From assembly GCF_030408795.1 (NCBI RefSeq), contig NZ_CP047211.1:1798001-1862000 (forward strand): 64,000 nucleotides of DNA, given 5' to 3'. The notes beneath the pieces are model-generated. The model was not told where the DNA came from. It made no database searches and was given only the letters and a program-made list of their open reading frames with translations. This DNA comes from Corynebacterium hansenii. GTDB taxonomy: Bacteria > Actinomycetota > Actinomycetes > Mycobacteriales > Mycobacteriaceae. A program made the position numbers and the translations under genes. The stretch's first letter is position 1; every line of letters begins with the position of its first letter. This document shows positions 1-64,000 of the stretch, piece after piece.

Positions 1-731
1 GACTCCTCGGCGCCGTGGGCGCCCGGGCACTGCTCGAAGCGCTTGAGTTCCTTGCCGTCGGCATCGACCTGGGCGACGCCGGTGCGCTTGCCGTCGGCGT
101 CGGCGACGGTGACCATGTACGTCCCATCGCCGCCTAGCACCGCGATGCCATGGTGGGCGGGGACGCGGAAGTGGTCCACGGCGTCCATCCCCATCAGGCG
201 CAGGGTGGTCACGTCGCCGGTCTCGTCGTCGAAAAGCACCGCCTTGCCGTCACCCGCGACGACGTGGCCCGGCTTGCTCGCGGCGACCTCGAAACCGGTG
301 AAGACGGGATCGCCCGCGTAGTGGTGGGAGTGGTCACCGTGCGGCTTGGAGTACGAGCCCAGATCCAGCGCGCGGAAAGCCTTGTCGGAGGACACGAAGA
401 CGTGGCGGCCGTCGCCGGCGTGGTTGAGGCGCAGGTACCCCTCGGCGGGCAGATCGGAGAGCACCTTCGGCTTCTCGCCCTTTTCGGGGTTTCCGGCGTC
501 GAGCACCATGACGCCGCCGTCGTGGCTGATGGCGAGCCGGGGTACGGCACCGCGGGTCTCGGAGGCGTCGGCGGCGGTCGTGGCGGTGGTCACGGCCGGG
601 GTCCGGGCGTCGCCGTCGGCGGGCGAGGTCGCCGTCTCCCCCGCCGAGCCGTTCGCGCCGTCGGAGGAGCAGGCCGTGAAGAACAGAGAAGCGGCGGCGA
701 GGGCGCCGACCGCGATCTTGGTTTTGGTCAT
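1..731 (-). CDS. aztD: Zinc metallochaperone AztD-like lipoprotein (3' end outside window)
   Basis: The protein starts with a lipoprotein signal peptide: positively charged MTKTK, a hydrophobic stretch, and a lipobox ending at Cys21 (FTAC). A low-complexity Thr/Ala/Ser/Gly linker (residues 22-62) follows, then short beta-rich repeats such as SHDGGVMVLDAG and HVFVSSDKAFRALDLG that look like beta-propeller blades. Residues 131-138, HGDHSHHY, form a dense histidine cluster typical of a Zn(II)-binding loop. In the AztD family, periplasmic or surface metallochaperones hand zinc to the AztC binding protein of a zinc ABC importer. The reading frame runs off the left edge, so the C-terminus and any aztABC neighbours are not visible. 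The start at 731 lies 6 nt after a TCTAAT -10 box, so the mRNA is probably leaderless, and a Zur-like palindrome overlaps the promoter. The name rests on the overall pattern and the His loop. Confidence 0.75.
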   Translation of the reverse strand, partial: MTKTKIAVGALAAASLFFTACSSDGANGSAGETATSPADGDARTPAVTTATTAADASETRGAVPRLAISHDGGVMVLDAGNPEKGEKPKVLSDLPAEGYLRLNHAGDGRHVFVSSDKAFRALDLGSYSKPHGDHSHHYAGDPVFTGFEVAASKPGHVVAGDGKAVLFDDETGDVTTLRLMGMDAVDHFRVPAHHGIAVLGGDGTYMVTVADADGKRTGVAQVDADGKELKRFEQCPGAHGAEE

Positions 732-737
732 GGGGGC

Positions 738-767
738 ATTAGACCATTTATTGCAAACGGTTTTCAA
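738..767 (-). promoter_or_regulatory. Leaderless promoter with Zur-box-like operator for aztD
   Basis: Positions 751-767 read TTGCAAACGGTTTTCAA, an interrupted 17-bp palindrome (TTGnAAACnGTTTnCAA). This resembles the TGAAAAT/ATTTTCA palindromes bound by Zur/Fur-family repressors in actinobacteria. A -10 element TCTAAT on the minus strand (738-743) lies 6 nt before the ATG at 731, so the palindrome covers the region just upstream of -10 where a repressor would block polymerase. The downstream gene encodes a putative zinc chaperone, which fits zinc-dependent repression. Regulator identity is inferred. Confidence 0.6.
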
Positions 768-787
768 CTAACGGCGGCGTGCGCCGA

Positions 788-1822
788 TCATCCGGCGATG
801 AGGACCCCGCCCAGGCCGATCACCGCGACGACGACGGTGGTCAGGGCCGCCATGATGAACGGCGCCGCGCCCACCTTCCGGATGAGGGAGAACTGGACGC
901 CGATGCCCAACGCGAACATCGCGGCCCCCAGGAGCAGCTGCTCGGCGACGCCGGCGACGTCGATGACCCCCTGCGGCACGAGCCCCGTCGACCGCACCAG
1001 GACCATGGCCAGGAAGCCCGCGACGAACAGCGGGATGATCGGCGGCAACGACACGTCTCCGGCCTCCCCGTGGGCGTCCCGGATCCTGCGGCGCTCCACG
1101 ACCGAGATGATCGCCATGACGGGGGCCAACATGAGCACGCGCCCGAGCTTGATGACGACCGCCGCCCCCAGCGCGGCCCCGCCGACGGACCCGCCGATGG
1201 CGACGACCTGGGCGACCTCGTGGACGGACGCGCCGGCCCACATGCCGGTGTCCATGTCGGACAGCCCGAAGAGGTGCCCGAGGGCGGGGACCAGGGCGAT
1301 CATCAGCGTGCCGAAGATGACCACCAGCGCGACGGCGGTGACCACCGATTCCTGGAGGCCGGACCTGCGCGGCCGGCCGTCCTCCGCCGGAGCCTCGTTT
1401 CCGCCGAGCACGCCGGCCAGGGCGGCGACGGCCGCGGCGCCGCAGATCGAGAATCCGCACGCCACCAGCAGCCGCAGCGGCCGGTCGATGCCCAGCGCCG
1501 CACCTGTGGCGATGCCGGCGAGGGTGCCGCCGAACACCACGGCGATGACGGTGAGGATCATCCCCGGGCCCAGATCGGCGACGTCGTGGAGCGACAGCCG
1601 CAACCCGAGCAGGACGATGCCGATGCGCAGCACGCGCTTCGCCGCGATGGCCAGGCCCGGCTCCACCGATGCGGGGAGCCGGACCGCGTTGCCGACGACG
1701 ACGCCGAGCAGGATCGCCACGACCATGGGGCTGAGCACGGCGAAAGGCGCGGCCACCGCGTAGGCCACGGCGACGCCCGCGGCGGCGAGCAGGAGTCCTG
1801 GAGCATTCTTCTTCACGTTCAC
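788..1822 (-). CDS. YeiH/UPF0324 family putative sulfate exporter
   Basis: A polytopic membrane protein of 344 residues with about ten hydrophobic helices, beginning VNVKKNAPGLLLAAAGVAVA. The family signature is clear: the GIVLLGLRLSL region, the ICGAAAVAALAGV segment and the WAGASVHEVAQVVA segment are hallmarks of the YeiH/UPF0324 (PSE) family. Members are annotated as putative sulfate exporters on limited experimental evidence. I chose the GTG at 1822, preceded by GGAAAC; GTGs at 1840 and 1816 are also possible. It is transcribed away from a LysR-type regulator that starts 71 nt upstream. That pairing is usual for this family and suggests the regulator controls it. Confidence 0.85.
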   Translation of the reverse strand: MNVKKNAPGLLLAAAGVAVAYAVAAPFAVLSPMVVAILLGVVVGNAVRLPASVEPGLAIAAKRVLRIGIVLLGLRLSLHDVADLGPGMILTVIAVVFGGTLAGIATGAALGIDRPLRLLVACGFSICGAAAVAALAGVLGGNEAPAEDGRPRRSGLQESVVTAVALVVIFGTLMIALVPALGHLFGLSDMDTGMWAGASVHEVAQVVAIGGSVGGAALGAAVVIKLGRVLMLAPVMAIISVVERRRIRDAHGEAGDVSLPPIIPLFVAGFLAMVLVRSTGLVPQGVIDVAGVAEQLLLGAAMFALGIGVQFSLIRKVGAAPFIMAALTTVVVAVIGLGGVLIAG

Positions 1823-1880
1823 CCGACCAGTTTCCGTCACTCGGAGCGACCCCGGTAGACGCGAATGGCGTGTCAGCACA

Positions 1881-1886
1881 TACGCT
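1881..1886 (+). promoter_or_regulatory. -10 element of leaderless LysR gene
   Basis: TACGCT (pattern TANNNT) is followed after 6 nt by the ATG at 1893. The same geometry recurs at a dozen genes in the window and indicates that transcription starts at the initiator codon. Confidence 0.5.
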
Positions 1887-1892
1887 TTTGAT

Positions 1893-2939
1893 ATGAGCAC
1901 CCGGTCACCCCGCCCCGGCGCGGGATCGCAGTCCCCGGCGGACGGCCCGCCCGACCCACCGTCACTCCCGCCTGCGCGCCATGAGCGGCACGCGTCGTCC
2001 CGCATGGCCCGGCCACTGCATCTGACCGCCCTGCGCCTGCTCGCGGCGATCGACGAGCTCGGCGGGCTGGGCGCGGCCGCGCGGGCGATGGGCATGGCTC
2101 AGCCCAACGCCAGCCGCACCATCGCCTCCTTCGAGCGCGAGCTCGGTGCCGATCTGATCGAACGGGGGCCGCGCGGCTCGGCGCCGACTCCCCTGGGCCG
2201 CTCCGTGCTCGCCGCGGCGGCGCCGCTTTTCGACGCCGTCGACGCATTCCACCACGACATCGGCCTGCTCACCGCGGACGAGTCCGCCCCGCTGCGGGTG
2301 TCGGCGAGCATGACGGTCGCCGAGCACCTCATGCCCGGCTGGTTGGCCACGTACCGCGGCCGCCACCCCGGCGCCGACGTCGGGCTCCGCGTGCGCAATT
2401 CGGAGCGGGTGTTCGACGAAGTCGTCGCCGGCACCTGCGACATCGGGTTCGTGGAGACGCCGCTGGCGCGGAAGGACCTCCACGGCACCGTCGTCGCCGA
2501 CGACCATTTGGTCATCGTCGTCTCGCCCGATCACCCGTGGGCGAAGCGCGGGCGGCATGCGGCGGATCACGAGCCGGGCCCCGGCGGCCGGGACCACGGG
2601 CCCGTCACCGCCGAGGAACTGGCCGCCACTCCCCTCGCCCTGCGCGAGCCGGGTTCGGGGACCAGGGCCTTCTACGACCGGGCGCTGGCCCCCTGGCATC
2701 CGGTGCCGCCCGCCGTCGAATTGGGCAGCAACGCCGCCGTCGCCGCGACGGTGCGGGCCGGCGGCGAACCCGGGGTGCTCAGCGAACTTGCCGTCGCCGA
2801 TGCCCTGTCCCGCGGCGACCTGGTGGCCGTCGACGTCGACCCGCGCCTCGACCTGTCCCGCAGCATCCGCGCGGTGTGGCGCGGCACCGGCGGACCCGGA
2901 CGGGTGGCGCGGGAACTGATCGACATCGCCGCGTCGTGA
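1893..2939 (+). CDS. LysR family transcriptional regulator
   Basis: A 348-residue protein. After a proline-rich N-terminal extension of about 37 residues comes a winged helix-turn-helix (LHLTALRLLAAIDELGG, then MAQPNASRTIASFERELG at roughly residues 68-85). A LysR effector-binding domain follows (LRVSASMTVAEHLMPGWL, CDIGFVETPL). The gene is divergent from the YeiH-type exporter and probably regulates it, as LysR/YeiH pairs do elsewhere. The start at 1893 is supported by a -10 box 6 nt upstream (leaderless). A downstream ATG at 2004 would remove the extension and give a more usual N-terminus. The stop codon lies inside the first unit of a 13-bp tandem repeat. Confidence 0.85.
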   Translation: MSTRSPRPGAGSQSPADGPPDPPSLPPARHERHASSRMARPLHLTALRLLAAIDELGGLGAAARAMGMAQPNASRTIASFERELGADLIERGPRGSAPTPLGRSVLAAAAPLFDAVDAFHHDIGLLTADESAPLRVSASMTVAEHLMPGWLATYRGRHPGADVGLRVRNSERVFDEVVAGTCDIGFVETPLARKDLHGTVVADDHLVIVVSPDHPWAKRGRHAADHEPGPGGRDHGPVTAEELAATPLALREPGSGTRAFYDRALAPWHPVPPAVELGSNAAVAATVRAGGEPGVLSELAVADALSRGDLVAVDVDPRLDLSRSIRAVWRGTGGPGRVARELIDIAAS

Positions 2940-2979
2940 AGCCGCGTCGTGAAGCCGCGTCGTGAAGCCGCGTCGCGGA
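2928..2979 (+). repeat. 13-bp tandem repeat, four units
   Basis: The unit GCCGCGTCGTGAA occurs three times exactly (2928-2940, 2941-2953, 2954-2966) and a fourth time degenerate (2967-2979, GCCGCGTCGCGGA). The first copy supplies the TGA stop of the LysR gene. Each junction contains CGTCGTGAAGC, a variant of the dispersed 11-mer described in the findings. Confidence 0.9.
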
Positions 2980-3002
2980 GCCGCGGTGGCGGACCGCCCG
3001 GG

Positions 3003-3869
3003 TCAGGCGTCTGCGACGCGCTCGTCGAAGTCCGGGGTCTTCTGGCGGACCAGGGTCACGGGGTTGCCCGGGTCGAGGCTCTCCCAATGCGTGCCGACGC
3101 GCCGCCACGGCGCATCGCCGATCTCCGGCTCGCCGTCGACCGTCAGCACCAGCCGATTTCCGCTGAGCACCGATCCGACGACGCCGACGCCGAACTGCCG
3201 GGTCACGCGCGCCACTTCCCGATCGATGCGCCCCGACGGCCGCACCGGCTGCGGCTCCGCGAGACCGGCGACCCCGGACATCGGCACGAGCCGCGTGCGC
3301 CAGATCTTGTCGACCTGCGTGATCAGCGCGCGCTCGGTTCCCGAATTGTCGATCACCGCGTCGGCGGCGGCCAGGCGCTCCTCGTCGGAGATCTGCGCGG
3401 CGATGCGGCGGCGCGCATCAGCTTCCGCCACCCCTCGCCCCTCCACCAGCCGCTTCACGCGCACGTCGACGGGCGCGTGCACGACGATGACGATGTGGTG
3501 GTCCGCCGCGAGGTCGTTCTCCACGAGCAGGGGCATGTCGTGGACGACGATGTCCTTCGGCCCCGCTTCGGCGAATCGTTCCGCCGTGCGGTCCCTGATG
3601 CGCGGATGGGTGATCGCGTTGAGCGTCGCCGTCTTCTCCTTCGACGTGAACGCGCGATTGGCCAGCCTGCTGCGCAGCAGGCGGCCATCGGCATCGAGGA
3701 TGTCGCGGCCGAACGCTTCGACCAGCTCCCGCAGCGCCGGCTGACCGGGTTCGACGATCTCGCGGGCAATGGCATCGGCGTCGATGATGACGCAGCCGAG
3801 CTCGCGCAGTCGCCGGGCCACGGACGACTTGCCGCTGCCCATTCCTCCGGTCAATCCAACTTTCAGCAT
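3003..3869 (-). CDS. coaE: Dephospho-CoA kinase with C-terminal extension
   Basis: CoaE phosphorylates the 3'-hydroxyl of dephospho-CoA, the last step of CoA synthesis in the cytoplasm. The N-terminus is MLKVGLTGGMGSGKSSVARR, with the P-loop GGMGSGKS at residues 8-15. The CoaE markers IIDADAIAREIVEPGQPAL, the NAITHP region and DMPLLVE follow. The kinase proper ends near residue 200. A further 85 or so residues form an uncharacterised C-terminal extension, shorter than the large extra domain of mycobacterial CoaE. The start at 3869 is 6 nt from a TATGGT -10 box (3876-3881), so the mRNA is probably leaderless and longer in-frame starts are unlikely. The gene is downstream of rpsA on the same strand but is separated from it by a strong terminator. 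Confidence 0.93.
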   Translation of the reverse strand: MLKVGLTGGMGSGKSSVARRLRELGCVIIDADAIAREIVEPGQPALRELVEAFGRDILDADGRLLRSRLANRAFTSKEKTATLNAITHPRIRDRTAERFAEAGPKDIVVHDMPLLVENDLAADHHIVIVVHAPVDVRVKRLVEGRGVAEADARRRIAAQISDEERLAAADAVIDNSGTERALITQVDKIWRTRLVPMSGVAGLAEPQPVRPSGRIDREVARVTRQFGVGVVGSVLSGNRLVLTVDGEPEIGDAPWRRVGTHWESLDPGNPVTLVRQKTPDFDERVADA

Positions 3870-3969
3870 GGGCCAACCATAGGCCATCGCGTGGGCCCGC
3901 GCCGCGAAGCCCCGCCATTTCCCGCCGCTTGCAACGCATTTCACATTTCCGTAAAGCGAAGACGAGAAA

Positions 3970-4013
3970 AGGCCCCGGCCCGCCCCTTCGTGAAAAGGGG
4001 CGGGCCGGGGCCT
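3970..4013 (-). terminator. Intrinsic terminator of rpsA
   Basis: A perfect 17-bp GC-rich stem (3970-3986 with 3997-4013) encloses a 10-nt loop (3987-3996). On the minus strand the stem is followed by TTTTCTCGTC. It begins 48 nt after the rpsA stop. Confidence 0.9.
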
Positions 4014-4061
4014 CGCGGTCATGGCCGCCGGATCAACCGGCTGCCGCGACCGTCAGTTCGC

Positions 4062-5519
4062 TCAGTTGCCGGACAGGCGGGCGCGCAGGGCGGCCAGCTG
4101 CTCGTCGGAGGCGAGGGTGCCGCCGGACTCGGCCGGAGCCTCGGCGGCCGCCGGGGCGTCCTCCGTGGTCTCGGACGAGTAGTTCGACGGGGTCGCGGCG
4201 GCCTCGGCGGCCTGCGCGCGGTGACGCTCGATCTGGGCGGCGTGCATCTGGTGGTGGCGCTCCGCCTCGGCGTAGCGGGCCTCCCACTCGGCGCGCTGGG
4301 TCTCGAAGCCCTCCATCCACTCGTTGGTCTCCGCGTCGAAGCCCTCCGGGAAGATGTAGTTGCCCTGCTCGTCGTAGGAATCGCCCATGCCGTACTTGGT
4401 CGGGTCGAACTCCTCGGTGAAGTCCTCGTCGGCCTGCTTGAGCGACAGGGAGATGCGGCGGCGGTCCAGGTCGATGTCGATGACCTTGACCATGGCCTCC
4501 TCGCCGACGGTGACGATCTGGTCCGGTACGTCCACGTGGCGCTCGGCCAGCTCGGAGATGTGGACCAGGCCCTCGATGCCCTCCTCGACGCGGACGAACG
4601 CGCCGAACGGCACCAGCTTGGTGACCTTGCCCGGGACGATCTGGCCGATGGCGTGGGTGCGGGCGAACACGCGCCACGGATCCTCCTGGGTCGCCTTCAG
4701 CGACAGGGAGACGCGCTCGCGGTTCAGGTCGACCTCGAGAACCTCGACGGTGACCTCGTCGCCCACCTGGACGACCTCGGACGGGTGGTCGATGTGCTTC
4801 CAGGACAGCTCGGAAACGTGCACCAGGCCGTCGACGCCGCCGAGATCGACGAAGGCGCCGAAGTTGACGATGGAGGACACGACGCCCTTGCGGACCTGGC
4901 CCTTCTGCAGCTGGTGCAGGAACTCGGAACGGACCTCGGACTGGGTCTGCTCGAGCCACGCGCGGCGGGACAGGACCACGTTGTTGCGGTTCTTGTCCAG
5001 CTCGATGATCTTCGCCTCGAGCTCCTGGCCGATGTACGGCTGCAGGTCGCGGACGCGGCGCATCTCCACCAGCGACGCCGGCAGGAAGCCGCGCAGGCCG
5101 ATGTCCAGGATCAGGCCGCCCTTGACGACCTCGATGACGGTGCCGGTGACCGGCTCGTCCTTCTCCTTGAGATCCTCGATGGTGCCCCAGGCGCGCTCGT
5201 ACTGGGCGCGCTTCTTGGACAGGATCAGGCGGCCTTCCTTGTCCTCCTTGGTGAGGACCAGGGCGTCGATCTCGTCACCGACCTCGACCACCTCGTCGGG
5301 GTCGACATCGTGCTTGATGGACAGCTCACGGGAGGGGATGACGCCTTCCGTCTTGTAGCCGATGTCGAGCAGGACCTCGTCGCGGTCGACCTTGACGACG
5401 GTGCCCTCGACGATGTCGCCATCGTTGAAGTACTTGATCGTGGAGTCGACGGCGGCGAGGAAGTCCTCAGCGGTGCCGATGTCGTTGACGGCGACCTGAG
5501 GGGTGTTGGAGGTGGGCAT
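4062..5519 (-). CDS. rpsA: 30S ribosomal protein S1
   Basis: A 485-residue S1 protein with four consecutive S1 (OB-fold) RNA-binding domains, recognisable at DGDIVEGTVVKVDRDEVLLDIG (about residue 35), EPVTGTVIEVVKGGLILDIG (about 120), GQVRKGVVSSIVNFGAFVDLG (about 205) and GQIVPGKVTKLVPFGAFVRV (about 290). An acidic, Ala/Glu-rich C-terminal tail of about 110 residues follows. S1 binds mRNA leaders and docks them on the 30S subunit. Four domains rather than the six of E. coli is usual for actinobacteria. The start MPTSNTPQVAV at 5519 has GGAG 11 nt upstream; the frame stays open far upstream, but that stretch has no S1 character. Confidence 0.97.
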   Translation of the reverse strand: MPTSNTPQVAVNDIGTAEDFLAAVDSTIKYFNDGDIVEGTVVKVDRDEVLLDIGYKTEGVIPSRELSIKHDVDPDEVVEVGDEIDALVLTKEDKEGRLILSKKRAQYERAWGTIEDLKEKDEPVTGTVIEVVKGGLILDIGLRGFLPASLVEMRRVRDLQPYIGQELEAKIIELDKNRNNVVLSRRAWLEQTQSEVRSEFLHQLQKGQVRKGVVSSIVNFGAFVDLGGVDGLVHVSELSWKHIDHPSEVVQVGDEVTVEVLEVDLNRERVSLSLKATQEDPWRVFARTHAIGQIVPGKVTKLVPFGAFVRVEEGIEGLVHISELAERHVDVPDQIVTVGEEAMVKVIDIDLDRRRISLSLKQADEDFTEEFDPTKYGMGDSYDEQGNYIFPEGFDAETNEWMEGFETQRAEWEARYAEAERHHQMHAAQIERHRAQAAEAAATPSNYSSETTEDAPAAAEAPAESGGTLASDEQLAALRARLSGN

Positions 5520-5753
5520 ATGCAAGTTGCTCCGAAGCGGATAGAAATCGAGTTGGACAGGGTCGGTCCGGGACGCGCACGTAAGCCCTGGTGGGCGGTA
5601 GGTGAAGGTGCCGGATCGGCACGCGTGCACGGGTCGCGCACGCATACCGCGAACACGATACGCCGCCACCAGCGCCAAATCAAGTCCCGCCGCAGGTGGG
5701 ACGCCACGGGGAACCGCGTTATCCGCGGGCCGCGGCCAGTGGGGCATCGCGCC

Positions 5754-5759
5754 TAGACT
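5754..5759 (+). promoter_or_regulatory. -10 element of leaderless methyltransferase gene
   Basis: TAGACT is followed after 6 nt by the ATG at 5766, the TANNNT-N6-ATG leaderless pattern seen repeatedly here. Confidence 0.5.
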
Positions 5760-5765
5760 CGGCGC

Positions 5766-6635
5766 ATGTCTCACTTCGCAGGTTACGGCCCCGTCGACGA
5801 CGTCGAATCCGCCAGGGCGAACCGTTCCTGGTGGGACGGCGATGCCGTCGACTACCACCTCGAACATCCGCTGTACCTGGGCGAAGGGCGCCCGGAGGGG
5901 GACTTCGTCTGGTGCCCCGAAATGCTCCGCGAGGAGGACGCCCGCCTGCTCGGCGACGCCGGCGAACTGGCCGGTTCCGACGTCCTCGAGATCGGCTGCG
6001 GTTCCGCACCGTGTTCCCGGTGGCTGGCCCGGCACCGCCCGCCGAAGTCGCTGACGGCGTTCGACGTGTCCATGAATATGCTCGCCCACGGCGTCGACGC
6101 GGCGGGCTCGTCGCAAAGCGGGGCCGGCTCGTCGCAAAGCAAAAAGGACGCCCGGGAGGTCACCGGCGTCAACCTCGTGCACGCCGATGCCGCGGCGATG
6201 CCGTTCGCGGAGGATTCGTTCGACATCGTCTTCTCCGTCTTCGGCGCGATTCCGTTCGCGGCGGATTCGGCCGCGCTGATGAGGGGCGTCGCCCGCGTGC
6301 TGCGGCCGGGCGGGCGGTTCGTGTTTTCGGTGACGCACCCGATGCGCTGGTGCTTCCCCGACGATCCCGGCCCGGCGGGCCTGAAGGCGGGCATCCCCTA
6401 TTTCCACCGCGACGCCTACGTCGAACGCGACGACGACGGCCGCGCGATCTACGTCGAGCACCACCGGACCATGGGCGACCGCGTGCGCGAGCTGGCCGCC
6501 GCGGGCTTCGTGCTGGAGGACCTCATCGAGCCGGAATGGCCCGATGACCTCGACGTCGAATGGGGCCAATGGTCGCCGTTGCGCGGCGCGGTGATTCCCG
6601 GCACGGCCATCTTCGTGTCCCGGCTGTCGGGCTAG
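5766..6635 (+). CDS. Class I SAM-dependent methyltransferase
   Basis: A 289-residue cytosolic methyltransferase of the Methyltransf_11 type. Motif I is VLEIGCGSAPCSRWLA at about residue 77, the acidic residue of motif II is in LTAFDVS, and motif III/IV covers NLVHADAAAMPFAEDSFDIVFS and VLRPGGRFVFSV. The substrate is unknown. Between motifs II and III is an insertion reading GSSQSGAGSSQSKKDA, encoded by two 21-nt-spaced copies of CGTCGCAAAGC, which looks like a recently expanded linker. The gene is divergent from rpsA. The start is supported by a leaderless promoter. Confidence 0.88.
   Translation: MSHFAGYGPVDDVESARANRSWWDGDAVDYHLEHPLYLGEGRPEGDFVWCPEMLREEDARLLGDAGELAGSDVLEIGCGSAPCSRWLARHRPPKSLTAFDVSMNMLAHGVDAAGSSQSGAGSSQSKKDAREVTGVNLVHADAAAMPFAEDSFDIVFSVFGAIPFAADSAALMRGVARVLRPGGRFVFSVTHPMRWCFPDDPGPAGLKAGIPYFHRDAYVERDDDGRAIYVEHHRTMGDRVRELAAAGFVLEDLIEPEWPDDLDVEWGQWSPLRGAVIPGTAIFVSRLSG
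6109..6140 (+). repeat. Two direct copies of CGTCGCAAAGC inside the methyltransferase gene
   Basis: Exact copies at 6109-6119 and 6130-6140, each preceded by a GGCT/GGGCT context. The duplication adds the in-frame peptide GSSQSGAGSSQS and belongs to the dispersed 11-mer family. Confidence 0.85.
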
Positions 6636-6745
6636 CCGCGCTTTCCCGCCGCCGCGGCTGGCTCGCCGCGGTGCGGGCCGGCCCCTGGCACCGGTGTTCG
6701 AACGGCGGGCGGCGGCGATCCGGGAGGTTTCCTAGCATGGGCGCC

Positions 6746-9499
6746 ATGGAGATCACTTTCGGTTGGGGCCTCGACGGCGCCGCATGGGAAGGCGCCGGCC
6801 GCGGGGACGGTTCGGGCGCGTCGCTGGGGCGCGCGGTGGTCGGGCCGGCGGGGTTGGCCGCGATTCTGGGCACGCGGCTGGGGGTGACCGGATTCGTGCT
6901 CGACAGGCCCCTGCGCATCGCCGCCTACCGCGCGGCGCTGGCGCAGGCGCCGCGGCGATGGTGCGGCGGGTCATTCGATCTCGACGCGTGGGCGGTGGCC
7001 AAGAAGATGCTCGCGTGGCGCGATGAGCTCGTCGCCGCCGGCTGGGACGGCTCGCCGGTGCCCGGCGCCACTCCCCGCCTGGCCGATCTCGCGGAGGCCG
7101 AAGGGCTTTTCGACGCTCCGGGAGCGGCCGACGCGTTGAGGGACGCGGCGGCGATGCTGCGCGAGATCGTGGCCGCCGGGGACGGATGGCCGCTGGGCAT
7201 CGACCGGCTGACCGTCCTCGGAGCCAAGGCCGAGCTCCCCGCCCCGTGGCCGGAAATCATCGACGACATGGCGGCGCTCGGCGTCGACGTCGCGGAAGAG
7301 CCCGCCCCCACGGTTCTGGAGCGGCTTCGCGTGGTCACGGCGCCGACGGAATGGGAGGCTGCGGAGGCCGCGGCGCGGATCCTCGCGACTGCCCCGGGTA
7401 CGGCGCTGGTGGCCACGCACCACACGGAGATCCTCGATCAGGAGCTCGCCCGCCGCGGCATGCCCCGCCTGGGCGCCCTCGAAACATCCGATCAACGTGC
7501 GACGGCCCAGGTGCTGCCCCTGTTCCTCGCGGCCATCACGGGCCCCATCGACGTCCACGCGATCGCCGCGTTCCTGGACATGGGCCTGACCAGCAGGGAC
7601 TCCCAGTCCGGGGCGGTGACCCACATCGGGGTCGTGCCCGCCGCGATCCGCCGCCCGCTGCTCTCCGCGCTCGCCGCGCAACCGGGGGTGGGCGGCCCCG
7701 CGTGGATGGCGGCGTTGGAGGAGATCGAAGAGACCATCGCGGCGGACGCGGAGTCCGACGGGGATTCTGACCGTGCGGTGCGAAACCGGGAAATCATCGC
7801 ATCGCTGGACGCCTTCTTCCGCACGTCGCGCGTCGAGTTCGACGGCGGGAACTGCCGTTCGGAAGACATCGTCGGGCCACTGGACTGGCTGGAGAAGCGG
7901 CTGCGGAAGATGGGCGCGCACATGCGGGCGCCCGAGCTCTTGGCGGCGGCACGGTCGGTCTCCGCCGCGATCGAAGTCCTGGGGCAGAGCGAGGCCGTCG
8001 GAGAGCGGGAACTGCAGCGGATCATCGACGACTGCGGCGCCATGCAGGCGTCTCCCCTGGCGGGCGCCGAAGCTTCCGAACACCCGAGGCTGCCGTCGCC
8101 CGCGCTGCTGGGAGGCCGCGGCCCGGTGCTCTGGTGGGGCGCCGTCGACGATGGCCGGGTGCATCGCCGCATCTGGACGCCGGAGGAGGTGCGGGTGCTC
8201 GCCGACGCCGGGATCCGGGTCCCCGACCCCGGGGAGGTCGCGCGGTTGACCGCCGGCGCCGAACTCGCCGGCCTGTGCCGGGCGGGCGACGTCGTCGCCA
8301 TCGTCCCGTCGGTCATCGACGGTGCCGCGACCAGCCGTCACCCCGCGCTCGCCTTCGCCGCGCACCACGTGGACGGTTCCGGTGGCCGCCCCGCGGAATT
8401 CACGGCGCGGGAGCTGGTCACCGACGGGACCTGGCGGTTCGGCGACGCCATCCTGCCGTTGCGCGTGGATGATCCGTTCGTCCCCGATGCCGAGGCGATC
8501 GAGCAGGCGGCGATGGTCCGCACCGTGCCACCGGGCACTCATCTGCTGCCGACCTCGTTGTCCTATACGCAGCTGGAGAAGCTGCTGATCCATCGCCTCG
8601 AATGGTTGCTGGCGTACCCGCTGCGCATCCGCGGCGGATGGTTGACGGAGATCCCGACCGGCAACCGGATGATCGGCTCGTTCCTGCACGCGATCATCGA
8701 GAAGATCGTGGAAGACGGCCTCGACGGCTGCCGAGGCGACGTCGTGCGTTCCTGTTTCGACGAGCTGCTCCCCCATTACGCCTCGGAACTCGATCTCCCC
8801 GGCAACGCGCGGCTGCGGCAGCAGGTGGAGACCGAGGCGCTGGAGAACATCACGGAGCTTTTCGGCACCCTCCGGCGCGGCGGGATGACCGTCGTCGCCG
8901 CCGAGGCGCCCATCGAACGTGCGCTCACGCTGACGCTGCGGGACCCCGGGTCCGACGGCGCGGCCGTCCACGAGCACTCCGTGAAGATGCACGGCTTCCG
9001 CGACCTCGACGCGGAAACCTCCGACGGGCGCACCGTGGTCATCGACATGAAGTACTCGGTCAGCCGCCGCAAGTACCGCGATCTGATCGAGCGCGGCCGG
9101 TCCCTGCAGCTGGCCGCCTACGCGTGGTCGGTCGCGGACGAGATGCCCCTGGCCGGCGTCGTCACCGCCTACTTCGAGCTCAAGTACGGGCGCTTCGATT
9201 CGACCGACCCCCAGCTCGGCGGCCCGGCGGCCGCACCCGCCGCCGTCGATCCGGACACCCTGTGGCGGCGCGCGATCGCCTCCGTCGAGGACGCGCTGTC
9301 GGAGATCATGTTCGCCGGCGAGGTCAGGGACGAAGGCAACGCGATCCTCATCGGGGCGAACGGGATTGACCGTGAAATCCGGAAACGGTCCGAAATGGCC
9401 GCCGACGCCGCCGACATGAACGACCGGCACCTGCCCGCGGACAACGCAAAGTACGTGGACTACGGGATCATCACCGGGATCGAGGCCGATCCGTCATGA
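6746..9499 (+). CDS. AddB-like PD-(D/E)XK nuclease subunit
   Basis: A protein of about 917 residues. The N-terminal two thirds resemble the inactivated helicase-like region of AddB-type subunits (TAPTEWEAAEAAARILA, ALVATHHTEILDQELARRGMP) and show no Walker A motif. The C-terminus is a RecB-type nuclease: GSFLHAIIEKI (about residue 642) supplies the His, VIDMKYS (about 765) the Asp-X-Lys pair, and QLAAYAW (about 788) the QxxxY motif. The four-cysteine iron-sulfur ligand set of classical AddB is not evident. Its stop overlaps the start of the helicase gene by 4 nt (ATGA), so the two are probably translated together and form a complex that unwinds and resects double-strand ends. The start at 6746 fits a TAGCAT -10 box at 6733-6738; an ATG at 6737 with GGGAGG 9 nt upstream is the alternative. 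Confidence 0.78.
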   Translation: MEITFGWGLDGAAWEGAGRGDGSGASLGRAVVGPAGLAAILGTRLGVTGFVLDRPLRIAAYRAALAQAPRRWCGGSFDLDAWAVAKKMLAWRDELVAAGWDGSPVPGATPRLADLAEAEGLFDAPGAADALRDAAAMLREIVAAGDGWPLGIDRLTVLGAKAELPAPWPEIIDDMAALGVDVAEEPAPTVLERLRVVTAPTEWEAAEAAARILATAPGTALVATHHTEILDQELARRGMPRLGALETSDQRATAQVLPLFLAAITGPIDVHAIAAFLDMGLTSRDSQSGAVTHIGVVPAAIRRPLLSALAAQPGVGGPAWMAALEEIEETIAADAESDGDSDRAVRNREIIASLDAFFRTSRVEFDGGNCRSEDIVGPLDWLEKRLRKMGAHMRAPELLAAARSVSAAIEVLGQSEAVGERELQRIIDDCGAMQASPLAGAEASEHPRLPSPALLGGRGPVLWWGAVDDGRVHRRIWTPEEVRVLADAGIRVPDPGEVARLTAGAELAGLCRAGDVVAIVPSVIDGAATSRHPALAFAAHHVDGSGGRPAEFTARELVTDGTWRFGDAILPLRVDDPFVPDAEAIEQAAMVRTVPPGTHLLPTSLSYTQLEKLLIHRLEWLLAYPLRIRGGWLTEIPTGNRMIGSFLHAIIEKIVEDGLDGCRGDVVRSCFDELLPHYASELDLPGNARLRQQVETEALENITELFGTLRRGGMTVVAAEAPIERALTLTLRDPGSDGAAVHEHSVKMHGFRDLDAETSDGRTVVIDMKYSVSRRKYRDLIERGRSLQLAAYAWSVADEMPLAGVVTAYFELKYGRFDSTDPQLGGPAAAPAAVDPDTLWRRAIASVEDALSEIMFAGEVRDEGNAILIGANGIDREIRKRSEMAADAADMNDRHLPADNAKYVDYGIITGIEADPS

Positions 9500-12400
9500 G
9501 CGACCGGAAACAGACGAGCACCATGAAGCAGACGGGCACCATGAAATCGACCATCATCACCGCGAGCGCCGGCACCGGCAAGACCTGGACCATCACCGAC
9601 AAGCTCGCCGACAGGATCGAACGCGGGCTGTCGCCGTCGGCGATCATCGCCACCACCTTCACCACCAAGGCGGCCGGGGAACTCTCCGAGCGCATCCGCT
9701 CCAAGCTGATCGACCGCGGGCAGATCGCCGAAGCGCAGGCCATCGGCTCCGCGCTGGTCGGCACCGTCAATTCGGTGTCTGCGACGCTGGTGCGCGACTT
9801 CGCCATCGACGCCGGGCTCTCACCGGAATTGGAGACCCTCACCGAGGTTGCCGCGAACCGCGTCTTCGAGCTCTCCTGCGACACGGTGATCGCCGACGCC
9901 GAAAGCACCCACCGCGACCTCTTCCGTCGCACCGGCTACGACCGGCCCGTCGATGCCTTCGAACACGACAACCGCAAGTCCTTTTCGGACACCGTCCGCG
10001 ACGTCGCCGACGCCGCCCGCCAGAATCTCATCGCACCCGAAGAACTCGCCGCGCATGCGGAAGCGTCGCTAGACGAACTCATCGGCGTGCTCGACAACAT
10101 CTCCGGAGAAGCCGCGGCCGACGATCGCCCCGACTGGGCTCGCAACGCCATCGCCGCATGCGAAGCCGCCATCGATCACGACGCCGGCGACGAGCGCAAC
10201 GCCGCCGTCGGGCGCCGCCGCAAATTCGCCGACCTCGCGGAGAAGATGCGCGGTGACCTCGGCCGGATCACCTGGAACGAATGGGCCGAGCTCGCGGGCG
10301 CGAAATCCCCCAAGGCCATCGCCGCGGAATTCGCCGATTTCGAGGGCATCGCAGCGGACATCGCCGCCAACCCCGCCTACCGGGCGGACGTGGCCACGCT
10401 GACGCGGCTGGTGCTGGGCACGGCCGCGCGGTGCCTGGTCGCCTACGACGACCACAAGAAGGCCCTCGGGCTCATCGACTTCACCGACCAGGAGGTTCTG
10501 GCGCTGCGGATCATCCGCACCTCGGCGTCGGTGCGCGCGGCCATCGCCGACACCTACGAGGTCCTCGTCGTCGACGAGTTCCAGGACACCAACCCCATCC
10601 AGCTGGCCCTGTTCTTCGCGCTGGGGCAGCTCGCCGGCGAGGTCATCTGGGTCGGGGACCCGAAGCAGTCGATCTACGGGTTCCGCGGGTCGGATCCGAA
10701 GCTCATGGCCGCCGCCTTCGACGAGCTCGCCGCCCACGGCACCGTCGAAAAGCTCGACAGGTCCTGGCGTTCCTTCGAGAATCCCCTGAAACTCACGAAC
10801 GAGCTGTTCTCGGCGTCCATGCCCGACGCCGACGTCCGCCTGCGGGTCGCCGAACCGATGGCGCGGGAGCACGCAGGCGGCGACGTGCGCGTGTGGCGCC
10901 CGTCCACCGACGGAGGCAACTCGAACTCACCGTGGTTCGGGGCGATCGTCAAGGGCGTGTCGTCGCTCATCGCCGAGGGCACGGCCCCGGGCGACATCGC
11001 CGTCCTGGCACGGTCGCGGGCCAACGTCGACGCGATCGTCGACCGGCTGACCGAGGCCGGCATCCCCTGCACCGGCGACAAGACGGACCTGCGCGCCACG
11101 CGGGAGGGGCAGATCATCCGCGCCGCGCTGGGTTTCCTGCTCGACGACCGGGACACGCGGGCGCTGGTCGAACTGATCGTGCTTTGCGACGACCACGCGG
11201 CGCACGGCACCTGGTTCGAGAAGCTCACGACGGCGGACACCACCCGGGATTCGCGCGACGGGCTGCTGCGCGAATGGGCGGAAGACGACGCCCTGGCGCC
11301 GCTGCGGGAACTGCGCGCCGCCGCGGTGAACCTCACCCCGGTGGAATGCGTCCGGCAGGTCATCGATGCGCTGGATCTGCGGCGCCGCATCATCGGCTGG
11401 ACGCGGCCGTCGCGGCGGATGGGAACGCTCGACGCCTTCACGGGCCTGGCCCGCGAATACCAGGACGAAACCAGGTCGGCGGGCGGGGCCACCTCGCTTT
11501 CGGGCTTCCTCGCCTGGTTCGACGCGATCGACGAACCGCCGCAGACCGGCGGCGACGCCGATTCGGTGTACGTGGACACGATGCACTCGGCGAAGGGCCT
11601 GGAATGGGACGCCGTCTGCGTCGCCGTGCCCAAGCCGAAGGACCGCTTCACGCCGGACGGCCACTGGGTGGCGTCGAACGGCGCCCCGACGCTGGAGGAT
11701 CCTCTGGGCGACCGGTACCTGCGGTTCTGGCCCGCCGCGCCGGCCAAGGCGAAGCTCATCGTCGAGGCGATGGCCGCGCACCCCGTGCAGAAGGAGCGCG
11801 CGGCCGCCGGCATCGAGGATGCGCGGCGCCTCGCCTACGTGTCTCTCACCCGCGCGGCCAAGCACTCGATCCTGTGCGCGCGGTCGGGGTACGACGACTT
11901 CGATGCCGTGCGGGGCACGGCCGCGTCCATGCGGCTCGGCGATGGCTCGGTGATCGTCACGGACGCCGACGGCGCCGAAGCCGTCGTCCCCGCCCGCATC
12001 GAGACGATGGTGTGGGACGACTCCGACGCCGCCCCGGCCGTCCCCTCGCGCCACCGCCCCGGCCTCGATTGGCTGCGCGGGCCGGCGCCGACGGACCGTC
12101 TCGTGCCGGCGCGCGTGGCCCCGTCGTCGATCGCGGCGACCGACGAGCAGAAATCACGGGCCGCCGTCACCGAACGCGCCGTGCTGGGCACCCCGCTGGT
12201 CTCCGGGGGCGGGCAACATTGGGACCGCGTCGGCGAAGCCGTCCACGGTTACCTGGGGTTGCCGCTGGCGCACCTCGGCGAGGAACGCCGCGAGCGGGCG
12301 GCGCAGCGGCTCATCGACGCCTGGGGCGTCGGCGCGCACGTCACCGCCGCGACGATGGCGGACGTCGGCGCCCGCTGGCTGGAGTGGCTCGGCCGCGAAT

Positions 12401-12687
12401 TCCCCGGCGCGACCATCCGCACGGAGGTCCCGGTTGCCTGGCGCAACGCCGCGCAGCAGGTCCACGAGGGCTGGATCGACCAGCTGCTGGAGCTTCCCGA
12501 CGGCCGCGTGATCCTCGTCGACCACAAGACCTACCCCGGCGACGACCCCATCGGGCACCTGCGCGACAACCACATCGGGCAGCTGTCGGGCTATGCCGAG
12601 GCGCTGGATCTCGCGGGGGCGGGGCGCCCCGCCGAGATCCTCGTTCACCTCCCGCTGAAGGGGCTGGTGGTCGAAATCCGGCCGTGA
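9496..12687 (+). CDS. AddA-like UvrD helicase / PD-(D/E)XK nuclease
   Basis: A 1063-residue superfamily 1A helicase with a C-terminal nuclease. Helicase motifs in order: Walker A SAGTGKT (about residue 20), motif II VVDEFQDTNP (about 358), motif III VGDPKQSIYGFRG (about 385), motif V DTMHSAKGLEWD (about 694) and motif VI AYVSLTRAAK. The C-terminal domain has RVGEAVHGYL, VILVDHKTY and QLSGYAEAL, the His, D-x-K and QxxxY elements of a RecB nuclease. Both this subunit and its partner therefore appear to carry active nuclease sites, as in AddAB/AdnAB. The first 18 codons contain a duplicated KQT(S/G)TM hexapeptide with three alternative ATGs (9496, 9523, 9541), so the true start is uncertain. The likely role is double-strand end processing in recombination; a defence role against foreign DNA is possible. 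Confidence 0.82.
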   Translation: MSDRKQTSTMKQTGTMKSTIITASAGTGKTWTITDKLADRIERGLSPSAIIATTFTTKAAGELSERIRSKLIDRGQIAEAQAIGSALVGTVNSVSATLVRDFAIDAGLSPELETLTEVAANRVFELSCDTVIADAESTHRDLFRRTGYDRPVDAFEHDNRKSFSDTVRDVADAARQNLIAPEELAAHAEASLDELIGVLDNISGEAAADDRPDWARNAIAACEAAIDHDAGDERNAAVGRRRKFADLAEKMRGDLGRITWNEWAELAGAKSPKAIAAEFADFEGIAADIAANPAYRADVATLTRLVLGTAARCLVAYDDHKKALGLIDFTDQEVLALRIIRTSASVRAAIADTYEVLVVDEFQDTNPIQLALFFALGQLAGEVIWVGDPKQSIYGFRGSDPKLMAAAFDELAAHGTVEKLDRSWRSFENPLKLTNELFSASMPDADVRLRVAEPMAREHAGGDVRVWRPSTDGGNSNSPWFGAIVKGVSSLIAEGTAPGDIAVLARSRANVDAIVDRLTEAGIPCTGDKTDLRATREGQIIRAALGFLLDDRDTRALVELIVLCDDHAAHGTWFEKLTTADTTRDSRDGLLREWAEDDALAPLRELRAAAVNLTPVECVRQVIDALDLRRRIIGWTRPSRRMGTLDAFTGLAREYQDETRSAGGATSLSGFLAWFDAIDEPPQTGGDADSVYVDTMHSAKGLEWDAVCVAVPKPKDRFTPDGHWVASNGAPTLEDPLGDRYLRFWPAAPAKAKLIVEAMAAHPVQKERAAAGIEDARRLAYVSLTRAAKHSILCARSGYDDFDAVRGTAASMRLGDGSVIVTDADGAEAVVPARIETMVWDDSDAAPAVPSRHRPGLDWLRGPAPTDRLVPARVAPSSIAATDEQKSRAAVTERAVLGTPLVSGGGQHWDRVGEAVHGYLGLPLAHLGEERRERAAQRLIDAWGVGAHVTAATMADVGARWLEWLGREFPGATIRTEVPVAWRNAAQQVHEGWIDQLLELPDGRVILVDHKTYPGDDPIGHLRDNHIGQLSGYAEALDLAGAGRPAEILVHLPLKGLVVEIRP

Positions 12688-12751
12688 GCTCGACCCCGGT
12701 GCCGGTGCCGAGTGTCCCCGGCTTCGGCGCCCGGCGGCCGCGCGCGATCCC

Positions 12752-15532
<2,781 letters not shown>

Positions 15533-15545
15533 GCCGACCAGTGTA

Positions 15546-15942
15546 GGAAACGGCGGGCGGAGCGAAGGACGCGCGGCGGGCGAGCGCCGGATGAGCGCCG
15601 GAGCGGGCAGCCGAGCGGGCGACGCGCGATCACCGGAATAGCCCCGCGCACGATCCCCGGCCCACCCCGCTTCGTTACGGCGACCGGCGTTTCGTTACCC
15701 CCGCCGCCCCAAAAAAGCCGCCACCCCAACAAGACCCCCAAAATTGGGGGCAGCGGGGGTGCTACCCCCAAGAAAACGTCCCGCCAACCAGACAATTCCG
15801 GATCTATGGTCACATGACGGACACGCTATCGCACCCCGAGGCGGCGGTTGCCCACCCCCATTATGGGTGCCTCCATCGTCCGAACACCCCCCGGATCAGA
15901 GATCCTCGGGTGCCCCGGCTATGTCCATACCCCCTCGGGCTT
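15546..15942. other. Intergenic region between polA and the TetR gene, rich in hairpins
   Basis: No credible gene is present in this stretch of about 400 nt. It contains overlapping inverted repeats at 15735-15769. CCCCC at 15735-15739 can pair with GGGGG at 15746-15750 or 15755-15759, and 15755-15760 (GGGGGT) pairs with 15764-15769 (ACCCCC), so alternative hairpins are mutually exclusive. A second imperfect palindrome, CACCCCCATTATGGGTG, occurs near 15854. The polA promoter lies at the left end and the TetR promoter at the right end. Short open frames across the region show no codon bias or start signals. Confidence 0.5.
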
Positions 15943-15948
15943 TATGCT
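15943..15948 (+). promoter_or_regulatory. -10 element of leaderless TetR gene
   Basis: TATGCT is followed after 7 nt by the ATG at 15956; leaderless geometry. Confidence 0.5.
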
Positions 15949-15955
15949 GTTGGCC

Positions 15956-16576
15956 ATGGAAAGCGATACGTCACGACCCAGGCGCCAGAACTCCGCGGCG
16001 ACCAGGGCTCGGATCATCGAGGTCGCGGCGGATTACTTCACCCGCAAGCCGTTCTCGAAGGTCTCCCTCAAGGAGATCGCCACTGAGGTGGGCGTCAGCG
16101 CGCCGTTGATCATCAAGTACTTCCGCACGAAGGAAGGCCTTCTCGAGGAACTGATCGACTTCGATTCGATGAAGGACCTCATCTGCGAGGTCCCCTTCGA
16201 GGACATCGGCACGACCCTGGCGAACGACGCCATCAACGGTGATCGATCCTCCACCAGCTCGCTCATCGCGCTGCTGATGGCCACCGCCGGCAGCCCCGCC
16301 GCGGTGAAGACGGTGACCGATCAGTTCCAGGAAGCCATCGGCGGCGCCCTGTTCGACCGCATCCGCAAGGAGGCCCCGTCGGTCAGCGGCGACGAGGACG
16401 CCGAGCAGCGCTGCCAGTACGCCCTGGCCATGTACACGGGCCTGGGCGCCGTCCTGGTCAGCTACGCCCGCGGCATCCCCTCGGAAGGCACGGCGGCGGT
16501 GACGTCCTACGGCGCCCACATCCAGCGGGTTCTGGAGACCCCGACCGAGGTCCCGGTTTCCTCCCCCGAGGACTGA
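15956..16576 (+). CDS. TetR family transcriptional regulator
   Basis: A 206-residue regulator. The N-terminal TetR helix-turn-helix is NSAATRARIIEVAADYF, then FSKVSLKEIATEVGVSAPLIIKYFRTKEGLLEELI (about residues 10-62), with the typical YFRTKEGLL recognition end. The C-terminal ligand domain is unrecognised (TetR_C_17-like in general shape only). The start at 15956 is preferred over longer frames because it sits 7 nt from a TATGCT -10 box. The gene precedes, on the same strand and with a 50-nt gap, a DUF368 membrane protein. That protein has its own -10 candidate, so co-regulation is plausible but unproven. The hairpin-rich upstream region could contain its operator. Confidence 0.88.
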   Translation: MESDTSRPRRQNSAATRARIIEVAADYFTRKPFSKVSLKEIATEVGVSAPLIIKYFRTKEGLLEELIDFDSMKDLICEVPFEDIGTTLANDAINGDRSSTSSLIALLMATAGSPAAVKTVTDQFQEAIGGALFDRIRKEAPSVSGDEDAEQRCQYALAMYTGLGAVLVSYARGIPSEGTAAVTSYGAHIQRVLETPTEVPVSSPED

Positions 16577-16611
16577 GTTCGAGCGACCACGGGTTTTCGC
16601 CCGCGACCTAG

Positions 16612-16617
16612 TAACAT
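16612..16617 (+). promoter_or_regulatory. Candidate -10 element for the DUF368 gene
   Basis: TAACAT ends 9 nt before the ATG at 16627, leaving almost no 5' leader. Confidence 0.4.
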
Positions 16618-16626
16618 CCCGTCGCG

Positions 16627-17628
16627 ATGGATACGAACGAAAACACCCGCCCCGCCGGCGGCCGACGCACCGGGCGCGCGCCCGCGCCGGTCGACGCGCC
16701 GGGGACGAACACCGACCCCCGTCCGCCGACCGCCGTCGGCACCGTCGCCAACGTCGTGCGCGGCGGTCTCATCGGCCTGGCCGAAACGATCCCCGGCGTC
16801 TCGGGCGGCACCGTCGCGCTGGTCACCGGCATCTACCCGCGGTTGATCGCCTCGGCCAAGAACATCACCGAGATCCCCAAGGCCATGGTGACCAAGGGCG
16901 ACTGGCGCGCCGCCGCGCGCAAGGTCGACTGGTGGCTGCTGCTGCCGGTGGCCTTCGGCATGGTGGCCATCGTCTTCTCGCTGGCCGGCATCATGGAGTC
17001 CTTCGTCACCGGCCAGCCGGTGGCGTCGAAGGCGCTGTTCATGGGCATGATCGCCGCATCGGTGATCGTTCCCTTCCAGGAGATCCGGCCGGGTGCGCTG
17101 GAGCGGCCCGGCATGCGCGGCAAGGCCATCGCGACGTTCGTGCTCTTCGCCGTCGGCACCTTCTGGCTGACCTCGTTGCCGCAGGCGTCGGGCACGGGCG
17201 AGCCGGCGTTGTGGATGGTGTTCCTGGCGGCGTCGGTGGCCATCTGCGCCCTGGTCCTGCCGGGCGTGTCCGGTTCGTTCTTCCTGCTGGTGGTGGGCCT
17301 GTACGCTCCGACCATGGCCGCGGTGGATCAGCGCAACTTCGCGTATCTGGGCACGTTCATGCTGGGCGCGCTCGTCGGCATCGTGCTGTTCGTCCGGCTG
17401 CTGGAGTGGCTGCTGGAGCACAAGCACACGGTGACGCTCGTCGCGATGGCCGGCCTGCTGCTCGGTTCACTGCGCGCCCTGTGGCCCTGGCAGGACGGCG
17501 ACGGCACGATGCTCGCCGCCGGCGACGACTGGCCGAAGGCCCTGGGCCTGTTCGTCCTCGGTGCCGCCATCGTCGGCGTCGTGGCCTGGTTGCAGCGCCG
17601 TTTCTCCGAGCAGGAACCGGTGCGCTAA
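16627..17628 (+). CDS. DUF368 membrane protein, PopT-like polyprenyl-phosphate translocase
   Basis: A 333-residue polytopic membrane protein of the DUF368 family. Family hallmarks are GLIGLAETIPGVSGGTVALVTGIYPRLI (about residues 45-75) and the second, inverted-repeat half LVLPGVSGSFFLLVVGLYAP (about 205-225). About nine hydrophobic helices are visible. DUF368 proteins have been shown in other bacteria to return undecaprenyl phosphate across the membrane (PopT activity), recycling the carrier for cell wall assembly. A similar role for decaprenyl phosphate in this organism is an inference. The N-terminal 40 residues are a charged, Pro/Arg-rich cytosolic extension. Upstream is a TetR gene and downstream is tRNA-Leu. 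Confidence 0.87.
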   Translation: MDTNENTRPAGGRRTGRAPAPVDAPGTNTDPRPPTAVGTVANVVRGGLIGLAETIPGVSGGTVALVTGIYPRLIASAKNITEIPKAMVTKGDWRAAARKVDWWLLLPVAFGMVAIVFSLAGIMESFVTGQPVASKALFMGMIAASVIVPFQEIRPGALERPGMRGKAIATFVLFAVGTFWLTSLPQASGTGEPALWMVFLAASVAICALVLPGVSGSFFLLVVGLYAPTMAAVDQRNFAYLGTFMLGALVGIVLFVRLLEWLLEHKHTVTLVAMAGLLLGSLRALWPWQDGDGTMLAAGDDWPKALGLFVLGAAIVGVVAWLQRRFSEQEPVR

Positions 17629-17682
17629 TATTCTTCGAGTTGCTTCACGACGGCCCGCGCCGCAGGTGAAGCAGCCTGGAGC

Positions 17683-17756
17683 GCCCCTGTAGCCCAATTG
17701 GCAGAGGCAACGGATTCAAAACCCGTCCAGTGTGGGTTCGAGTCCCACCGGGGGCA
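17683..17756 (+). tRNA. tRNA-Leu (anticodon CAA), short variable arm
   Basis: The acceptor stem GCCCCTG (17683-17689) pairs with CGGGGGC (17749-17755), followed by discriminator A (17756). The T arm is GTGGG-TTCGAGT-CCCAC, and the anticodon loop TTCAAAA gives CAA. The anticodon stem ACGGA/CCCGT has one A-C mismatch at its top pair. The variable region is only about 5 nt, so the molecule has a class I shape although leucine tRNAs usually carry a long variable arm. CCA is not encoded. It stands directly upstream of decayed phage DNA, a usual integration site. Confidence 0.9.
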
Positions 17757-17766
17757 CAACGGAAGC

Positions 17767-17804
17767 ACCCCCGCTGACATGTTTCAAGGCAGGTCAGCGG
17801 GGGT
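17767..17804 (+). terminator. Intrinsic terminator after tRNA-Leu
   Basis: A 12-bp stem, ACCCCCGCTGAC (17767-17778) with GTCAGCGGGGGT (17793-17804), and a 14-nt loop, 11 nt after the tRNA, followed by a T/C-rich stretch. Confidence 0.85.
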
Positions 17805-17977
17805 TCTCTCGTTCTCGGACGGCGACCGGGGCCGAATCGTTCAGGGATTGGGGGTCAGGACGCATTCGGGGACTCACGCGGGTATGGGCCGGGGAGGATG
17901 CGCTCGCGGAGCTCGCAGCGCGCGCCGGGTTCAACTGGGCGACGAAGCAGTACCGGTGAAACTTCGAGCCAGCGCAG

Positions 17978-18695
17978 ATGGCAGCCGCGAAGAGAAAGCT
18001 CGACGGAGTGCTGGTGCGTCTCGTTGCGCAGCCTGCGCACGAAATGCAAATCCGAGCGATCTTGAAGGAGGGAAGAGGATTCGCCCGCATTCCTGAACCC
18101 GGGGCATGCACGTCCCGTCTGATGCTCGCGTCCGGGGGGGGCGGCGTACTCACATACGTCGGTCGTGGGCCTGGCGAGATTCCACGATAACTGCCGGTGT
18201 GCAGGCATCGAAGTCAAGGACGATTCGCAGTTACCGCAGATCAACCGGAATCTTGAAAAGCTCTGGAGGAAGGCAGGAAGCGAGAGCGAGTTTAACGCCT
18301 TGATCAACGAACTGCGTTCGGCATCCGGCGAAAAGCTCACGGATGTAAACGCCAAGGCGGTATTGCGATGGAAACAGGACGTTGGCAAACTCGATCGATC
18401 TATCCCCCTCAACCATGTCACTCGGTGGAAAATTAGGAGAAGGAGAATTCAAGGCGGACAGGCAGTCACCGCGGATCCCGATGTCGTTTCCACACGCGGC
18501 CGCCACGGTCGAACACTCCGAAATGAAGTCGTGGACCCCCATGGGCGGCGAATTGCCCCAGCTGTGGAAGTAACCGACGCTCCCCCGTCAAGCGAGTATG
18601 ACTACCAAATAGTGAACCTCTACTCGGAGCGAGGGGACGGGGTCCAAGCGCTGGGAAACGACGGCAACGTAGCGGAGGTGAGACTCGATGGATAG
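17978..18695 (+). pseudogene. Decayed MuF/VG15-type phage capsid or MuF polymorphic toxin gene
   Basis: One frame encodes AHEMQIRAILKEGRGFARIP followed by the cysteine/LMLAS block of actinophage VG15 minor capsid/maturation proteins (usual form FARIPTG..CAFC.MLASRG..Y). The match then shifts frame near 18165-18190 and continues as GLARFHDNCRCAGIEVK, the FHxxCxC end of the same domain. The 5' part is missing, and two cysteines of the zinc-like motif are replaced (ACTSRLMLAS). A helical segment follows, then a C-terminal segment (about 18420-18695) that I do not recognise; in MuF polymorphic toxins this is where the toxin domain lies. The end overlaps the start of the next small gene by 8 nt. 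Base composition is visibly less GC-rich than its neighbours. The remnant is probably non-functional in its phage role; a residual toxin fragment is possible. Confidence 0.6.
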
Positions 18696-18984
18696 CTTCA
18701 ACGCGCTTTGCGAAGAGGTCGACGCCGCAGTGGGCGATACCGCTCACTACGGCGCCCACGGTCTAACCACCGGAGGAATCTCACCCGAGCTCTTTCTCAA
18801 CGACCTCGTGGATGCACGCGCATGGGTACCACGTGACCTGAAGCGCCGGTTCCTCGAAATCTGGAGCACCGACGAGGAGATCATCCACGCCGATCCCGAT
18901 GAGCGCGATGGCATCACCCACCAACTTGTAGTTGAGTTTGCCGCCATCGAGCCGGTGATCGACCTTGGCCCGGACTGGGCGTAA
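18688..18984 (+). CDS. Small acidic protein, possible immunity protein
   Basis: A 98-residue acidic protein (MDSFNALCEEVDAAVGDTA..., many Asp/Glu, no signal peptide or membrane segment). I do not recognise its family. Its start overlaps the last codons of the MuF-like remnant by 8 nt, the arrangement expected for an immunity gene translationally coupled to a toxin. Its size and acidity also fit an immunity protein. It is the only intact frame in the phage scar. Function is inferred from context only; it could equally be a phage orphan. Confidence 0.5.
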   Translation: MDSFNALCEEVDAAVGDTAHYGAHGLTTGGISPELFLNDLVDARAWVPRDLKRRFLEIWSTDEEIIHADPDERDGITHQLVVEFAAIEPVIDLGPDWA

Positions 18985-19042
18985 CCAGGAACGCGCCGCT
19001 TTTAGCCCGGCCGCCCCACTACGGGGCGCGCCGGGTTCCGGG

Positions 19043-19114
19043 GCGAGCGTACAAGTGGTACAGCGGCAGCTCGGGCACGCCTCGGCGACGATGACGCTGG
19101 ACACCTACGCGGGC
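19043..19114 (+). pseudogene. Tyrosine recombinase (integrase) C-terminal fragment
   Basis: Twenty-four codons read ASVQVVQRQLGHASATM followed by TLDTYAG. This is the last conserved block of phage-type tyrosine recombinases: the QxxLGHxSxxxTxxxYA motif with the H-box and the catalytic Tyr. Nothing upstream in any frame resembles the rest of an integrase, and the downstream sequence is out-of-family, so only a scar remains. With the tRNA-Leu 1.3 kb upstream and the capsid remnant between, it marks a largely deleted integrative element. No duplicated tRNA 3' end (attR) was found nearby. Confidence 0.75.
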
Positions 19115-19381
19115 CGGAATCGCGCCAAACCGTGGGCCTCACCTGCCCACGCCCCGGCCCGCGCCGCGCGCGAATGGATGGAAGAGGACCGGGCGATGCC
19201 CGCCCGCCGACGCCCCGGAAACTCCGCCGCGCAGCGGCCGGCCCTCTGACCGGGTGAATCCCTTCGACGGGTGCCCGCCACGGAACCGGGCCGTAGAGTG
19301 GGCGACACCAATCAACACCCGGCTAGACCACGCGACGCCGCACAACCACGCGACACCGCAAACCGGACAGGGGGCGAGGAA

Positions 19382-20209
19382 GTGACGGGACCAGAGGACC
19401 CGACCGATCCGGGACGCCGCCCCGACGCGGGGCGACCCGGCGGAGATGACCCGGGCACCGATGGGCGCTCGAGCGGCGCCCGGGGCGGCGATGGCTTCGA
19501 CACCGGTTACTCCCGGCCGCCGGCTTGGAAGATGATTCTCGCGGCCGCCGCCGCAATCGCCGGACTCGGCGCCTTCTTCTGGGCGATCGCCGTGCGTGGC
19601 CTGCCCGGCATCGCCATCGGCGCGGCATTCGGCGCCGCGGCGATCCTGCCGGCCGCATGGTGGCTGTGGCACGAAATCCGCGAACGCCGCGCGGCGGTCG
19701 ACCCGGACGCTCCCGCGGCCATGCTCGACCGGCGCTGGCGGTTCATCGCGCCCATCTCCGTCGTGCTGCTCGCCCTCGGCGCCGTGCTCTCCGCCGCTCT
19801 CCCCGACCCCGCCGAACGCCCGGCGCCCGAGCAGGAGAAGACCAGCTCGCACCGCAATCCGCCGAAACCGTCGTCGACGTCGAAGTCGAAGCCCCCGACC
19901 ACCACGGAATCGGAATCGGAGGAGACCTCCACCTCAAGTTCGACGGAATCGAGCACGTCGGAGGACACGTCCACGTCGACGTCGTCAAGCGAATCCAGCC
20001 CGACCGGCAGCCCGACCTCGGAACCGACGCCGTCCCCCACGTCCGAGCCGACCTCCGAACCCACCGCAACTTCGCAACCAACCGCGACGTCCCAACCGAC
20101 GGCGACCTCCCAACCGACCGCGACCTCCGAGCCGACGACGAGGACCACTACCGCGCAACCGACCCGGACCACGACCCCGCGGCCCACGGACCCGCCCGCC
20201 GTCCGCTGA
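19382..20209 (+). CDS. Membrane protein with Ser/Thr/Pro-rich exported tail
   Basis: A 275-residue protein of unknown function. A charged N-terminal segment of about 45 residues is followed by three hydrophobic helices (PAWKMILAAAAAIAGLGAFF, the GLPGIAIGAAFGAAAI segment, and RFIAPISVVLLALGAVLSAAL). The 130-residue C-terminal tail is almost entirely Ser, Thr, Pro and Glu, including tandem TATSQP hexapeptides encoded by 18-nt repeats at about 20059-20130. Such tails in corynebacteria may span the cell wall and may be O-mannosylated. I chose the GTG at 19382 because GGGGG lies 7 nt upstream; the frame is open to 19271, where translation shows no protein-like character. Confidence 0.65.
   Translation: MTGPEDPTDPGRRPDAGRPGGDDPGTDGRSSGARGGDGFDTGYSRPPAWKMILAAAAAIAGLGAFFWAIAVRGLPGIAIGAAFGAAAILPAAWWLWHEIRERRAAVDPDAPAAMLDRRWRFIAPISVVLLALGAVLSAALPDPAERPAPEQEKTSSHRNPPKPSSTSKSKPPTTTESESEETSTSSSTESSTSEDTSTSTSSSESSPTGSPTSEPTPSPTSEPTSEPTATSQPTATSQPTATSQPTATSEPTTRTTTAQPTRTTTPRPTDPPAVR
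20059..20130 (+). repeat. 18-nt tandem repeat encoding TATSQP
   Basis: Four near-identical 18-nt units of the type CCAACCGCGACCTCCCAA encode the hexapeptide TATSQP in the Ser/Thr-rich tail of the 19382 gene; the third-base differences between units show that the repeat is not brand new. Confidence 0.8.
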
Positions 20210-20319
20210 CGTCCGGCCGCGCCCCACCCCTCAGCCACCGCCGACTGCGCCAACTGCCACCCACCCCATCGACCGCGCCCATCCCGGGCATCCGGCGATG
20301 CGGGCGCGGTCGCGTCCAT

Positions 20320-20325
20320 TAGGCT
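20320..20325 (+). promoter_or_regulatory. Candidate -10 element of malic enzyme gene
   Basis: TAGGCT lies 57 nt upstream of the ATG at 20383, with an AGGAG ribosome-binding site in between (about 20370). Confidence 0.35.
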
Positions 20326-20382
20326 GTCTGAACGAACCGCCGGGCGAAAAGCGCCCGGCCACGCGACGAGGAGCCGACGCAG

Positions 20383-21759
20383 ATGGACAGCGGCAAGGGC
20401 AGGGACGACGACAACGCCGGGCGCGGCATCGGGGACGACGAGCAGGGCGCCGCCCCGAACGACGACCACGGCGCCGAGATGACCGACGCGGTCGCCGACC
20501 GCAACGCCGGCCCCGACTCCGACGAGCGCGTCGACCAGCACGTCGACGAGCCGATTGCCCAGGTCGAGGAAGCCGTCGCCGAGTCGCTCGACGGGCCGAT
20601 CGGCACGGAGGAGATCTTCAAGGCGCACGAGGGCGGCAAGCTCATCACGGCGTCCACCCTCCCGCTGGACTCCACCCGCGACCTGTCCATCTCCTACACC
20701 CCCGGCGTCGCCCAGGTCTGCGAGGCCATCCACGACGACCCGAAGCTGACCCGCACCTACACGTGGACCGGCAACAACGTCGCCATCATCTCCGACGGCA
20801 CCGCGGTGCTCGGCCTCGGCGACATCGGCCCCAAGGCCGCGCTTCCCGTCATGGAGGGCAAGGCGCAGCTCTTCGGCCGCTTCGCCGGCCTCAACGCCGT
20901 GCCGATCGTCCTGGACACCACGGACCCCGACGAACTGGTGGACACCATCGCCCGCCTCGCGCCGTCCTTCGGCGGCATCAATCTCGAGGACATCTCGGCG
21001 CCGCGGTGCTTCGACATCGAGCGCCGCCTGGACGAGAGGCTGGACATCCCCGTCTTCCACGACGACCAGCACGGCACGGCCATCGTCATCACCGCCGGGC
21101 TGCGCAACGCCTGCGCGCTGACCGGCCGCCGCCTGGAAGACCTCAAGGTCGTCATCTCCGGCGCCGGCGCCGCAGGCGTGGCCACCACCCGCATGCTGCT
21201 GTCGGCCGGCGTCTCCGACATCGTCGTCGTCGACTCGCGCGGCATCATCCACGAGGGCCGCGAACCCCTCAACGACGTCAAGGCCACCCTGGCCGAGCTG
21301 ACCAACCCGCGCGGCCTCAGCGGCACCATCTCCGACGCCCTCGACGGCGCCGACGCGTTCATCGGCGTCTCCGCCGGCCACCTCAACTCCGAGCAGGTCG
21401 CCCGGATGGCCGAAGGCCCGTTCCTGTTCTCCCTGGCCAACCCGAACCCGGAGATCCCCCAGAAGATCGCCCTGGAATACGGCTCCGTCGTGGCCACCGG
21501 CCGGTCGGACTACCCGAACCAGATCAACAACGTCCTGGCCTTCCCGGGCATCTTCAAGGGGGCGCTGAACGCCGGCGCCAAGCGCATCACCAAGTCGATG
21601 AAACTTGCCGCCACCCGCGCGATCGCCGCCGTCGCCGCCGAGGATCTGCGCCCCGACTACATCGTCCCGTCGCCGCTGGACCCCCGCGTCGCGCCGGCCG
21701 TCGCCGCCGCGGTGGAAGTCGCCGCCCGCAATGACTCGACGTCGGGGGCATCCCGCTAA
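20383..21759 (+). CDS. NAD(P)-dependent malic enzyme
   Basis: Oxidatively decarboxylates malate to pyruvate, linking the TCA cycle to pyruvate and supplying reducing power. The 458 residues comprise an acidic, low-complexity N-terminal extension of about 70 residues and a short-form bacterial malic enzyme core of about 390. Visible landmarks are STLPLDSTRDLSISYTPGVA, the metal-binding IPVFHDDQHGTAIVI, the Rossmann glycine motif VVISGAGAAGVA, and the C-terminal SLANPNPEIPQKIA and DYPNQINNVLAFPGIFKGAL. It lacks the phosphotransacetylase domain of long MaeB enzymes. The ATG at 20383 is preceded by AGGAG. The stop codon TAA also forms the first bases of the promoter of the next gene. Confidence 0.92.
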   Translation: MDSGKGRDDDNAGRGIGDDEQGAAPNDDHGAEMTDAVADRNAGPDSDERVDQHVDEPIAQVEEAVAESLDGPIGTEEIFKAHEGGKLITASTLPLDSTRDLSISYTPGVAQVCEAIHDDPKLTRTYTWTGNNVAIISDGTAVLGLGDIGPKAALPVMEGKAQLFGRFAGLNAVPIVLDTTDPDELVDTIARLAPSFGGINLEDISAPRCFDIERRLDERLDIPVFHDDQHGTAIVITAGLRNACALTGRRLEDLKVVISGAGAAGVATTRMLLSAGVSDIVVVDSRGIIHEGREPLNDVKATLAELTNPRGLSGTISDALDGADAFIGVSAGHLNSEQVARMAEGPFLFSLANPNPEIPQKIALEYGSVVATGRSDYPNQINNVLAFPGIFKGALNAGAKRITKSMKLAATRAIAAVAAEDLRPDYIVPSPLDPRVAPAVAAAVEVAARNDSTSGASR

Positions 21760-21762
21760 ACT
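21757..21762 (+). promoter_or_regulatory. -10 element of ABC binding-protein gene, overlapping the malic enzyme stop
   Basis: TAAACT starts with the TAA stop of the malic enzyme gene and ends 8 nt before the ATG at 21771, giving a leaderless or near-leaderless start. Confidence 0.45.
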
Positions 21763-21770
21763 CATCTCAC

Positions 21771-22667
21771 ATGAGAAGACCCCTCGCCGCCGCCGCGGCA
21801 ACGCTGGCGGCCGCATTGACGATGGGACTGGCCGGCTGCGTCACCAACGACGAAGGCGGCCATCCCGACGGGTGGGAACCGGTCACCCCGGCAGCCGTGC
21901 CCGAACTGGCGGACAGGGTGCCGGAGGCCATCCGCGCCCGCGGCACCATCTCCATCGGCACGAACCCGACGTTCGCGCCGCTGGAGTTCAAGGACTCGCG
22001 CGGGCAGAAGATCGGCTTCGACCTCGACCTCGCCCGGGCCGCCGCCGGCGTGCTGGGCCTGGAGCTCGACGTCCGGGAACAGGACTTCACGCTGATCCTG
22101 CCGTCGATCTCCGCGGGCACCGTCGATTTCGGCGCGTCCGGGTTCACCAGCAACGAAGAACGCCGCCGGACGTACGACTTCGTCGACTACCTGGACACGG
22201 GCCTGCAGTGGGCGCGCCCGGCGGGCTCGACCATCACGCCCGACGACGCCTGCGGCCGCGAAATCTCCGTCCAGCGCGGCACCGTCGCCGAGATGGAGGA
22301 CCTGCCGGCGCGCAGCGACGCCTGCGTATCCGCCGGAAAGCCGCCGATCAAGCGTCTGGCGTACCAGGACGCCGGCACCGCAGCCACCGCCGTCGTGCTC
22401 GGCCGCGCCGACGCGATGGCCGCCGACTCCCCCGTCTCCGCGTGGGCGGTCGGCCGTGCGGACGGGAAGCTGGAGCTGGCCGGCGGCATCTACGACGGCG
22501 CTCCCTTCGGCTGGCCGGTGCCGAAGGGCTCCGAGTTGGCGCCGCTGCTGGCCGACGCCCTGCAGCACCTCATCGACACCGGTGAATACGAGCGCATCCT
22601 GCACATGTGGGGGCTCGACGACGGCGCCGTGAACCAGGCGCGGATCAATGGAGAGGACATCCGATGA
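21771..22667 (+). CDS. Polar amino acid ABC transporter, substrate-binding lipoprotein
   Basis: A 298-residue periplasm-equivalent binding protein. The signal peptide ends at the lipobox LAGC (Cys about 23). The SBP_bac_3 fold is shown by RGTISIGTNPTFAPLEFKD, IGFDLDLARAAAGVLGL, DFGASGFTSNEERRRTYDF and the C-terminal LADALQHLIDTGEYERILHMWG. The family binds polar or basic amino acids; the specific ligand cannot be read. It is the first gene of a three-gene operon; its stop overlaps the permease start by 4 nt (ATGA). Lipid attachment would be carried out by Lgt, encoded at 50.0-50.9 kb. Confidence 0.92.
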   Translation: MRRPLAAAAATLAAALTMGLAGCVTNDEGGHPDGWEPVTPAAVPELADRVPEAIRARGTISIGTNPTFAPLEFKDSRGQKIGFDLDLARAAAGVLGLELDVREQDFTLILPSISAGTVDFGASGFTSNEERRRTYDFVDYLDTGLQWARPAGSTITPDDACGREISVQRGTVAEMEDLPARSDACVSAGKPPIKRLAYQDAGTAATAVVLGRADAMAADSPVSAWAVGRADGKLELAGGIYDGAPFGWPVPKGSELAPLLADALQHLIDTGEYERILHMWGLDDGAVNQARINGEDIR

Positions 22668-23637
22668 CGGAGACGAAGACCGGCTTCCGCCGCGAGCCGA
22701 CCGAGCGCGAACTCGACGCTCCCATCAAGGCCAAGCCGCTGCCCCACCCGGGCCGGTGGATCGGCGCCGCCATTCTGCTGGCGCTGGCCGCGTGGTTCGT
22801 CATCGGCGCCGCCCGCAACGAGGCCTACCACTGGGACGTGTACTTCCGGTACCTGCTGGACACGCGCATCGCGACGGCCGCGCTGCACACGCTGGCGCTG
22901 ACCGTGCTGGCGATGCTCATCGGCATCCTCGGCGGCGCGCTGATCGCCGTGCTGCGCATGTCGGATAACCCGGTGCTGTCCTCGGTGTCGTGGCTGTACC
23001 TGTGGATCTTCCGCGGCACCCCGGTCTACGTGCAGCTGGTGTTCTGGGGCCTGATGGGCACGATCTACAGCTCGGTCAGCGTCGGCTTCGCCGAGATCGA
23101 CCTGCAGACCGCGCTGCAGAACACCTTCCTGCTCGCCGTGCTGGGCCTGGGCCTCAACGAGGCCGCCTACATGGCCGAGATCGTCCGCGCCGGCATCCAG
23201 GCCGTCCCGGAGGGTCAGACGGAGGCGTCGAAGGCCCTGGGCATGAGCTGGAGCCAGACCATCCGCCGCACGATCCTGCCGCAGGCGATGCGCATCATCA
23301 TCCCGCCGACGGGCAACGAGTTCATTTCGCTGCTCAAGACCACGTCGCTGGTCGTCGCCGTGCCCTACACGGCGGAGCTGTACGGCCGCGCCACGGACAT
23401 CGCCAACGAGCTGTTCCTGCCGGTGCCGATGCTCCTGGTCGCCGCCACGTGGTACCTGGCCATCACGTCGGTCCTGATGGTCGGCCAGCATTACCTGGAG
23501 AAGCACTTCGCCAAGGGCGCCACGCGCCATCTCACCGCCCGCCAGCTCGCGGCGCTCGCCGACGCGGAGGGCGTGCCCCCGATGAACGCCCGCGTCGTGG
23601 AGAAGTCCGAGCGCGCCAACTACGAGGAGGATCAGCG

Positions 23638-23641
<4 letters not shown>
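22664..23641 (+). CDS. Amino acid ABC transporter permease
   Basis: A 325-residue inner-membrane permease of the HisM/GlnP type with about six helices. The family motif is [30 protein letters not shown] (EAA loop, about residues 195-215), which contacts the ATPase. The N-terminal 40 residues are cytosolic. The ATG at 22664 overlaps the binding-protein stop and its own stop overlaps the ATPase start (ATGA in both cases), so the three subunits are translationally coupled. Confidence 0.93.
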
Positions 23642-24501
<860 letters not shown>

Positions 24502-24516
24502 CGGGACGAGCCCGCC

Positions 24517-25272
24517 CTAGATCATCCCGGCGACGCCGCGCACCAGCGTCACCGCCGCCCCCGTGGAGGCGATGATCAGCGCGAGCCGCCGGGCCTTGCG
24601 GGCATCGGTGCGCGCGGCGATGCGCGTGCCGATCTTCAGCCCGACGACCATCGCCACGATCCCGATCGCCCACAGGTGCCACGGCGCGGTCGGGATCAGC
24701 GGTTCCTCCGCCGAGATCTCCTTCGCCGCCAGCGACACCGCCCCGGCGATGAAGAACAGGGGCTGCAGCGTCGCCGCGAACGTCTTCTGGGGCCACCGGC
24801 TCGCCTGCGCGTACACGGTGATCGCGGGCCCGGCGATGCCGGCCAGCGTGTTCATGAAACCGCCGGCCGCGCCGGAGGCCATGGCGTAACCCTTGCCGTC
24901 GACGCGCATGTGATCCGGCATGAAGGTGGTGACGGTCAGCCCCACCAGCACGAGCGCGCCGACGATGACCTGCAGCGGCGCCGTCGGCGTCGAATGCACC
25001 ACCCACGCGCCGGGGATCGCCCCGGCCAGCATCAGCGGCCCGATCAGCCAGAACTTCCGCCAGTCGACGTTGTCGCGCACCGACGCCGTCTGGAACACGG
25101 CGTTGACGGCCGCCAGGACGTTGATGATCAGCACGCCGGCGACGGGGCCGATGAGCAGGCTCAGCACCGGGGCGCCGATCAGCCCCAGGCCCATGCCGGA
25201 TACGCGCTGCAGGCACGAGCCCAGCAGCGCCACCAGCGCAATGACGAGCAACGCCCACGTCGAAAGGTCCAT
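24517..25272 (-). CDS. TauE/SafE family sulfite exporter-like permease
   Basis: A 251-residue membrane protein with seven or eight hydrophobic helices and the TauE/SafE architecture: two similar halves, each with a loop of the type GLIGAPVLSLLIGPVAGVLI and GGFMNTLAGIAGPAITVYA. The family is annotated as sulfite or organosulfur anion exporters; the substrate here is unknown. The start is at 25272, followed upstream by an inverted repeat (25274-25280 with 25289-25295) that could be an operator or leader hairpin. It is convergent with the ABC operon, leaving only 15 nt between stops. Confidence 0.85.
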   Translation of the reverse strand: MDLSTWALLVIALVALLGSCLQRVSGMGLGLIGAPVLSLLIGPVAGVLIINVLAAVNAVFQTASVRDNVDWRKFWLIGPLMLAGAIPGAWVVHSTPTAPLQVIVGALVLVGLTVTTFMPDHMRVDGKGYAMASGAAGGFMNTLAGIAGPAITVYAQASRWPQKTFAATLQPLFFIAGAVSLAAKEISAEEPLIPTAPWHLWAIGIVAMVVGLKIGTRIAARTDARKARRLALIIASTGAAVTLVRGVAGMI

Positions 25273-25273
25273 G

Positions 25274-25295
25274 GGCGGGAATGTTACCTCCCGCC
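25274..25295. promoter_or_regulatory. Inverted repeat upstream of the TauE/SafE gene
   Basis: GGCGGGA (25274-25280) and TCCCGCC (25289-25295) form a 7-bp inverted repeat with an 8-nt spacer immediately 5' of the start codon. It could hide the ribosome-binding site or act as an operator. Confidence 0.35.
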
Positions 25296-25342
25296 GATGG
25301 GCCCCTCGGCGTGGGCGTCGGGCCGTCGTGAAGCGGAGCGAA

Positions 25343-25384
25343 CGCCGGCGGGAAAGCCGGCGCAAACCCCGGGGAAAACCCGGG
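25343..25384 (-). terminator. Double-hairpin terminator after gdhA
   Basis: Reading from the gdhA stop, the first hairpin is CCCGGG/CCCGGG with a GAAAA-type loop (25368-25384). The second is CGCCGGC/GCCGGCG with loop GGGAAA (25343-25362). No long T tract follows. Confidence 0.6.
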
Positions 25385-25391
25385 CGGACCG

Positions 25392-26735
<1,344 letters not shown>

Positions 26736-27052
26736 CTATTCACCTTTCTTCGCGCCCGTCCGGCGCACCTGCTCGACGGCGGGCCTGGGCCTGCCGAATC
26801 GCGGGACCGCGCGCGAGGCGCCGGCCGGGACGGGGAGATGGTTTTTACCAAAGGGCATTCTTTCATGCCCAACGCCTTCACGGAAACGCGCCGGGCACGT
26901 TCCCGTAACAACGCCCCCTGCCGTCACCCCCATTGAAGGAGGGTGCAAATGACCCGGAAATGGACGGGAAACTGCCGCGAAACATGCCCGTAACATCGGG
27001 CTCGCGTTTCCCCGGGCGGGCTTGCTTTGCGACGTCCCGGCGTGAAACGCGT
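26736..27052. other. Intergenic region upstream of gdhA
   Basis: About 320 nt without a convincing gene. It holds the gdhA leader and promoter on the minus strand, including the inverted repeat GGGCAT-TCTTTC-ATGCCC at 26853-26870. A 14-codon open frame on the plus strand (26949-26993, MTRKWTGNCRETCP) has a strong GGAGG at 26938-26942. A copy of the dispersed 11-mer, GCTTTGCGACG, is at 27024-27034. The tiny frame is not called as a gene because there is no conservation evidence. Confidence 0.45.
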
Positions 27053-27083
27053 CACGCCCGCCCCCGGGAAGAGGGCGGGCGTG
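27053..27083 (-). terminator. Terminator hairpin after the hypothetical gene at 27097
   Basis: CACGCCCGCCC (27053-27063) pairs with GGGCGGGCGTG (27073-27083) around a 9-nt loop, 14 nt past the stop codon. An 11-bp GC stem without a clear T run. Confidence 0.65.
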
Positions 27084-27096
27084 TTCGGGAGGCGGG

Positions 27097-27480
27097 TCAG
27101 GGCCGGACGGCGACGCTCCAGGGGTAGCGGGCGACTTCTTCGAGCATGTCGTCGAATTCGCGGAGCACGGGATCGTCGGGAAGCTGGGCCGCCGGGGTGA
27201 GCAGGCGGGACAGATCCATGGTCAGCGAATTGAGCGAGCCTTGGAGGCCCGCGATGTCGAGCGTGTAGCGGCGCATCTCGCGGTCGCCGAGGGGCACGTC
27301 GGGGTTTTCGCGCTCCCACTGCTCGAGCAGCTGCTCGTCGGCGGGGGCATCGGAGACGATGACGTCCGAGTTGGAGATCTTGCCCTCGGATTCCAGCTGA
27401 CCCAGCCGGGCGGCGAAGGCGCGGGCGAGATCGTCGGCGTCGGCGGGCGGAACGAGGCAATCGAAAACGATGGCAGACAT
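27097..27480 (-). CDS. Hypothetical protein, 127 residues
   Basis: I do not recognise this protein. It begins MSAIVFDCLVPPADADDLAR, is acidic (about 20 Asp/Glu), has no signal peptide or membrane helix, and has an alpha/beta look with a C-terminal helix (DPVLREFDDMLEEVARYPW). The start is well supported: TACCCT (27487-27492) lies 6 nt before the ATG, the leaderless pattern. It sits between gdhA and a divergently transcribed glycerate kinase and is followed by a terminator hairpin, so it is a single-gene unit. Its clear promoter and codon use indicate a real gene. Confidence 0.7.
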   Translation of the reverse strand: MSAIVFDCLVPPADADDLARAFAARLGQLESEGKISNSDVIVSDAPADEQLLEQWERENPDVPLGDREMRRYTLDIAGLQGSLNSLTMDLSRLLTPAAQLPDDPVLREFDDMLEEVARYPWSVAVRP

Positions 27481-27611
27481 GCGGTAAGGGTACCCTCACA
27501 GGTCGACGGGCGCCACGGCCTCCCCTGCCCTCGCGCCGGCCGCAAAGTGCCCGCGCCGCCGTCGCCCCCGCCCGCCAGGTGTTCGGCGCGCGTTTCCTCC
27601 AAGATGGGGGA

Positions 27612-28913
27612 ATGAGCCCACGACACGCGGACGCACGCCCCGAACGCCCCGGCGCAACGGATGACGACTCCCGGGGCGCGGGCATCGACGGACGGGGCGC
27701 GGTCGTCGATCCCGGATTCACGGTCATCTGCTGCCCCGACAGTTTCAAGGGAACGGCGACCGCCCGCGAAGCCGCCGACGCGATGGCCGCCGGGGTCCGC
27801 GACGCCGGGGCCCGAGCGATCGCCGCGGCCATGGCCGACGGCGGCGAGGGGACGGCCGAGTTGCTGGCCGCGGCGTGGGCGGCGACGGATTCCGAAGATG
27901 CGGAGGAGTCCGCGAAGGAAATCGACGGCGCCGGCCGTTCGGCGATCGCCCACGCGGCGGTCGCCCACGACGTCGCGACGGTCGACGCCATCGGCCGGCC
28001 GTTCACGGCGCGATGGTGGGAGCCGGCGCCGGGCCGGGCGGTGCTCGACCTTGCCTCCGCATCCGGTCTGCCCGCCGTCGCCGATGCCCCGGACGCGCTC
28101 GGCGCGTCGACGTTCGGGACCGGCGAAGTCATCCTCGACGCCCTCGCCCACGGCGCCACGGACATCACTGTGTGCCTCGGCGGTTCCGCGACGACGGACG
28201 GCGGCGCCGGCCTGATCACGGCCCTCGGTGCCCGGGTCCTGGGCGATGCGCAAGACCCGGGCGGCGGGGCCCTCGCCCGGGCCACCCGGATAGATTTCTC
28301 CGCACTCGATCCCAGGGCCCGGCGCGCCCGATGGACGCTCGTTCTCGACGTCACCACCCCGCCCCGCGATGCCCCGTCGGTGTTCGGACCGCAGAAGGGC
28401 GCGACGCCGGAGCAAGTCGAGCAGCTCACCGGAGCGCTGCTGAACTGGTGCCGGATCTGCGGCGTCGATCCCGTCGAACCCGGCTACGGCGCGGCGGGCG
28501 CGACCCCGGTCGGCATCGCGGCCCTCGTCGCGGCGGCCGATGGCACCGGCCGCCCGACCATCGAACGCGGCGCTCCCCTGCTCGCCCGCGCCACGGGCCT
28601 CGACCACGCGCTCACCGACGGCACCGCCGACCTCATCCTCACCGGCGAAGGGTCCGTCGACGCCCAAAGCCACGTGGGCAAGGTCGTCGGGTGGATCGTC
28701 GACGCCGCTGCGGAACACGCGCCGGGCGGGCGCACCACGCCGGTCCACGTGATCGGCGGCAGGGTCGACGAGGGCGCGGCCGTCGTCAAGCGCGCACATG
28801 CGGCAACCGCACTGCCGGGCCCTCCGGAACGGACCCGGGAACAGTTGCGGCGCGCCGCATATGACGCCACCCTCCGCGCCGCGCGGACGGCGGGGCGGGC
28901 GCGGCGGCCGTAA
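27612..28913 (+). CDS. Glycerate kinase (GlxK/GarK family)
   Basis: Phosphorylates D-glycerate, feeding it into lower glycolysis. A 433-residue member of the glycerate kinase type 1 family, with N-terminal CCPDSFKGTATAREAADAMA, the MADGGEGTAELL motif, LASASGLP, VCLGGSATTDGGAG and the C-terminal LILTGEGSVDAQSHVGKVVG. The first 35 residues are a low-complexity extension and residues about 97-110 (DSEDAEESAKEIDGAG) look like a small insertion. The ATG at 27612 follows GGGGGA. Its TAA stop forms the first bases of the -10 box of the DUF4921 gene immediately downstream. Confidence 0.9.
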   Translation: MSPRHADARPERPGATDDDSRGAGIDGRGAVVDPGFTVICCPDSFKGTATAREAADAMAAGVRDAGARAIAAAMADGGEGTAELLAAAWAATDSEDAEESAKEIDGAGRSAIAHAAVAHDVATVDAIGRPFTARWWEPAPGRAVLDLASASGLPAVADAPDALGASTFGTGEVILDALAHGATDITVCLGGSATTDGGAGLITALGARVLGDAQDPGGGALARATRIDFSALDPRARRARWTLVLDVTTPPRDAPSVFGPQKGATPEQVEQLTGALLNWCRICGVDPVEPGYGAAGATPVGIAALVAAADGTGRPTIERGAPLLARATGLDHALTDGTADLILTGEGSVDAQSHVGKVVGWIVDAAAEHAPGGRTTPVHVIGGRVDEGAAVVKRAHAATALPGPPERTREQLRRAAYDATLRAARTAGRARRP

Positions 28914-28916
28914 TCT
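28911..28916 (+). promoter_or_regulatory. -10 element of DUF4921 gene, overlapping the glycerate kinase stop
   Basis: TAATCT contains the TAA stop of the glycerate kinase gene and lies 6 nt before the ATG at 28923; leaderless geometry. Confidence 0.5.
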
Positions 28917-28922
28917 GGGGGC

Positions 28923-30272
28923 ATGCAGGAAATCGGAACGCCCTTGGTCACGCTGGCGGACGGCACCGTCAAGCAGCTCAACCCATTCTCCGGCACCCAG
29001 GTGTGGACCGTCCCGGGCCGCGGCAACCGCCCGCTGGGCATCTCGCGCCCCGACCCGAAGCCGCTGACCGACGCCGATTTCACCTCGCGCGACGCGTTCG
29101 GCTCCGCCAACGCCCTGCAGACGCCGCCGGAGAAGGCCCGCGTCGTCCGCGACGATTCCTCCCCCACCGGTTTCCGCACCATCCACGGCGTCCTGCCCGG
29201 CCAGATCCACGAGACTCGGGCGGAGTTCCGGCGGGTGCCCAATCTCTTCGAGATCGTCAGCTACGGCTACTGGGCCGCCAACTACGACTTCATGCCGGAT
29301 GACGAGACCCGCGAGCGCATGGCCGCGTACCTCGCCGATCCCGCCGGCCGCGATCACGTGCTGGCGATCGTGCGCACGCGCCTGAAGGCCGGCGGCATGG
29401 CGCCCGAGGCGGTCGCGGAGCTTTCCGACGGCGAGCTGCTCGAGCATGCGCCCGGCTACTTCGCGGGCGGCCACGACGTGATCATCGCGCGGCGGCACTT
29501 CGTCGACGGGGCGACGCGCGACGACCAGCTGGCGTCGTCGGGCACGCTGACCGTCGACGAGCACCGGGCGTTCATCGGCTTCACCGTGGAGTCGATGGCC
29601 GACCTGTACCGCCGCAACCGCTACGTGCGCTACGTCGCGGCGTTCCAGAACTGGCTCAAGCCGGCCGGCGCGAGCTTCGACCACCTGCACAAGCAGCTGG
29701 TGGCCATCGACGAGCACGGCGAGCAGCTGGAGCGGGAGATCAGCCGCCTGCGCGAGAACCCGAACATGTACAACGAGTTCGCGGTGGATTACGCGGCGCG
29801 GCACAACCTGGTCATCGCGGAAAACGACCATGCGGTGGCGTTCGCGGGGTTCGGGCACCGCTACCCCACCCTCGAGATCCACTCGAAGTCGCCGACGTGC
29901 GAGCCGTGGCGGCAGCGGCCCGAGGAGATCGCCGGCATGAGCGACCTGCTCCACGCCTGCCATGCCGCCGCCGGCCCCGACGTGCCGTGCAACGAGGAGT
30001 GGCACCACCGGCCCATCGACCTCGACGTGCGCATGCCGTGGCGGGTGATGATCAAGTGGCGCGTGTCCAACCTCGCCGGCTTCGAGGGCGGCACGAAGAT
30101 CTACCTGAACACCATCTCCCCGCAGGACCTGCGCGACCGCGTGGTGCCGCAGCTCTACCGCCTGCGCGACGAACGCCGCATCGCCGGCGACATCCGCATC
30201 GCCGTCGAATGCGAATGCCGCCCCAACTCCCTGCACTACAACCCGAAGGTGTCCAAGGAGTCGCGGCTGTAG
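28923..30272 (+). CDS. DUF4921 family protein, GalT/HIT-like
   Basis: A 449-residue cytosolic protein conserved in corynebacteria. It begins MQEIGTPLVTLADGTVKQLNPF. The segment WLKPAGASFDHLHKQLVAID (about residues 245-262) contains an HxH-x-Q pattern like the nucleotidyl-transfer histidine triad of galactose-1-phosphate uridylyltransferases. The region RVPNLFEIVSYGYWAANYDF also resembles GalT-type proteins. The substrate is unknown; a nucleotide-sugar or ADP-glucose phosphorylase role is possible but not shown. The start is supported by a leaderless promoter. Confidence 0.75.
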   Translation: MQEIGTPLVTLADGTVKQLNPFSGTQVWTVPGRGNRPLGISRPDPKPLTDADFTSRDAFGSANALQTPPEKARVVRDDSSPTGFRTIHGVLPGQIHETRAEFRRVPNLFEIVSYGYWAANYDFMPDDETRERMAAYLADPAGRDHVLAIVRTRLKAGGMAPEAVAELSDGELLEHAPGYFAGGHDVIIARRHFVDGATRDDQLASSGTLTVDEHRAFIGFTVESMADLYRRNRYVRYVAAFQNWLKPAGASFDHLHKQLVAIDEHGEQLEREISRLRENPNMYNEFAVDYAARHNLVIAENDHAVAFAGFGHRYPTLEIHSKSPTCEPWRQRPEEIAGMSDLLHACHAAAGPDVPCNEEWHHRPIDLDVRMPWRVMIKWRVSNLAGFEGGTKIYLNTISPQDLRDRVVPQLYRLRDERRIAGDIRIAVECECRPNSLHYNPKVSKESRL

Positions 30273-30312
30273 GGCGATGCTTTACGACGCTCGCCGATTC
30301 GCAACTATGTCG

Positions 30313-30318
30313 TAACAT
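30313..30318 (+). promoter_or_regulatory. Candidate -10 element of the urease operon
   Basis: TAACAT lies 33 nt before the ureA ATG. The interval holds a GGGGG ribosome-binding site at about 30344. Flanking it is an imperfect inverted repeat (GATGCTTTACGAC near 30276 and GTCGTAACATC near 30309). Confidence 0.45.
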
Positions 30319-30351
30319 CCCGGAAATCCCGCCCCGGTAGTCCTGGGGGAC

Positions 30352-30681
30352 ATGGAATTGACCCCCAGGGAAATCGACAAGCTGATGGTCTTCACCGTCG
30401 CCGAGGTGGCTCGGCGCCGCCGTGCCCGCGGCGTGGTGTTGAACCGTCCCGAAGCCATCGCCCTGATCACCGACGCCGTCGTCGAAGCCGCCCGAGACGG
30501 CGTGTCCGTCGCACGGGCCGCGGAAATCGGCACTCTGGTGCTCCGCGAAGCCGACGTCATGCCGGGCGTGCGCGCGATGATCCCGCTGATCCAGGTGGAG
30601 GCCACTTTTCCCGATGGCACGAAGCTCGTCTCGGTCCACGACCCCATCGGCGGGCCGTCCGACCCGGAGGCGTCGAGGTGA
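30352..30681 (+). CDS. ureA: Urease subunit gamma
   Basis: A 109-residue urease gamma subunit, first gene of a seven-gene operon. It starts [20 protein letters not shown] and contains the family block [21 protein letters not shown], the [16 protein letters not shown] segment and the C-terminal [20 protein letters not shown]. It is slightly longer than the usual 100 residues. With UreB and UreC it forms the apoenzyme that hydrolyses urea to ammonia and carbamate. Its stop overlaps the GTG start of the following His-rich gene. Confidence 0.97.
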
Positions 30682-31616
30682 GCGGGGCGCGCGAACCCGG
30701 GGCAGAAGAGTTCGGGGCGGAAGAGTCCGTGGCGGGCGAATCCGGGGCGGGCGAGCCCGCGCGCATCGTTCTGTTGGCCGGCCCCGAGGTCACCGACCCC
30801 GGCGCCTGGTCCGCCGCGCTCCCCGACTTGCTCCCGGGCCGGGACGCGATCCTGGTGTCCACGGCCGCCGAGGCGGCGGATGCGGTGGCGCCGGGCCGTT
30901 CCGGGGGAAGCCCGGCGCGCCCCCACGCCGTGGTTCCGCTGACCACCGGGCGCCACCCGGCGACCATCGCCGACGCCGCACGCGCCCTCCGGTGGGCGCG
31001 CGACGCCGGCGGGGCCCGGGTGTGCCTGTCCTCCGCGCTCGGGGACGCCACGCGGACCGTCTCCGCACTGAGGGCGAACATCGGCCGTCACGTTCCCGCG
31101 GGGACATGGGCGCTGGTGGCGTCGACCCCATTGGATGCCTTCGCCGATGCCGAGCTATTCCGCCTCGCCCGACTGGCCGCGACCCACAAGTCCACTCCCG
31201 TGGAGGTGGCGTTCGATGACCGTGACGGCGCCTACCCGACCATCGCCGAAGGCAGGGACCGTTGCCGCGCGCTCGGTGCCGCGGAGGTGCGCGTGCTGCG
31301 CGCCGATCTGACGCTCGAGCCCGCCGCAGGGGAAGTCGCCCTCTGGTCGCCGCCGGTGCTGTCGGCGTTGCTTTCCCTGACGACCGACGCGGCGCTCGAC
31401 GCCCTGCAGTCGGGATGCGATGGCATCGACGCCGCGCTCGACGCCGACCACGGACACGGCTACGCGCACAGCCACGGGCATGAGGAGGGGCACCCCCATG
31501 GACACGGGCACGGCCACTCCCACGATCATGCCCATCCCCACAGCCACTCCCACGCCCACAGTCACGTCCATCCCCACAGCCACTCCCATCACGGAAAAGG
31601 ACATCGCCATGGCTGA
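30678..31616 (+). CDS. Chelatase-like protein with His-rich tail, in the place of UreE
   Basis: A 312-residue protein between ureA and ureB; start GTG at 30678 overlaps the ureA stop. An Ala/Glu/Gly repeat of about 28 residues is followed by an alpha/beta domain, residues 29-250. This domain resembles the CbiX/SirB class II chelatase fold: [37 protein letters not shown], then [18 protein letters not shown] with the [14 protein letters not shown] strand, two repeated halves. The last 55 residues contain about 25 histidines in HxH repeats, ideal for Ni(II) storage. No ureE gene exists in the operon, and UreE proteins often end in such tails. I infer that this protein delivers or stores nickel for urease. 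The chelatase assignment is from motif resemblance only. Confidence 0.6.
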
Positions 31617-32073
31617 CGCCGTCGCCTACCGCACCGCCGCCGCACCGCCCATCGAGCTGTATCCGGGGCGCAGGATCATCGCGTTGCGGGTGACCAACAC
31701 CGGCGACCGGGCGATCCAGGTGGGCAGCCACTACCACTTCTTCGAGGCCAACCCCGCGCTCGACTTCGACCGTGACGCCGCATGGGGCATGCACCTCGCC
31801 CTTCCCGCCGGACTGGCCGTGCGTTTCGAACCGGGCATGTCACGCACGATCGAGCTCGTCGACTTCGGCGGAAAGCGGATCCTCCACGGATTCCACGGGC
31901 TCGTGAACGGCCCCCTGGACGACCCCGCCATCCGCGCCCGCGCACGCGCCGCCGCAATCGCCGGGGGCTTCCGGGGCTTCGCCGCAACCACCGCAAACGC
32001 CTCAGGCACCTCAGCCACCTCAGCCACCGCCGGCACGACAAACACCTCAGACACCACGGAGGAGCCCCGATGA
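31609..32073 (+). CDS. ureB: Urease subunit beta
   Basis: A 154-residue beta subunit. The core [38 protein letters not shown] and [20 protein letters not shown] is canonical. The C-terminus after about residue 118 is a low-complexity Ala/Thr/Ser tail that is not part of the usual fold, which is close to 100 residues. Start at 31609 (MADAVAYRT), overlapping the end of the His-rich gene by 8 nt; the frame is open upstream but there encodes an antisense-like Thr/Pro shadow of the histidine codons. The stop overlaps the ureC start by 4 nt. Confidence 0.95.
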
Positions 32074-33803
32074 CCCGTGACGCGCATCCGACCCTCGGCC
32101 GCGCGGAGTACGCGGCGATCTTCGGCCCGACGACAGGCGACCGCGTTCCCCTCGCGGACACGTGCCTGGAAATCGAGATCGAACGCGACGCCGCCTCCGG
32201 TTCATACGGCGACGAATCCGTCTACGGCGGCGGCAAGGCCATCCGCGACGGCATGGCGCAGGATCCGACGATCACGCACGCCGACGGCGCCCTGGACCTG
32301 GTGATAACCGGGGTGATCGTCGTCGACGCGATGGTCGGCGTCGTCAAGTGCGACGTCGGCATCCGCGACGGGCGCATCGTCGGCCTGGGCAAGGCGGGCA
32401 ACCCCAACGCGCAAGACGGCGTCGACCCGGATCTGGTCATCGGCGCGGCGACGGAGGTCATCTCCGGCGAGCACCGAATCCTGACGGCCGGCGGCGTCGA
32501 CACGCACATCCACTACATCACCCCGCAGCAGTGCGAGGAGGGGCTGTCCAACGGCATCACCACCTTCTTCGGCGGCGGCACGGGCATGGCCGAGGGCACG
32601 CGCGGCACGACGTGCACCCCGGGGCCGGGGAACCTCGCCGCGATGCTCCGCGCCGCCGAGGGCCTGCCGGTGTCGACGGGGTTCCTGGGCAAGGGATCCG
32701 GCTCCGTCCACGCGCCCCTGGCCGAGCAGATCCGCGCGGGTGCGGCGGGCCTGAAAATCCACGAGGACTGGGGTTCCGCACCCGCCACGATCCGCACGGC
32801 GCTCGACGTCGCCGACGAGTTCGACGTCCAGTTGGCCATCCACACCGACACCCTCAACGAAAGCGGCTTCTTCGAGGACACCGCGGCGGCCATCGGCGAC
32901 CGGACCATCCACACGTTCCACTCCGAGGGCGCCGGCGGCGGGCACGCCCCCGACATCCTCCGCGTGGCGGGCATGCCGTCGGTGCTCCCGGCGTCGACGA
33001 ACCCGACGCTGCCCTACACGGTCAACTCCGTCGAGGAGCTGCTCGACATGGTGATGGTGTGCCACCACCTGTCGCATTCCATCCCCGAGGACGTCGCCTT
33101 CGCCGATTCCCGCGTCCGCGCGGAAACCATCGCCGCGGAGACGGTGCTCCACGACCTGGGCGTGCTGTCGATCTTCTCCTCCGATTCGCAGGCGATGGGC
33201 CGCGTCGGCGAGAACTGGGTCCGCGCACTGCAGACGGCGCACCACTGCAGGGAAAAGCTGGGCAAACTCGGCGACGGCCCGGCCGACAACGAACGGGTGC
33301 TGCGCTACGTGGCGAAGCTGACGATCAATCCGGCACTGGCCGCCGGCATCGCCGACCACGTCGGATCCGTCGAGCGGGGCAAGATCGCCGACCTGGTGCT
33401 GTGGCCCATCGATTCCTTCGGGGCGAAGCCGCACCTGGTGCTGCGCATGGGCCAGGTCTGTTGGGCGGCGGTCGGCGACCCGAATGCGTCGCTGCCGACG
33501 CCGCAGCCCGTGCACTACCGGCCGCAGTTCGCCTCGTTCGGGTCGGCGCTCGCCGCGACGCGGGTGACGTGGATGTCGCGGGCGGCGATCGATGCCGGCG
33601 TGCCGGAGCGCCTCGGCCTCCGCTCCACGGTGTTGCCGGTGCGCGGGTGCCGGTCGATCGGCAAGCGCGACATGGTCCGCAACGACGTCCTCCCCGACAT
33701 CAAGGTGGACCCCGAAACGTACGTCGTCACCGTCGACGGCGTGCCCGCCACCATCGAACCCGCCGAGTCGCTGCCGCTGGCGCAACGGCATTACCTGTTC
33801 TGA
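32070..33803 (+). CDS. ureC: Urease subunit alpha (catalytic)
   Basis: A 577-residue amidohydrolase carrying the bi-nickel site. Visible ligands are the HxH of [10 protein letters not shown] (about residue 146), the carbamylated Lys in GLKIHEDWG (about 226), His in [13 protein letters not shown] and [15 protein letters not shown], and the flap [16 protein letters not shown] containing the catalytic histidine. Length and motifs match standard UreC. The ATG at 32070 overlaps the ureB stop, and the TGA overlaps the ureF ATG by one base (TGATG). Confidence 0.98.
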
Positions 33804-34546
33804 TGGCGGCACCTGTTCCGACGGCGGCACCGGGTCCAAAGTCAGCCGAACCCCCAGGCGACATCCGCGCACTCCTCACCACGCTGCAGTGGACCGATTC
33901 CGCCTTCCCCTCCGGCTTGTACACGCTGTCGCACGGCTTGGAGGGGCTGGCTCAGCGGGGCATCGCGACGCGGGAGTCGCTTGACGACGTCGTCGCCGGA
34001 CTCCTCCGCCACTCCATCGGGCCCTCGGACGCGACCGCGACCTGCCTGGCGTGGCGGGCGGCCGAGGCGGGCGATCCGGACATGCTCATCCGCATCGACG
34101 ACGAGCTCTCCGCCACCCGCCCGTCGGCCGGGATGCGCCGCGGTTCGCACCGCGCGGGCCGCCAGACGTTGACGATGGCCGCCGAACTCGGCGCCGCCGA
34201 CGGCATCGTCGCGACCTTCCGCGACGCCGTCGTCGACGGCAGGGCTCCGGGGAACCAGGCCGTCGCGATCGCCGTCGTCAAGCGGCGCTTGGGGGTGGGG
34301 ATCGAACACGTCGCCGCAGCGGAACTCGCGGGCTTCGTCAACGGCATCGCGGGGGCCGCGATCCGGCTGCGGCTGGCTGACCATGTCTCGGCGCAGAAGC
34401 TGGTGGCGTCGATGGCGCCGGTCATCGTCGACGCACTGGCCGATGCCCTGTCCCGCCCACTCGACGAACTCGGGCCGTCGACCCCGGCCCTCGACATAGC
34501 CTCCGCCGCGCACGAGACGGCGCCGGCGCGGCTGTTCCTCAACTGA
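33803..34546 (+). CDS. ureF: Urease accessory protein UreF
   Basis: A 247-residue UreF, part of the UreD-UreF-UreG activation complex that loads nickel and CO2 on UreC. Family motifs are LQWTDSAFPSGLYTLSHGLEGLA (about residues 28-50), GPSDATATCLAWRAAEAGD and the GRQTLTMAAELG region. The first 20 residues are an Ala/Pro-rich extension. Start ATG at 33803 shares a base with the ureC stop. Confidence 0.94.
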   Translation: MAAPVPTAAPGPKSAEPPGDIRALLTTLQWTDSAFPSGLYTLSHGLEGLAQRGIATRESLDDVVAGLLRHSIGPSDATATCLAWRAAEAGDPDMLIRIDDELSATRPSAGMRRGSHRAGRQTLTMAAELGAADGIVATFRDAVVDGRAPGNQAVAIAVVKRRLGVGIEHVAAAELAGFVNGIAGAAIRLRLADHVSAQKLVASMAPVIVDALADALSRPLDELGPSTPALDIASAAHETAPARLFLN

Positions 34547-34562
34547 ACCCCGCCCCCACCTG

Positions 34563-34578
34563 CCCCCCCCAAAAAAAA
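34563..34578 (+). repeat. C8-A8 homopolymer tract between ureF and ureG
   Basis: Eight C (34563-34570) followed directly by eight A (34571-34578), then an unusually A-rich leader up to the ureG ATG at 34616. Homopolymers this long are rare in this GC-rich sequence and prone to slippage. Confidence 0.8.
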
Positions 34579-34615
34579 CCACGAGAAGAAAAACGGAAGA
34601 AAAGAGAACGCGACC

Positions 34616-35260
34616 ATGAACCACGACGACCGCACCCACCGCCCGACCACACCCGCGCGCCCCTACCGCATCGGCATCGGCGGTCCGGTGGGATCGGGCA
34701 AGACGGCGCTGATCGAAGCGCTGGTGCCCGCGATGGCCGCCGCGGGGCGGGAGATCGGCGTGATCACCAACGACATCTACACGCAGGAGGACGCCGACCA
34801 CGTCCGCCGCACCCTGGCCGGGACACTGGATCCCGCCCGCGTCGTTGGCGTCGAAACGGGTTCGTGCCCGCACACCGCCGTGCGCGACGACCCGACCATG
34901 AACATGATGGCGGCCGCCGAACTGCGGGCCGACCATCCGGAACTGGACACCATCTTCTTCGAATCCGGCGGCGACAATCTCACGTTGACGTTCTCGCCCG
35001 CCCTCGTCGACGTGTTCGTCTTCGTCCTCGACACCGCCGAAGGCGAGAAGATGCCCCGCAAGCGCGGGCCGGGCATCACGGAATCGGACCTGCTCGTGAT
35101 CAACAAGGCCGACATCGCGCAGTACGTCCGCTGCGATCTCGGGGTCATGATGTCCGACGCCGACCGCGTCCGCTCCGGCGCACCCGTCATCGCCACGAAC
35201 TGCCTCGGGGGCGAGGGCATCGCCGAGGTGGTGGCGTTCCTGGAATCGAGGCGCCCGTGA
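34616..35260 (+). CDS. ureG: Urease accessory GTPase UreG
   Basis: A 214-residue SIMIBI-class GTPase that delivers nickel during urease maturation. P-loop GIGGPVGSGKTALIEAL (about residues 21-37), IGVITNDIYTQEDA, the metal-binding Cys-Pro-His of VETGSCPHTAVRDD (about 84), FFESGGDNLT and the NKAD guanine motif. The GTP-dependent UreG dimer normally receives Ni from UreE; here UreE is missing. The leader is A-rich, with GAGAAC close to the start. Its stop overlaps the ureD GTG start by 4 nt. Confidence 0.97.
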   Translation: MNHDDRTHRPTTPARPYRIGIGGPVGSGKTALIEALVPAMAAAGREIGVITNDIYTQEDADHVRRTLAGTLDPARVVGVETGSCPHTAVRDDPTMNMMAAAELRADHPELDTIFFESGGDNLTLTFSPALVDVFVFVLDTAEGEKMPRKRGPGITESDLLVINKADIAQYVRCDLGVMMSDADRVRSGAPVIATNCLGGEGIAEVVAFLESRRP

Positions 35261-36213
35261 GCGCCGGCGCGAACCGGAACAAGCGCACCCCGGCGCTGCC
35301 CGCCGGCGCTCCGGGAAAGGATGGCTTGCTCGTCCTCGAATTCGCCCCGAAGGACGGCGCCCCGGGGACGGGCCACGGAACCGCAATCGGGACCGACGGC
35401 GACGGCGAAGATGCCATCACCACCGCTATCTCGCGCCCCACCGAGTGGACGCGCCGCCGCCACCGGACGCCGCTTCGCGTGACCCGGCCGCTGCACCCCG
35501 ACCCCTCCCTGCCCGGCCTGCCCGTGGTCTATTCGATGTGCACCGGCGGCGGTCTGGTCCAGGGCGACCGCACCCGCACGGACATCACCGTCCGGGCGGG
35601 CAGCCACGCGCTGGTCACCTCGCAGGCGGCAACGAAGATCCACTCCATGACCCAAGGCTTCGCCGCCAACGACGTGTCCCTCGTCGTCGAGTCGGGCGCC
35701 ACGCTGGAGCATCTCCCCGACCCGACGATCTGCTTCCCCCGTTCGACGCTGCACCAGACGCTCACCGCCGACGTCGCCCCCGGCGGCACGTTGATCACCG
35801 CCGACATCACGGTTCTGGGCAGGCTTTCCGACGGTGACCCGCTCACCCACGACCACGCCCGCTTGGACACCCGGATCACCGTGGACGGGAGACCGGCGCT
35901 GATCGACCGCACGGTGCTCGGAGGGCCCGGCGCGTTCCACCCCGTCATGACGGGCGGCGCGCCGGTGCTGGGAACGTTCATCGCGATCGCGCCCGATGCC
36001 GCCACCACCCGGGAACTCGCCGAGGCCATGCGCGCGGCCGGCGGTGCGGGCTCCGACCGGCCCGGCGTCACCATCCTCCACCGGGACGCGGGCGTGGTGG
36101 CGAGAATGCTCGGCCATGACGCGGAGGCCATCCAACTCGCTTTTCATCGGCTGTGGGACGCCGCACGCCGTCACCTGCTCGGCGTCGGCGCCTTCGACCT
36201 GCGCAAAAGGTGA
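35257..36213 (+). CDS. ureD: Urease accessory protein UreD
   Basis: A 318-residue UreD (UreH) scaffold protein for urease activation. Recognised by VVYSMCTGGGLVQGDRTRTDI, ALVTSQAATKIHSM, LEHLPDPTICFPRSTL and the C-terminal MLGHDAEAIQLAFHRLWDAARRHLLG. The first 50 residues are poorly conserved and include a Gly/Asp-rich loop. GTG start at 35257 overlaps the ureG stop. Last gene of the operon; no clear terminator follows. Confidence 0.93.
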   Translation: MSAGANRNKRTPALPAGAPGKDGLLVLEFAPKDGAPGTGHGTAIGTDGDGEDAITTAISRPTEWTRRRHRTPLRVTRPLHPDPSLPGLPVVYSMCTGGGLVQGDRTRTDITVRAGSHALVTSQAATKIHSMTQGFAANDVSLVVESGATLEHLPDPTICFPRSTLHQTLTADVAPGGTLITADITVLGRLSDGDPLTHDHARLDTRITVDGRPALIDRTVLGGPGAFHPVMTGGAPVLGTFIAIAPDAATTRELAEAMRAAGGAGSDRPGVTILHRDAGVVARMLGHDAEAIQLAFHRLWDAARRHLLGVGAFDLRKR

Positions 36214-36354
36214 CGCGCCGGGAGTCCACGGCATCCCATGTTTCCGACGGCTTCCCCACCGAAACCCCGGCGTAACCCGCCCCGCGGAAACGTCACTGCG
36301 GCGCAACGAGAAACATCATTAACCCGAAACACCTCCCCCATACCGTCCGGAGGC

Positions 36355-38163
36355 ATGAGCACATCACACACTCCACCCGCCATCGCCGGGCAAGAATCCA
36401 TCCACCAAACGGGCCGAATCGCGGTTGCATCGGCATCGTCGCAAAGCAAGAAGGCCCACCGGGAGGGCGAAGACCACACCCTCCGTTTCGCGCCGCGCTC
36501 GTACCGGCGCTGGACCCCCGGCGTGGTTGCCGGGTCGGCGCTCGGCGGCATCGCGTACCTGGCCGACTTCTCCATCGGCGCGGGCATCGGCATCCAGCAC
36601 GGCACGGCGAACGCCATCGGCGGCATCCTCATCGCGGCCGTGCTGATCTTCCTGTCGTCCTTCCCACTGGCGTACTACGCGGCGCGGTACAACCTGGACC
36701 TCGACCTGATCACCCGCGGTTCGGGATTCGGGTATTACGGCTCGGTGCTGACGAACGTCATCTTCGCCACCTTCACATTCATCTTCTTCGCGCTCGAGGG
36801 CGCGATCATGGCGCAGGGGCTCCGCGTCGGGCTGGGGATGCCGTTGTGGGCCGGGTACCTGACGGCGACGCTCATGGTCATCCCCCTGGTCATCTACGGG
36901 ATGAAGGCGCTGGCCAAACTTCAGTCGTGGACCTCCCCGCTGTGGCTGATCATGATGGTCATCCCCCTTCTGTACCTGGTGTGGCGGGAACCCGACTCCG
37001 TGGACGCCTTCCTGTCGTGGTCCGGCACGGATGGCTCGGGCGCGAACGTGGCGTCGATGATGCTGGCTTCCGGCGTGTGCCTGGCGCTGACCGCGCAGAT
37101 CGCCGAAAACATCGATTACCTGCGATTCATGCCGCCGAAGACGCCCGAGAACGCCAAGTCGTGGTGGGCGTCGGTCATCGCCGGCGGCCCGGGGTGGGTC
37201 ATCCTCGGCGCCGCGAAGCAGATCATCGGCGTGTTCCTGGCCATCTACCTGATGTCGATGCTCGGCGGCGCCCCCGGCGACGCGCAGGAGCCGGTCAACC
37301 AATTCCTGGTCGTCTACGGCGAAATGATGCCCGCGTGGCTGGCGATGACCCTCGCCGTCGTGCTGGTGGTCATCTCGCAGATCAAAATCAACGTCACCAA
37401 CGCGTACTCGGGCTCGCTGGCCTGGACCAACGCCTACACCCGCCTGACCAAGCGTTACCCGGGCCGCGTCACCTTCGTCGCGTTCAACCTGGCCATCGCG
37501 CTGGCGTTGATGGAGTTCGACATGTTCTCCGTGGTCAATTCGGTGCTGGCGTTCTATTCGAACCTCGCCATCGCGTGGATTTTCACGGTGGCGGCGGACA
37601 TCACGTTCAACAAGCATCTGCTGGGGTTGTCGCCCCGGCGGCCCGAGTTCCGGCGCGGCATGCTCCACGCGGTCAATCCCGTCGGCGTCACATCGGTCGT
37701 CGTCTCCGGCGGCGGGTCCATCGCCGTGTTCTTCGGCCTCTTCGGCGCCGGCGTCCAGCCGTACTCGCCCCTGATCGCCGCGGGGCTGGCCGTGGCGAGC
37801 ACGGTCGCCATGGCGTTGCTGACCGGTGGCCGCTGGTACCTGCGCCGCGTCGACGACGGAATCGAAGCCCCCTACCTCGACGAACACGGCAACCCTTCCG
37901 ACCTCGAGCTGACCTGCTGCGTCACCGGCATCGCGTTCGAGCGCCCGGACATGGTCCGCTCGGCGATCGACGCTCCGGATGGTTCGCCCCGGTACATTTC
38001 GTCCCTGGCCCTGTCCATGGATGCCGCCGGCGACCATGTGCTGCCGGCCGATGATTACGCCCGCCTCACGGCCGCCCGCACCCGCGAGCTGCTGGCGCGC
38101 CGGGCCCGATTGTCCGGCGACGCCGCGGACGCCTCCGACGAGGTCCGCGTCTCCGCCCGATAG
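36355..38163 (+). CDS. NCS1 family nucleobase/allantoin-type permease
   Basis: A 602-residue permease with about twelve helices of the purine-cytosine permease (NCS1) family. Motifs: RWTPGVVAGSALGGIAYLADF, FPLAYYAARYNLDLDLITRGSGFGYYGSV, WASVIAGGPGWVILGAAKQIIG and INVTNAYSGSLAWTN. NCS1 carriers import nucleobases, hydantoins, allantoin or thiamine with sodium or protons. Location after the urease genes suggests uptake of a nitrogen source whose breakdown yields urea, but the substrate is not readable. A soluble C-terminal tail of about 110 residues is unusual. The N-terminus contains ASSQSKKAH, encoded over a CGTCGCAAAGC copy (36437-36447). Start chosen at 36355; GGAGG is only 1 nt upstream, so a start further 5' (36238) remains possible. 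Confidence 0.85.
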   Translation: MSTSHTPPAIAGQESIHQTGRIAVASASSQSKKAHREGEDHTLRFAPRSYRRWTPGVVAGSALGGIAYLADFSIGAGIGIQHGTANAIGGILIAAVLIFLSSFPLAYYAARYNLDLDLITRGSGFGYYGSVLTNVIFATFTFIFFALEGAIMAQGLRVGLGMPLWAGYLTATLMVIPLVIYGMKALAKLQSWTSPLWLIMMVIPLLYLVWREPDSVDAFLSWSGTDGSGANVASMMLASGVCLALTAQIAENIDYLRFMPPKTPENAKSWWASVIAGGPGWVILGAAKQIIGVFLAIYLMSMLGGAPGDAQEPVNQFLVVYGEMMPAWLAMTLAVVLVVISQIKINVTNAYSGSLAWTNAYTRLTKRYPGRVTFVAFNLAIALALMEFDMFSVVNSVLAFYSNLAIAWIFTVAADITFNKHLLGLSPRRPEFRRGMLHAVNPVGVTSVVVSGGGSIAVFFGLFGAGVQPYSPLIAAGLAVASTVAMALLTGGRWYLRRVDDGIEAPYLDEHGNPSDLELTCCVTGIAFERPDMVRSAIDAPDGSPRYISSLALSMDAAGDHVLPADDYARLTAARTRELLARRARLSGDAADASDEVRVSAR

Positions 38164-38362
38164 GTTCTCGCCCGCATTCCCGGCGTTCGCCCCCTGCTTT
38201 CGACCGCTTTCGCTTTCCGACGGCCCCTCGGATCGCGCGCGGCCCGGCAGGGGGTGCCGCCGTTTCACACCCGGTGTTCGAACGCGCCGATCATCGAGAT
38301 TCCGCCCCGGTAGCAAATTTTCACACCCGTATCGTACGTTTGTTCGATCCTGGGGCCTTTTG

Positions 38363-38393
38363 CCGGATTCCAATCCGGGACGTTCGATATCTT
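38363..38393 (+). promoter_or_regulatory. Promoter and candidate operator of the HNH/DUF222 gene
   Basis: TATCTT (38388-38393) lies 6 nt before the ATG at 38400, the leaderless pattern. Just upstream, CCGGATT-CC-AATCCGG (38363-38378) is a perfect 7-bp inverted repeat placed where a repressor would overlap the -35 region. Confidence 0.5.
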
Positions 38394-38399
38394 GTTCCC

Positions 38400-40082
38400 A
38401 TGACCAACGGGGGCGGTGGACGCAACCGGTCGGGCACGGGGCGCCCGCCGGGTACTTCGGGGATTTCGGGGACTGCGGAACATCCTGGGGTCCCGGGCGC
38501 CACGGACCTACGCGCCGCCGTCGGCCGCTTCACCGAGGCGGTGGAATCCATGACCGCCGGCTGGGATCTCCTCGGCGATGACGCCCGCCACGAGCTCTAC
38601 GTCGAACTCGAGACCGCGCGCCGCAAACTCGCGATCGTCGACGCGGAGTATCTGTCGGCGACGGCGAACGGGCGCGTCGTAAAGCCAACGCCCAAGGTCA
38701 TGCGGACGTTCACGGAAAATGCGCACGTGTCGCGCGCGGAAGCCCGGCGCAGGATCGCCGCGGCACACCGGCTCCAGCGGCCCGAGGCGCAGAACACGCC
38801 GCCCAAGCATGATCTGCCGGCGGTGCGGCGCCGCGTCGCGGAGGGCGTGGTCGGCGCGGATGCGGTGGAGATCATCGACAAGGCGCTCGACGGGCTGCCG
38901 CGCAAGGCCGAGGAGCTCGTGCACGTCGCGGACCCGCACATCGCCGACCTGCTGGACAAGGTGCAGGTCGACGACCTGAAGCACCTGGGGCCGATGCTGC
39001 GGGCGCTGCTCGGCCTCGATGATCCGTACACCGACGAGGATCGGCAGCGGCGGCGCAGCGTGCGGCTGTCGAAGCCGGACGCGGACAACATGTCGCGCAT
39101 CAGCGGCCACGTGACCCCCGAGTTCGGCGCGATCCTGAGGCGGCTGTTCGCGGATTACGCAGGCCCCGGGAATTTGCTTCCCGACGGCGCCGACGACGAC
39201 CGCACCGCCGACCAGCGCCGGCACGACGCCGTGGAAGCCGCCATCGCCGCCGGGTACGGGGCGCCAGGCTCGGATGATGGTGAATCTGACGGATGCACCC
39301 CACCGGCCGCCCCGGATGGCTCACCCGGATCATCGCCCGGTGGAGCACCAGGCGGACCGTCCAGTGGAGCACCCGGCGGACCGTCCAGTGGAGCACCCGG
39401 CGAAGCATCCGGCGGCGCTCCGGTCAGGCCGAACCTCCGCCCGGCCAAACGCCTGCGCCCCAAACGCGGCACGACGTCGATCGTGGCCACCATGCACGTG
39501 TCCGAGTTGGCGCGCATGACCGGCACCGCCCTGACGGACGTGGGCACGACGATGTCCATATCCGAGGCCGTCCGCAACGCCGACGCACGCGATTTCCACC
39601 TGTCGGTGATGGACCTCCGGGGGCAGACCCTGTGGTTCGGCCGTTCGCGGCGCTGCGGGTCGCTCGCCCAGTACCTCGCGCTGTGCGCCGAGGAGGGCAT
39701 GAGCACCGCACCCGGATCATCCTCGCCGCCGGCCTACTGCGACATCCACCACATCGACCGGTGGGAAACCGGCGGCCTGACCGACATCGACGGGCTGACC
39801 CTTGCGGACTTCGTCATGCACGGCACGATCGACGACGACAGAGCCGACGAGAATCGGTGGTGGACGACGAAGGCGGGTCCGTCGTCAAGCTCCGGCCCGC
39901 CGGCGGCCGAGCCGGAGAACCCGAAGGTGCGCTGGATTCCGCCGAAGTCGGTGGATCCGGAGCGGGCGCCCCGCGAAAATCACCATCCGCTCGGTTGGCT
40001 CGCGCCGGGTCGGCGGATGCGGCGATTCTTCGGCCGGAGGAAGGCGGCGGGATCGGAGGACGACGAGCCTCCGCTCCCGTGA
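38400..40082 (+). CDS. DUF222 / 13E12-repeat HNH endonuclease-like protein
   Basis: A 560-residue protein of the 13E12/REP family common in actinobacteria. The DUF222 domain occupies about residues 40-260 (ARRKLAIVDAEYLSATAN, SRAEARRRIAAAHRL, VSELARMTGTAL later). A Gly/Pro/Ser repeat insertion lies at about 305-345. The HNH part is CDIHHIDRWETGGLTDIDGL. The usual Asn of the HNH motif (TDxDN) is replaced by Gly, and the final CxxHH is replaced by ADFVMH, so nuclease activity is doubtful. These genes are often multicopy and may be mobile. Function is unknown. The start is supported by a leaderless promoter. Confidence 0.85.
   Translation: MTNGGGGRNRSGTGRPPGTSGISGTAEHPGVPGATDLRAAVGRFTEAVESMTAGWDLLGDDARHELYVELETARRKLAIVDAEYLSATANGRVVKPTPKVMRTFTENAHVSRAEARRRIAAAHRLQRPEAQNTPPKHDLPAVRRRVAEGVVGADAVEIIDKALDGLPRKAEELVHVADPHIADLLDKVQVDDLKHLGPMLRALLGLDDPYTDEDRQRRRSVRLSKPDADNMSRISGHVTPEFGAILRRLFADYAGPGNLLPDGADDDRTADQRRHDAVEAAIAAGYGAPGSDDGESDGCTPPAAPDGSPGSSPGGAPGGPSSGAPGGPSSGAPGEASGGAPVRPNLRPAKRLRPKRGTTSIVATMHVSELARMTGTALTDVGTTMSISEAVRNADARDFHLSVMDLRGQTLWFGRSRRCGSLAQYLALCAEEGMSTAPGSSSPPAYCDIHHIDRWETGGLTDIDGLTLADFVMHGTIDDDRADENRWWTTKAGPSSSSGPPAAEPENPKVRWIPPKSVDPERAPRENHHPLGWLAPGRRMRRFFGRRKAAGSEDDEPPLP
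39350..39408 (+). repeat. 24-bp tandem repeat in the HNH/DUF222 gene
   Basis: The unit GGCGGACCGTCCAGTGGAGC + ACCC is present twice exactly and once partially, encoding GGPSSGAP repeats in the linker between DUF222 and HNH regions. Confidence 0.8.
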
Positions 40083-40267
40083 TGGTTCAGGGCACTCCGC
40101 TGTGACGTTTTCGGGCGCCCGGCCGAAAATGCACCGATCGGTACACTGGCATGAGCGAAGCTCAGGGCCCGCGACCACGGCAAATCGCCGCACAACACGG
40201 CCGCAAAACGCGACCCGAGAGCGCACGACACGGAAACCACGACACGGAAAAGAGGAACACCGACTCG

Positions 40268-41554
40268 ATGTCCGCCACCCAGCACTCCGACGCCCGCCCG
40301 TACCGCACGATTCCCGAAATCATCGCGGATCACGGCGCCGACCTGTCGTGGCAGAAGTCGGTGTACAGGCACCTGCACGCCAACCCGGAACTGTCGGCCG
40401 TCGAGGAACGCACCGCCGCCTACCTCGCCGAACGACTGTCCGAGTTCGACTGCTCCCTGACCACCGGCATCGGCGGCCACGGGCTGGTCGGCGTCTTCCG
40501 CAACGGCGAAGGCCCGACGGTGCTGTTCCGCGCCGACATCGACGCCCTGCCCGTCGAAGAGGCCACCGGAGTCGACTACGCGTCCGTCGCCGACGGCGTC
40601 TCCCGCGAAGGCATCGCCTCCAAGGTCATGCACGCCTGCGGCCACGACCACCACATGACCGCCCTCCTCGGGGCCTGCGCCATCCTCGACGCCAACCGCG
40701 AGGACTGGTCCGGCACCTTCATCGCCCTGTTCCAGCCCGCCGAGGAAACCGCCTGCGGCGCCCAGGGCATGGTCGACGACGGCCTGGCCACCAAGATCCC
40801 CCGCCCCGACGTGTGCCTGGGCCAGCACGTCGTCCCCGGCCCCGCCGGCCGCGTCATGTCCGCCGCCGGCCCCGTCCTCACCGGCTGCGACACCATCACC
40901 ATCGACATCACCGGCCGCTCCGCCCATGGATCGATGCCGCACAACGGCGTCGACCCGACGTACATCGCGGCGGCGATCGTCATGCGGCTGCAGGGCATCG
41001 TCGGCCGCGAGGTGTCGCCCCACGAATTCGCGGTGATCTCGGTGGGCACGCTGTCGTCGGGCAACTCGAACAACACCATCCCCGGCCACGCGCGCATCGT
41101 GCTGAACATCCGCTATTACTCCGACGAGGTCCGCGACATCCTCATCGGCGCCATCGAGCGCGTCGCCCGCGCCGAATGCGTGGCCTCCGGCGCCGACATC
41201 GAGCCCCGATTCACCTACTCCGACCACGGCGACGTCACCGACAACGACCCCGAGGTCTTCGCCGACGTCCGCGCGGCATTCGACGGGGTCTTCGGCGCCG
41301 AATCCGTCACCGCCGAACGCTGGACCGCATCGGAGGACTTCTCCGACATCCCCAACGCCTTCGGCTGCCCCTACGTCTACTGGACCGTCGGCGTCACCCC
41401 GCGCGAACTGTGGGACCGGGCCGTCGCCGACGACCGGGTGCTCGAAGACGTGCCGTCCAACCACATGTCCACGTTCCTGCCGGACTACGAACCCACCGTC
41501 GACGCCACCACCCGCGCCGCCGCGGCGGCCGTGCTCGCCTGCCTGCGGCGGTAA
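40268..41554 (+). CDS. M20 family amidohydrolase/peptidase
   Basis: A 428-residue zinc amidohydrolase of the M20D type (hippurate hydrolase / N-acyl amino acid hydrolase group). Motifs: HANPELSAVEERTAAYL, FRADIDALPVEE, HACGHDHHM with metal ligands (about residues 118-126), FQPAEETACGAQGM with the catalytic Glu pair, and the dimerisation-domain GRSAHGSMPHNGVDP. It probably removes an acyl group from an amino acid or related amide; exact substrate unknown. The ATG at 40268 follows AGAGGAA. A putative -10 TACACT at 40142-40147 lies upstream. Confidence 0.92.
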   Translation: MSATQHSDARPYRTIPEIIADHGADLSWQKSVYRHLHANPELSAVEERTAAYLAERLSEFDCSLTTGIGGHGLVGVFRNGEGPTVLFRADIDALPVEEATGVDYASVADGVSREGIASKVMHACGHDHHMTALLGACAILDANREDWSGTFIALFQPAEETACGAQGMVDDGLATKIPRPDVCLGQHVVPGPAGRVMSAAGPVLTGCDTITIDITGRSAHGSMPHNGVDPTYIAAAIVMRLQGIVGREVSPHEFAVISVGTLSSGNSNNTIPGHARIVLNIRYYSDEVRDILIGAIERVARAECVASGADIEPRFTYSDHGDVTDNDPEVFADVRAAFDGVFGAESVTAERWTASEDFSDIPNAFGCPYVYWTVGVTPRELWDRAVADDRVLEDVPSNHMSTFLPDYEPTVDATTRAAAAAVLACLRR

Positions 41555-41581
41555 CGCGGGCCACGGAGGAAGACCGGCGAC

Positions 41582-42583
41582 ATGCCCCTGCACCTGCCCA
41601 CCGACCGGATGACCATCGGCCTGGCCGAACCACTCGCCGGCGGGCGGGGCCCGGTGCCCGATCTGGAGGCGCTGCTGAGGGATACGGCGAGCGTCGCAAA
41701 GCATGCCGAAGACGCCGGCGCGACCGCCCTCTGGTTCCGCGACGTCCCGCTGCTCGTCGACGAATTCCGCGACGCCGGGCAAATCCTCGACCCGTTCACG
41801 CACATGGCGTACCTGGCGGCGCACACCTCCGACATCGGCCTGGCCACCGCGTCGACGGTGCTGACCCTGCGCCACCCCATCCACGTTGCCAAGCAAGCGG
41901 CCAGCGTCGACCAGCTCTCCGGCGGCCGCGTGGCGCTGGGCGTGGCCACCGGAGACCGGCCCGAGGAGTTCCCGGCGTTCAAGCGCCGCCGCGCCGACCG
42001 CGCCGAGGACTTCCGCCACGCCGTCGACTACGTCCGCGCCCTGTGGCGCCCGGGCACGCCGCGCACCCGCGCGAACCGGTGGGGCGGCGTCGACATGGGC
42101 ATCGAGATGCTGCCCAAACCCGTCGGCGGCTCCCCCATCCCCCTGTACGTCACCGGCCACTGCGGCCAGACCCCCGAATGGATTGCCGAACACGGCGACG
42201 GCTGGATGTACTACGGGCAGGACCCGGACACCACCGCGAAGCTCGTGCGCGGGTGGCGGGAGAACGTCGCCCGGGTCTGCGGGGATGGCGCAGGGTCGAA
42301 TGGCGCAGCGTCGGATGGAGGAGGCCTTGGCAGCGGCGGGGCGGGCGTCGTCAAGCCCTACATCACCACCCTGACCCTGGACCTGCTGCCCGACCCCGAC
42401 GCCGAACCGAAGCCCCTGCGCTACGGCTTCCGCGCGGGCCGGACGTTCTTGCTGCGGTACCTGGAACGGCTGGCGAGTGTCGGCGTCGACCACGTCATGG
42501 TGGGGCTGCGTGCTTCACGACGGCCCGTGCCCGACGTCCTCGACGAACTCGGCGAGCACGTGTTCCCCGAATACCCGCGGTGA
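41582..42583 (+). CDS. LLM class flavin/F420-dependent oxidoreductase
   Basis: A 333-residue luciferase-like monooxygenase fold protein: MTIGLAEPLAGGRGPVPDLE, ALWFRDVPLLVDEFRDAGQ, TASTVLTLRHPIHVAKQAASVDQLSGGRVALGVATGDRPEEF and PIPLYVTGHCGQTPEWIAEHGDG. This subgroup is annotated only as an LLM-class oxidoreductase. A Gly/Ser/Ala-rich loop (DGAGSNGAASDGGGLGSGGAG, split here by position 240-260) interrupts the barrel before VKPYITTLTLDL; it contains one CGTCGTCAAGC variant (42346-42356). Start 41582 is 27 nt after the amidohydrolase stop, with GGAGGAAG upstream, so the two form an operon. Confidence 0.88.
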   Translation: MPLHLPTDRMTIGLAEPLAGGRGPVPDLEALLRDTASVAKHAEDAGATALWFRDVPLLVDEFRDAGQILDPFTHMAYLAAHTSDIGLATASTVLTLRHPIHVAKQAASVDQLSGGRVALGVATGDRPEEFPAFKRRRADRAEDFRHAVDYVRALWRPGTPRTRANRWGGVDMGIEMLPKPVGGSPIPLYVTGHCGQTPEWIAEHGDGWMYYGQDPDTTAKLVRGWRENVARVCGDGAGSNGAASDGGGLGSGGAGVVKPYITTLTLDLLPDPDAEPKPLRYGFRAGRTFLLRYLERLASVGVDHVMVGLRASRRPVPDVLDELGEHVFPEYPR

Positions 42584-42625
42584 CCAGCGGGCCGTCGCGG
42601 TGAACTCCCCAATGCCGGCGGTGGA

Positions 42626-43786
42626 TCAGCCCGCGAACTCGGGGTAGTCGATGTAGCCCTCGGGGCCCTGGGAGTAGATGGTCTCCGGGTCGACGGCGGC
42701 CAGCGGCAGGTCCTCGCGCATGCGGCGCACCAGGTCGGGGTTGGCGATGTACGGCCGCCCGAAACCGACGAGATCCACCAGGCCGGTGTCCAGCCATTCC
42801 CGCGCCGACGCCGCGTCCTGGCCGCCCGTGAAGATCACCGCGCCGCGGTACTGCTCGCGCATGTGCTCGAGCAGCTGGCGCGGCACCGCGGGGGTGACGC
42901 GGTCGCCGGTGGTCGACGACTGGTCGGCGACGTGGATGAAATCGACGCCGCGCTCCCCCAGCTCGCGGGCGAGGGTGACGTAGGTGTTCTCGACGCCGTC
43001 GTACAGCGGGATGCCGTTGACCGTCCCGTACGGCGAAATGCGCATGCCGATGATGAACGGGCGGCCCTCCCCGGACCCGGCGCCATCCTTCGTCCGCGCC
43101 TCCCGGAGCGCGTCGCGCACCGCGTCGTTGACCGCGTCGACCACGGCCAGCGGGAACCGCAGGCGCTCGTCGACGGTCTGCGCGCCCCACCCGTCGCTGC
43201 GATCGTTGACCAGCGGATTGATGAACTGCTGGATCAGATAGCCGTTCGCGGCATGGATCTCGATGCCGTCGAAACCCGCCTCGACGGCATTGGCGGCCGC
43301 GCGGGCGTAGTCGGCGATGGTGCGGGCGATGCCGTCGTCGTCGAGCCCGACCGGATCGGAAGCGCCCGTGAAGCGGGCCTCGCCGCGGGAATCGAAGATG
43401 TAGCACTTGGCGCCCTCCGCGGGCGTCGACGTCGGGCTCTCCGGCGCCGACCCCGACGGCTGCAGCGCCGTATGCGACACCCGGCCGCAATGCCACAGCT
43501 GGGCGACGATGCGGCCACCGGCGGCATGGACCCGGTCGACGACCTGCGCCCAGCCCTCGACCTGCTTCGGCTTCCAGATCCCCGGCACCGCGGCGAAACC
43601 GCGCGCCTCCGGGGAAATGAAGGTCCCCTCCGAGACGATCAGCCCCGCCGTCGCCCGCTGGGCGTAATATTCGGCGACCATTTCATCGGCCACCTGGGAC
43701 TGCGACCGCACGCGGGTCATCGGCGCCATGACGACGCGGTTGGGCAGTGACAATTCGCCGATGCGGAATGAATCGAACAGAGTCAA
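42626..43786 (-). CDS. Old yellow enzyme family alkene reductase (NemA-like)
   Basis: A 386-residue FMN-dependent ene-reductase that reduces activated C=C bonds of electrophiles such as maleimides and enals. Motifs: LPNRVVMAPMTRVRS, AGLIVSEGTFISPEARGF, AQLWHCGRVSH, IEIHAANGYLIQQFINP (substrate-binding His and Asn), and GFGRPYIANPDLVRRM for FMN phosphate binding. The start codon is TTG at 43786 (MTLFDSF), with AAAAGG about 8 nt upstream. It is convergent with the LLM gene. Confidence 0.92.
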   Translation of the reverse strand: MTLFDSFRIGELSLPNRVVMAPMTRVRSQSQVADEMVAEYYAQRATAGLIVSEGTFISPEARGFAAVPGIWKPKQVEGWAQVVDRVHAAGGRIVAQLWHCGRVSHTALQPSGSAPESPTSTPAEGAKCYIFDSRGEARFTGASDPVGLDDDGIARTIADYARAAANAVEAGFDGIEIHAANGYLIQQFINPLVNDRSDGWGAQTVDERLRFPLAVVDAVNDAVRDALREARTKDGAGSGEGRPFIIGMRISPYGTVNGIPLYDGVENTYVTLARELGERGVDFIHVADQSSTTGDRVTPAVPRQLLEHMREQYRGAVIFTGGQDAASAREWLDTGLVDLVGFGRPYIANPDLVRRMREDLPLAAVDPETIYSQGPEGYIDYPEFAG

Positions 43787-43904
43787 CGACGGGCCTTTTC
43801 GGGAACTGCCGCCGCGGGCGGGCGCGGGCGGTCACCGGACGGGGACATTTGCGGTGACCTTAACACCGCCCGCGGAACCCGGTTCAATCGCGGCTCCGTT
43901 GAGT

Positions 43905-43928
43905 CGCCGCCCCGGGCTTGCGGCGGCG
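43905..43928 (-). terminator. Hairpin after the BCCT transporter gene
   Basis: CGCCGCC (43905-43911) pairs with GGCGGCG (43922-43928), 10-nt loop, 10 nt beyond the transporter stop codon. No T tract follows. Confidence 0.5.
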
Positions 43929-43937
43929 CGGAGCCGG

Positions 43938-45722
43938 TCAGCCCCTGCTCTCCCCCGGTTCCTCCTGCAGCTCGCCGCAGACGGTGACGTCGCCGTCGAT
44001 GACCGCGCCGCCCGGGATGTGCAGGTTGCCGTCGTCGTCGATGACCGGCGCCGGCAGGGGTTCGCCGCTTTCGTCGTAACCCGGCGCCGGCGTCGACTCC
44101 TGGGTTTCCAGCGCGTCCGGGGTGAAGGCCGGGCGCCACTGGCGGGTGCGCGGTTCGGGGCGGGCGGCGGCGTCGTCGCGGATGCCCTTGACCAGCGAGA
44201 ACATCATGACGAACCCGAGCACGAAGAACGGCAGCCCGACGACGGTGATGGTGTCCTGCAGCGCCGTCAGCCCCTCCTCGCCACCGCCGATGAGCAGGAT
44301 GGCGGCGACCAGGCCAGTCAGCACGGCCCAGACGACGCGCTGCACCGAATTGGATTTGCGCTCGTCGCCGATCGCCATCATGTCCAGAACCATCGACGAG
44401 GAATCCATGGACGTCGTGAAGAAAATCACGACGATGATGACCGAGAACAAGGACATCACGGGCGCCAACGGGAAGTTCGACAGGAATTCGAACAGCGCAC
44501 CCGGCACATCGCCTTGGTCGACGACGACGTCGACGAGCCCGCCGTGCTCCTGCTCGACGCGGAACGACGCCATGCCGAAGATGCCGAACCAGATCAGCGA
44601 AAACGCCACCGGCAGCACGAGCACGCCGCCGACGAACTCGCGGATGGTGCGGCCGCGGGAGATGCGCGCGACGAAGATGCCCACGAACGGCGCCCACGTG
44701 ATCGTCCACGCCCAGTAGAAGACGGTCCACCCGCCCTGCCAGCCGGGGTTCTCCTCGAACGAGTCGTTCCACAGCGCCAGGCGCGGCAGCTCGGAGAGGT
44801 ACACGCCGATGGCCTCGATGGTGCCGCGCAGCAGATACAGCGTCGGCCCCGCGAGCAACACGAAAACGAGCAGCGCGATCGCGGCGCCGATGTTGAGGTT
44901 CGACAGGCGCTTGATGCCCTTGTCCAGGCCCAGGGCCACGGACACGCACGCGATGAGCGACACGATGATGATCAGCAGCACCTGGACCGACACCGATTCT
45001 TCGATGCCGTACAGCCGGTTCAGGCCGGCGCTGATCTGCATTGTGCCCAGCCCGATGGACACCGCGACGCCGAAGACCGTGCCGACGACGGCGATGACGT
45101 CGACCAGACGGCCGATCGGACCGTAGATGCGGGTCCCGATCAACGGCGCGAGGATCGACGACAGGCGCGCCGGCAGCTTGCGCTTGTAGATGAAGTACGC
45201 GAAGGCCAGGCCCGGCAGCGCGAAGATCGTCCACGTGTGCAGGCCGAAGTGATAGAAGGTGAAGGCCAGCGCCTCGCGGGCGGCCTCGGTGGATTGGGCT
45301 TCCACGTCCGCCATCGGCGGGTTGGCGAAATGGTTGAGCGGCTCGGCGACGCCCCAGAACATCAGGATCGTGCCGATGCCCGCGGCGAACAGCATGCCGA
45401 ACCACGTCGCCGTCGAATGCTCGGGGCGCTCGTCGTCGCCGCCGAGCCGGATCCGCCCGAACCTGGAGACGGCGATCCAGACCAGGAAGACCAGGAACAC
45501 CGTCACGCCGAGGATGTAGAACCAGCCGAGGTTCTCCTTCAGCCAATCCGCCGCGGTGGAGAACGTCGCGGTGACGGAACCGGTGGACGCCAGCGTCCAG
45601 ACGACGAACGCGAGGATCAACGCGACCGACGGCCAGAACACCGGCCCGTCGATGTTGAAGGTGAATTTTCTGCCGCGGGTTATGTCCCCCGGTTCCGCTT
45701 TCGTCGAATCGGGTTGGGACAC
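43938..45722 (-). CDS. BCCT family betaine/choline/carnitine-type transporter
   Basis: A 594-residue secondary transporter with twelve helices, importing compatible solutes such as glycine betaine with sodium or protons. The signature stretch TVFYWAWTITWAPFVGIF and ARISRGRTIREF is complete, and the glycine-rich TM3 motif GTVFGVAVSIGLGTMQISAG has the segment implicated in substrate and Na+ binding in BetP. The C-terminal tail of about 80 residues is acidic and Pro-rich, unlike the positively charged osmosensing tail of C. glutamicum BetP. The GTG at 45722 is preceded by GAGGTG at about 8 nt spacing. Confidence 0.94.
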   Translation of the reverse strand: MSQPDSTKAEPGDITRGRKFTFNIDGPVFWPSVALILAFVVWTLASTGSVTATFSTAADWLKENLGWFYILGVTVFLVFLVWIAVSRFGRIRLGGDDERPEHSTATWFGMLFAAGIGTILMFWGVAEPLNHFANPPMADVEAQSTEAAREALAFTFYHFGLHTWTIFALPGLAFAYFIYKRKLPARLSSILAPLIGTRIYGPIGRLVDVIAVVGTVFGVAVSIGLGTMQISAGLNRLYGIEESVSVQVLLIIIVSLIACVSVALGLDKGIKRLSNLNIGAAIALLVFVLLAGPTLYLLRGTIEAIGVYLSELPRLALWNDSFEENPGWQGGWTVFYWAWTITWAPFVGIFVARISRGRTIREFVGGVLVLPVAFSLIWFGIFGMASFRVEQEHGGLVDVVVDQGDVPGALFEFLSNFPLAPVMSLFSVIIVVIFFTTSMDSSSMVLDMMAIGDERKSNSVQRVVWAVLTGLVAAILLIGGGEEGLTALQDTITVVGLPFFVLGFVMMFSLVKGIRDDAAARPEPRTRQWRPAFTPDALETQESTPAPGYDESGEPLPAPVIDDDGNLHIPGGAVIDGDVTVCGELQEEPGESRG

Positions 45723-45839
45723 GGGGAATCACCTCAGGTGAATTGGTCGGTCGATTGCACCTTCCACTTGACCATCATTCACCTCCGGATACAAACGGAT
45801 CGGCCGAGCCCGTCCGCTGCGGGCACTTGCTCCGCCGAA

Positions 45840-48500
45840 CTACAGGTACTTGACCAGCCCCGTCTCCGCCGGATGCGCGAGCAGCTGGTGGCGCGGCACG
45901 ACGCGGACGGCGTACCCGAAGGTGCCGGGGCGGTCGGTGCGGATCGTCGTGGAGTACCGCCCGCGGCCCCGGTGCTCCATGGCGTGGATGTCGTTGTCGC
46001 GCATTCCGCCCATCTCGCCGCCGCCGTGTCCCTCGCCGCCGTGCCCCTCGCCGCCGCCGCGTCCACCGCAGCCGTCGACGTCCCCGACGATGGCCTCGAC
46101 GCGGACGTCCTCGTGGGCGAGGGTGCCCAGCTCGACGTCGACGCAGATCTGGAATTCCTCGCCGGCCAGCACCCGGGTGCCGTCGCCGATGGGGGCGCCG
46201 TCGCACAGCGCGCGCGACAGCGTGATGTTCGGCCAGCCCTGCGCCACGTGGCGGGTCCAGTTGACGAACTGCCGCGCGGCATCGCCGTCGGCGGCCATCA
46301 GCCGGTTGGCGTGGTCGGCCGGGCGGTAGTAGCCGTCGACGTACTCGCGGAGCATGCGGGTGGCGGTGACCTTCGGCGACAGCGTCGTCAGCGACGCGCG
46401 GATGCGGTCGAGCCAGGCGCGCGGGATGCCGTCGTCGTCGCGGTCGTAATACGACGGCACGATCTCCTGCTCCAGCAGGTCGTACAGCGCCTGCGATTCC
46501 AGCTGGTCGCGGTAGCCCTGGTCGTGCGTTTCCACGGACGGGATGGTCCAGCCGTTGCCCTCCTGCGGCATCTCGTCCCACCAGCCGTCGGAGATCGACA
46601 GCGTCAGGCCGCCGTTCATGACCGCCTTCATGCCGGAGGTGCCCGACGCCTCCTGCGGGCGGATCGGGTTGTTCAGCCACACGTCGGAGCCGGAGACCAG
46701 GTGGGACGCCAACTGCATGTCGTAGTCCGGCAGGAAGAGGAAACGGTCGCGGACGCCGGCGTCGTCGGCGAAGCGGATCAGCTCCTGCATCAGCTGTTTG
46801 CCGCCCATGTCGCGCGGGTGCGCCTTGCCCGCGACGACGAACTGCACGGGCCGGTCGGGGTCGAGCAGGATCTCGCGCAGGCGGTCGGGGGCCTTGAGCA
46901 TCAGCGTCAGCCGTTTGTAGGTGGACACCCGCCGGGCGAAGCCGACGGTGAGCGCATCCGGGTCGAGCACCCGGCGGGTCCAGCCCAGCTGGGCCTCGTC
47001 GAGGCCGCGATGCCGCCACGAGTCATGGAGGGCGGCGCGGGCGACGTCGACCAGGTCGGCGCGCATGGTGTTGCGGGCCGCCCACAGCTCCTCGTCGCCG
47101 ATGGCGTCCGCGTGCTCCCAAGCTTCGGCGACAGCCGGGTCCGCCCCGCCGCAGGCCGCGGCGATCACCGGTTCCATCGCGGGGTGCGCCCACGTGGGCA
47201 GGTGGACGCCGTTGGTCACCGAACCGATGGGCACCTCATCGGGTTCGTAGCCGGGGTACAGGCCGCGGAAGCTCTCGCGCGAGATGGCGCCATGGAGCTT
47301 TGCGACGCCGTTGGCCCGCTGCGAGAGGCGCAGCGCCAGATTGGCCATGTTGAACCGGTTCGGGTCGTCTTCGGCGCCGAGTTCGAGGATGCGGTCGACG
47401 GGCACGCCCGGGCAGAGCAGCGACGTGCCGTCCCCGCCGGCCTCGATGTGGCGGCGGACCATCTCCTTGTCGAACCGGTCGATGCCGGAGGGCACCGGGG
47501 TGTGGGTGGTGAAGACGTTGCCCGCCCTGGTGATGGCCAGCGCCTCGTCGAACGTGGCGCCCTCGTCCATCCGCTCCCGGATGCGCTCGAGGCCCAGGAA
47601 CCCGGCGTGCCCCTCGTTGAGGTGCGCCACGCGGGGGCGCATCAGGCCGCGGGCGTCGCAGAACGCGTTGACCGCGCGGACGCCGCCGATGCCCAGGATG
47701 ATCTCCTGGCGCACGCGGTGCTCGTCGTCGCCGCCGTAAAGGCGGTCGGTGATGCCGCGCAGCTCGGTCGGGTTGGCGTCGATGTCGGTGTCGAGCAGGA
47801 TCAGCGGGACGCGGCCGACCTGGGCGACCCACAGGGCGACGGAGACGGTGCGGTGGCCGGGGAAATCAACCTCGACATGGATGTGGTCGCCGGCGCCGTC
47901 GCGGACCTTCTGCACCGGCAGCGACGCCGGCGCGTGGGCGACGTAGGCTTCCTCCTGCCAACCGTCGGCCGACAGCGACTGCGTGAAGTAGCCGTGCGTG
48001 TACAGCAGGCCGACGCCGATCAGCGGCACGCCCAGGTCCGACGCGGATTTCAGGTGATCGCCGGCCAGCACCCCGAGGCCGCCGGAGTAGATCGGCAGCG
48101 ACGGGTCGATGCCGAATTCCATGGAGAAGTACGCGGCGATCGGGTCGGTCGCCGTGCGGTTGGTGACTCCGGTGGTCTCGGCGTCGGCGCGGTCGTGTTC
48201 GTCGTGGCTGCGCTCGAACCACAGGGAATCCTGCAGGTGGGCGTCGAGTTCCGCGGCGGCGGCGCGCATGCGGGCGAGGAATTCCCCGTCGGCGGCGAGC
48301 GCCTCGAGCGAGGAGCGGGGGCTGGCGTGCAGCAGGGCCATGGGGCCGTTGACGCGCGACCAGAGGTCCGGGTCGATGCTCTCGAACAGTTCGCGCGTCG
48401 GACGGTGCCACGACCAGCGCATGTTCATGGCCAGCCGGACCAGCGGCTGAAGGGCGGACGGGATGTTGTAGGAAACCTCGACAATGCCTGTTGCCTTCAT
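45840..48500 (-). CDS. glgP: Alpha-glucan (glycogen) phosphorylase
   Basis: Phosphorolyses alpha-1,4-glucans to glucose-1-phosphate. An 886-residue GT35 enzyme of the GlgP subtype with N-terminal DUF3417 (YNIPSALQPLVRLAMNMRWSW). Further landmarks: YFSMEFGIDPSLPIYSGGLGVLAGDHLKSASDLG, LNEGHAGFLGLERI, THTPVPSGIDRF, SVTNGVHLPTWAHP and the PLP region EASGTSGMKAVMNGGLTLS. Near residue 820 a Gly/His/Glu insertion (repeated GEGHGGEGHGGGEMGG) interrupts the C-terminal domain. The start at 48500 lies 6 nt after TAGGTT (48507-48512), a leaderless promoter. It is downstream of pyk on the same strand, separated by a terminator hairpin that sits almost on its promoter. Confidence 0.95.
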   Translation of the reverse strand: MKATGIVEVSYNIPSALQPLVRLAMNMRWSWHRPTRELFESIDPDLWSRVNGPMALLHASPRSSLEALAADGEFLARMRAAAAELDAHLQDSLWFERSHDEHDRADAETTGVTNRTATDPIAAYFSMEFGIDPSLPIYSGGLGVLAGDHLKSASDLGVPLIGVGLLYTHGYFTQSLSADGWQEEAYVAHAPASLPVQKVRDGAGDHIHVEVDFPGHRTVSVALWVAQVGRVPLILLDTDIDANPTELRGITDRLYGGDDEHRVRQEIILGIGGVRAVNAFCDARGLMRPRVAHLNEGHAGFLGLERIRERMDEGATFDEALAITRAGNVFTTHTPVPSGIDRFDKEMVRRHIEAGGDGTSLLCPGVPVDRILELGAEDDPNRFNMANLALRLSQRANGVAKLHGAISRESFRGLYPGYEPDEVPIGSVTNGVHLPTWAHPAMEPVIAAACGGADPAVAEAWEHADAIGDEELWAARNTMRADLVDVARAALHDSWRHRGLDEAQLGWTRRVLDPDALTVGFARRVSTYKRLTLMLKAPDRLREILLDPDRPVQFVVAGKAHPRDMGGKQLMQELIRFADDAGVRDRFLFLPDYDMQLASHLVSGSDVWLNNPIRPQEASGTSGMKAVMNGGLTLSISDGWWDEMPQEGNGWTIPSVETHDQGYRDQLESQALYDLLEQEIVPSYYDRDDDGIPRAWLDRIRASLTTLSPKVTATRMLREYVDGYYRPADHANRLMAADGDAARQFVNWTRHVAQGWPNITLSRALCDGAPIGDGTRVLAGEEFQICVDVELGTLAHEDVRVEAIVGDVDGCGGRGGGEGHGGEGHGGGEMGGMRDNDIHAMEHRGRGRYSTTIRTDRPGTFGYAVRVVPRHQLLAHPAETGLVKYL

Positions 48501-48506
48501 GGACTG

Positions 48507-48512
48507 AACCTA
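48507..48512 (-). promoter_or_regulatory. -10 element of leaderless glgP
   Basis: Minus-strand TAGGTT, then 6 nt, then the glgP ATG at 48500. Confidence 0.5.
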
Positions 48513-48523
48513 ACCCCAAGCGG

Positions 48524-48568
48524 GCGACCCCGCCACAGCAGCGCAAACGGCTGCCGCGGCGGGGTCGC
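48524..48568 (-). terminator. Terminator hairpin between pyk and glgP
   Basis: An 11-bp outer stem GCGACCCCGCC (48524-48534) with GGCGGGGTCGC (48558-48568) encloses an inner 5-bp stem GCAGC/GCTGC (48538-48542 with 48550-48554). It starts 48 nt after the pyk stop and ends 12 nt before the glgP -10 box. Confidence 0.75.
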
Positions 48569-48615
48569 GCGGATGGGCCCGCCGGATCGGATCCGGGGCG
48601 GGCGCCGCGGGGAGG

Positions 48616-50037
48616 TCAGTCCCCGTGGATGTCCTCGCCCAGCATGTGGACGTGGACCAGGTTGGTGTTGCCCTCGTTGCCCGGGGGCGTGCCGGCGACG
48701 ACGACCATCATGTCGCCGCGGCGGTACTCGTCCATGGCCAGCAGGGCCTCGTCGACGGTGGTCATCATGTCGTCGGTGGTGCGGACCTCGCGGGTGAGGA
48801 ACGTCTCCGCGCCCCACGTCAGCGCCAGCTGCGAGCGGACCGACTGGTGCGGGGTGAACACCAGCAGCGGCAGGCGCGAGTGCAGGCGCGCCACGCGGCG
48901 GGCGGTGTCGCCGGAGGACGTGAAGGCCACCAGGGCGCGCGCGTTGAGGCGCTCGCCGATGTCGCGGGCGGCGTAGGAGATCACGCCGCGCTTGGTGCGC
49001 GGCATGTGCGTCAGCGACGGCACCTCGCCGTCGCGCTCGGCGGCGGCGACGATGCGCGCCATGGTGCGCACGGTGGTCTCGGGGTACTTGCCCACCGACG
49101 TTTCGCCGGAGAGCATGACCGCGTCGGCGCCGTCGAGGACGGCGTTGGCGACGTCGGAGGCCTCGGCGCGCGTCGGGCGGGAGTTGACGATCATCGAGTC
49201 GAGCATCTGCGTGGCGACGATGACCGGCTTCGCGTTCTCGCGTGCGATCTGCACGGCGCGCTTCTGCACCAGCGGCACGTCCTCCAGCGGCACCTCGACG
49301 CCGAGGTCGCCGCGGGCGACCATGACGGCGTCGAAGGCCAGGATGATGGCCTCGAGCGCGTCGACGGCCTCCGGCTTCTCCAGCTTCGCGATGACCGGGA
49401 CGCGGCGGCCCTCCTCGTCCATGATCGCGTGGACGAGCTCGACGTCGGACGGCGAGCGGACGAAGGACAGCGCGATGAAGTCGACGCCCAGGTTCAGGGC
49501 GAAGCGCAGGTCACGGATGTCCTTCTCGCTCAGCGCCGGCACGGAGATGTCCATGCCCGGCAGCGAGACGCCCTTGTTGTTGGAGACGGGGCCGCCCTCG
49601 GTGACCTCGCAGATCACGTCGTTGCCCTCGACGCCGATGCACTTCAGGCCGACCTTGCCGTCGTCGACGAGCAGGCGGTCGCCCGGCTTGGCGTCCTGGG
49701 CGAGGTTCTTGTAGGTGGTGGACACGCGGTCGTGCGTGCCCTCGACGTCATCGACGGTGATGCGGACGGTCTCGCCGTCGGCCCAGTACGTCGAGCCTTC
49801 GGCGAAGCGGCCGAGGCGGATCTTGGGGCCCTGCAGATCGGCGAGGATGCCCACCGCGTGACCGGTCGCGTCGGAGGCTTCGCGGACCCAGCGGTAGTTC
49901 TGCGCGTGGTCCTCATGCTCGCCGTGCGAGAAGTTCAGGCGGGCGACGTCCATGCCGGCGTCGACAAGCGAGGTGATTCCCTCGAGGGAGGCGACGGCGG
50001 GGCCAAGGGTACATACGATCTTCGTTCGTCTTTGCAC
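48616..50037 (-). CDS. pyk: Pyruvate kinase
   Basis: Converts phosphoenolpyruvate and ADP to pyruvate and ATP. A 473-residue enzyme: RRTKIVCTLGPAVASLEGI, LNFSHGEHEDH, ILADLQGPKIRLG, the catalytic lysine in VIAKLEKPEAVDAL, VMVARGDLGVEVPLEDVPLVQK, ATQMLDSMIVNSRPTRAEASDVANAVLDGADAVMLSGETSVGKYP (in consecutive segments), and the C-terminal allosteric domain. I set the start at the GTG at 50037 because TAGGGT (50045-50050) lies 7 nt upstream, and because the resulting N-terminus VQRRTKIV matches corynebacterial pyruvate kinases. Longer GTG starts at 50043 and 50046 would overlap the -10 box. Confidence 0.96.
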   Translation of the reverse strand: MQRRTKIVCTLGPAVASLEGITSLVDAGMDVARLNFSHGEHEDHAQNYRWVREASDATGHAVGILADLQGPKIRLGRFAEGSTYWADGETVRITVDDVEGTHDRVSTTYKNLAQDAKPGDRLLVDDGKVGLKCIGVEGNDVICEVTEGGPVSNNKGVSLPGMDISVPALSEKDIRDLRFALNLGVDFIALSFVRSPSDVELVHAIMDEEGRRVPVIAKLEKPEAVDALEAIILAFDAVMVARGDLGVEVPLEDVPLVQKRAVQIARENAKPVIVATQMLDSMIVNSRPTRAEASDVANAVLDGADAVMLSGETSVGKYPETTVRTMARIVAAAERDGEVPSLTHMPRTKRGVISYAARDIGERLNARALVAFTSSGDTARRVARLHSRLPLLVFTPHQSVRSQLALTWGAETFLTREVRTTDDMMTTVDEALLAMDEYRRGDMMVVVAGTPPGNEGNTNLVHVHMLGEDIHGD

Positions 50038-50044
50038 GTCCACC

Positions 50045-50050
50045 ACCCTA
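50045..50050 (-). promoter_or_regulatory. -10 element of leaderless pyk
   Basis: Minus-strand TAGGGT, 7 nt before the GTG at 50037; it overlaps the last codon of lgt, so pyk has its own promoter inside the trp-lgt transcription unit. Confidence 0.5.
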
Positions 50051-50947
50051 GTCCCGAACCGGCGCGGCCGCGTCGGCCCCCGCCCCGCCGCGGACGTCCC
50101 CGGGAGCTTCGCGACGTCTCTTGCGCAGCGCGAACACGAACCCGCAGGCGATCAGGAAAACCACGGCGGACGTGACGGTGTTGATGCGCAGGCCGCCGAA
50201 GACCTCGGTCGCGGCGTCGGTGCGGATCAGCTCGATGAAGAACCGGCCCAGCGTGTAGCCGGCGACGTAGAGGGCGAAGACGATGCCGCCGCCGAGCCGC
50301 AGCCGCCGGTCGAGCCACACGAGCAGGATGCAGATGGCGACGTTCCACAGCAGTTCGTACAGGAACGTCGGGTGCACCACGGCGAGCACCTCGCCGGTGG
50401 AGACGCCGGATACGGGCGCGGCGTTGCCGGCTTCGTCGACCCGCCGGTAAATCTCGAGCCCCCACGGCAGGTCGGTCGGGCCGCCGTGGAGTTCCTGGTT
50501 GAACCAGTTGCCCAGGCGGCCGATGCCCTGGGCGAGGATGATCGTCGGCGCGACCGCGTCGAGCATCGGCGCGACGGGCACCTTCCGGTATTTCAGGACC
50601 AGCAGGCCGGCCAGGGTGCCCAGCGCGACGGCGCCCCAGATGCCCAGTCCGCCGGCGGTGATGTTGAGCGCCCGCCAGGGGTCGCCGCCCTCGCCGAAGT
50701 ACTTCGGCCAGTCGGTGAGCACGTGGTAGAGCCGGCCGCCGATGATGCCCGCCGGGATGGCGAAGATGGCGACGTCGAGGACGACCTCGGGGTCGCCGCC
50801 GCGGTCGGCGTAGCGGCGCTTGGCCCACAGCACGGCGATGATGATGCCGGCCAGGATGGACAGCGCGTATCCGCGCAGCGGGATGGGCCCCAGGTGCCAC
50901 ACGCCCTGCGGCGGCGAGGGGATGTTCGCCAGCAGCTCGACGGTCAC
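50048..50947 (-). CDS. lgt: Prolipoprotein diacylglyceryl transferase
   Basis: Transfers diacylglycerol to the lipobox cysteine of prolipoproteins in the membrane, such as the two lipoproteins in this window. A 299-residue protein with seven helices, the essential region [12 protein letters not shown], the Lgt signature [21 protein letters not shown] and the C-terminal [14 protein letters not shown] start at 50947 overlaps the trpA stop by 4 nt, placing it in the trp operon as in mycobacteria. The tail after residue 270 is positively charged, then Ala/Gly-rich. Confidence 0.96.
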
Positions 50948-51738
50948 GCCCGCTCCCCGGCCTCGCCCGCGCGCACGCCCGCCGCCAGCTCCTCGGCCAG
51001 CGCGACGAGTTCATCGCGGCCCTTCGCGGCGGCCTTGATCAGGGCGGAGCCGACGATGACGCCGTCGGCGAAGCCCGCGATCTCCTTGGCCTGCTCGCCG
51101 TCGGACACGCCCAGGCCCACGCACACCGGCAGTTCGGTGAACTCGCGGGTGCGGGACACCAGGATGCCGGCGGCGGAGTCGACGGCCTTCTGCGCGCCGG
51201 TGACGCCCATGTGGCTGGTCGCGTAGACGAATCCGCCGGAGGCAGCGGTGGTCAGCGCGATGCGCTCGTTCGACGACGACGGCGCGACCAGGAAAATGGT
51301 GTCCAGGCCGTGCTTCTCGGCGGCGGCGAGCCACCGGTCGGCCTCCTCCGGGATCAGGTCCGGGATGATGGCGCCCATGCCGCCGGCGGCGGCGAAGTCC
51401 TCGGCGAACTTCTCCGGGCCGTACTGCAGGATCGGGTTCCAGTAGGTCATGGTCACGCAGTTGGCGCCGGCGGCGGTGACCTCGCGGATGACGTGGAACA
51501 GGTCCCTGATGCGGAATCCCGCGTCGAGGGCGATGTCCGCGGCCTCCTGGATGGTCGGGCCGTCCATCATCGGGTCGGAGTACGGCAGGCCGACCTCCAC
51601 GATGTCGGCGCCCGCGGCGACGACGGCGTTGATGTTGTCGATCGATCCCTCGACCGTCGGGTAGCCGGCGGGCAGGTACGCGATGAAGGCCGCGCGGTTT
51701 TCGGCGCGGACCGTGGCGAAAACGTCTGAGAGGCTCAC
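50944..51738 (-). CDS. trpA: Tryptophan synthase alpha subunit
   Basis: Cleaves indole-3-glycerol phosphate to indole and glyceraldehyde-3-phosphate. 264 residues, TIM barrel with [36 protein letters not shown] (catalytic Glu and Asp), [25 protein letters not shown] and [29 protein letters not shown]. The family usually has GxPFSDP and here Phe is replaced by Tyr, a common actinobacterial variant. GTG start at 51738 overlaps the trpB stop (GTGA). Confidence 0.97.
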
Positions 51739-53102
51739 TTGCCCTGCTCCTTCCGCTGGTCGCTCAGCTCTTGTTCGGCCGTCTCCGGGCCGGTGGTCTC
51801 CGCGGGCGTGCGGATGCTCTCGGGGTGCAGATCGAACCACCGCGCCGCCGTGTCGACGTCCTTGTCGCCGCGGCCCGAGACGTTGACGATCAGAACCGGC
51901 TCCCGGCCGAGCTCGTCGCGAAGCTGCTTTGCGACGACCCGCGCCGCCGCGACCGCGTGCGCGGACTCGATGGCCGGGATGATTCCCTCCGTGCGGGACA
52001 GGTCGCGGAAGGCGTCCATGGCCATGTCGTCCGTCACGGGGACGTAGTGGGCGCGGCCGGAATCGGCGAGCTTGGAGTGCTCCGGGCCGACGCCCGGGTA
52101 ATCCAGGCCGGCGGAGATGGAGTGGGACTCGATGATCTGGCCGTCCTCGTCCTGCATCAGCGCGGCGAAGGAGCCCTGGAAGACGCCCGGGTTGCCGCCG
52201 GCGGAAATCGGGGCGGCGTGGCGGCCGGTCTCGACGCCGTCGCCCGCGGCCTCGGCGCCGATGAGCCGGACCGACTCATCGTCGATGAAGGGGTGGAACA
52301 GGCCGATGGCGTTGGAGCCGCCGCCGACGCACGCGATCGCGGCGTCCGGGAGGGAACCCCTGGCGGCGAGGATCTGCTGGCGGGCCTCGGCGCCGATGAT
52401 GCGCTGGAAATCGCGCACCATCGCCGGGAACGGGTGCGGGCCGGCGGCGGTGCCGAAGCAGTAGTAGGTGTCGTCGGCGTTGGCGACCCAGAAGCGCATG
52501 GCCTCGTTGATGGCGTCCTTGAGGGTGCGGGAGCCGATCTGGACCTCGATGACCTCCGCGCCGAGCAGGCGCATGCGGGCGATGTTGAGGGCCTGGCGCT
52601 CGGCGTCGACGGCGCCCATGTAGATGCGGCATTCCAGGCCCAGCAGCGCGCAGGCGGTGGCGGTGGCCACGCCGTGCTGGCCGGCGCCGGTCTCTGCGAT
52701 GATCTTCGTCTTGCCCATGTTCTTGGCCAGCAGCACCTGGCCGAGCACGTTGTTGATCTTGTGGCTGCCGGTGTGGTTGAGGTCCTCGCGCTTGAGCCAG
52801 ACCTCGGCGCCGATCATCTCGCCGAACTTCGCCGCCGGGTAGAGCGGCGACGGGCGGCCCGTGTAATCGCGCTGCAGGCGGTCGAGCTCCGCGAGGAAGG
52901 CCTCGTCGGTTCGGGCCTTGGCGTAGCCCTCGGTGACCTCGCCGATGACGGACATCAGGGCCTCGGGGATGTAGGTGCCGCCCCACGGCCCCCAGTGGCC
53001 CAGCTCATCGGGCTCGTGGCCGGTGGTTCGCGAAATGACCTCGCCCACCGTGGGCAGGCGGTCGCCGGCGGCGTCCTTGCTCTTGAATTCCTGATCGTTC
53101 AC
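51735..53102 (-). CDS. trpB: Tryptophan synthase beta subunit
   Basis: Condenses indole with serine using PLP. About 455 residues. PLP lysine in [15 protein letters not shown], the [28 protein letters not shown] region, [28 protein letters not shown] and the C-terminal SGRGDKDV. The C-terminus extends about 40 residues past the fold. GTG at 53102 (VNDQEFKSK) is my start; an ATG at 53120 is the alternative. Inside the gene, 51914-51936 is an inverted repeat made of two 11-mers (CGTCGCGAAGC, GCTTTGCGACG). Upstream is a 31-bp tandem triplicate that separates it from trpC. Confidence 0.96.
51914..51936. repeat. Inverted pair of the dispersed 11-mer inside trpB
   Basis: CGTCGCGAAGC (51914-51924), one T, then GCTTTGCGACG (51926-51936). 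The arms are complementary at 10 of 11 positions, giving a potential tight hairpin or cruciform. Confidence 0.8.
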
Positions 53103-53189
53103 CCGACCATTGTGACCCATCGCGCCGCGCGGCGCGCCCACCGGGGTCGGATGGGCAGCGACGGGGTCGGATCAAGTCGGGATGGTCGC

Positions 53190-53282
53190 GTCGGGCGCCG
53201 CCGTGGCGCGTGCGCGTCCGGTCGGGCGCCGCGGTGGCGCGTGCGCATCCCGTCGGGCGTCGCCGTGACGCGTGCGCGTCCG
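53190..53282. repeat. 31-bp tandem repeat, three units, between trpC and trpB
   Basis: Three directly adjacent 31-bp units at 53190-53220, 53221-53251 and 53252-53282. Each begins GTCGGGCG and contains a CGCGTGCGC core; they differ at about three to six positions. The array ends one base before the trpC stop codon and fills most of the gap before trpB. Confidence 0.9.
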
Positions 53283-53283
53283 G

Positions 53284-54087
53284 TCAGCCGCGGGACGCGG
53301 GGTGCTGCCCGGCGGCGACAAGGCGGCGGCAGGCGTCGCCCGGATCGCCGGCGGTGACCAGCCCCTCGCCCACCAGCACGCAATCCGCGCCCTGGTCGGC
53401 GTAGGCGCGCAGATCCTCCGGGCCCTTGACCCCCGACTCGGCGACCTTGACCACGTCGTCGGGAAGCATCGGGGCGAGCTTGCCGTAGACGCCCATGTCG
53501 ACCTCGAGGGTCTTCAGGTTGCGGGCGTTGATGCCCAGGATCTTCGCGCCGGCGGCGATGGCCCGGTCGACCTCCTCGGCGGTGTGCGCCTCGACGAGGG
53601 CGTGCATGCCCAGCGACTCGGTGCGGTCGAGCAGCGCCTCCAGGGCGGGCTGATCCAGCGCCGAAACCATCAGCAGCACCAGGTCGGCGCCGTGGGCGCG
53701 GGCCTCGTGGACCTGGTACGGGGTGACGATGAAGTCCTTGCGCAGCACCGGGATGTCCACCGCCGCGCGCACGGCGTCGAGGTCGGCGAGGGATCCCCGG
53801 AAGCGGCGCTCCTCGGTGAGGCAGGAGATGACGGCCGCGCCGTTGTCGGCGTACTGCCCGGCCAGTACGGCGGGCTCGGGGATGTCCGCCAGGTCGCCCT
53901 TGGACGGCGAGGCGCGCTTGACCTCGGCGATGACCTGCACGCCCGGGCCGGACAGCGCGGCCAGCGCGTCGAGGGCGGGCGGGGCATCGAGCGAGCGGGC
54001 CTTGATCTCCTCGAAGGGAATCTTCGCCTCGCGGGCGGCCAAATCCTCGCGGACGCCGGCGATGATGTCGTCGAGAACCGTTGCCAT
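53284..54087 (-). CDS. trpC: Indole-3-glycerol phosphate synthase
   Basis: Converts CdRP to indole-3-glycerol phosphate. 267 residues with the IGPS motifs [18 protein letters not shown] (catalytic Glu and Lys), [71 protein letters not shown] and [12 protein letters not shown]. It is a stand-alone trpC, not fused to trpF as in C. glutamicum. Start at 54087 ([12 protein letters not shown]). Confidence 0.96.
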
Positions 54088-54149
54088 GGTCAATCCCCTC
54101 GTCGCGGGCTCGGGCCCGCATGTCGATGAAATCCGTTTCGGGCTGAATG

Positions 54150-54965
54150 TTATCGGTCGGTGCGGCCGCCGCCGGGCGCGGGGTCGGAATCCGCGGCGCC
54201 GGTGTCGGTCGATCCTGGCGCGGGGTCGGAATCCGCGGGATCGGTGTCGGTCGGGTCCACGCCCGCGTCGAGGGCGTCCCACATGACGCGGCCCGACGCG
54301 GGTTCGCGCGACAGGTCGTCGCGCACGCGCTCGCGGCGCACCTCCGGCGTCTCGTACGCGCCGGAGCGCCGCTTTGCGACGGTCCCGCCCGGGCGCACGA
54401 GCAGCAGCACTCCCCCGAGCACGCCCAAAGCCGCGACGATGACGGACACCACCGGCCCCAGCGAGTGGGTCTCGAGGTTCTGGATCTGCGCCCAGTCGGA
54501 GACGGTGACCGGTGCGTTCGCCCGCTGGGTCGCCGCACCGGAGGAGAGCAGGTCCAGCGCGCGCTTGGGGTCCGCGCCGGCGGTGAGCAGCTGCAGCGGC
54601 GACCACGCGGCGGCCGCGGCGATGACCGCGGCGAGGCCGCCGACGACGCGCCGCCCGAGGCCGCCCATGATCAGCGTCGCCGCCACGGCCGCGGCCAGCG
54701 CCAGCGCCAGCGCCGTGGTCTCCGGCGCCCACGTCGCGCCGACGAGGTCGTTGACCGCCTCGCCCGATTTGTCGTCGAAGGTCGTGACGGTCAGCCACGC
54801 CGCCCGGCCGGCGAGCCACAGGCCGATCGCCGACGCGAGGATCAGCGCCAGGGCGGCGCCAGGGCGGCGATCGGTCTTCTTCGCCCCGCCGTCCTGCTCC
54901 GGCACCTGCTCACCCCGCTGCCCGGACATCTGCTCCGGCTCCCGCTTCCCCTGCGGCTCAGTCAT
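54150..54965 (-). CDS. Trp biosynthesis-associated membrane protein (TIGR02234)
   Basis: A 271-residue membrane protein with four hydrophobic helices ([85 protein letters not shown]) and charged, acidic Pro/Asp/Gly repeats at the C-terminus ([24 protein letters not shown]). Its position between trpE and trpC is diagnostic for the actinobacterial family TIGR02234, whose role is unknown. It overlaps the trpE stop by 8 nt. Confidence 0.9.
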
Positions 54966-56544
54966 CTGCTCCCCCTTCGGCGTCCCCGCGGGCCTCGCGG
55001 ATGGTTTCGGCGGCGGCGACCGCGCGCAGCACGGCCGCGGCCTTGTTGCGGGTTTCGGCGTCCTCGTCCTCCGGATCGGAGTCGGCGACGATGCCGCCGC
55101 CGGCCTGCACGTACACGGTGCCGCCCTTGATCAGGCCGCTGCGGATGGTGATCGCCTGGTCGGTGTTGCCGCGGAAATCGAAATAGCCGACCGTGCCGCC
55201 GTAGATGCCGCGCCGGGTGTCCTCCAGCTCGTCGATGATGGCCAGGGCGCTCGGCTTCGGCGCGCCCGACAGGGTGCCCGCCGGGAAGGTGGCGGCGAAG
55301 GCGTCGACGGCGGTCGCGTCCTCGGCGAGCGTGCCGGTCACGGTGGACACCAGGTGCATGACGTGCGAGTACCGCTCGATGTGCCGGAAGTCGTGCACCT
55401 TCACCGTGCCCGGCTCGCACACGCGGCCGAGGTCGTTGCGGCCCAGGTCCACGAGCATGAGGTGCTCGCTGTTCTCCTTCTCGTCGGCCAGCAGCTCCTT
55501 CTCCAGCAGCACGTCCTCCTCGACTCCGGTGCCGCGCGGGCGGGTGCCGGCGATGGGGTTCGTGATCACGCGCCGGCCCTGCACCTGCACCAGCGACTCC
55601 GGCGACGACCCGACGATCTGGAACGCCGTCGCCGTCATCGACTCATCGGGCACGTTGACCAGGAACATGTAGGGGCTGGGGTTGGTCATCCGCAGCATGC
55701 GGTAGACCTCCAGCGCCGTCGCGTCGGTGTCCATCTCGAAGCGCTGGGACAGCACGATCTGGAAGGCGTCACCCGCGCGGATGTGCTCCTTGCACACGCC
55801 GATTCGGCGCTTGTGCTCCTCCGCGGTGCGCTGGCGGCGCACCTCCGGTTCCGGCAACTCGACCTCCACCGGCGGCGTCGACAGCGGCGCGGCGAGCTTG
55901 CCCAGCATCCGGTCGATGCGCGACACGGCGTCGTCGTAGGCCTCGTCGACCCGCTCGTCGGAGCCGTCCCAGTTGATCTGGTTGGCCACCAGCCAGATCA
56001 CGCCCTCGTGGTGGTCGACCACCGCCAGGTCCTCGACCAGCAGCTGCACCATCTCCGGCACGCCGAGGTCGTCGACGCAGGTGTCGGGCAGCTTCCGCTC
56101 GATGAATCGGATGACGTCGTGCCCGAAGTAGCCGACCAGGCCGGACGTGAACGGGGGCACCGAACCGGCGGCGACGGCGGCGTCGTCGAGCGGGAGTTCG
56201 CTGTGCAGCAGCCGCAGGGTCTCGCGCAGCGCGACCAGCGGATCGCCGCCCTCCGGGGCGCCCTCGGGGGCGGTGCCGATCCAGCGGGCCTCGCCGTCGA
56301 CGACGGTCAGGGCGGTGCGCGAACCGCAGCCGATCATCGACCATCGCGACCACGACTGCCCCACGTCCGCCGACTCCAGCAGGAACGTGCCCGGGCGGTC
56401 GGCGGCGAGCTTGCGGTACGCCGACAGCGCGGTTTCGCCGTCCGCCAGCACCCGCCTGATCACCGGCACCACGCGATGATTCCGCGCGAGGTCGCGGAAG
56501 CGTTCGCGGGACGTCATCGAGGTTCGCGTCGAGGTTCGCGTCAT
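54958..56544 (-). CDS. trpE: Anthranilate synthase component I
   Basis: Makes anthranilate from chorismate with the glutaminase TrpG, which is not in this window. About 528 residues. The feedback-binding LLES element ([20 protein letters not shown]) is near the N-terminus, so tryptophan inhibition is expected. The chorismate-binding domain includes [67 protein letters not shown] and [15 protein letters not shown]. Start ATG at 56544 chosen; ATGs at 56553, 56556 and 56520 are also possible. The codons just after the start contain a duplicated ACGCGAACCTCG. The trp order trpE-(TIGR02234)-trpC-trpB-trpA-lgt-pyk is the mycobacterial arrangement. Confidence 0.96.
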
Positions 56545-56629
56545 GGGGAACATCATGCCAAACGCCCGCGCGCCCAACCGGACGAGGGCCGGGGCCGAGC
56601 GGGCCTGCCTGGGCTCGCCGGGGCCGCGC

Positions 56630-57034
56630 CTACACCAGCGGATCGACGTCGAAGCAGGAATGCGCGCCCGTGTGACAGGCGGCGCCGGTCTGCTCGACGG
56701 TGACCAGGACGGTGTCGTGGTCGCAGTCCAGGGCGACGTGGTGGACCTTCTGGAAGTGCCCCGAGGTCATGCCCTTGATCCAGTATTCGCCGCGCGACCG
56801 CGACCAGTAGGTGCCGCGGCGGGTGCCGATCGTGTAGGCCAGCGCGTGATCGTCCATCCACGCGAGCATGAGCACGTCACCGGTGCCGATCTCCTGCACG
56901 ATCGCGGGCACCAGGCCGGCATCGTTGCGCTTGAGGCGGCCGGCCAGCTCGGGGGCCAGCTCCCACGTCGCGGGGTCGTCGGGGTCCCGCTTGCCGACGA
57001 CCAGCCGCTCCCCCGCTTCGCCGTTGCCGATCAT
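56630..57034 (-). CDS. hisI: Phosphoribosyl-AMP cyclohydrolase
   Basis: Third step of histidine synthesis. 134 residues with [49 protein letters not shown] and the zinc-binding cysteine cluster in [12 protein letters not shown]. It is a stand-alone cyclohydrolase without the HisE domain. ATG at 57034 overlaps the hisF stop by 4 nt; 85 nt separate it from trpE downstream, so his and trp genes may share a transcript. Confidence 0.96.
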
Positions 57035-57807
57035 CGGCGCACCTCGATACCGGCGGCGGCCATCGCGTCCTTGACTTCGCCGATGGAGACCTCGCCGAAG
57101 TGGAAGATCGATGCGGCGAGCACCGCGTCCGCGCCGGCTTCCACCGCGGGCGGGAAATGCTCCGCCGCGCCCGCGCCGCCGGAGGCGATGACCGGCACGT
57201 CGACGGCCTCGCGGACCTTGCGCAGCAGCTCCAGGTCGAAACCGTCCTTGGTGCCGTCGCCGTCCATCGAGTTGAGCAGGATCTCGCCGACGCCGAGTTC
57301 CTCGCCGCGGCGCGCCCACTCCACCGCGTCGATGCCGGCGGACTTCGAGCCGCCGTGGGTGGTGACCTCGAAGCCGGACGGCTGCGGCTGCCCTCCCTCG
57401 GGGACGCGGCGGGCGTCGACGGACAGGACGATGCACTGCGCGCCGAAACGCTGCGACAGCTCGCGCAGCAGCTCCGGGCGCGCGATGGCGGAGGTGTTGA
57501 CGCTGACCTTGTCCGCGCCGGCGCGGAGCAGCTGGTCGACGTCGTCGACGCTGCGGACGCCGCCGCCGACGGTCAGCGGGATGAAGACCTGCTCGGCGGT
57601 GCGGCGCACCACGTCGAGCATTGTGCCGCGGCCGTGCTTGGAGGCGGTGACGTCGAGGAAGGTCAGCTCGTCGGCGCCTTCCTCGTTGTAGCGGTGCGCC
57701 AGCTCGACGGGGTCGCCGGCGTCGCGGAGGTTCTCGAAGTTGACTCCCTTGACCACGCGGCCGTCATTGACGTCCAGGCAGGGGATGACGCGGATCGCGA
57801 CGGACAT
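57031..57807 (-). CDS. hisF: Imidazole glycerol phosphate synthase cyclase subunit
   Basis: A 258-residue TIM barrel that forms the IGP synthase with His[36 protein letters not shown] has the catalytic Asp, and [47 protein letters not shown] (second catalytic Asp) and [13 protein letters not shown] follow. It starts at 57807; the 96-nt leader from impA is C-rich on the mRNA strand and contains a strong G-quadruplex pattern on the other strand. Confidence 0.97.
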
Positions 57808-57852
57808 GGTTCTCCTAAAAGGGTCGGGTGTTCGGTGCGGGGTGATCGGTGT

Positions 57853-57879
57853 GGGGTGGGTGGGGTGAGTGGGGTGGGG
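57853..57879 (+). other. G-quadruplex motif upstream of hisF
   Basis: Five G runs: GGGG (57853-56), GGG (57858-60), GGGG (57862-65), GGGG (57871-74) and GGGG (57876-79), separated by 1 to 5 nt. It is on the non-mRNA strand; the hisF transcript is correspondingly C-rich. Confidence 0.8.
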
Positions 57880-57903
57880 TCGGCGAAGAGCGTCGGGCGC
57901 GCC

Positions 57904-58725
57904 TCACGCCCGGAAATCGGTGGGCGGTTGCAGGCCCCGGATGATGTGGAGCAGCCCGGCATGGACTTCCTCGGTCCCGGCGAGCACGCCCACCGAACCG
58001 TCCCGCCAGGGTTCGCCGGTCAGGTCCGTGACCACGCCGCCGGCTTCGCGGATCAGCAGCACGCCCGCCGCGTTGTCCCACACGTGCGGGGAGAACGTGA
58101 CCGTCCCGCCGAACGCCCCGGACGCCGTGGCCGCGAGGTCCACTCCGACTGAACCGGAAATTCGGATCGTCGGGTAGCGGTCCCCCACCGCCGACAGCAG
58201 CAGTTGCCGCCACTCGCGGGGGAAGGTGCCGTCGCGGCGCGCTATGACGGAGCCGAAGGCGATGGAGACCGGGCGGCCGGATTTCGGGTCCATGTGCACC
58301 TCGCGGCCGTTGACGCGGGTGCCGCCGCCGAGGGTGGCGGTGACCCGGCGGCCCAGCAGCGGCATCGACGCCAGCGCCACGATGGGTTCGCCCTTGTGCA
58401 GCAGCGACACCAGGATGGCGCACATGGGGTACCCGGCGGCGTAGTTCGTGGTGCCGTCGATGGGGTCGACGACCCACACGGTGTCGGGCTCGGCCTCGCG
58501 GTCGCCCCCGGCGCCGTATTCCTCGCCGTGCACGGGGAAGCCGGTGAAATGCTGCAGCAGTTCGCGCAGTCGGCGTTCGATGGCCAGGTCGATTTCCGTG
58601 GCGAAGTCGCCGCGCGCCTTGGTCACCAGCGGGTCGGCGCCGAGGTTGACGGTGAAGAGGTCCTCGACCTCGTCGACCGCCGCCTCCGCCATCGCCAGCA
58701 GGGCCCGGGGTTCCAGGTCCGCCAT
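57904..58725 (-). CDS. impA: Inositol monophosphatase family phosphatase (ImpA-like)
   Basis: A 273-residue Mg-dependent phosphatase of the IMPase superfamily. FATEIDLAIERRLRELL and FPVHGEEYGA supply the metal-binding Glu, VWVVDPIDGTTNYAAGYPMCAI has the WVxDPIDGT motif, and VTFSPHVWDNAAGVLLIREAGG is the second signature. Position between hisF and hisA is conserved in corynebacteria and mycobacteria. It could act on inositol phosphate (mycothiol and phosphatidylinositol synthesis) or on histidinol phosphate; the sequence does not decide. Confidence 0.92.
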   Translation of the reverse strand: MADLEPRALLAMAEAAVDEVEDLFTVNLGADPLVTKARGDFATEIDLAIERRLRELLQHFTGFPVHGEEYGAGGDREAEPDTVWVVDPIDGTTNYAAGYPMCAILVSLLHKGEPIVALASMPLLGRRVTATLGGGTRVNGREVHMDPKSGRPVSIAFGSVIARRDGTFPREWRQLLLSAVGDRYPTIRISGSVGVDLAATASGAFGGTVTFSPHVWDNAAGVLLIREAGGVVTDLTGEPWRDGSVGVLAGTEEVHAGLLHIIRGLQPPTDFRA

Positions 58726-58786
58726 GGTCTCACGACCTTTCCGCGTCGTATCCGCGCGTCGTCCGCGCCGTTGCCGCGGCCGGGCG

Positions 58787-59521
58787 CTAGGAGCGCGCGA
58801 CCTCCAGGGCCTCCTCGAGCGTGAACCGGCCGGCGTAGAGCGCCTTGCCGATGATCGCCGAGTCGACGCCCTCGGGCACCAGGGTCTTGATGGCCTCGAC
58901 GTCGGCGAGCGAGCTCACGCCGCCCGACGCGACGATCGGGGCGTCGGTGGCCGCCGCGACGTCGCGCAGCAGGTCCAGGTTCGGGCCGGCCAGGGTGCCG
59001 TCCTTGGACACGTCGGTGACCACGAAGCGCGAGCAGCCCTCGGAGTCGAGGCGCTCCAGCACCTCCCACAGGTCGCCGCCGTCGGAGACCCAGCCGCGGC
59101 CGCGCAGGCGCCACTCGCCCTCGATCTGGCGGACGTCCAGGCCGATGGCCACGCGGTCGCCGTATTCGGCGATGATCCCCTTGCACCACTCCGGGTTCTC
59201 CAGCGCGGCCGTGCCGATGTTGACGCGGCGGCAGCCGGTGGCCAGCGCGGCCTCCAGCGACTCGGTGTCGCGGATGCCGCCGGACAGCTCGACGTCGACG
59301 TCCAGCTTGCCCACGACGTCCTTGAGCAGCTCGTAGTTCGAGCCGCGGCCGAAGGCGGCGTCGAGGTCGACGAGGTGGATCCACTCCGCACCGGCGTTCT
59401 GCCAGTTCATCGCGGCGTCGAGCGGCGCACCGTAATGGGTCTCGGAACCCGCGGCGCCCTGGACCAGGCGGACGGCCTGTCCATCGGCGACGTCAACGGC
59501 GGGCAGGAGGGTCAAGGTCAT
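58787..59521 (-). CDS. hisA: Phosphoribosyl isomerase, PriA-type HisA (possible HisA/TrpF)
   Basis: A 244-residue TIM barrel that isomerises Pro[26 protein letters not shown] carries catalytic Asp and Arg. [39 protein letters not shown] and [19 protein letters not shown] (second Asp) follow. The loop [15 protein letters not shown] keeps the Arg and Trp that in mycobacterial PriA support the additional TrpF reaction; in C. glutamicum-type HisA, TrpF activity has been lost. Together with the absence of trpF from the trp cluster, this suggests a bifunctional enzyme. Start 59521; GGGGAG lies upstream. Confidence 0.95.
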
Positions 59522-59643
59522 GGCGGTGTATCGCTCCCCGGGGTCAGTGATTGTCGGCGGCGGCCGGCGTCGGCCGCCGTGCAGTTCCGATGTGGAGTAT
59601 AGGCCAGCGCCCGGACGCCGCGACGGGGCGGGCCGGGTGGGCG

Positions 59644-60318
59644 TCAGCGCAGCGTGGCGGTCCAGTTGCGCAGCAGGGCCAGGCCCGCGTCGCCGGACTT
59701 CTCCGGGTGGAACTGGGTGGCCCACAGGGGGCCGTTTTCCACGGCGGAGACGAAGCGGTCGTTCTCGTGCGACGTCCACGTCACCAGCGGCGCCGCGATG
59801 CGCGAGTCGGAGTCGAGATCCCAGCGCCGGGCGGCGTAGGAGTGCACGAAGTAGAAGCGTTCGCCGTCGATCCCGCGGAACATCTCGGAGCCCTCGGGCA
59901 CGTCGACGGTGTTCCAGCCCATGTGCGGCAGGATCTCGGCGTCGAGGCGCTCGACGGTGCCGGGCCATTCGCCGCAGCCGGGGGTGCCCACGGCCCGGGC
60001 CGAGGAGTCGACCTCGCCGGCGTGGATGCCCTCGGCGAACTCGACGCCGCGGTCGAAGAGCACCTGCATGCCCACGCAGATGCCGAACACGGGGCGGCCG
60101 CCGGCCAAGCGCGATCCGATCAGACGGGGGCCCTGCACGCGGTGGAGGCCCTCCATGCACGCCGCGTAGGCGCCGACGCCCGGGACGAGCAGCCCGTCGG
60201 CGTTCATCACGGTGTCCGGGTCGGCGGTGACGACGACGTCCACGCCGGTGGAGGCCACGGCGCGCTCGGCGGAGCGCAGGTTGCCGGAGCCGTAGTCGAG
60301 GATTGCGACGGTGGTCAT
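59644..60318 (-). CDS. hisH: Imidazole glycerol phosphate synthase glutaminase subunit
   Basis: A 224-residue class I glutamine amidotransferase. [34 protein letters not shown], the nucleophile Cys in [39 protein letters not shown], and the catalytic His/Glu of [13 protein letters not shown]. It supplies ammonia to HisF. Start ATG at 60318. Confidence 0.96.
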
Positions 60319-60615
60319 GGGGGAATCATAAATGGTCGTTTCGCCGCGTCCCCGCATCGCCCCGCATGGCCTCCCGACGGCCTCCCGACGGGCTCCACAT
60401 GGCCTCCGCATGACCCCGGATGGCCCCCACATGGCCCGCGACACGCCGGGAATGTTCACCGGTGAAATCGAACCGCAGGAGTGCTAAGGTTAACGGCAGG
60501 TTAACTTCCATTGAACTTAATGTCAACCACTGCTGGTGGGCGGGTCGCCGAATCGCTTTGCGACGGCCCGTCGCCACGCAGAGGGACGCGGAACCCGCCC
60601 GAGAAAGGCACGACG
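60319..60615. other. Intergenic region between hisH and arsC with operator-like repeats
   Basis: No gene is seen in these 297 nt. The left half has degenerate GC-rich repeats (GGCCTCCCGAC twice at 60368-60389, and several CATGGCC). The right half, 60485-60526, is locally AT-rich. It has TAAGGT (60485-60490, -10 candidate), two GGTTAAC copies 11 bp apart (60488-60494, 60499-60505) and TTGA-N8-TCAA (60511-60526). A GCTTTGCGACG copy is at 60555-60565. Confidence 0.5.
60485..60526 (+). promoter_or_regulatory. Promoter/operator candidate of arsC
   Basis: Two palindromic GTTAAC sites one helical turn apart overlap the TAAGGT -10 candidate, and an inverted repeat TTGA-N8-TCAA follows. The arrangement fits a repressor such as an ArsR-type protein; the regulator is not in the window. 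Confidence 0.4.
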
Positions 60616-61254
60616 ATGACCAACCCGCTGCTCAACCGCCAGTTCGAAATCGTCCGCGAGGACATGCACCGCCGCTACGGCGCCCTGCACTCCGCCGATC
60701 ACATCGACGCGGTGATGGACGACACCATCGCCGAGCGCACGGCCGAGGCCAAGGTCGAGACCTTCCTGCCGGTGATCGTGGAGCGCATCGTCTCCGAAAC
60801 CCTGGAGGAGCAGGCCCTGGCCGCCGGCGCCACCGACGCCGCCGCGCGCCGGGAGGTCCTCTACGTCTGCGAGCGCAACGCCGGTCGTTCCCAGCTGGCC
60901 TCCGCGATCACCGCGTGGCTGGCCGGCGACCGCCTCTTCGTCCGCTCCGTGGGGCTCAACCCCGTCGGCGGCATCAACCCGACCGTGCTGGAGGTCCTCG
61001 CCGAACGCGGCATCCCGACCGGGCACCTGTACCAGAAGGAAATCGTCGCCCGCACCGTCCACCGGTCCGACGTGGTGGTGCTCATGGGCGTCGAACAGCG
61101 GCCGGACATCCCCGGCGACCGCTACGTCGAGTGGGACATCGCCGACCCGGAGGGCGCCTCCATCGAGGAGGTCCGCGCCATCGCCGACGACGTCGAGCGC
61201 CACGTGCGCGCCCTGCTCGCGGACATGGGCCTGGACGAGGCCAAGTCCGCGTAG
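60616..61254 (+). CDS. arsC: Arsenate reductase, mycothiol-dependent LMW-phosphatase type
   Basis: A 212-residue two-domain protein. Residues 1-75 are a three-helix bundle (NRQFEIVREDMHRRYG) typical of corynebacterial ArsC1/ArsC2. Residues 80-212 are a low-molecular-weight phosphatase/ArsC domain with the C(X)5R-S loop CERNAGRS at Cys85-Ser92. The usual loop is CVHNAGRS, so Val-His is replaced by Glu-Arg, which could alter substrate preference. The family forms arseno-mycothiol and releases arsenite with mycoredoxin. No arsR or efflux gene is adjacent, though two MFS genes follow on the opposite strand. ATG at 60616 follows GAAAGG. Confidence 0.85.
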   Translation: MTNPLLNRQFEIVREDMHRRYGALHSADHIDAVMDDTIAERTAEAKVETFLPVIVERIVSETLEEQALAAGATDAAARREVLYVCERNAGRSQLASAITAWLAGDRLFVRSVGLNPVGGINPTVLEVLAERGIPTGHLYQKEIVARTVHRSDVVVLMGVEQRPDIPGDRYVEWDIADPEGASIEEVRAIADDVERHVRALLADMGLDEAKSA

Positions 61255-61320
61255 GCGGATTCCCCCGCGCAACACGGAGGCTCCTCACCCACCGCTCCGC
61301 CGGTTCCGGCAATGCGACCC

Positions 61321-61347
61321 AACCGGCCCCGATCACCGGGGCCGGTT
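61321..61347 (+). terminator. Intrinsic terminator of arsC
   Basis: An 11-bp stem, AACCGGCCCCG (61321-61331) with CGGGGCCGGTT (61337-61347), 5-nt loop, followed by TT. It ends 5 nt before the convergent MFS stop and may serve both directions. Confidence 0.85.
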
Positions 61348-61351
61348 TTCG

Positions 61352-62551
61352 TCATGCCCGGCGGGAACCGACCTTCAGCGCCGGCGAGCACGCCGCCGCC
61401 ACCAGGCCCAGGACCACCAGCAGCCCCAGCGCCACCTGCAGGCCGAGGCCGGTGGCGGCGACGCCGATGGCGGGGCTGGTGACCAGGAACCCCATCCGCA
61501 TGAGCCAGCCGACGAGTGTCACGCCCGCACCGTCGGACACCCCCGGCACCCGGGCGGCCGCGGCGAAGGCGGAGGGCACCAGCGTCGCGCAGCCGAATCC
61601 GGCGAGGGCGAAACCGCCGATGAGCACCGTGGGCGCCGACATCGCCCCGCCGAGCAGCACCAGCACGCCGCCGACGGCGATGAGGCCGCTGCCCGCGCCG
61701 GCGACCCGCGCGCGTCCGAACCGGTCGATGAACGCGTCGCCGAGGAAACGCCCGAGCGTCTGCGACGACAGGAAGATCGCGTAGGCGATGCCGGCCGACG
61801 CCGTCGCCAGTCCGGTGAGCTCGTGGGCCGCCAGGCCACCCCAGTTCTGGCCAAGGTCCTCCACGGCGGTGCCGGCCGTCGCCACCGCCGCCAGCGGCAG
61901 CACCGCCAGAAACGCGGAGCGCAGCGCCGTCCACTTCGGGGCCGTCCCATGGTCCCCGTGAGCGTCGTCAAGCTTCTCTTCCGGAAGGGGCGCGGCGCCA
62001 TCCCCCACGAGCCACGCGCCGAGCGACACCATGGCCAGGCACACCGCCGAGGCGACCGCGAGGTGCAGGCCGAAATCGTTGCCGGCGACCGCGGACCAGG
62101 TGGCGATGGCGCCTCCCGACGCCGCGCCCAGGCTCCAGAAGGCGTGCAGGCGGGAGATGATCGACCGCCCCGAGCGGCCCTGGACGCGCGTGCCCGCCAC
62201 GTTCTGGCCGACGTCGGCGGTGGCGTCGCAGATGCCGAAGCCGAACAGCAGCGCCGCCAGCGCGATGCCGCCGGAAATCCGGCCGATCAGGATCATCAGG
62301 ATGGCCATCACCAGCGTCCCGCCGACCGCCGCGAACAGCGGGCCCCGCCGGGACACGACCCGCGCCGGCAGCGCCGAGGACACCAGCGACCCCAGCGGCA
62401 TGGCGGCGACGATGAACCCGAACTGCAGGTCCGTCAGGCCCCACTCCTTGACCAGCGTCGGATACCACGGCAACAGCGACGCGAAGATCGCGCCGTTGGA
62501 CGCGAACATCAGGGAGGTGCCCAGGAAACCCTTTCGCATCGGCTCAGGCAT
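61352..62551 (-). CDS. MFS transporter
   Basis: A 399-residue major facilitator with twelve hydrophobic helices and the loop 2-3 motif region ALPARVVSRRGPLFAAVGG. It resembles the small sugar-like or drug-like MFS type located after hisH in other corynebacteria. The central loop is acidic (PLPEEKLDDAHGDHG) and contains a CGTCGTCAAGC variant (61963-61973). ATG at 62551 (MPEPMRKG) overlaps the stop of the upstream MFS gene by 8 nt, so both are in one operon; an ATG at 62539 is also possible. Substrate unknown. Confidence 0.88.
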   Translation of the reverse strand: MPEPMRKGFLGTSLMFASNGAIFASLLPWYPTLVKEWGLTDLQFGFIVAAMPLGSLVSSALPARVVSRRGPLFAAVGGTLVMAILMILIGRISGGIALAALLFGFGICDATADVGQNVAGTRVQGRSGRSIISRLHAFWSLGAASGGAIATWSAVAGNDFGLHLAVASAVCLAMVSLGAWLVGDGAAPLPEEKLDDAHGDHGTAPKWTALRSAFLAVLPLAAVATAGTAVEDLGQNWGGLAAHELTGLATASAGIAYAIFLSSQTLGRFLGDAFIDRFGRARVAGAGSGLIAVGGVLVLLGGAMSAPTVLIGGFALAGFGCATLVPSAFAAAARVPGVSDGAGVTLVGWLMRMGFLVTSPAIGVAATGLGLQVALGLLVVLGLVAAACSPALKVGSRRA

Positions 62552-63911
62552 CCTCGCCGGTCCGTTCCGGTTCGGCGCGGCGCTTGGGCTTGACGACGGC
62601 GCCGCCCAGCCTGCGCAGCGTCGCCCGCGTGTTGTGGTGCTCGGCGACGCGGTGGGCGCCGATGACCCGGTCGAGGATCGCGGCGACCAGACCGATGGAC
62701 ATCAGCCCCGCCGCCACGGCGAACACCGCCGGGTAGGGCTGCAGCGCCGCGCCCGCGACGATGCCCAGGAGGAACGAGCCCGAACCGGTGCCGGAGTCGA
62801 ACGCCATGTTCCAGTAGGCGCTGGCCTCCGCGGTGCGCTCGCGCGGCAGACGGGCGAACATGAGCAGCAGGGCCTCGTTCTGGACCATGCCGAAGCCGGC
62901 GCCGTAGAACGCCGCGGCGCCCAGCAGCCACCACGCGGACCAGCCCGCCACTACCACCACCGCCATGAACGCCAGGCCGATCACGCCCGCGGCCAGCGCC
63001 CCGACCAGCAGCGTGCCCGCCTTGCCCTTCCGATCGGCCCACGTGCCGGCGACATAGCGGAAAACCATCTGGGCGCCGCCCATCACCGACAGCGCCGCGC
63101 CCGCGACGATCGCGCCGGAGACGAGGTCGATCTCCCGGGCCGCGGGGGCCAGGAACGCCGAGATGCCGCCGAAGCCCATCGCCGTCGCGCCGATCGCCAG
63201 CGCCGGCACCGCCACGAGCTTCCAGGTGGGCACCTGCGCCGCGGGGCCGGGATCGCGGGAAGGCAGCTCGCCGCCCGCGCCGTCGCCGGCTGCGTCGCCG
63301 ACCGATGAGCCGCCACCGCGCCCGTGCTTCTCCGCCGCCTTGAGCTTCGGGATGAGCAGCGCCATCGCCGAGCCCACCAGCGACACGATGCCGCCCAGCA
63401 GGTACACCCACTGGTAAGAGCCCGCCCAATGCGCGATGGCCAGGCCCAGCGGCAGACAGGCGAGCTGGGCGACGCCGACGGCCACGCCGAGCGCACCCGA
63501 CGCCTTGCCCAGGAACTTCATGGGCACCAGCTCGGCGATGAGCGCGGATTCCGCCACGGTCAGCGAACCGAAGCCCATCCCCCGGATCACCGCGATGCCC
63601 AGGACCAGGGCGGCATCGGTGCCGAAGAGATGGAGGAACGTGGGCAGGCCCAGCAGGAGGCCGGAGACGAACATCGTCGCCCGGTACCCGTACCGGCGCA
63701 GCATCCGGGGCGTCTGCGTCTGCGTCAGCACCGTCGCCGCCATGAACACGCCCGTGTAGGCGCCGGCCAGGCCCGCCCCGCGGCCATCGTCGAGGATGGC
63801 CTGCGGGATCACCGGCAGCAGCAGCGACCAACCGCCGAAGGCCGCCAGCACCGCCACCAGGGTGGGGATGAGCCCCGGCGCCTTCCACATGGAATCCACG
63901 CGATCGGTCAC
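62544..63911 (-). CDS. MFS transporter
   Basis: A 455-residue major facilitator with twelve helices: WSLLLPVIPQAILDDGRGAG, GAYTGVFMAATVLTQ, LRRYGYRATMFVSGLLLG, FRYVAGTWADRKGKAGTLLVG and MAFDSGTGSGSFLLG. The cytosolic loop between the halves holds a Gly/Ser-rich insertion (GRGGGSSVGDAAGDGAGGEL). GTG at 63911 is chosen because AAAGGAG precedes it by 5 nt; the longer frame from 63929 is less likely. It is the first gene of a two-MFS operon; the substrate is unknown and a role in arsenic export is not indicated. Confidence 0.88.
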   Translation of the reverse strand: MTDRVDSMWKAPGLIPTLVAVLAAFGGWSLLLPVIPQAILDDGRGAGLAGAYTGVFMAATVLTQTQTPRMLRRYGYRATMFVSGLLLGLPTFLHLFGTDAALVLGIAVIRGMGFGSLTVAESALIAELVPMKFLGKASGALGVAVGVAQLACLPLGLAIAHWAGSYQWVYLLGGIVSLVGSAMALLIPKLKAAEKHGRGGGSSVGDAAGDGAGGELPSRDPGPAAQVPTWKLVAVPALAIGATAMGFGGISAFLAPAAREIDLVSGAIVAGAALSVMGGAQMVFRYVAGTWADRKGKAGTLLVGALAAGVIGLAFMAVVVVAGWSAWWLLGAAAFYGAGFGMVQNEALLLMFARLPRERTAEASAYWNMAFDSGTGSGSFLLGIVAGAALQPYPAVFAVAAGLMSIGLVAAILDRVIGAHRVAEHHNTRATLRRLGGAVVKPKRRAEPERTGEDA

Positions 63912-64000
63912 GTCAGCTCCTTTCCCCATCCCGGCACGCGCCGCGGACGGCCACCGGCGTCACCGCCGGATCATCGGTTCGGTTGCGTCAATTCATCTCT

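Follow-up and report, generated by a model that had tools for sequence, protein, structure and literature searches.

The urease operon described here spans positions 30352-36213 on the + strand of the window, by which we mean the whole stretch of 64,000 nucleotides that was analysed, and the window sequence and Pfam matches give the gene order ureA-X-ureB-ureC-ureF-ureG-ureD. The operon carries a complete ureABC set together with ureF, ureG, and ureD, and lacks ureE according to Pfam and a search of the genome. The features of the locus are as follows:

30352..30681, + strand: ureA, urease gamma subunit, 109 aa (Pfam Urease_gamma, E 8.9e-42)
30678..31616, + strand: X, chelatase-like protein with a His-rich tail, 312 aa (open reading frame, homologs, fold, and synteny)
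30759..31442, + strand: X residues 28-255, two-lobed class II chelatase-like domain
31449..31475, + strand: X residues 258-266, conserved HGHGYAHSH motif heading the tail (50-row alignment A3)
31449..31613, + strand: X residues 258-312, His-rich tail, low-confidence and probably disordered (25 His in 55 residues)
31609..32073, + strand: ureB, urease beta subunit, 154 aa (Pfam Urease_beta, E 1.5e-38)
32070..33803, + strand: ureC, urease alpha subunit, 577 aa (Pfam Urease_alpha, E 1.7e-45; Amidohydro_1, E 1.9e-64)
33803..34546, + strand: ureF, 247 aa (Pfam UreF, E 9.2e-31)
34616..35260, + strand: ureG, GTPase, 214 aa (Pfam cobW/HypB/UreG, E 1.2e-31)
35257..36213, + strand: ureD, 318 aa (Pfam UreD, E 8.4e-51)
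36238..38163, + strand: membrane permease-like ORF 3' of ureD (assigned by eye, with an uncertain start)

Just as the first-pass annotation had placed it, X (30678-31616) lies within the structural genes, between ureA and ureB; its GTG start codon overlaps the ureA stop, and its end falls inside ureB. The overlapping starts and stops described in that annotation are present at all junctions (ureA/X 4 bp, X/ureB 8 bp, ureB/ureC 4 bp, ureC/ureF 1 bp, and ureG/ureD 4 bp) but one, ureF and ureG being 69 bp apart. The homologs, synteny, and fold of X ruled out a chance reading frame. The permease-like ORF at 36238-38163, which has no Pfam match at E 0.01, is possibly part of the urease unit. Relatives of this ORF (64-73%, tblastn) were seen near the X-type ureases of loci L009, L033, and L046, where they lie upstream and on the opposite strand.

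Regarding the nature of X, the predicted structure and fold comparison gave a two-lobed core that folds like SirB, CbiX, and CbiK, and a profile-profile comparison of the X family with eight SirB/CbiX-like proteins returned E 2.2e-7. The resemblance to CbiX/SirB-type chelatases, first proposed from the letters alone, is thus borne out at the fold level, as a two-lobed class II chelatase fold, and at the profile level. X itself has no Pfam CbiX match; 51 of the 89 members of alignment A2 match this family at E <= 0.01, the best at 1e-6. Apart from a chance Zip match in the tail, Pfam assigned X to no family, NCBIfam gave weak matches alone, far under cut-off, and a PDB sequence search with profile A2 returned an unrelated protein as its best match (E 0.16). 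The catalytic positions, taken from a single profile alignment, correspond to aligned positions 36 and 95: the first is His in 35 of the 50 A3 rows, Pro in the window's X, and not His in the displayed rows of Corynebacterium and Dietzia, while the second is His in 0 of the 50. Residues conserved in X instead are E37, R92, R132, R162, and R195; Cys occurs in at least 30% of the 50 rows at just two columns (84 and 196), with no conserved Cys cluster. The genome holding the window has a separate SirB-like gene in which both catalytic His are kept and whose neighbour we take to be cysN-like; the gene context of X consists of urease genes (ureA-X-ureB), not siroheme or cobalamin genes. The best reading of X is a catalytically lapsed class II chelatase fold serving as a urease nickel chaperone or store, which suggests that some actinobacterial proteins labelled sirohydrochlorin chelatase or CbiX would be urease proteins.

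UreE (PF02814/PF05194) is the urease nickel chaperone. Its absence, as claimed for this operon, extends to the rest of the genome: UreE_N and UreE_C had no match in the 3.1 Mb single contig, with the C. glutamicum control positive in both searches, and Pfam found no UreE domain in X. When considering other nickel genes, no NicO nickel transporter was found in the window's genome, and two HypA matches were located about 6 kb apart (G000:C1:2672795-2673121 and 2678680-2679000). This pair suggests a [NiFe] hydrogenase locus, and the HypA matches could represent a nickel supply for urease.

Among 242 Corynebacterium genomes, the X profile matched 33, UreE_N was above cut-off in 59, and urease alpha was above cut-off in 91. 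Of these 91 urease genomes, X was present in 32 and UreE in 59; no genome had both and none lacked both. At E <= 0.001, UreE_N was found in 62 genomes and urease alpha in 92, from which the below-cut-off genomes G039, G128, G152, and G190 were removed; none of the three with sub-cut-off UreE_N (G039, G128, and G152) has a urease alpha match. The distance between the X match and the ureC match was 384-835 bp in all 32 X genomes with urease, and the 33rd X genome, G112, is without a urease alpha match. The Fisher test of the X/UreE split gave p 2.7e-25, a value that contrasts two operon lineages and is not a count of independent events; the split reflects the existence of two types of operon by descent, not a series of separate replacements.

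Some of these Corynebacterium loci deviated in their reading frames. Broken X frames were seen at L141 (G230) and L146 (G119), both counted among the 32, and since the ureC match of G230 is partial as well, the urease operon there may be decaying. One TAG lies within the X matches of G007, G083, G163, and G177, whose loci still have at least 7 His at the frame end. Additionally, the urease alpha match falls in an open frame of 740-741 aa in G087, G125, G136, and G202, as expected for the ureB-ureC fusion described in C. kroppenstedtii (PMC10683109).

Beyond the genus, a scan of named genomes, queried with alignment A2, gave 103 confirmed stretches; the 80 best of these, three of them from Corynebacterium, were taken further, and the nearest named record was Corynebacterium halotolerans 307_CHAL. 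The same scan queried with X alone found no relative. X had no match in 72,556 plasmid records. Among the best 80 of the 103 stretches, X is accompanied by ureA, if not by more urease genes, in 73; one (L093) is accessory-only, and six are without urease genes. In L093, the sole such case among the 80 named loci, X-ureF-ureG-ureD occupies positions 7956-11415 without ureABC matches. An AmtB-like gene follows that cluster and a urea-transporter-like membrane protein precedes it, these and ureF having been named by eye. The search for the same gene between ureA and ureB in other genomes, proposed with the first-pass annotation, gave a uniform answer: in all 103 loci having matches to all three genes, most of them found by X search, the order ureA, X, ureB was kept on one strand, and 99 loci remain when four counted twice are removed (L016/L116, L033/L136, L046/L138, and L081/L194). 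A possible X start codon lies at most 4 nt from the ureA stop in 89 of these 103 loci, the start nearest the ureA stop having been taken, a choice that favours small gaps.

A ureC tree of 183 rows, obtained by a quick search after rows of less than 450 aa and repeated sequences had been removed, put all 98 X rows to the same side of a branch whose SH-aLRT was 100. When 30 loci were added from a ureC search blind to X, which covered 209 genomes and matched 128 of them, all 99 X rows stayed together and none of the 114 other rows fell among them; the only locus of that search in the X clade was the window's own. The UreE labels of these 30 loci were read from short flanks, L256 and L258 duplicate L202 and L204 under wrong labels, and X loci outside Corynebacterium come mostly from X searches, so that the clade could have members without X that such searches overlook. 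Likewise, X and ureC distances were correlated over 68 loci (Mantel r 0.879; 0 of 999 permutations as high). By the grouping of 99 of 99 rows and this correlation, X is, within the loci sampled, a constant component of a single urease lineage; the clade includes Streptomyces and Arthrobacter, and X occurs in many actinobacterial genera. In genome G355, an X operon coexists with another urease that lacks both X and UreE (L196 and L197). X marks a distinct actinobacterial urease operon lineage without UreE.

The His-rich tail of the window's X, first described as about 25 histidines within 55 residues, has exactly 25 among its last 55, encoded by both CAC and CAT. His 258, 260, 264, and 266 of the motif are present in 42, 42, 49, and 47 of the 50 A3 rows, respectively; the tail is variable in length among X proteins and of low confidence in the predicted structure. 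Within the best 80 of the 103 stretches, all 73 urease-linked X proteins have 7-24 His in their last 70 residues, and all six relatives without linked urease have 3-5, so the His tail of X tracks urease linkage. The unlinked relatives are L037, L045, L064, L065, L076 (Catenulispora), and L091 (Spongiactinospora). Dietzia tails are short, with 7-8 His in three loci. A further relative, L147 (5152-6003), belongs to the urease-alpha-negative Corynebacterium genome G112 and has no His-rich tail.

A class-wide draw of 344 genomes showed how far this picture can be extended. Urease alpha was above cut-off in 162 genomes (155 with E below 1e-20); 163 genomes had a match of some kind, 8 of these at E above 1e-5, which may be other amidohydrolases. 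UreE_N was found in at least six genomes and X above 200 bits in at least four (G000, G355, G537, and G549), both counts being lower bounds, since 7 candidates per genome were scored for X and 17 for UreE, and all four of these X matches adjoin a ureC match. Profile A3 matched in at least 74 of the 344 genomes, 70 of them at 61 bits or less only; these low-scoring matches were taken for ordinary CbiX/SirB or chance, and none was near ureC by eye among the matches listed. Neither X nor UreE was seen in 152 of the 162 urease genomes (145 of 155 at E below 1e-20), and 60 class-draw loci read directly by tblastn comprised three with X, five with UreE, and 52 with neither. With neither protein in 152 of 162, the absence of UreE need not by itself call for a replacement, and actinobacterial ureases seem, from their gene content, to mature without X or UreE in many genomes. 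The earlier idea of X standing in for UreE agrees with Corynebacterium, with its 32/59 split and no overlap, but as a strict replacement it is weakened by the class draw, by the descent of that split from two lineages, and by the HypA matches in the window's genome.

The N-termini of UreG were compared across the three operon types. At least two His were present in 6 of 99 X-type, 1 of 33 UreE-type, and 22 of 38 UreG proteins from operons with neither (L176-L233), uncorrected for kinship; the count left out four X-type loci in which no P-loop was recognised, together with the loci without a UreG match (16 of L116-L235, and some named), UreG starts were picked by a simple ribosome-site score, and a few records were counted twice. 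The UreG of the window has only 2 His ahead of its P-loop, and within G355 the X-type UreG N-terminus has 0 His and the other UreG 4. Fewer than two N-terminal His were found in 16 of the 38 UreGs with neither, so a one-donor pattern is not strict. Another group of these UreGs, in which the text ahead of the P-loop ends in GVA or GVC, has mostly 0 His. The pattern fits, imperfectly, one His-rich nickel donor per system.

We propose that X arose from a CbiX/SirB-type class II chelatase with two domains and has since lost the catalytic His pair. The tail and the HGHGxAHSH motif would bind Ni(II), and X would pass it to UreG or to the UreF-UreG-UreD complex, and would thereby fill the role of UreE in other operons, a role that a His-rich UreG N-terminus may play in many operons with neither. 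Through translational coupling to its neighbours ureA and ureB, X would be made alongside the apo-enzyme. A nickel role is indicated on four grounds, namely the tail, which is the strongest clue, the UreG N-termini, the company of maturation genes in L093, and the urease-positive strains without ureE discussed below. We consider it fairly probable that X serves a single urease lineage as its dedicated accessory protein, a former chelatase that loads nickel via UreG or the UreF-UreG-UreD complex, nickel binding and delivery being the parts that we infer. Because many actinobacterial ureases seem to have neither protein, the phrase "replaces UreE" is too strong: X is better described as an accessory protein specific to its lineage that probably acts as a nickel chaperone or store. 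A more specific version, to which we would give a little less than an even chance, is a third nickel-delivery system beside UreE and His-rich UreG, in which the pseudo-chelatase cleft is the docking or transfer site and the His reservoir feeds UreG.

Other roles for X were weighed against this accessory role. X might instead be produced along with urease to store or buffer nickel, in the manner of Hpn or the CbiX-L tail, limiting free nickel without passing it on to UreG, while urease is loaded by UreG, UreF, and UreD alone or with HypA. The long, low-confidence, length-variable tail, the two HypA matches, and the frequency of urease-positive genomes with neither UreE nor X are compatible with such a store; however, a store would hardly need a large folded domain that has stayed conserved and co-diverges with ureC, and X accompanies maturation genes without ureABC in L093, so we regard this role, taken alone, as unlikely. 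An aid to UreA-UreB-UreC assembly, or a holder of the subunits for the maturation complex, with the His tail secondary, would agree with the location between ureA and ureB and with the close start codons in 89 of 103 loci, for which the nearest start was chosen. It is rendered improbable by L093, where X stands beside ureF-ureG-ureD and no ureABC, by the commonness of X-less ureases, and by the relatives without urease genes, among which no long tail was seen.

Least probable of all, to the point of being very doubtful, is a still-working sirohydrochlorin chelatase (Co or Ni) that came to lie in a urease operon by chance. The class II fold, the CbiX matches of 51 of the 89 A2 members, the database labels of several relatives (sirohydrochlorin chelatase or CbiX), and the His that 35 of 50 rows keep at the first catalytic site would be expected of such an enzyme, but the second catalytic His is missing from every row, the first is Pro in the window's X, the genome has its SirB-like gene with both His, and the conserved neighbours are urease genes. 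The accessory role would provide a concrete candidate factor for UreE-less urease in one large actinobacterial lineage, where X ties tetrapyrrole chelatases to protein metallation. If the nickel-delivery reading is true, we know of no earlier class II chelatase fold in protein-to-protein metal transfer.

When compared to UreE, X is also a urease accessory gene product with C-terminal His, and in Corynebacterium each of the two is found only where the other is missing. In contrast, X belongs to another family, with a chelatase fold and no UreE domain, and it is situated between ureA and ureB, whereas UreE lies 3' of ureC in all 28 Corynebacterium UreE operons read (28 of the 59 were retrieved). 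We take the X of a published corynebacterial cluster to be the present X. That cluster, ureAXBC-ureFGD without ureE, was printed in 2023 for three skin corynebacteria, C. kroppenstedtii, C. pseudokroppenstedtii, and C. bovis, and three UreE-less ureAXBC strains were urease-positive by API Coryne, which indicates that this operon type works without UreE (PMC10683109). The layout is the same as in the window; "chelatase", "histidine", and "nickel" are absent from the main text, and its account of the cluster offers no fold, distribution, or role for X (PMC10683109). The gene layout behind the route that the first-pass annotation said would be undescribed was already in print, with X left without a role. 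Searches of the open-licence PMC literature turned up no description of a urease maturation protein resembling a chelatase.

Regarding the class II chelatases SirB, CbiX-L, CbiK, and CfbA, X shares their two-lobed fold and differs in the missing second catalytic His (50 of 50 rows) and in its urease context. CbiX-L of B. megaterium joins a chelatase domain to a His-rich C-terminal region, for which a part in storing and delivering metal has been proposed; it retains the catalytic His and bears a 4Fe-4S centre (PMC7689651). X likewise consists of a chelatase domain and a C-terminal His-rich region, and differs from CbiX-L as described there in having no conserved Cys cluster and in being associated with urease (PMC7689651). 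The parts, a His-tailed chelatase and the ureAXBC-ureFGD layout, are known; their combination is new.
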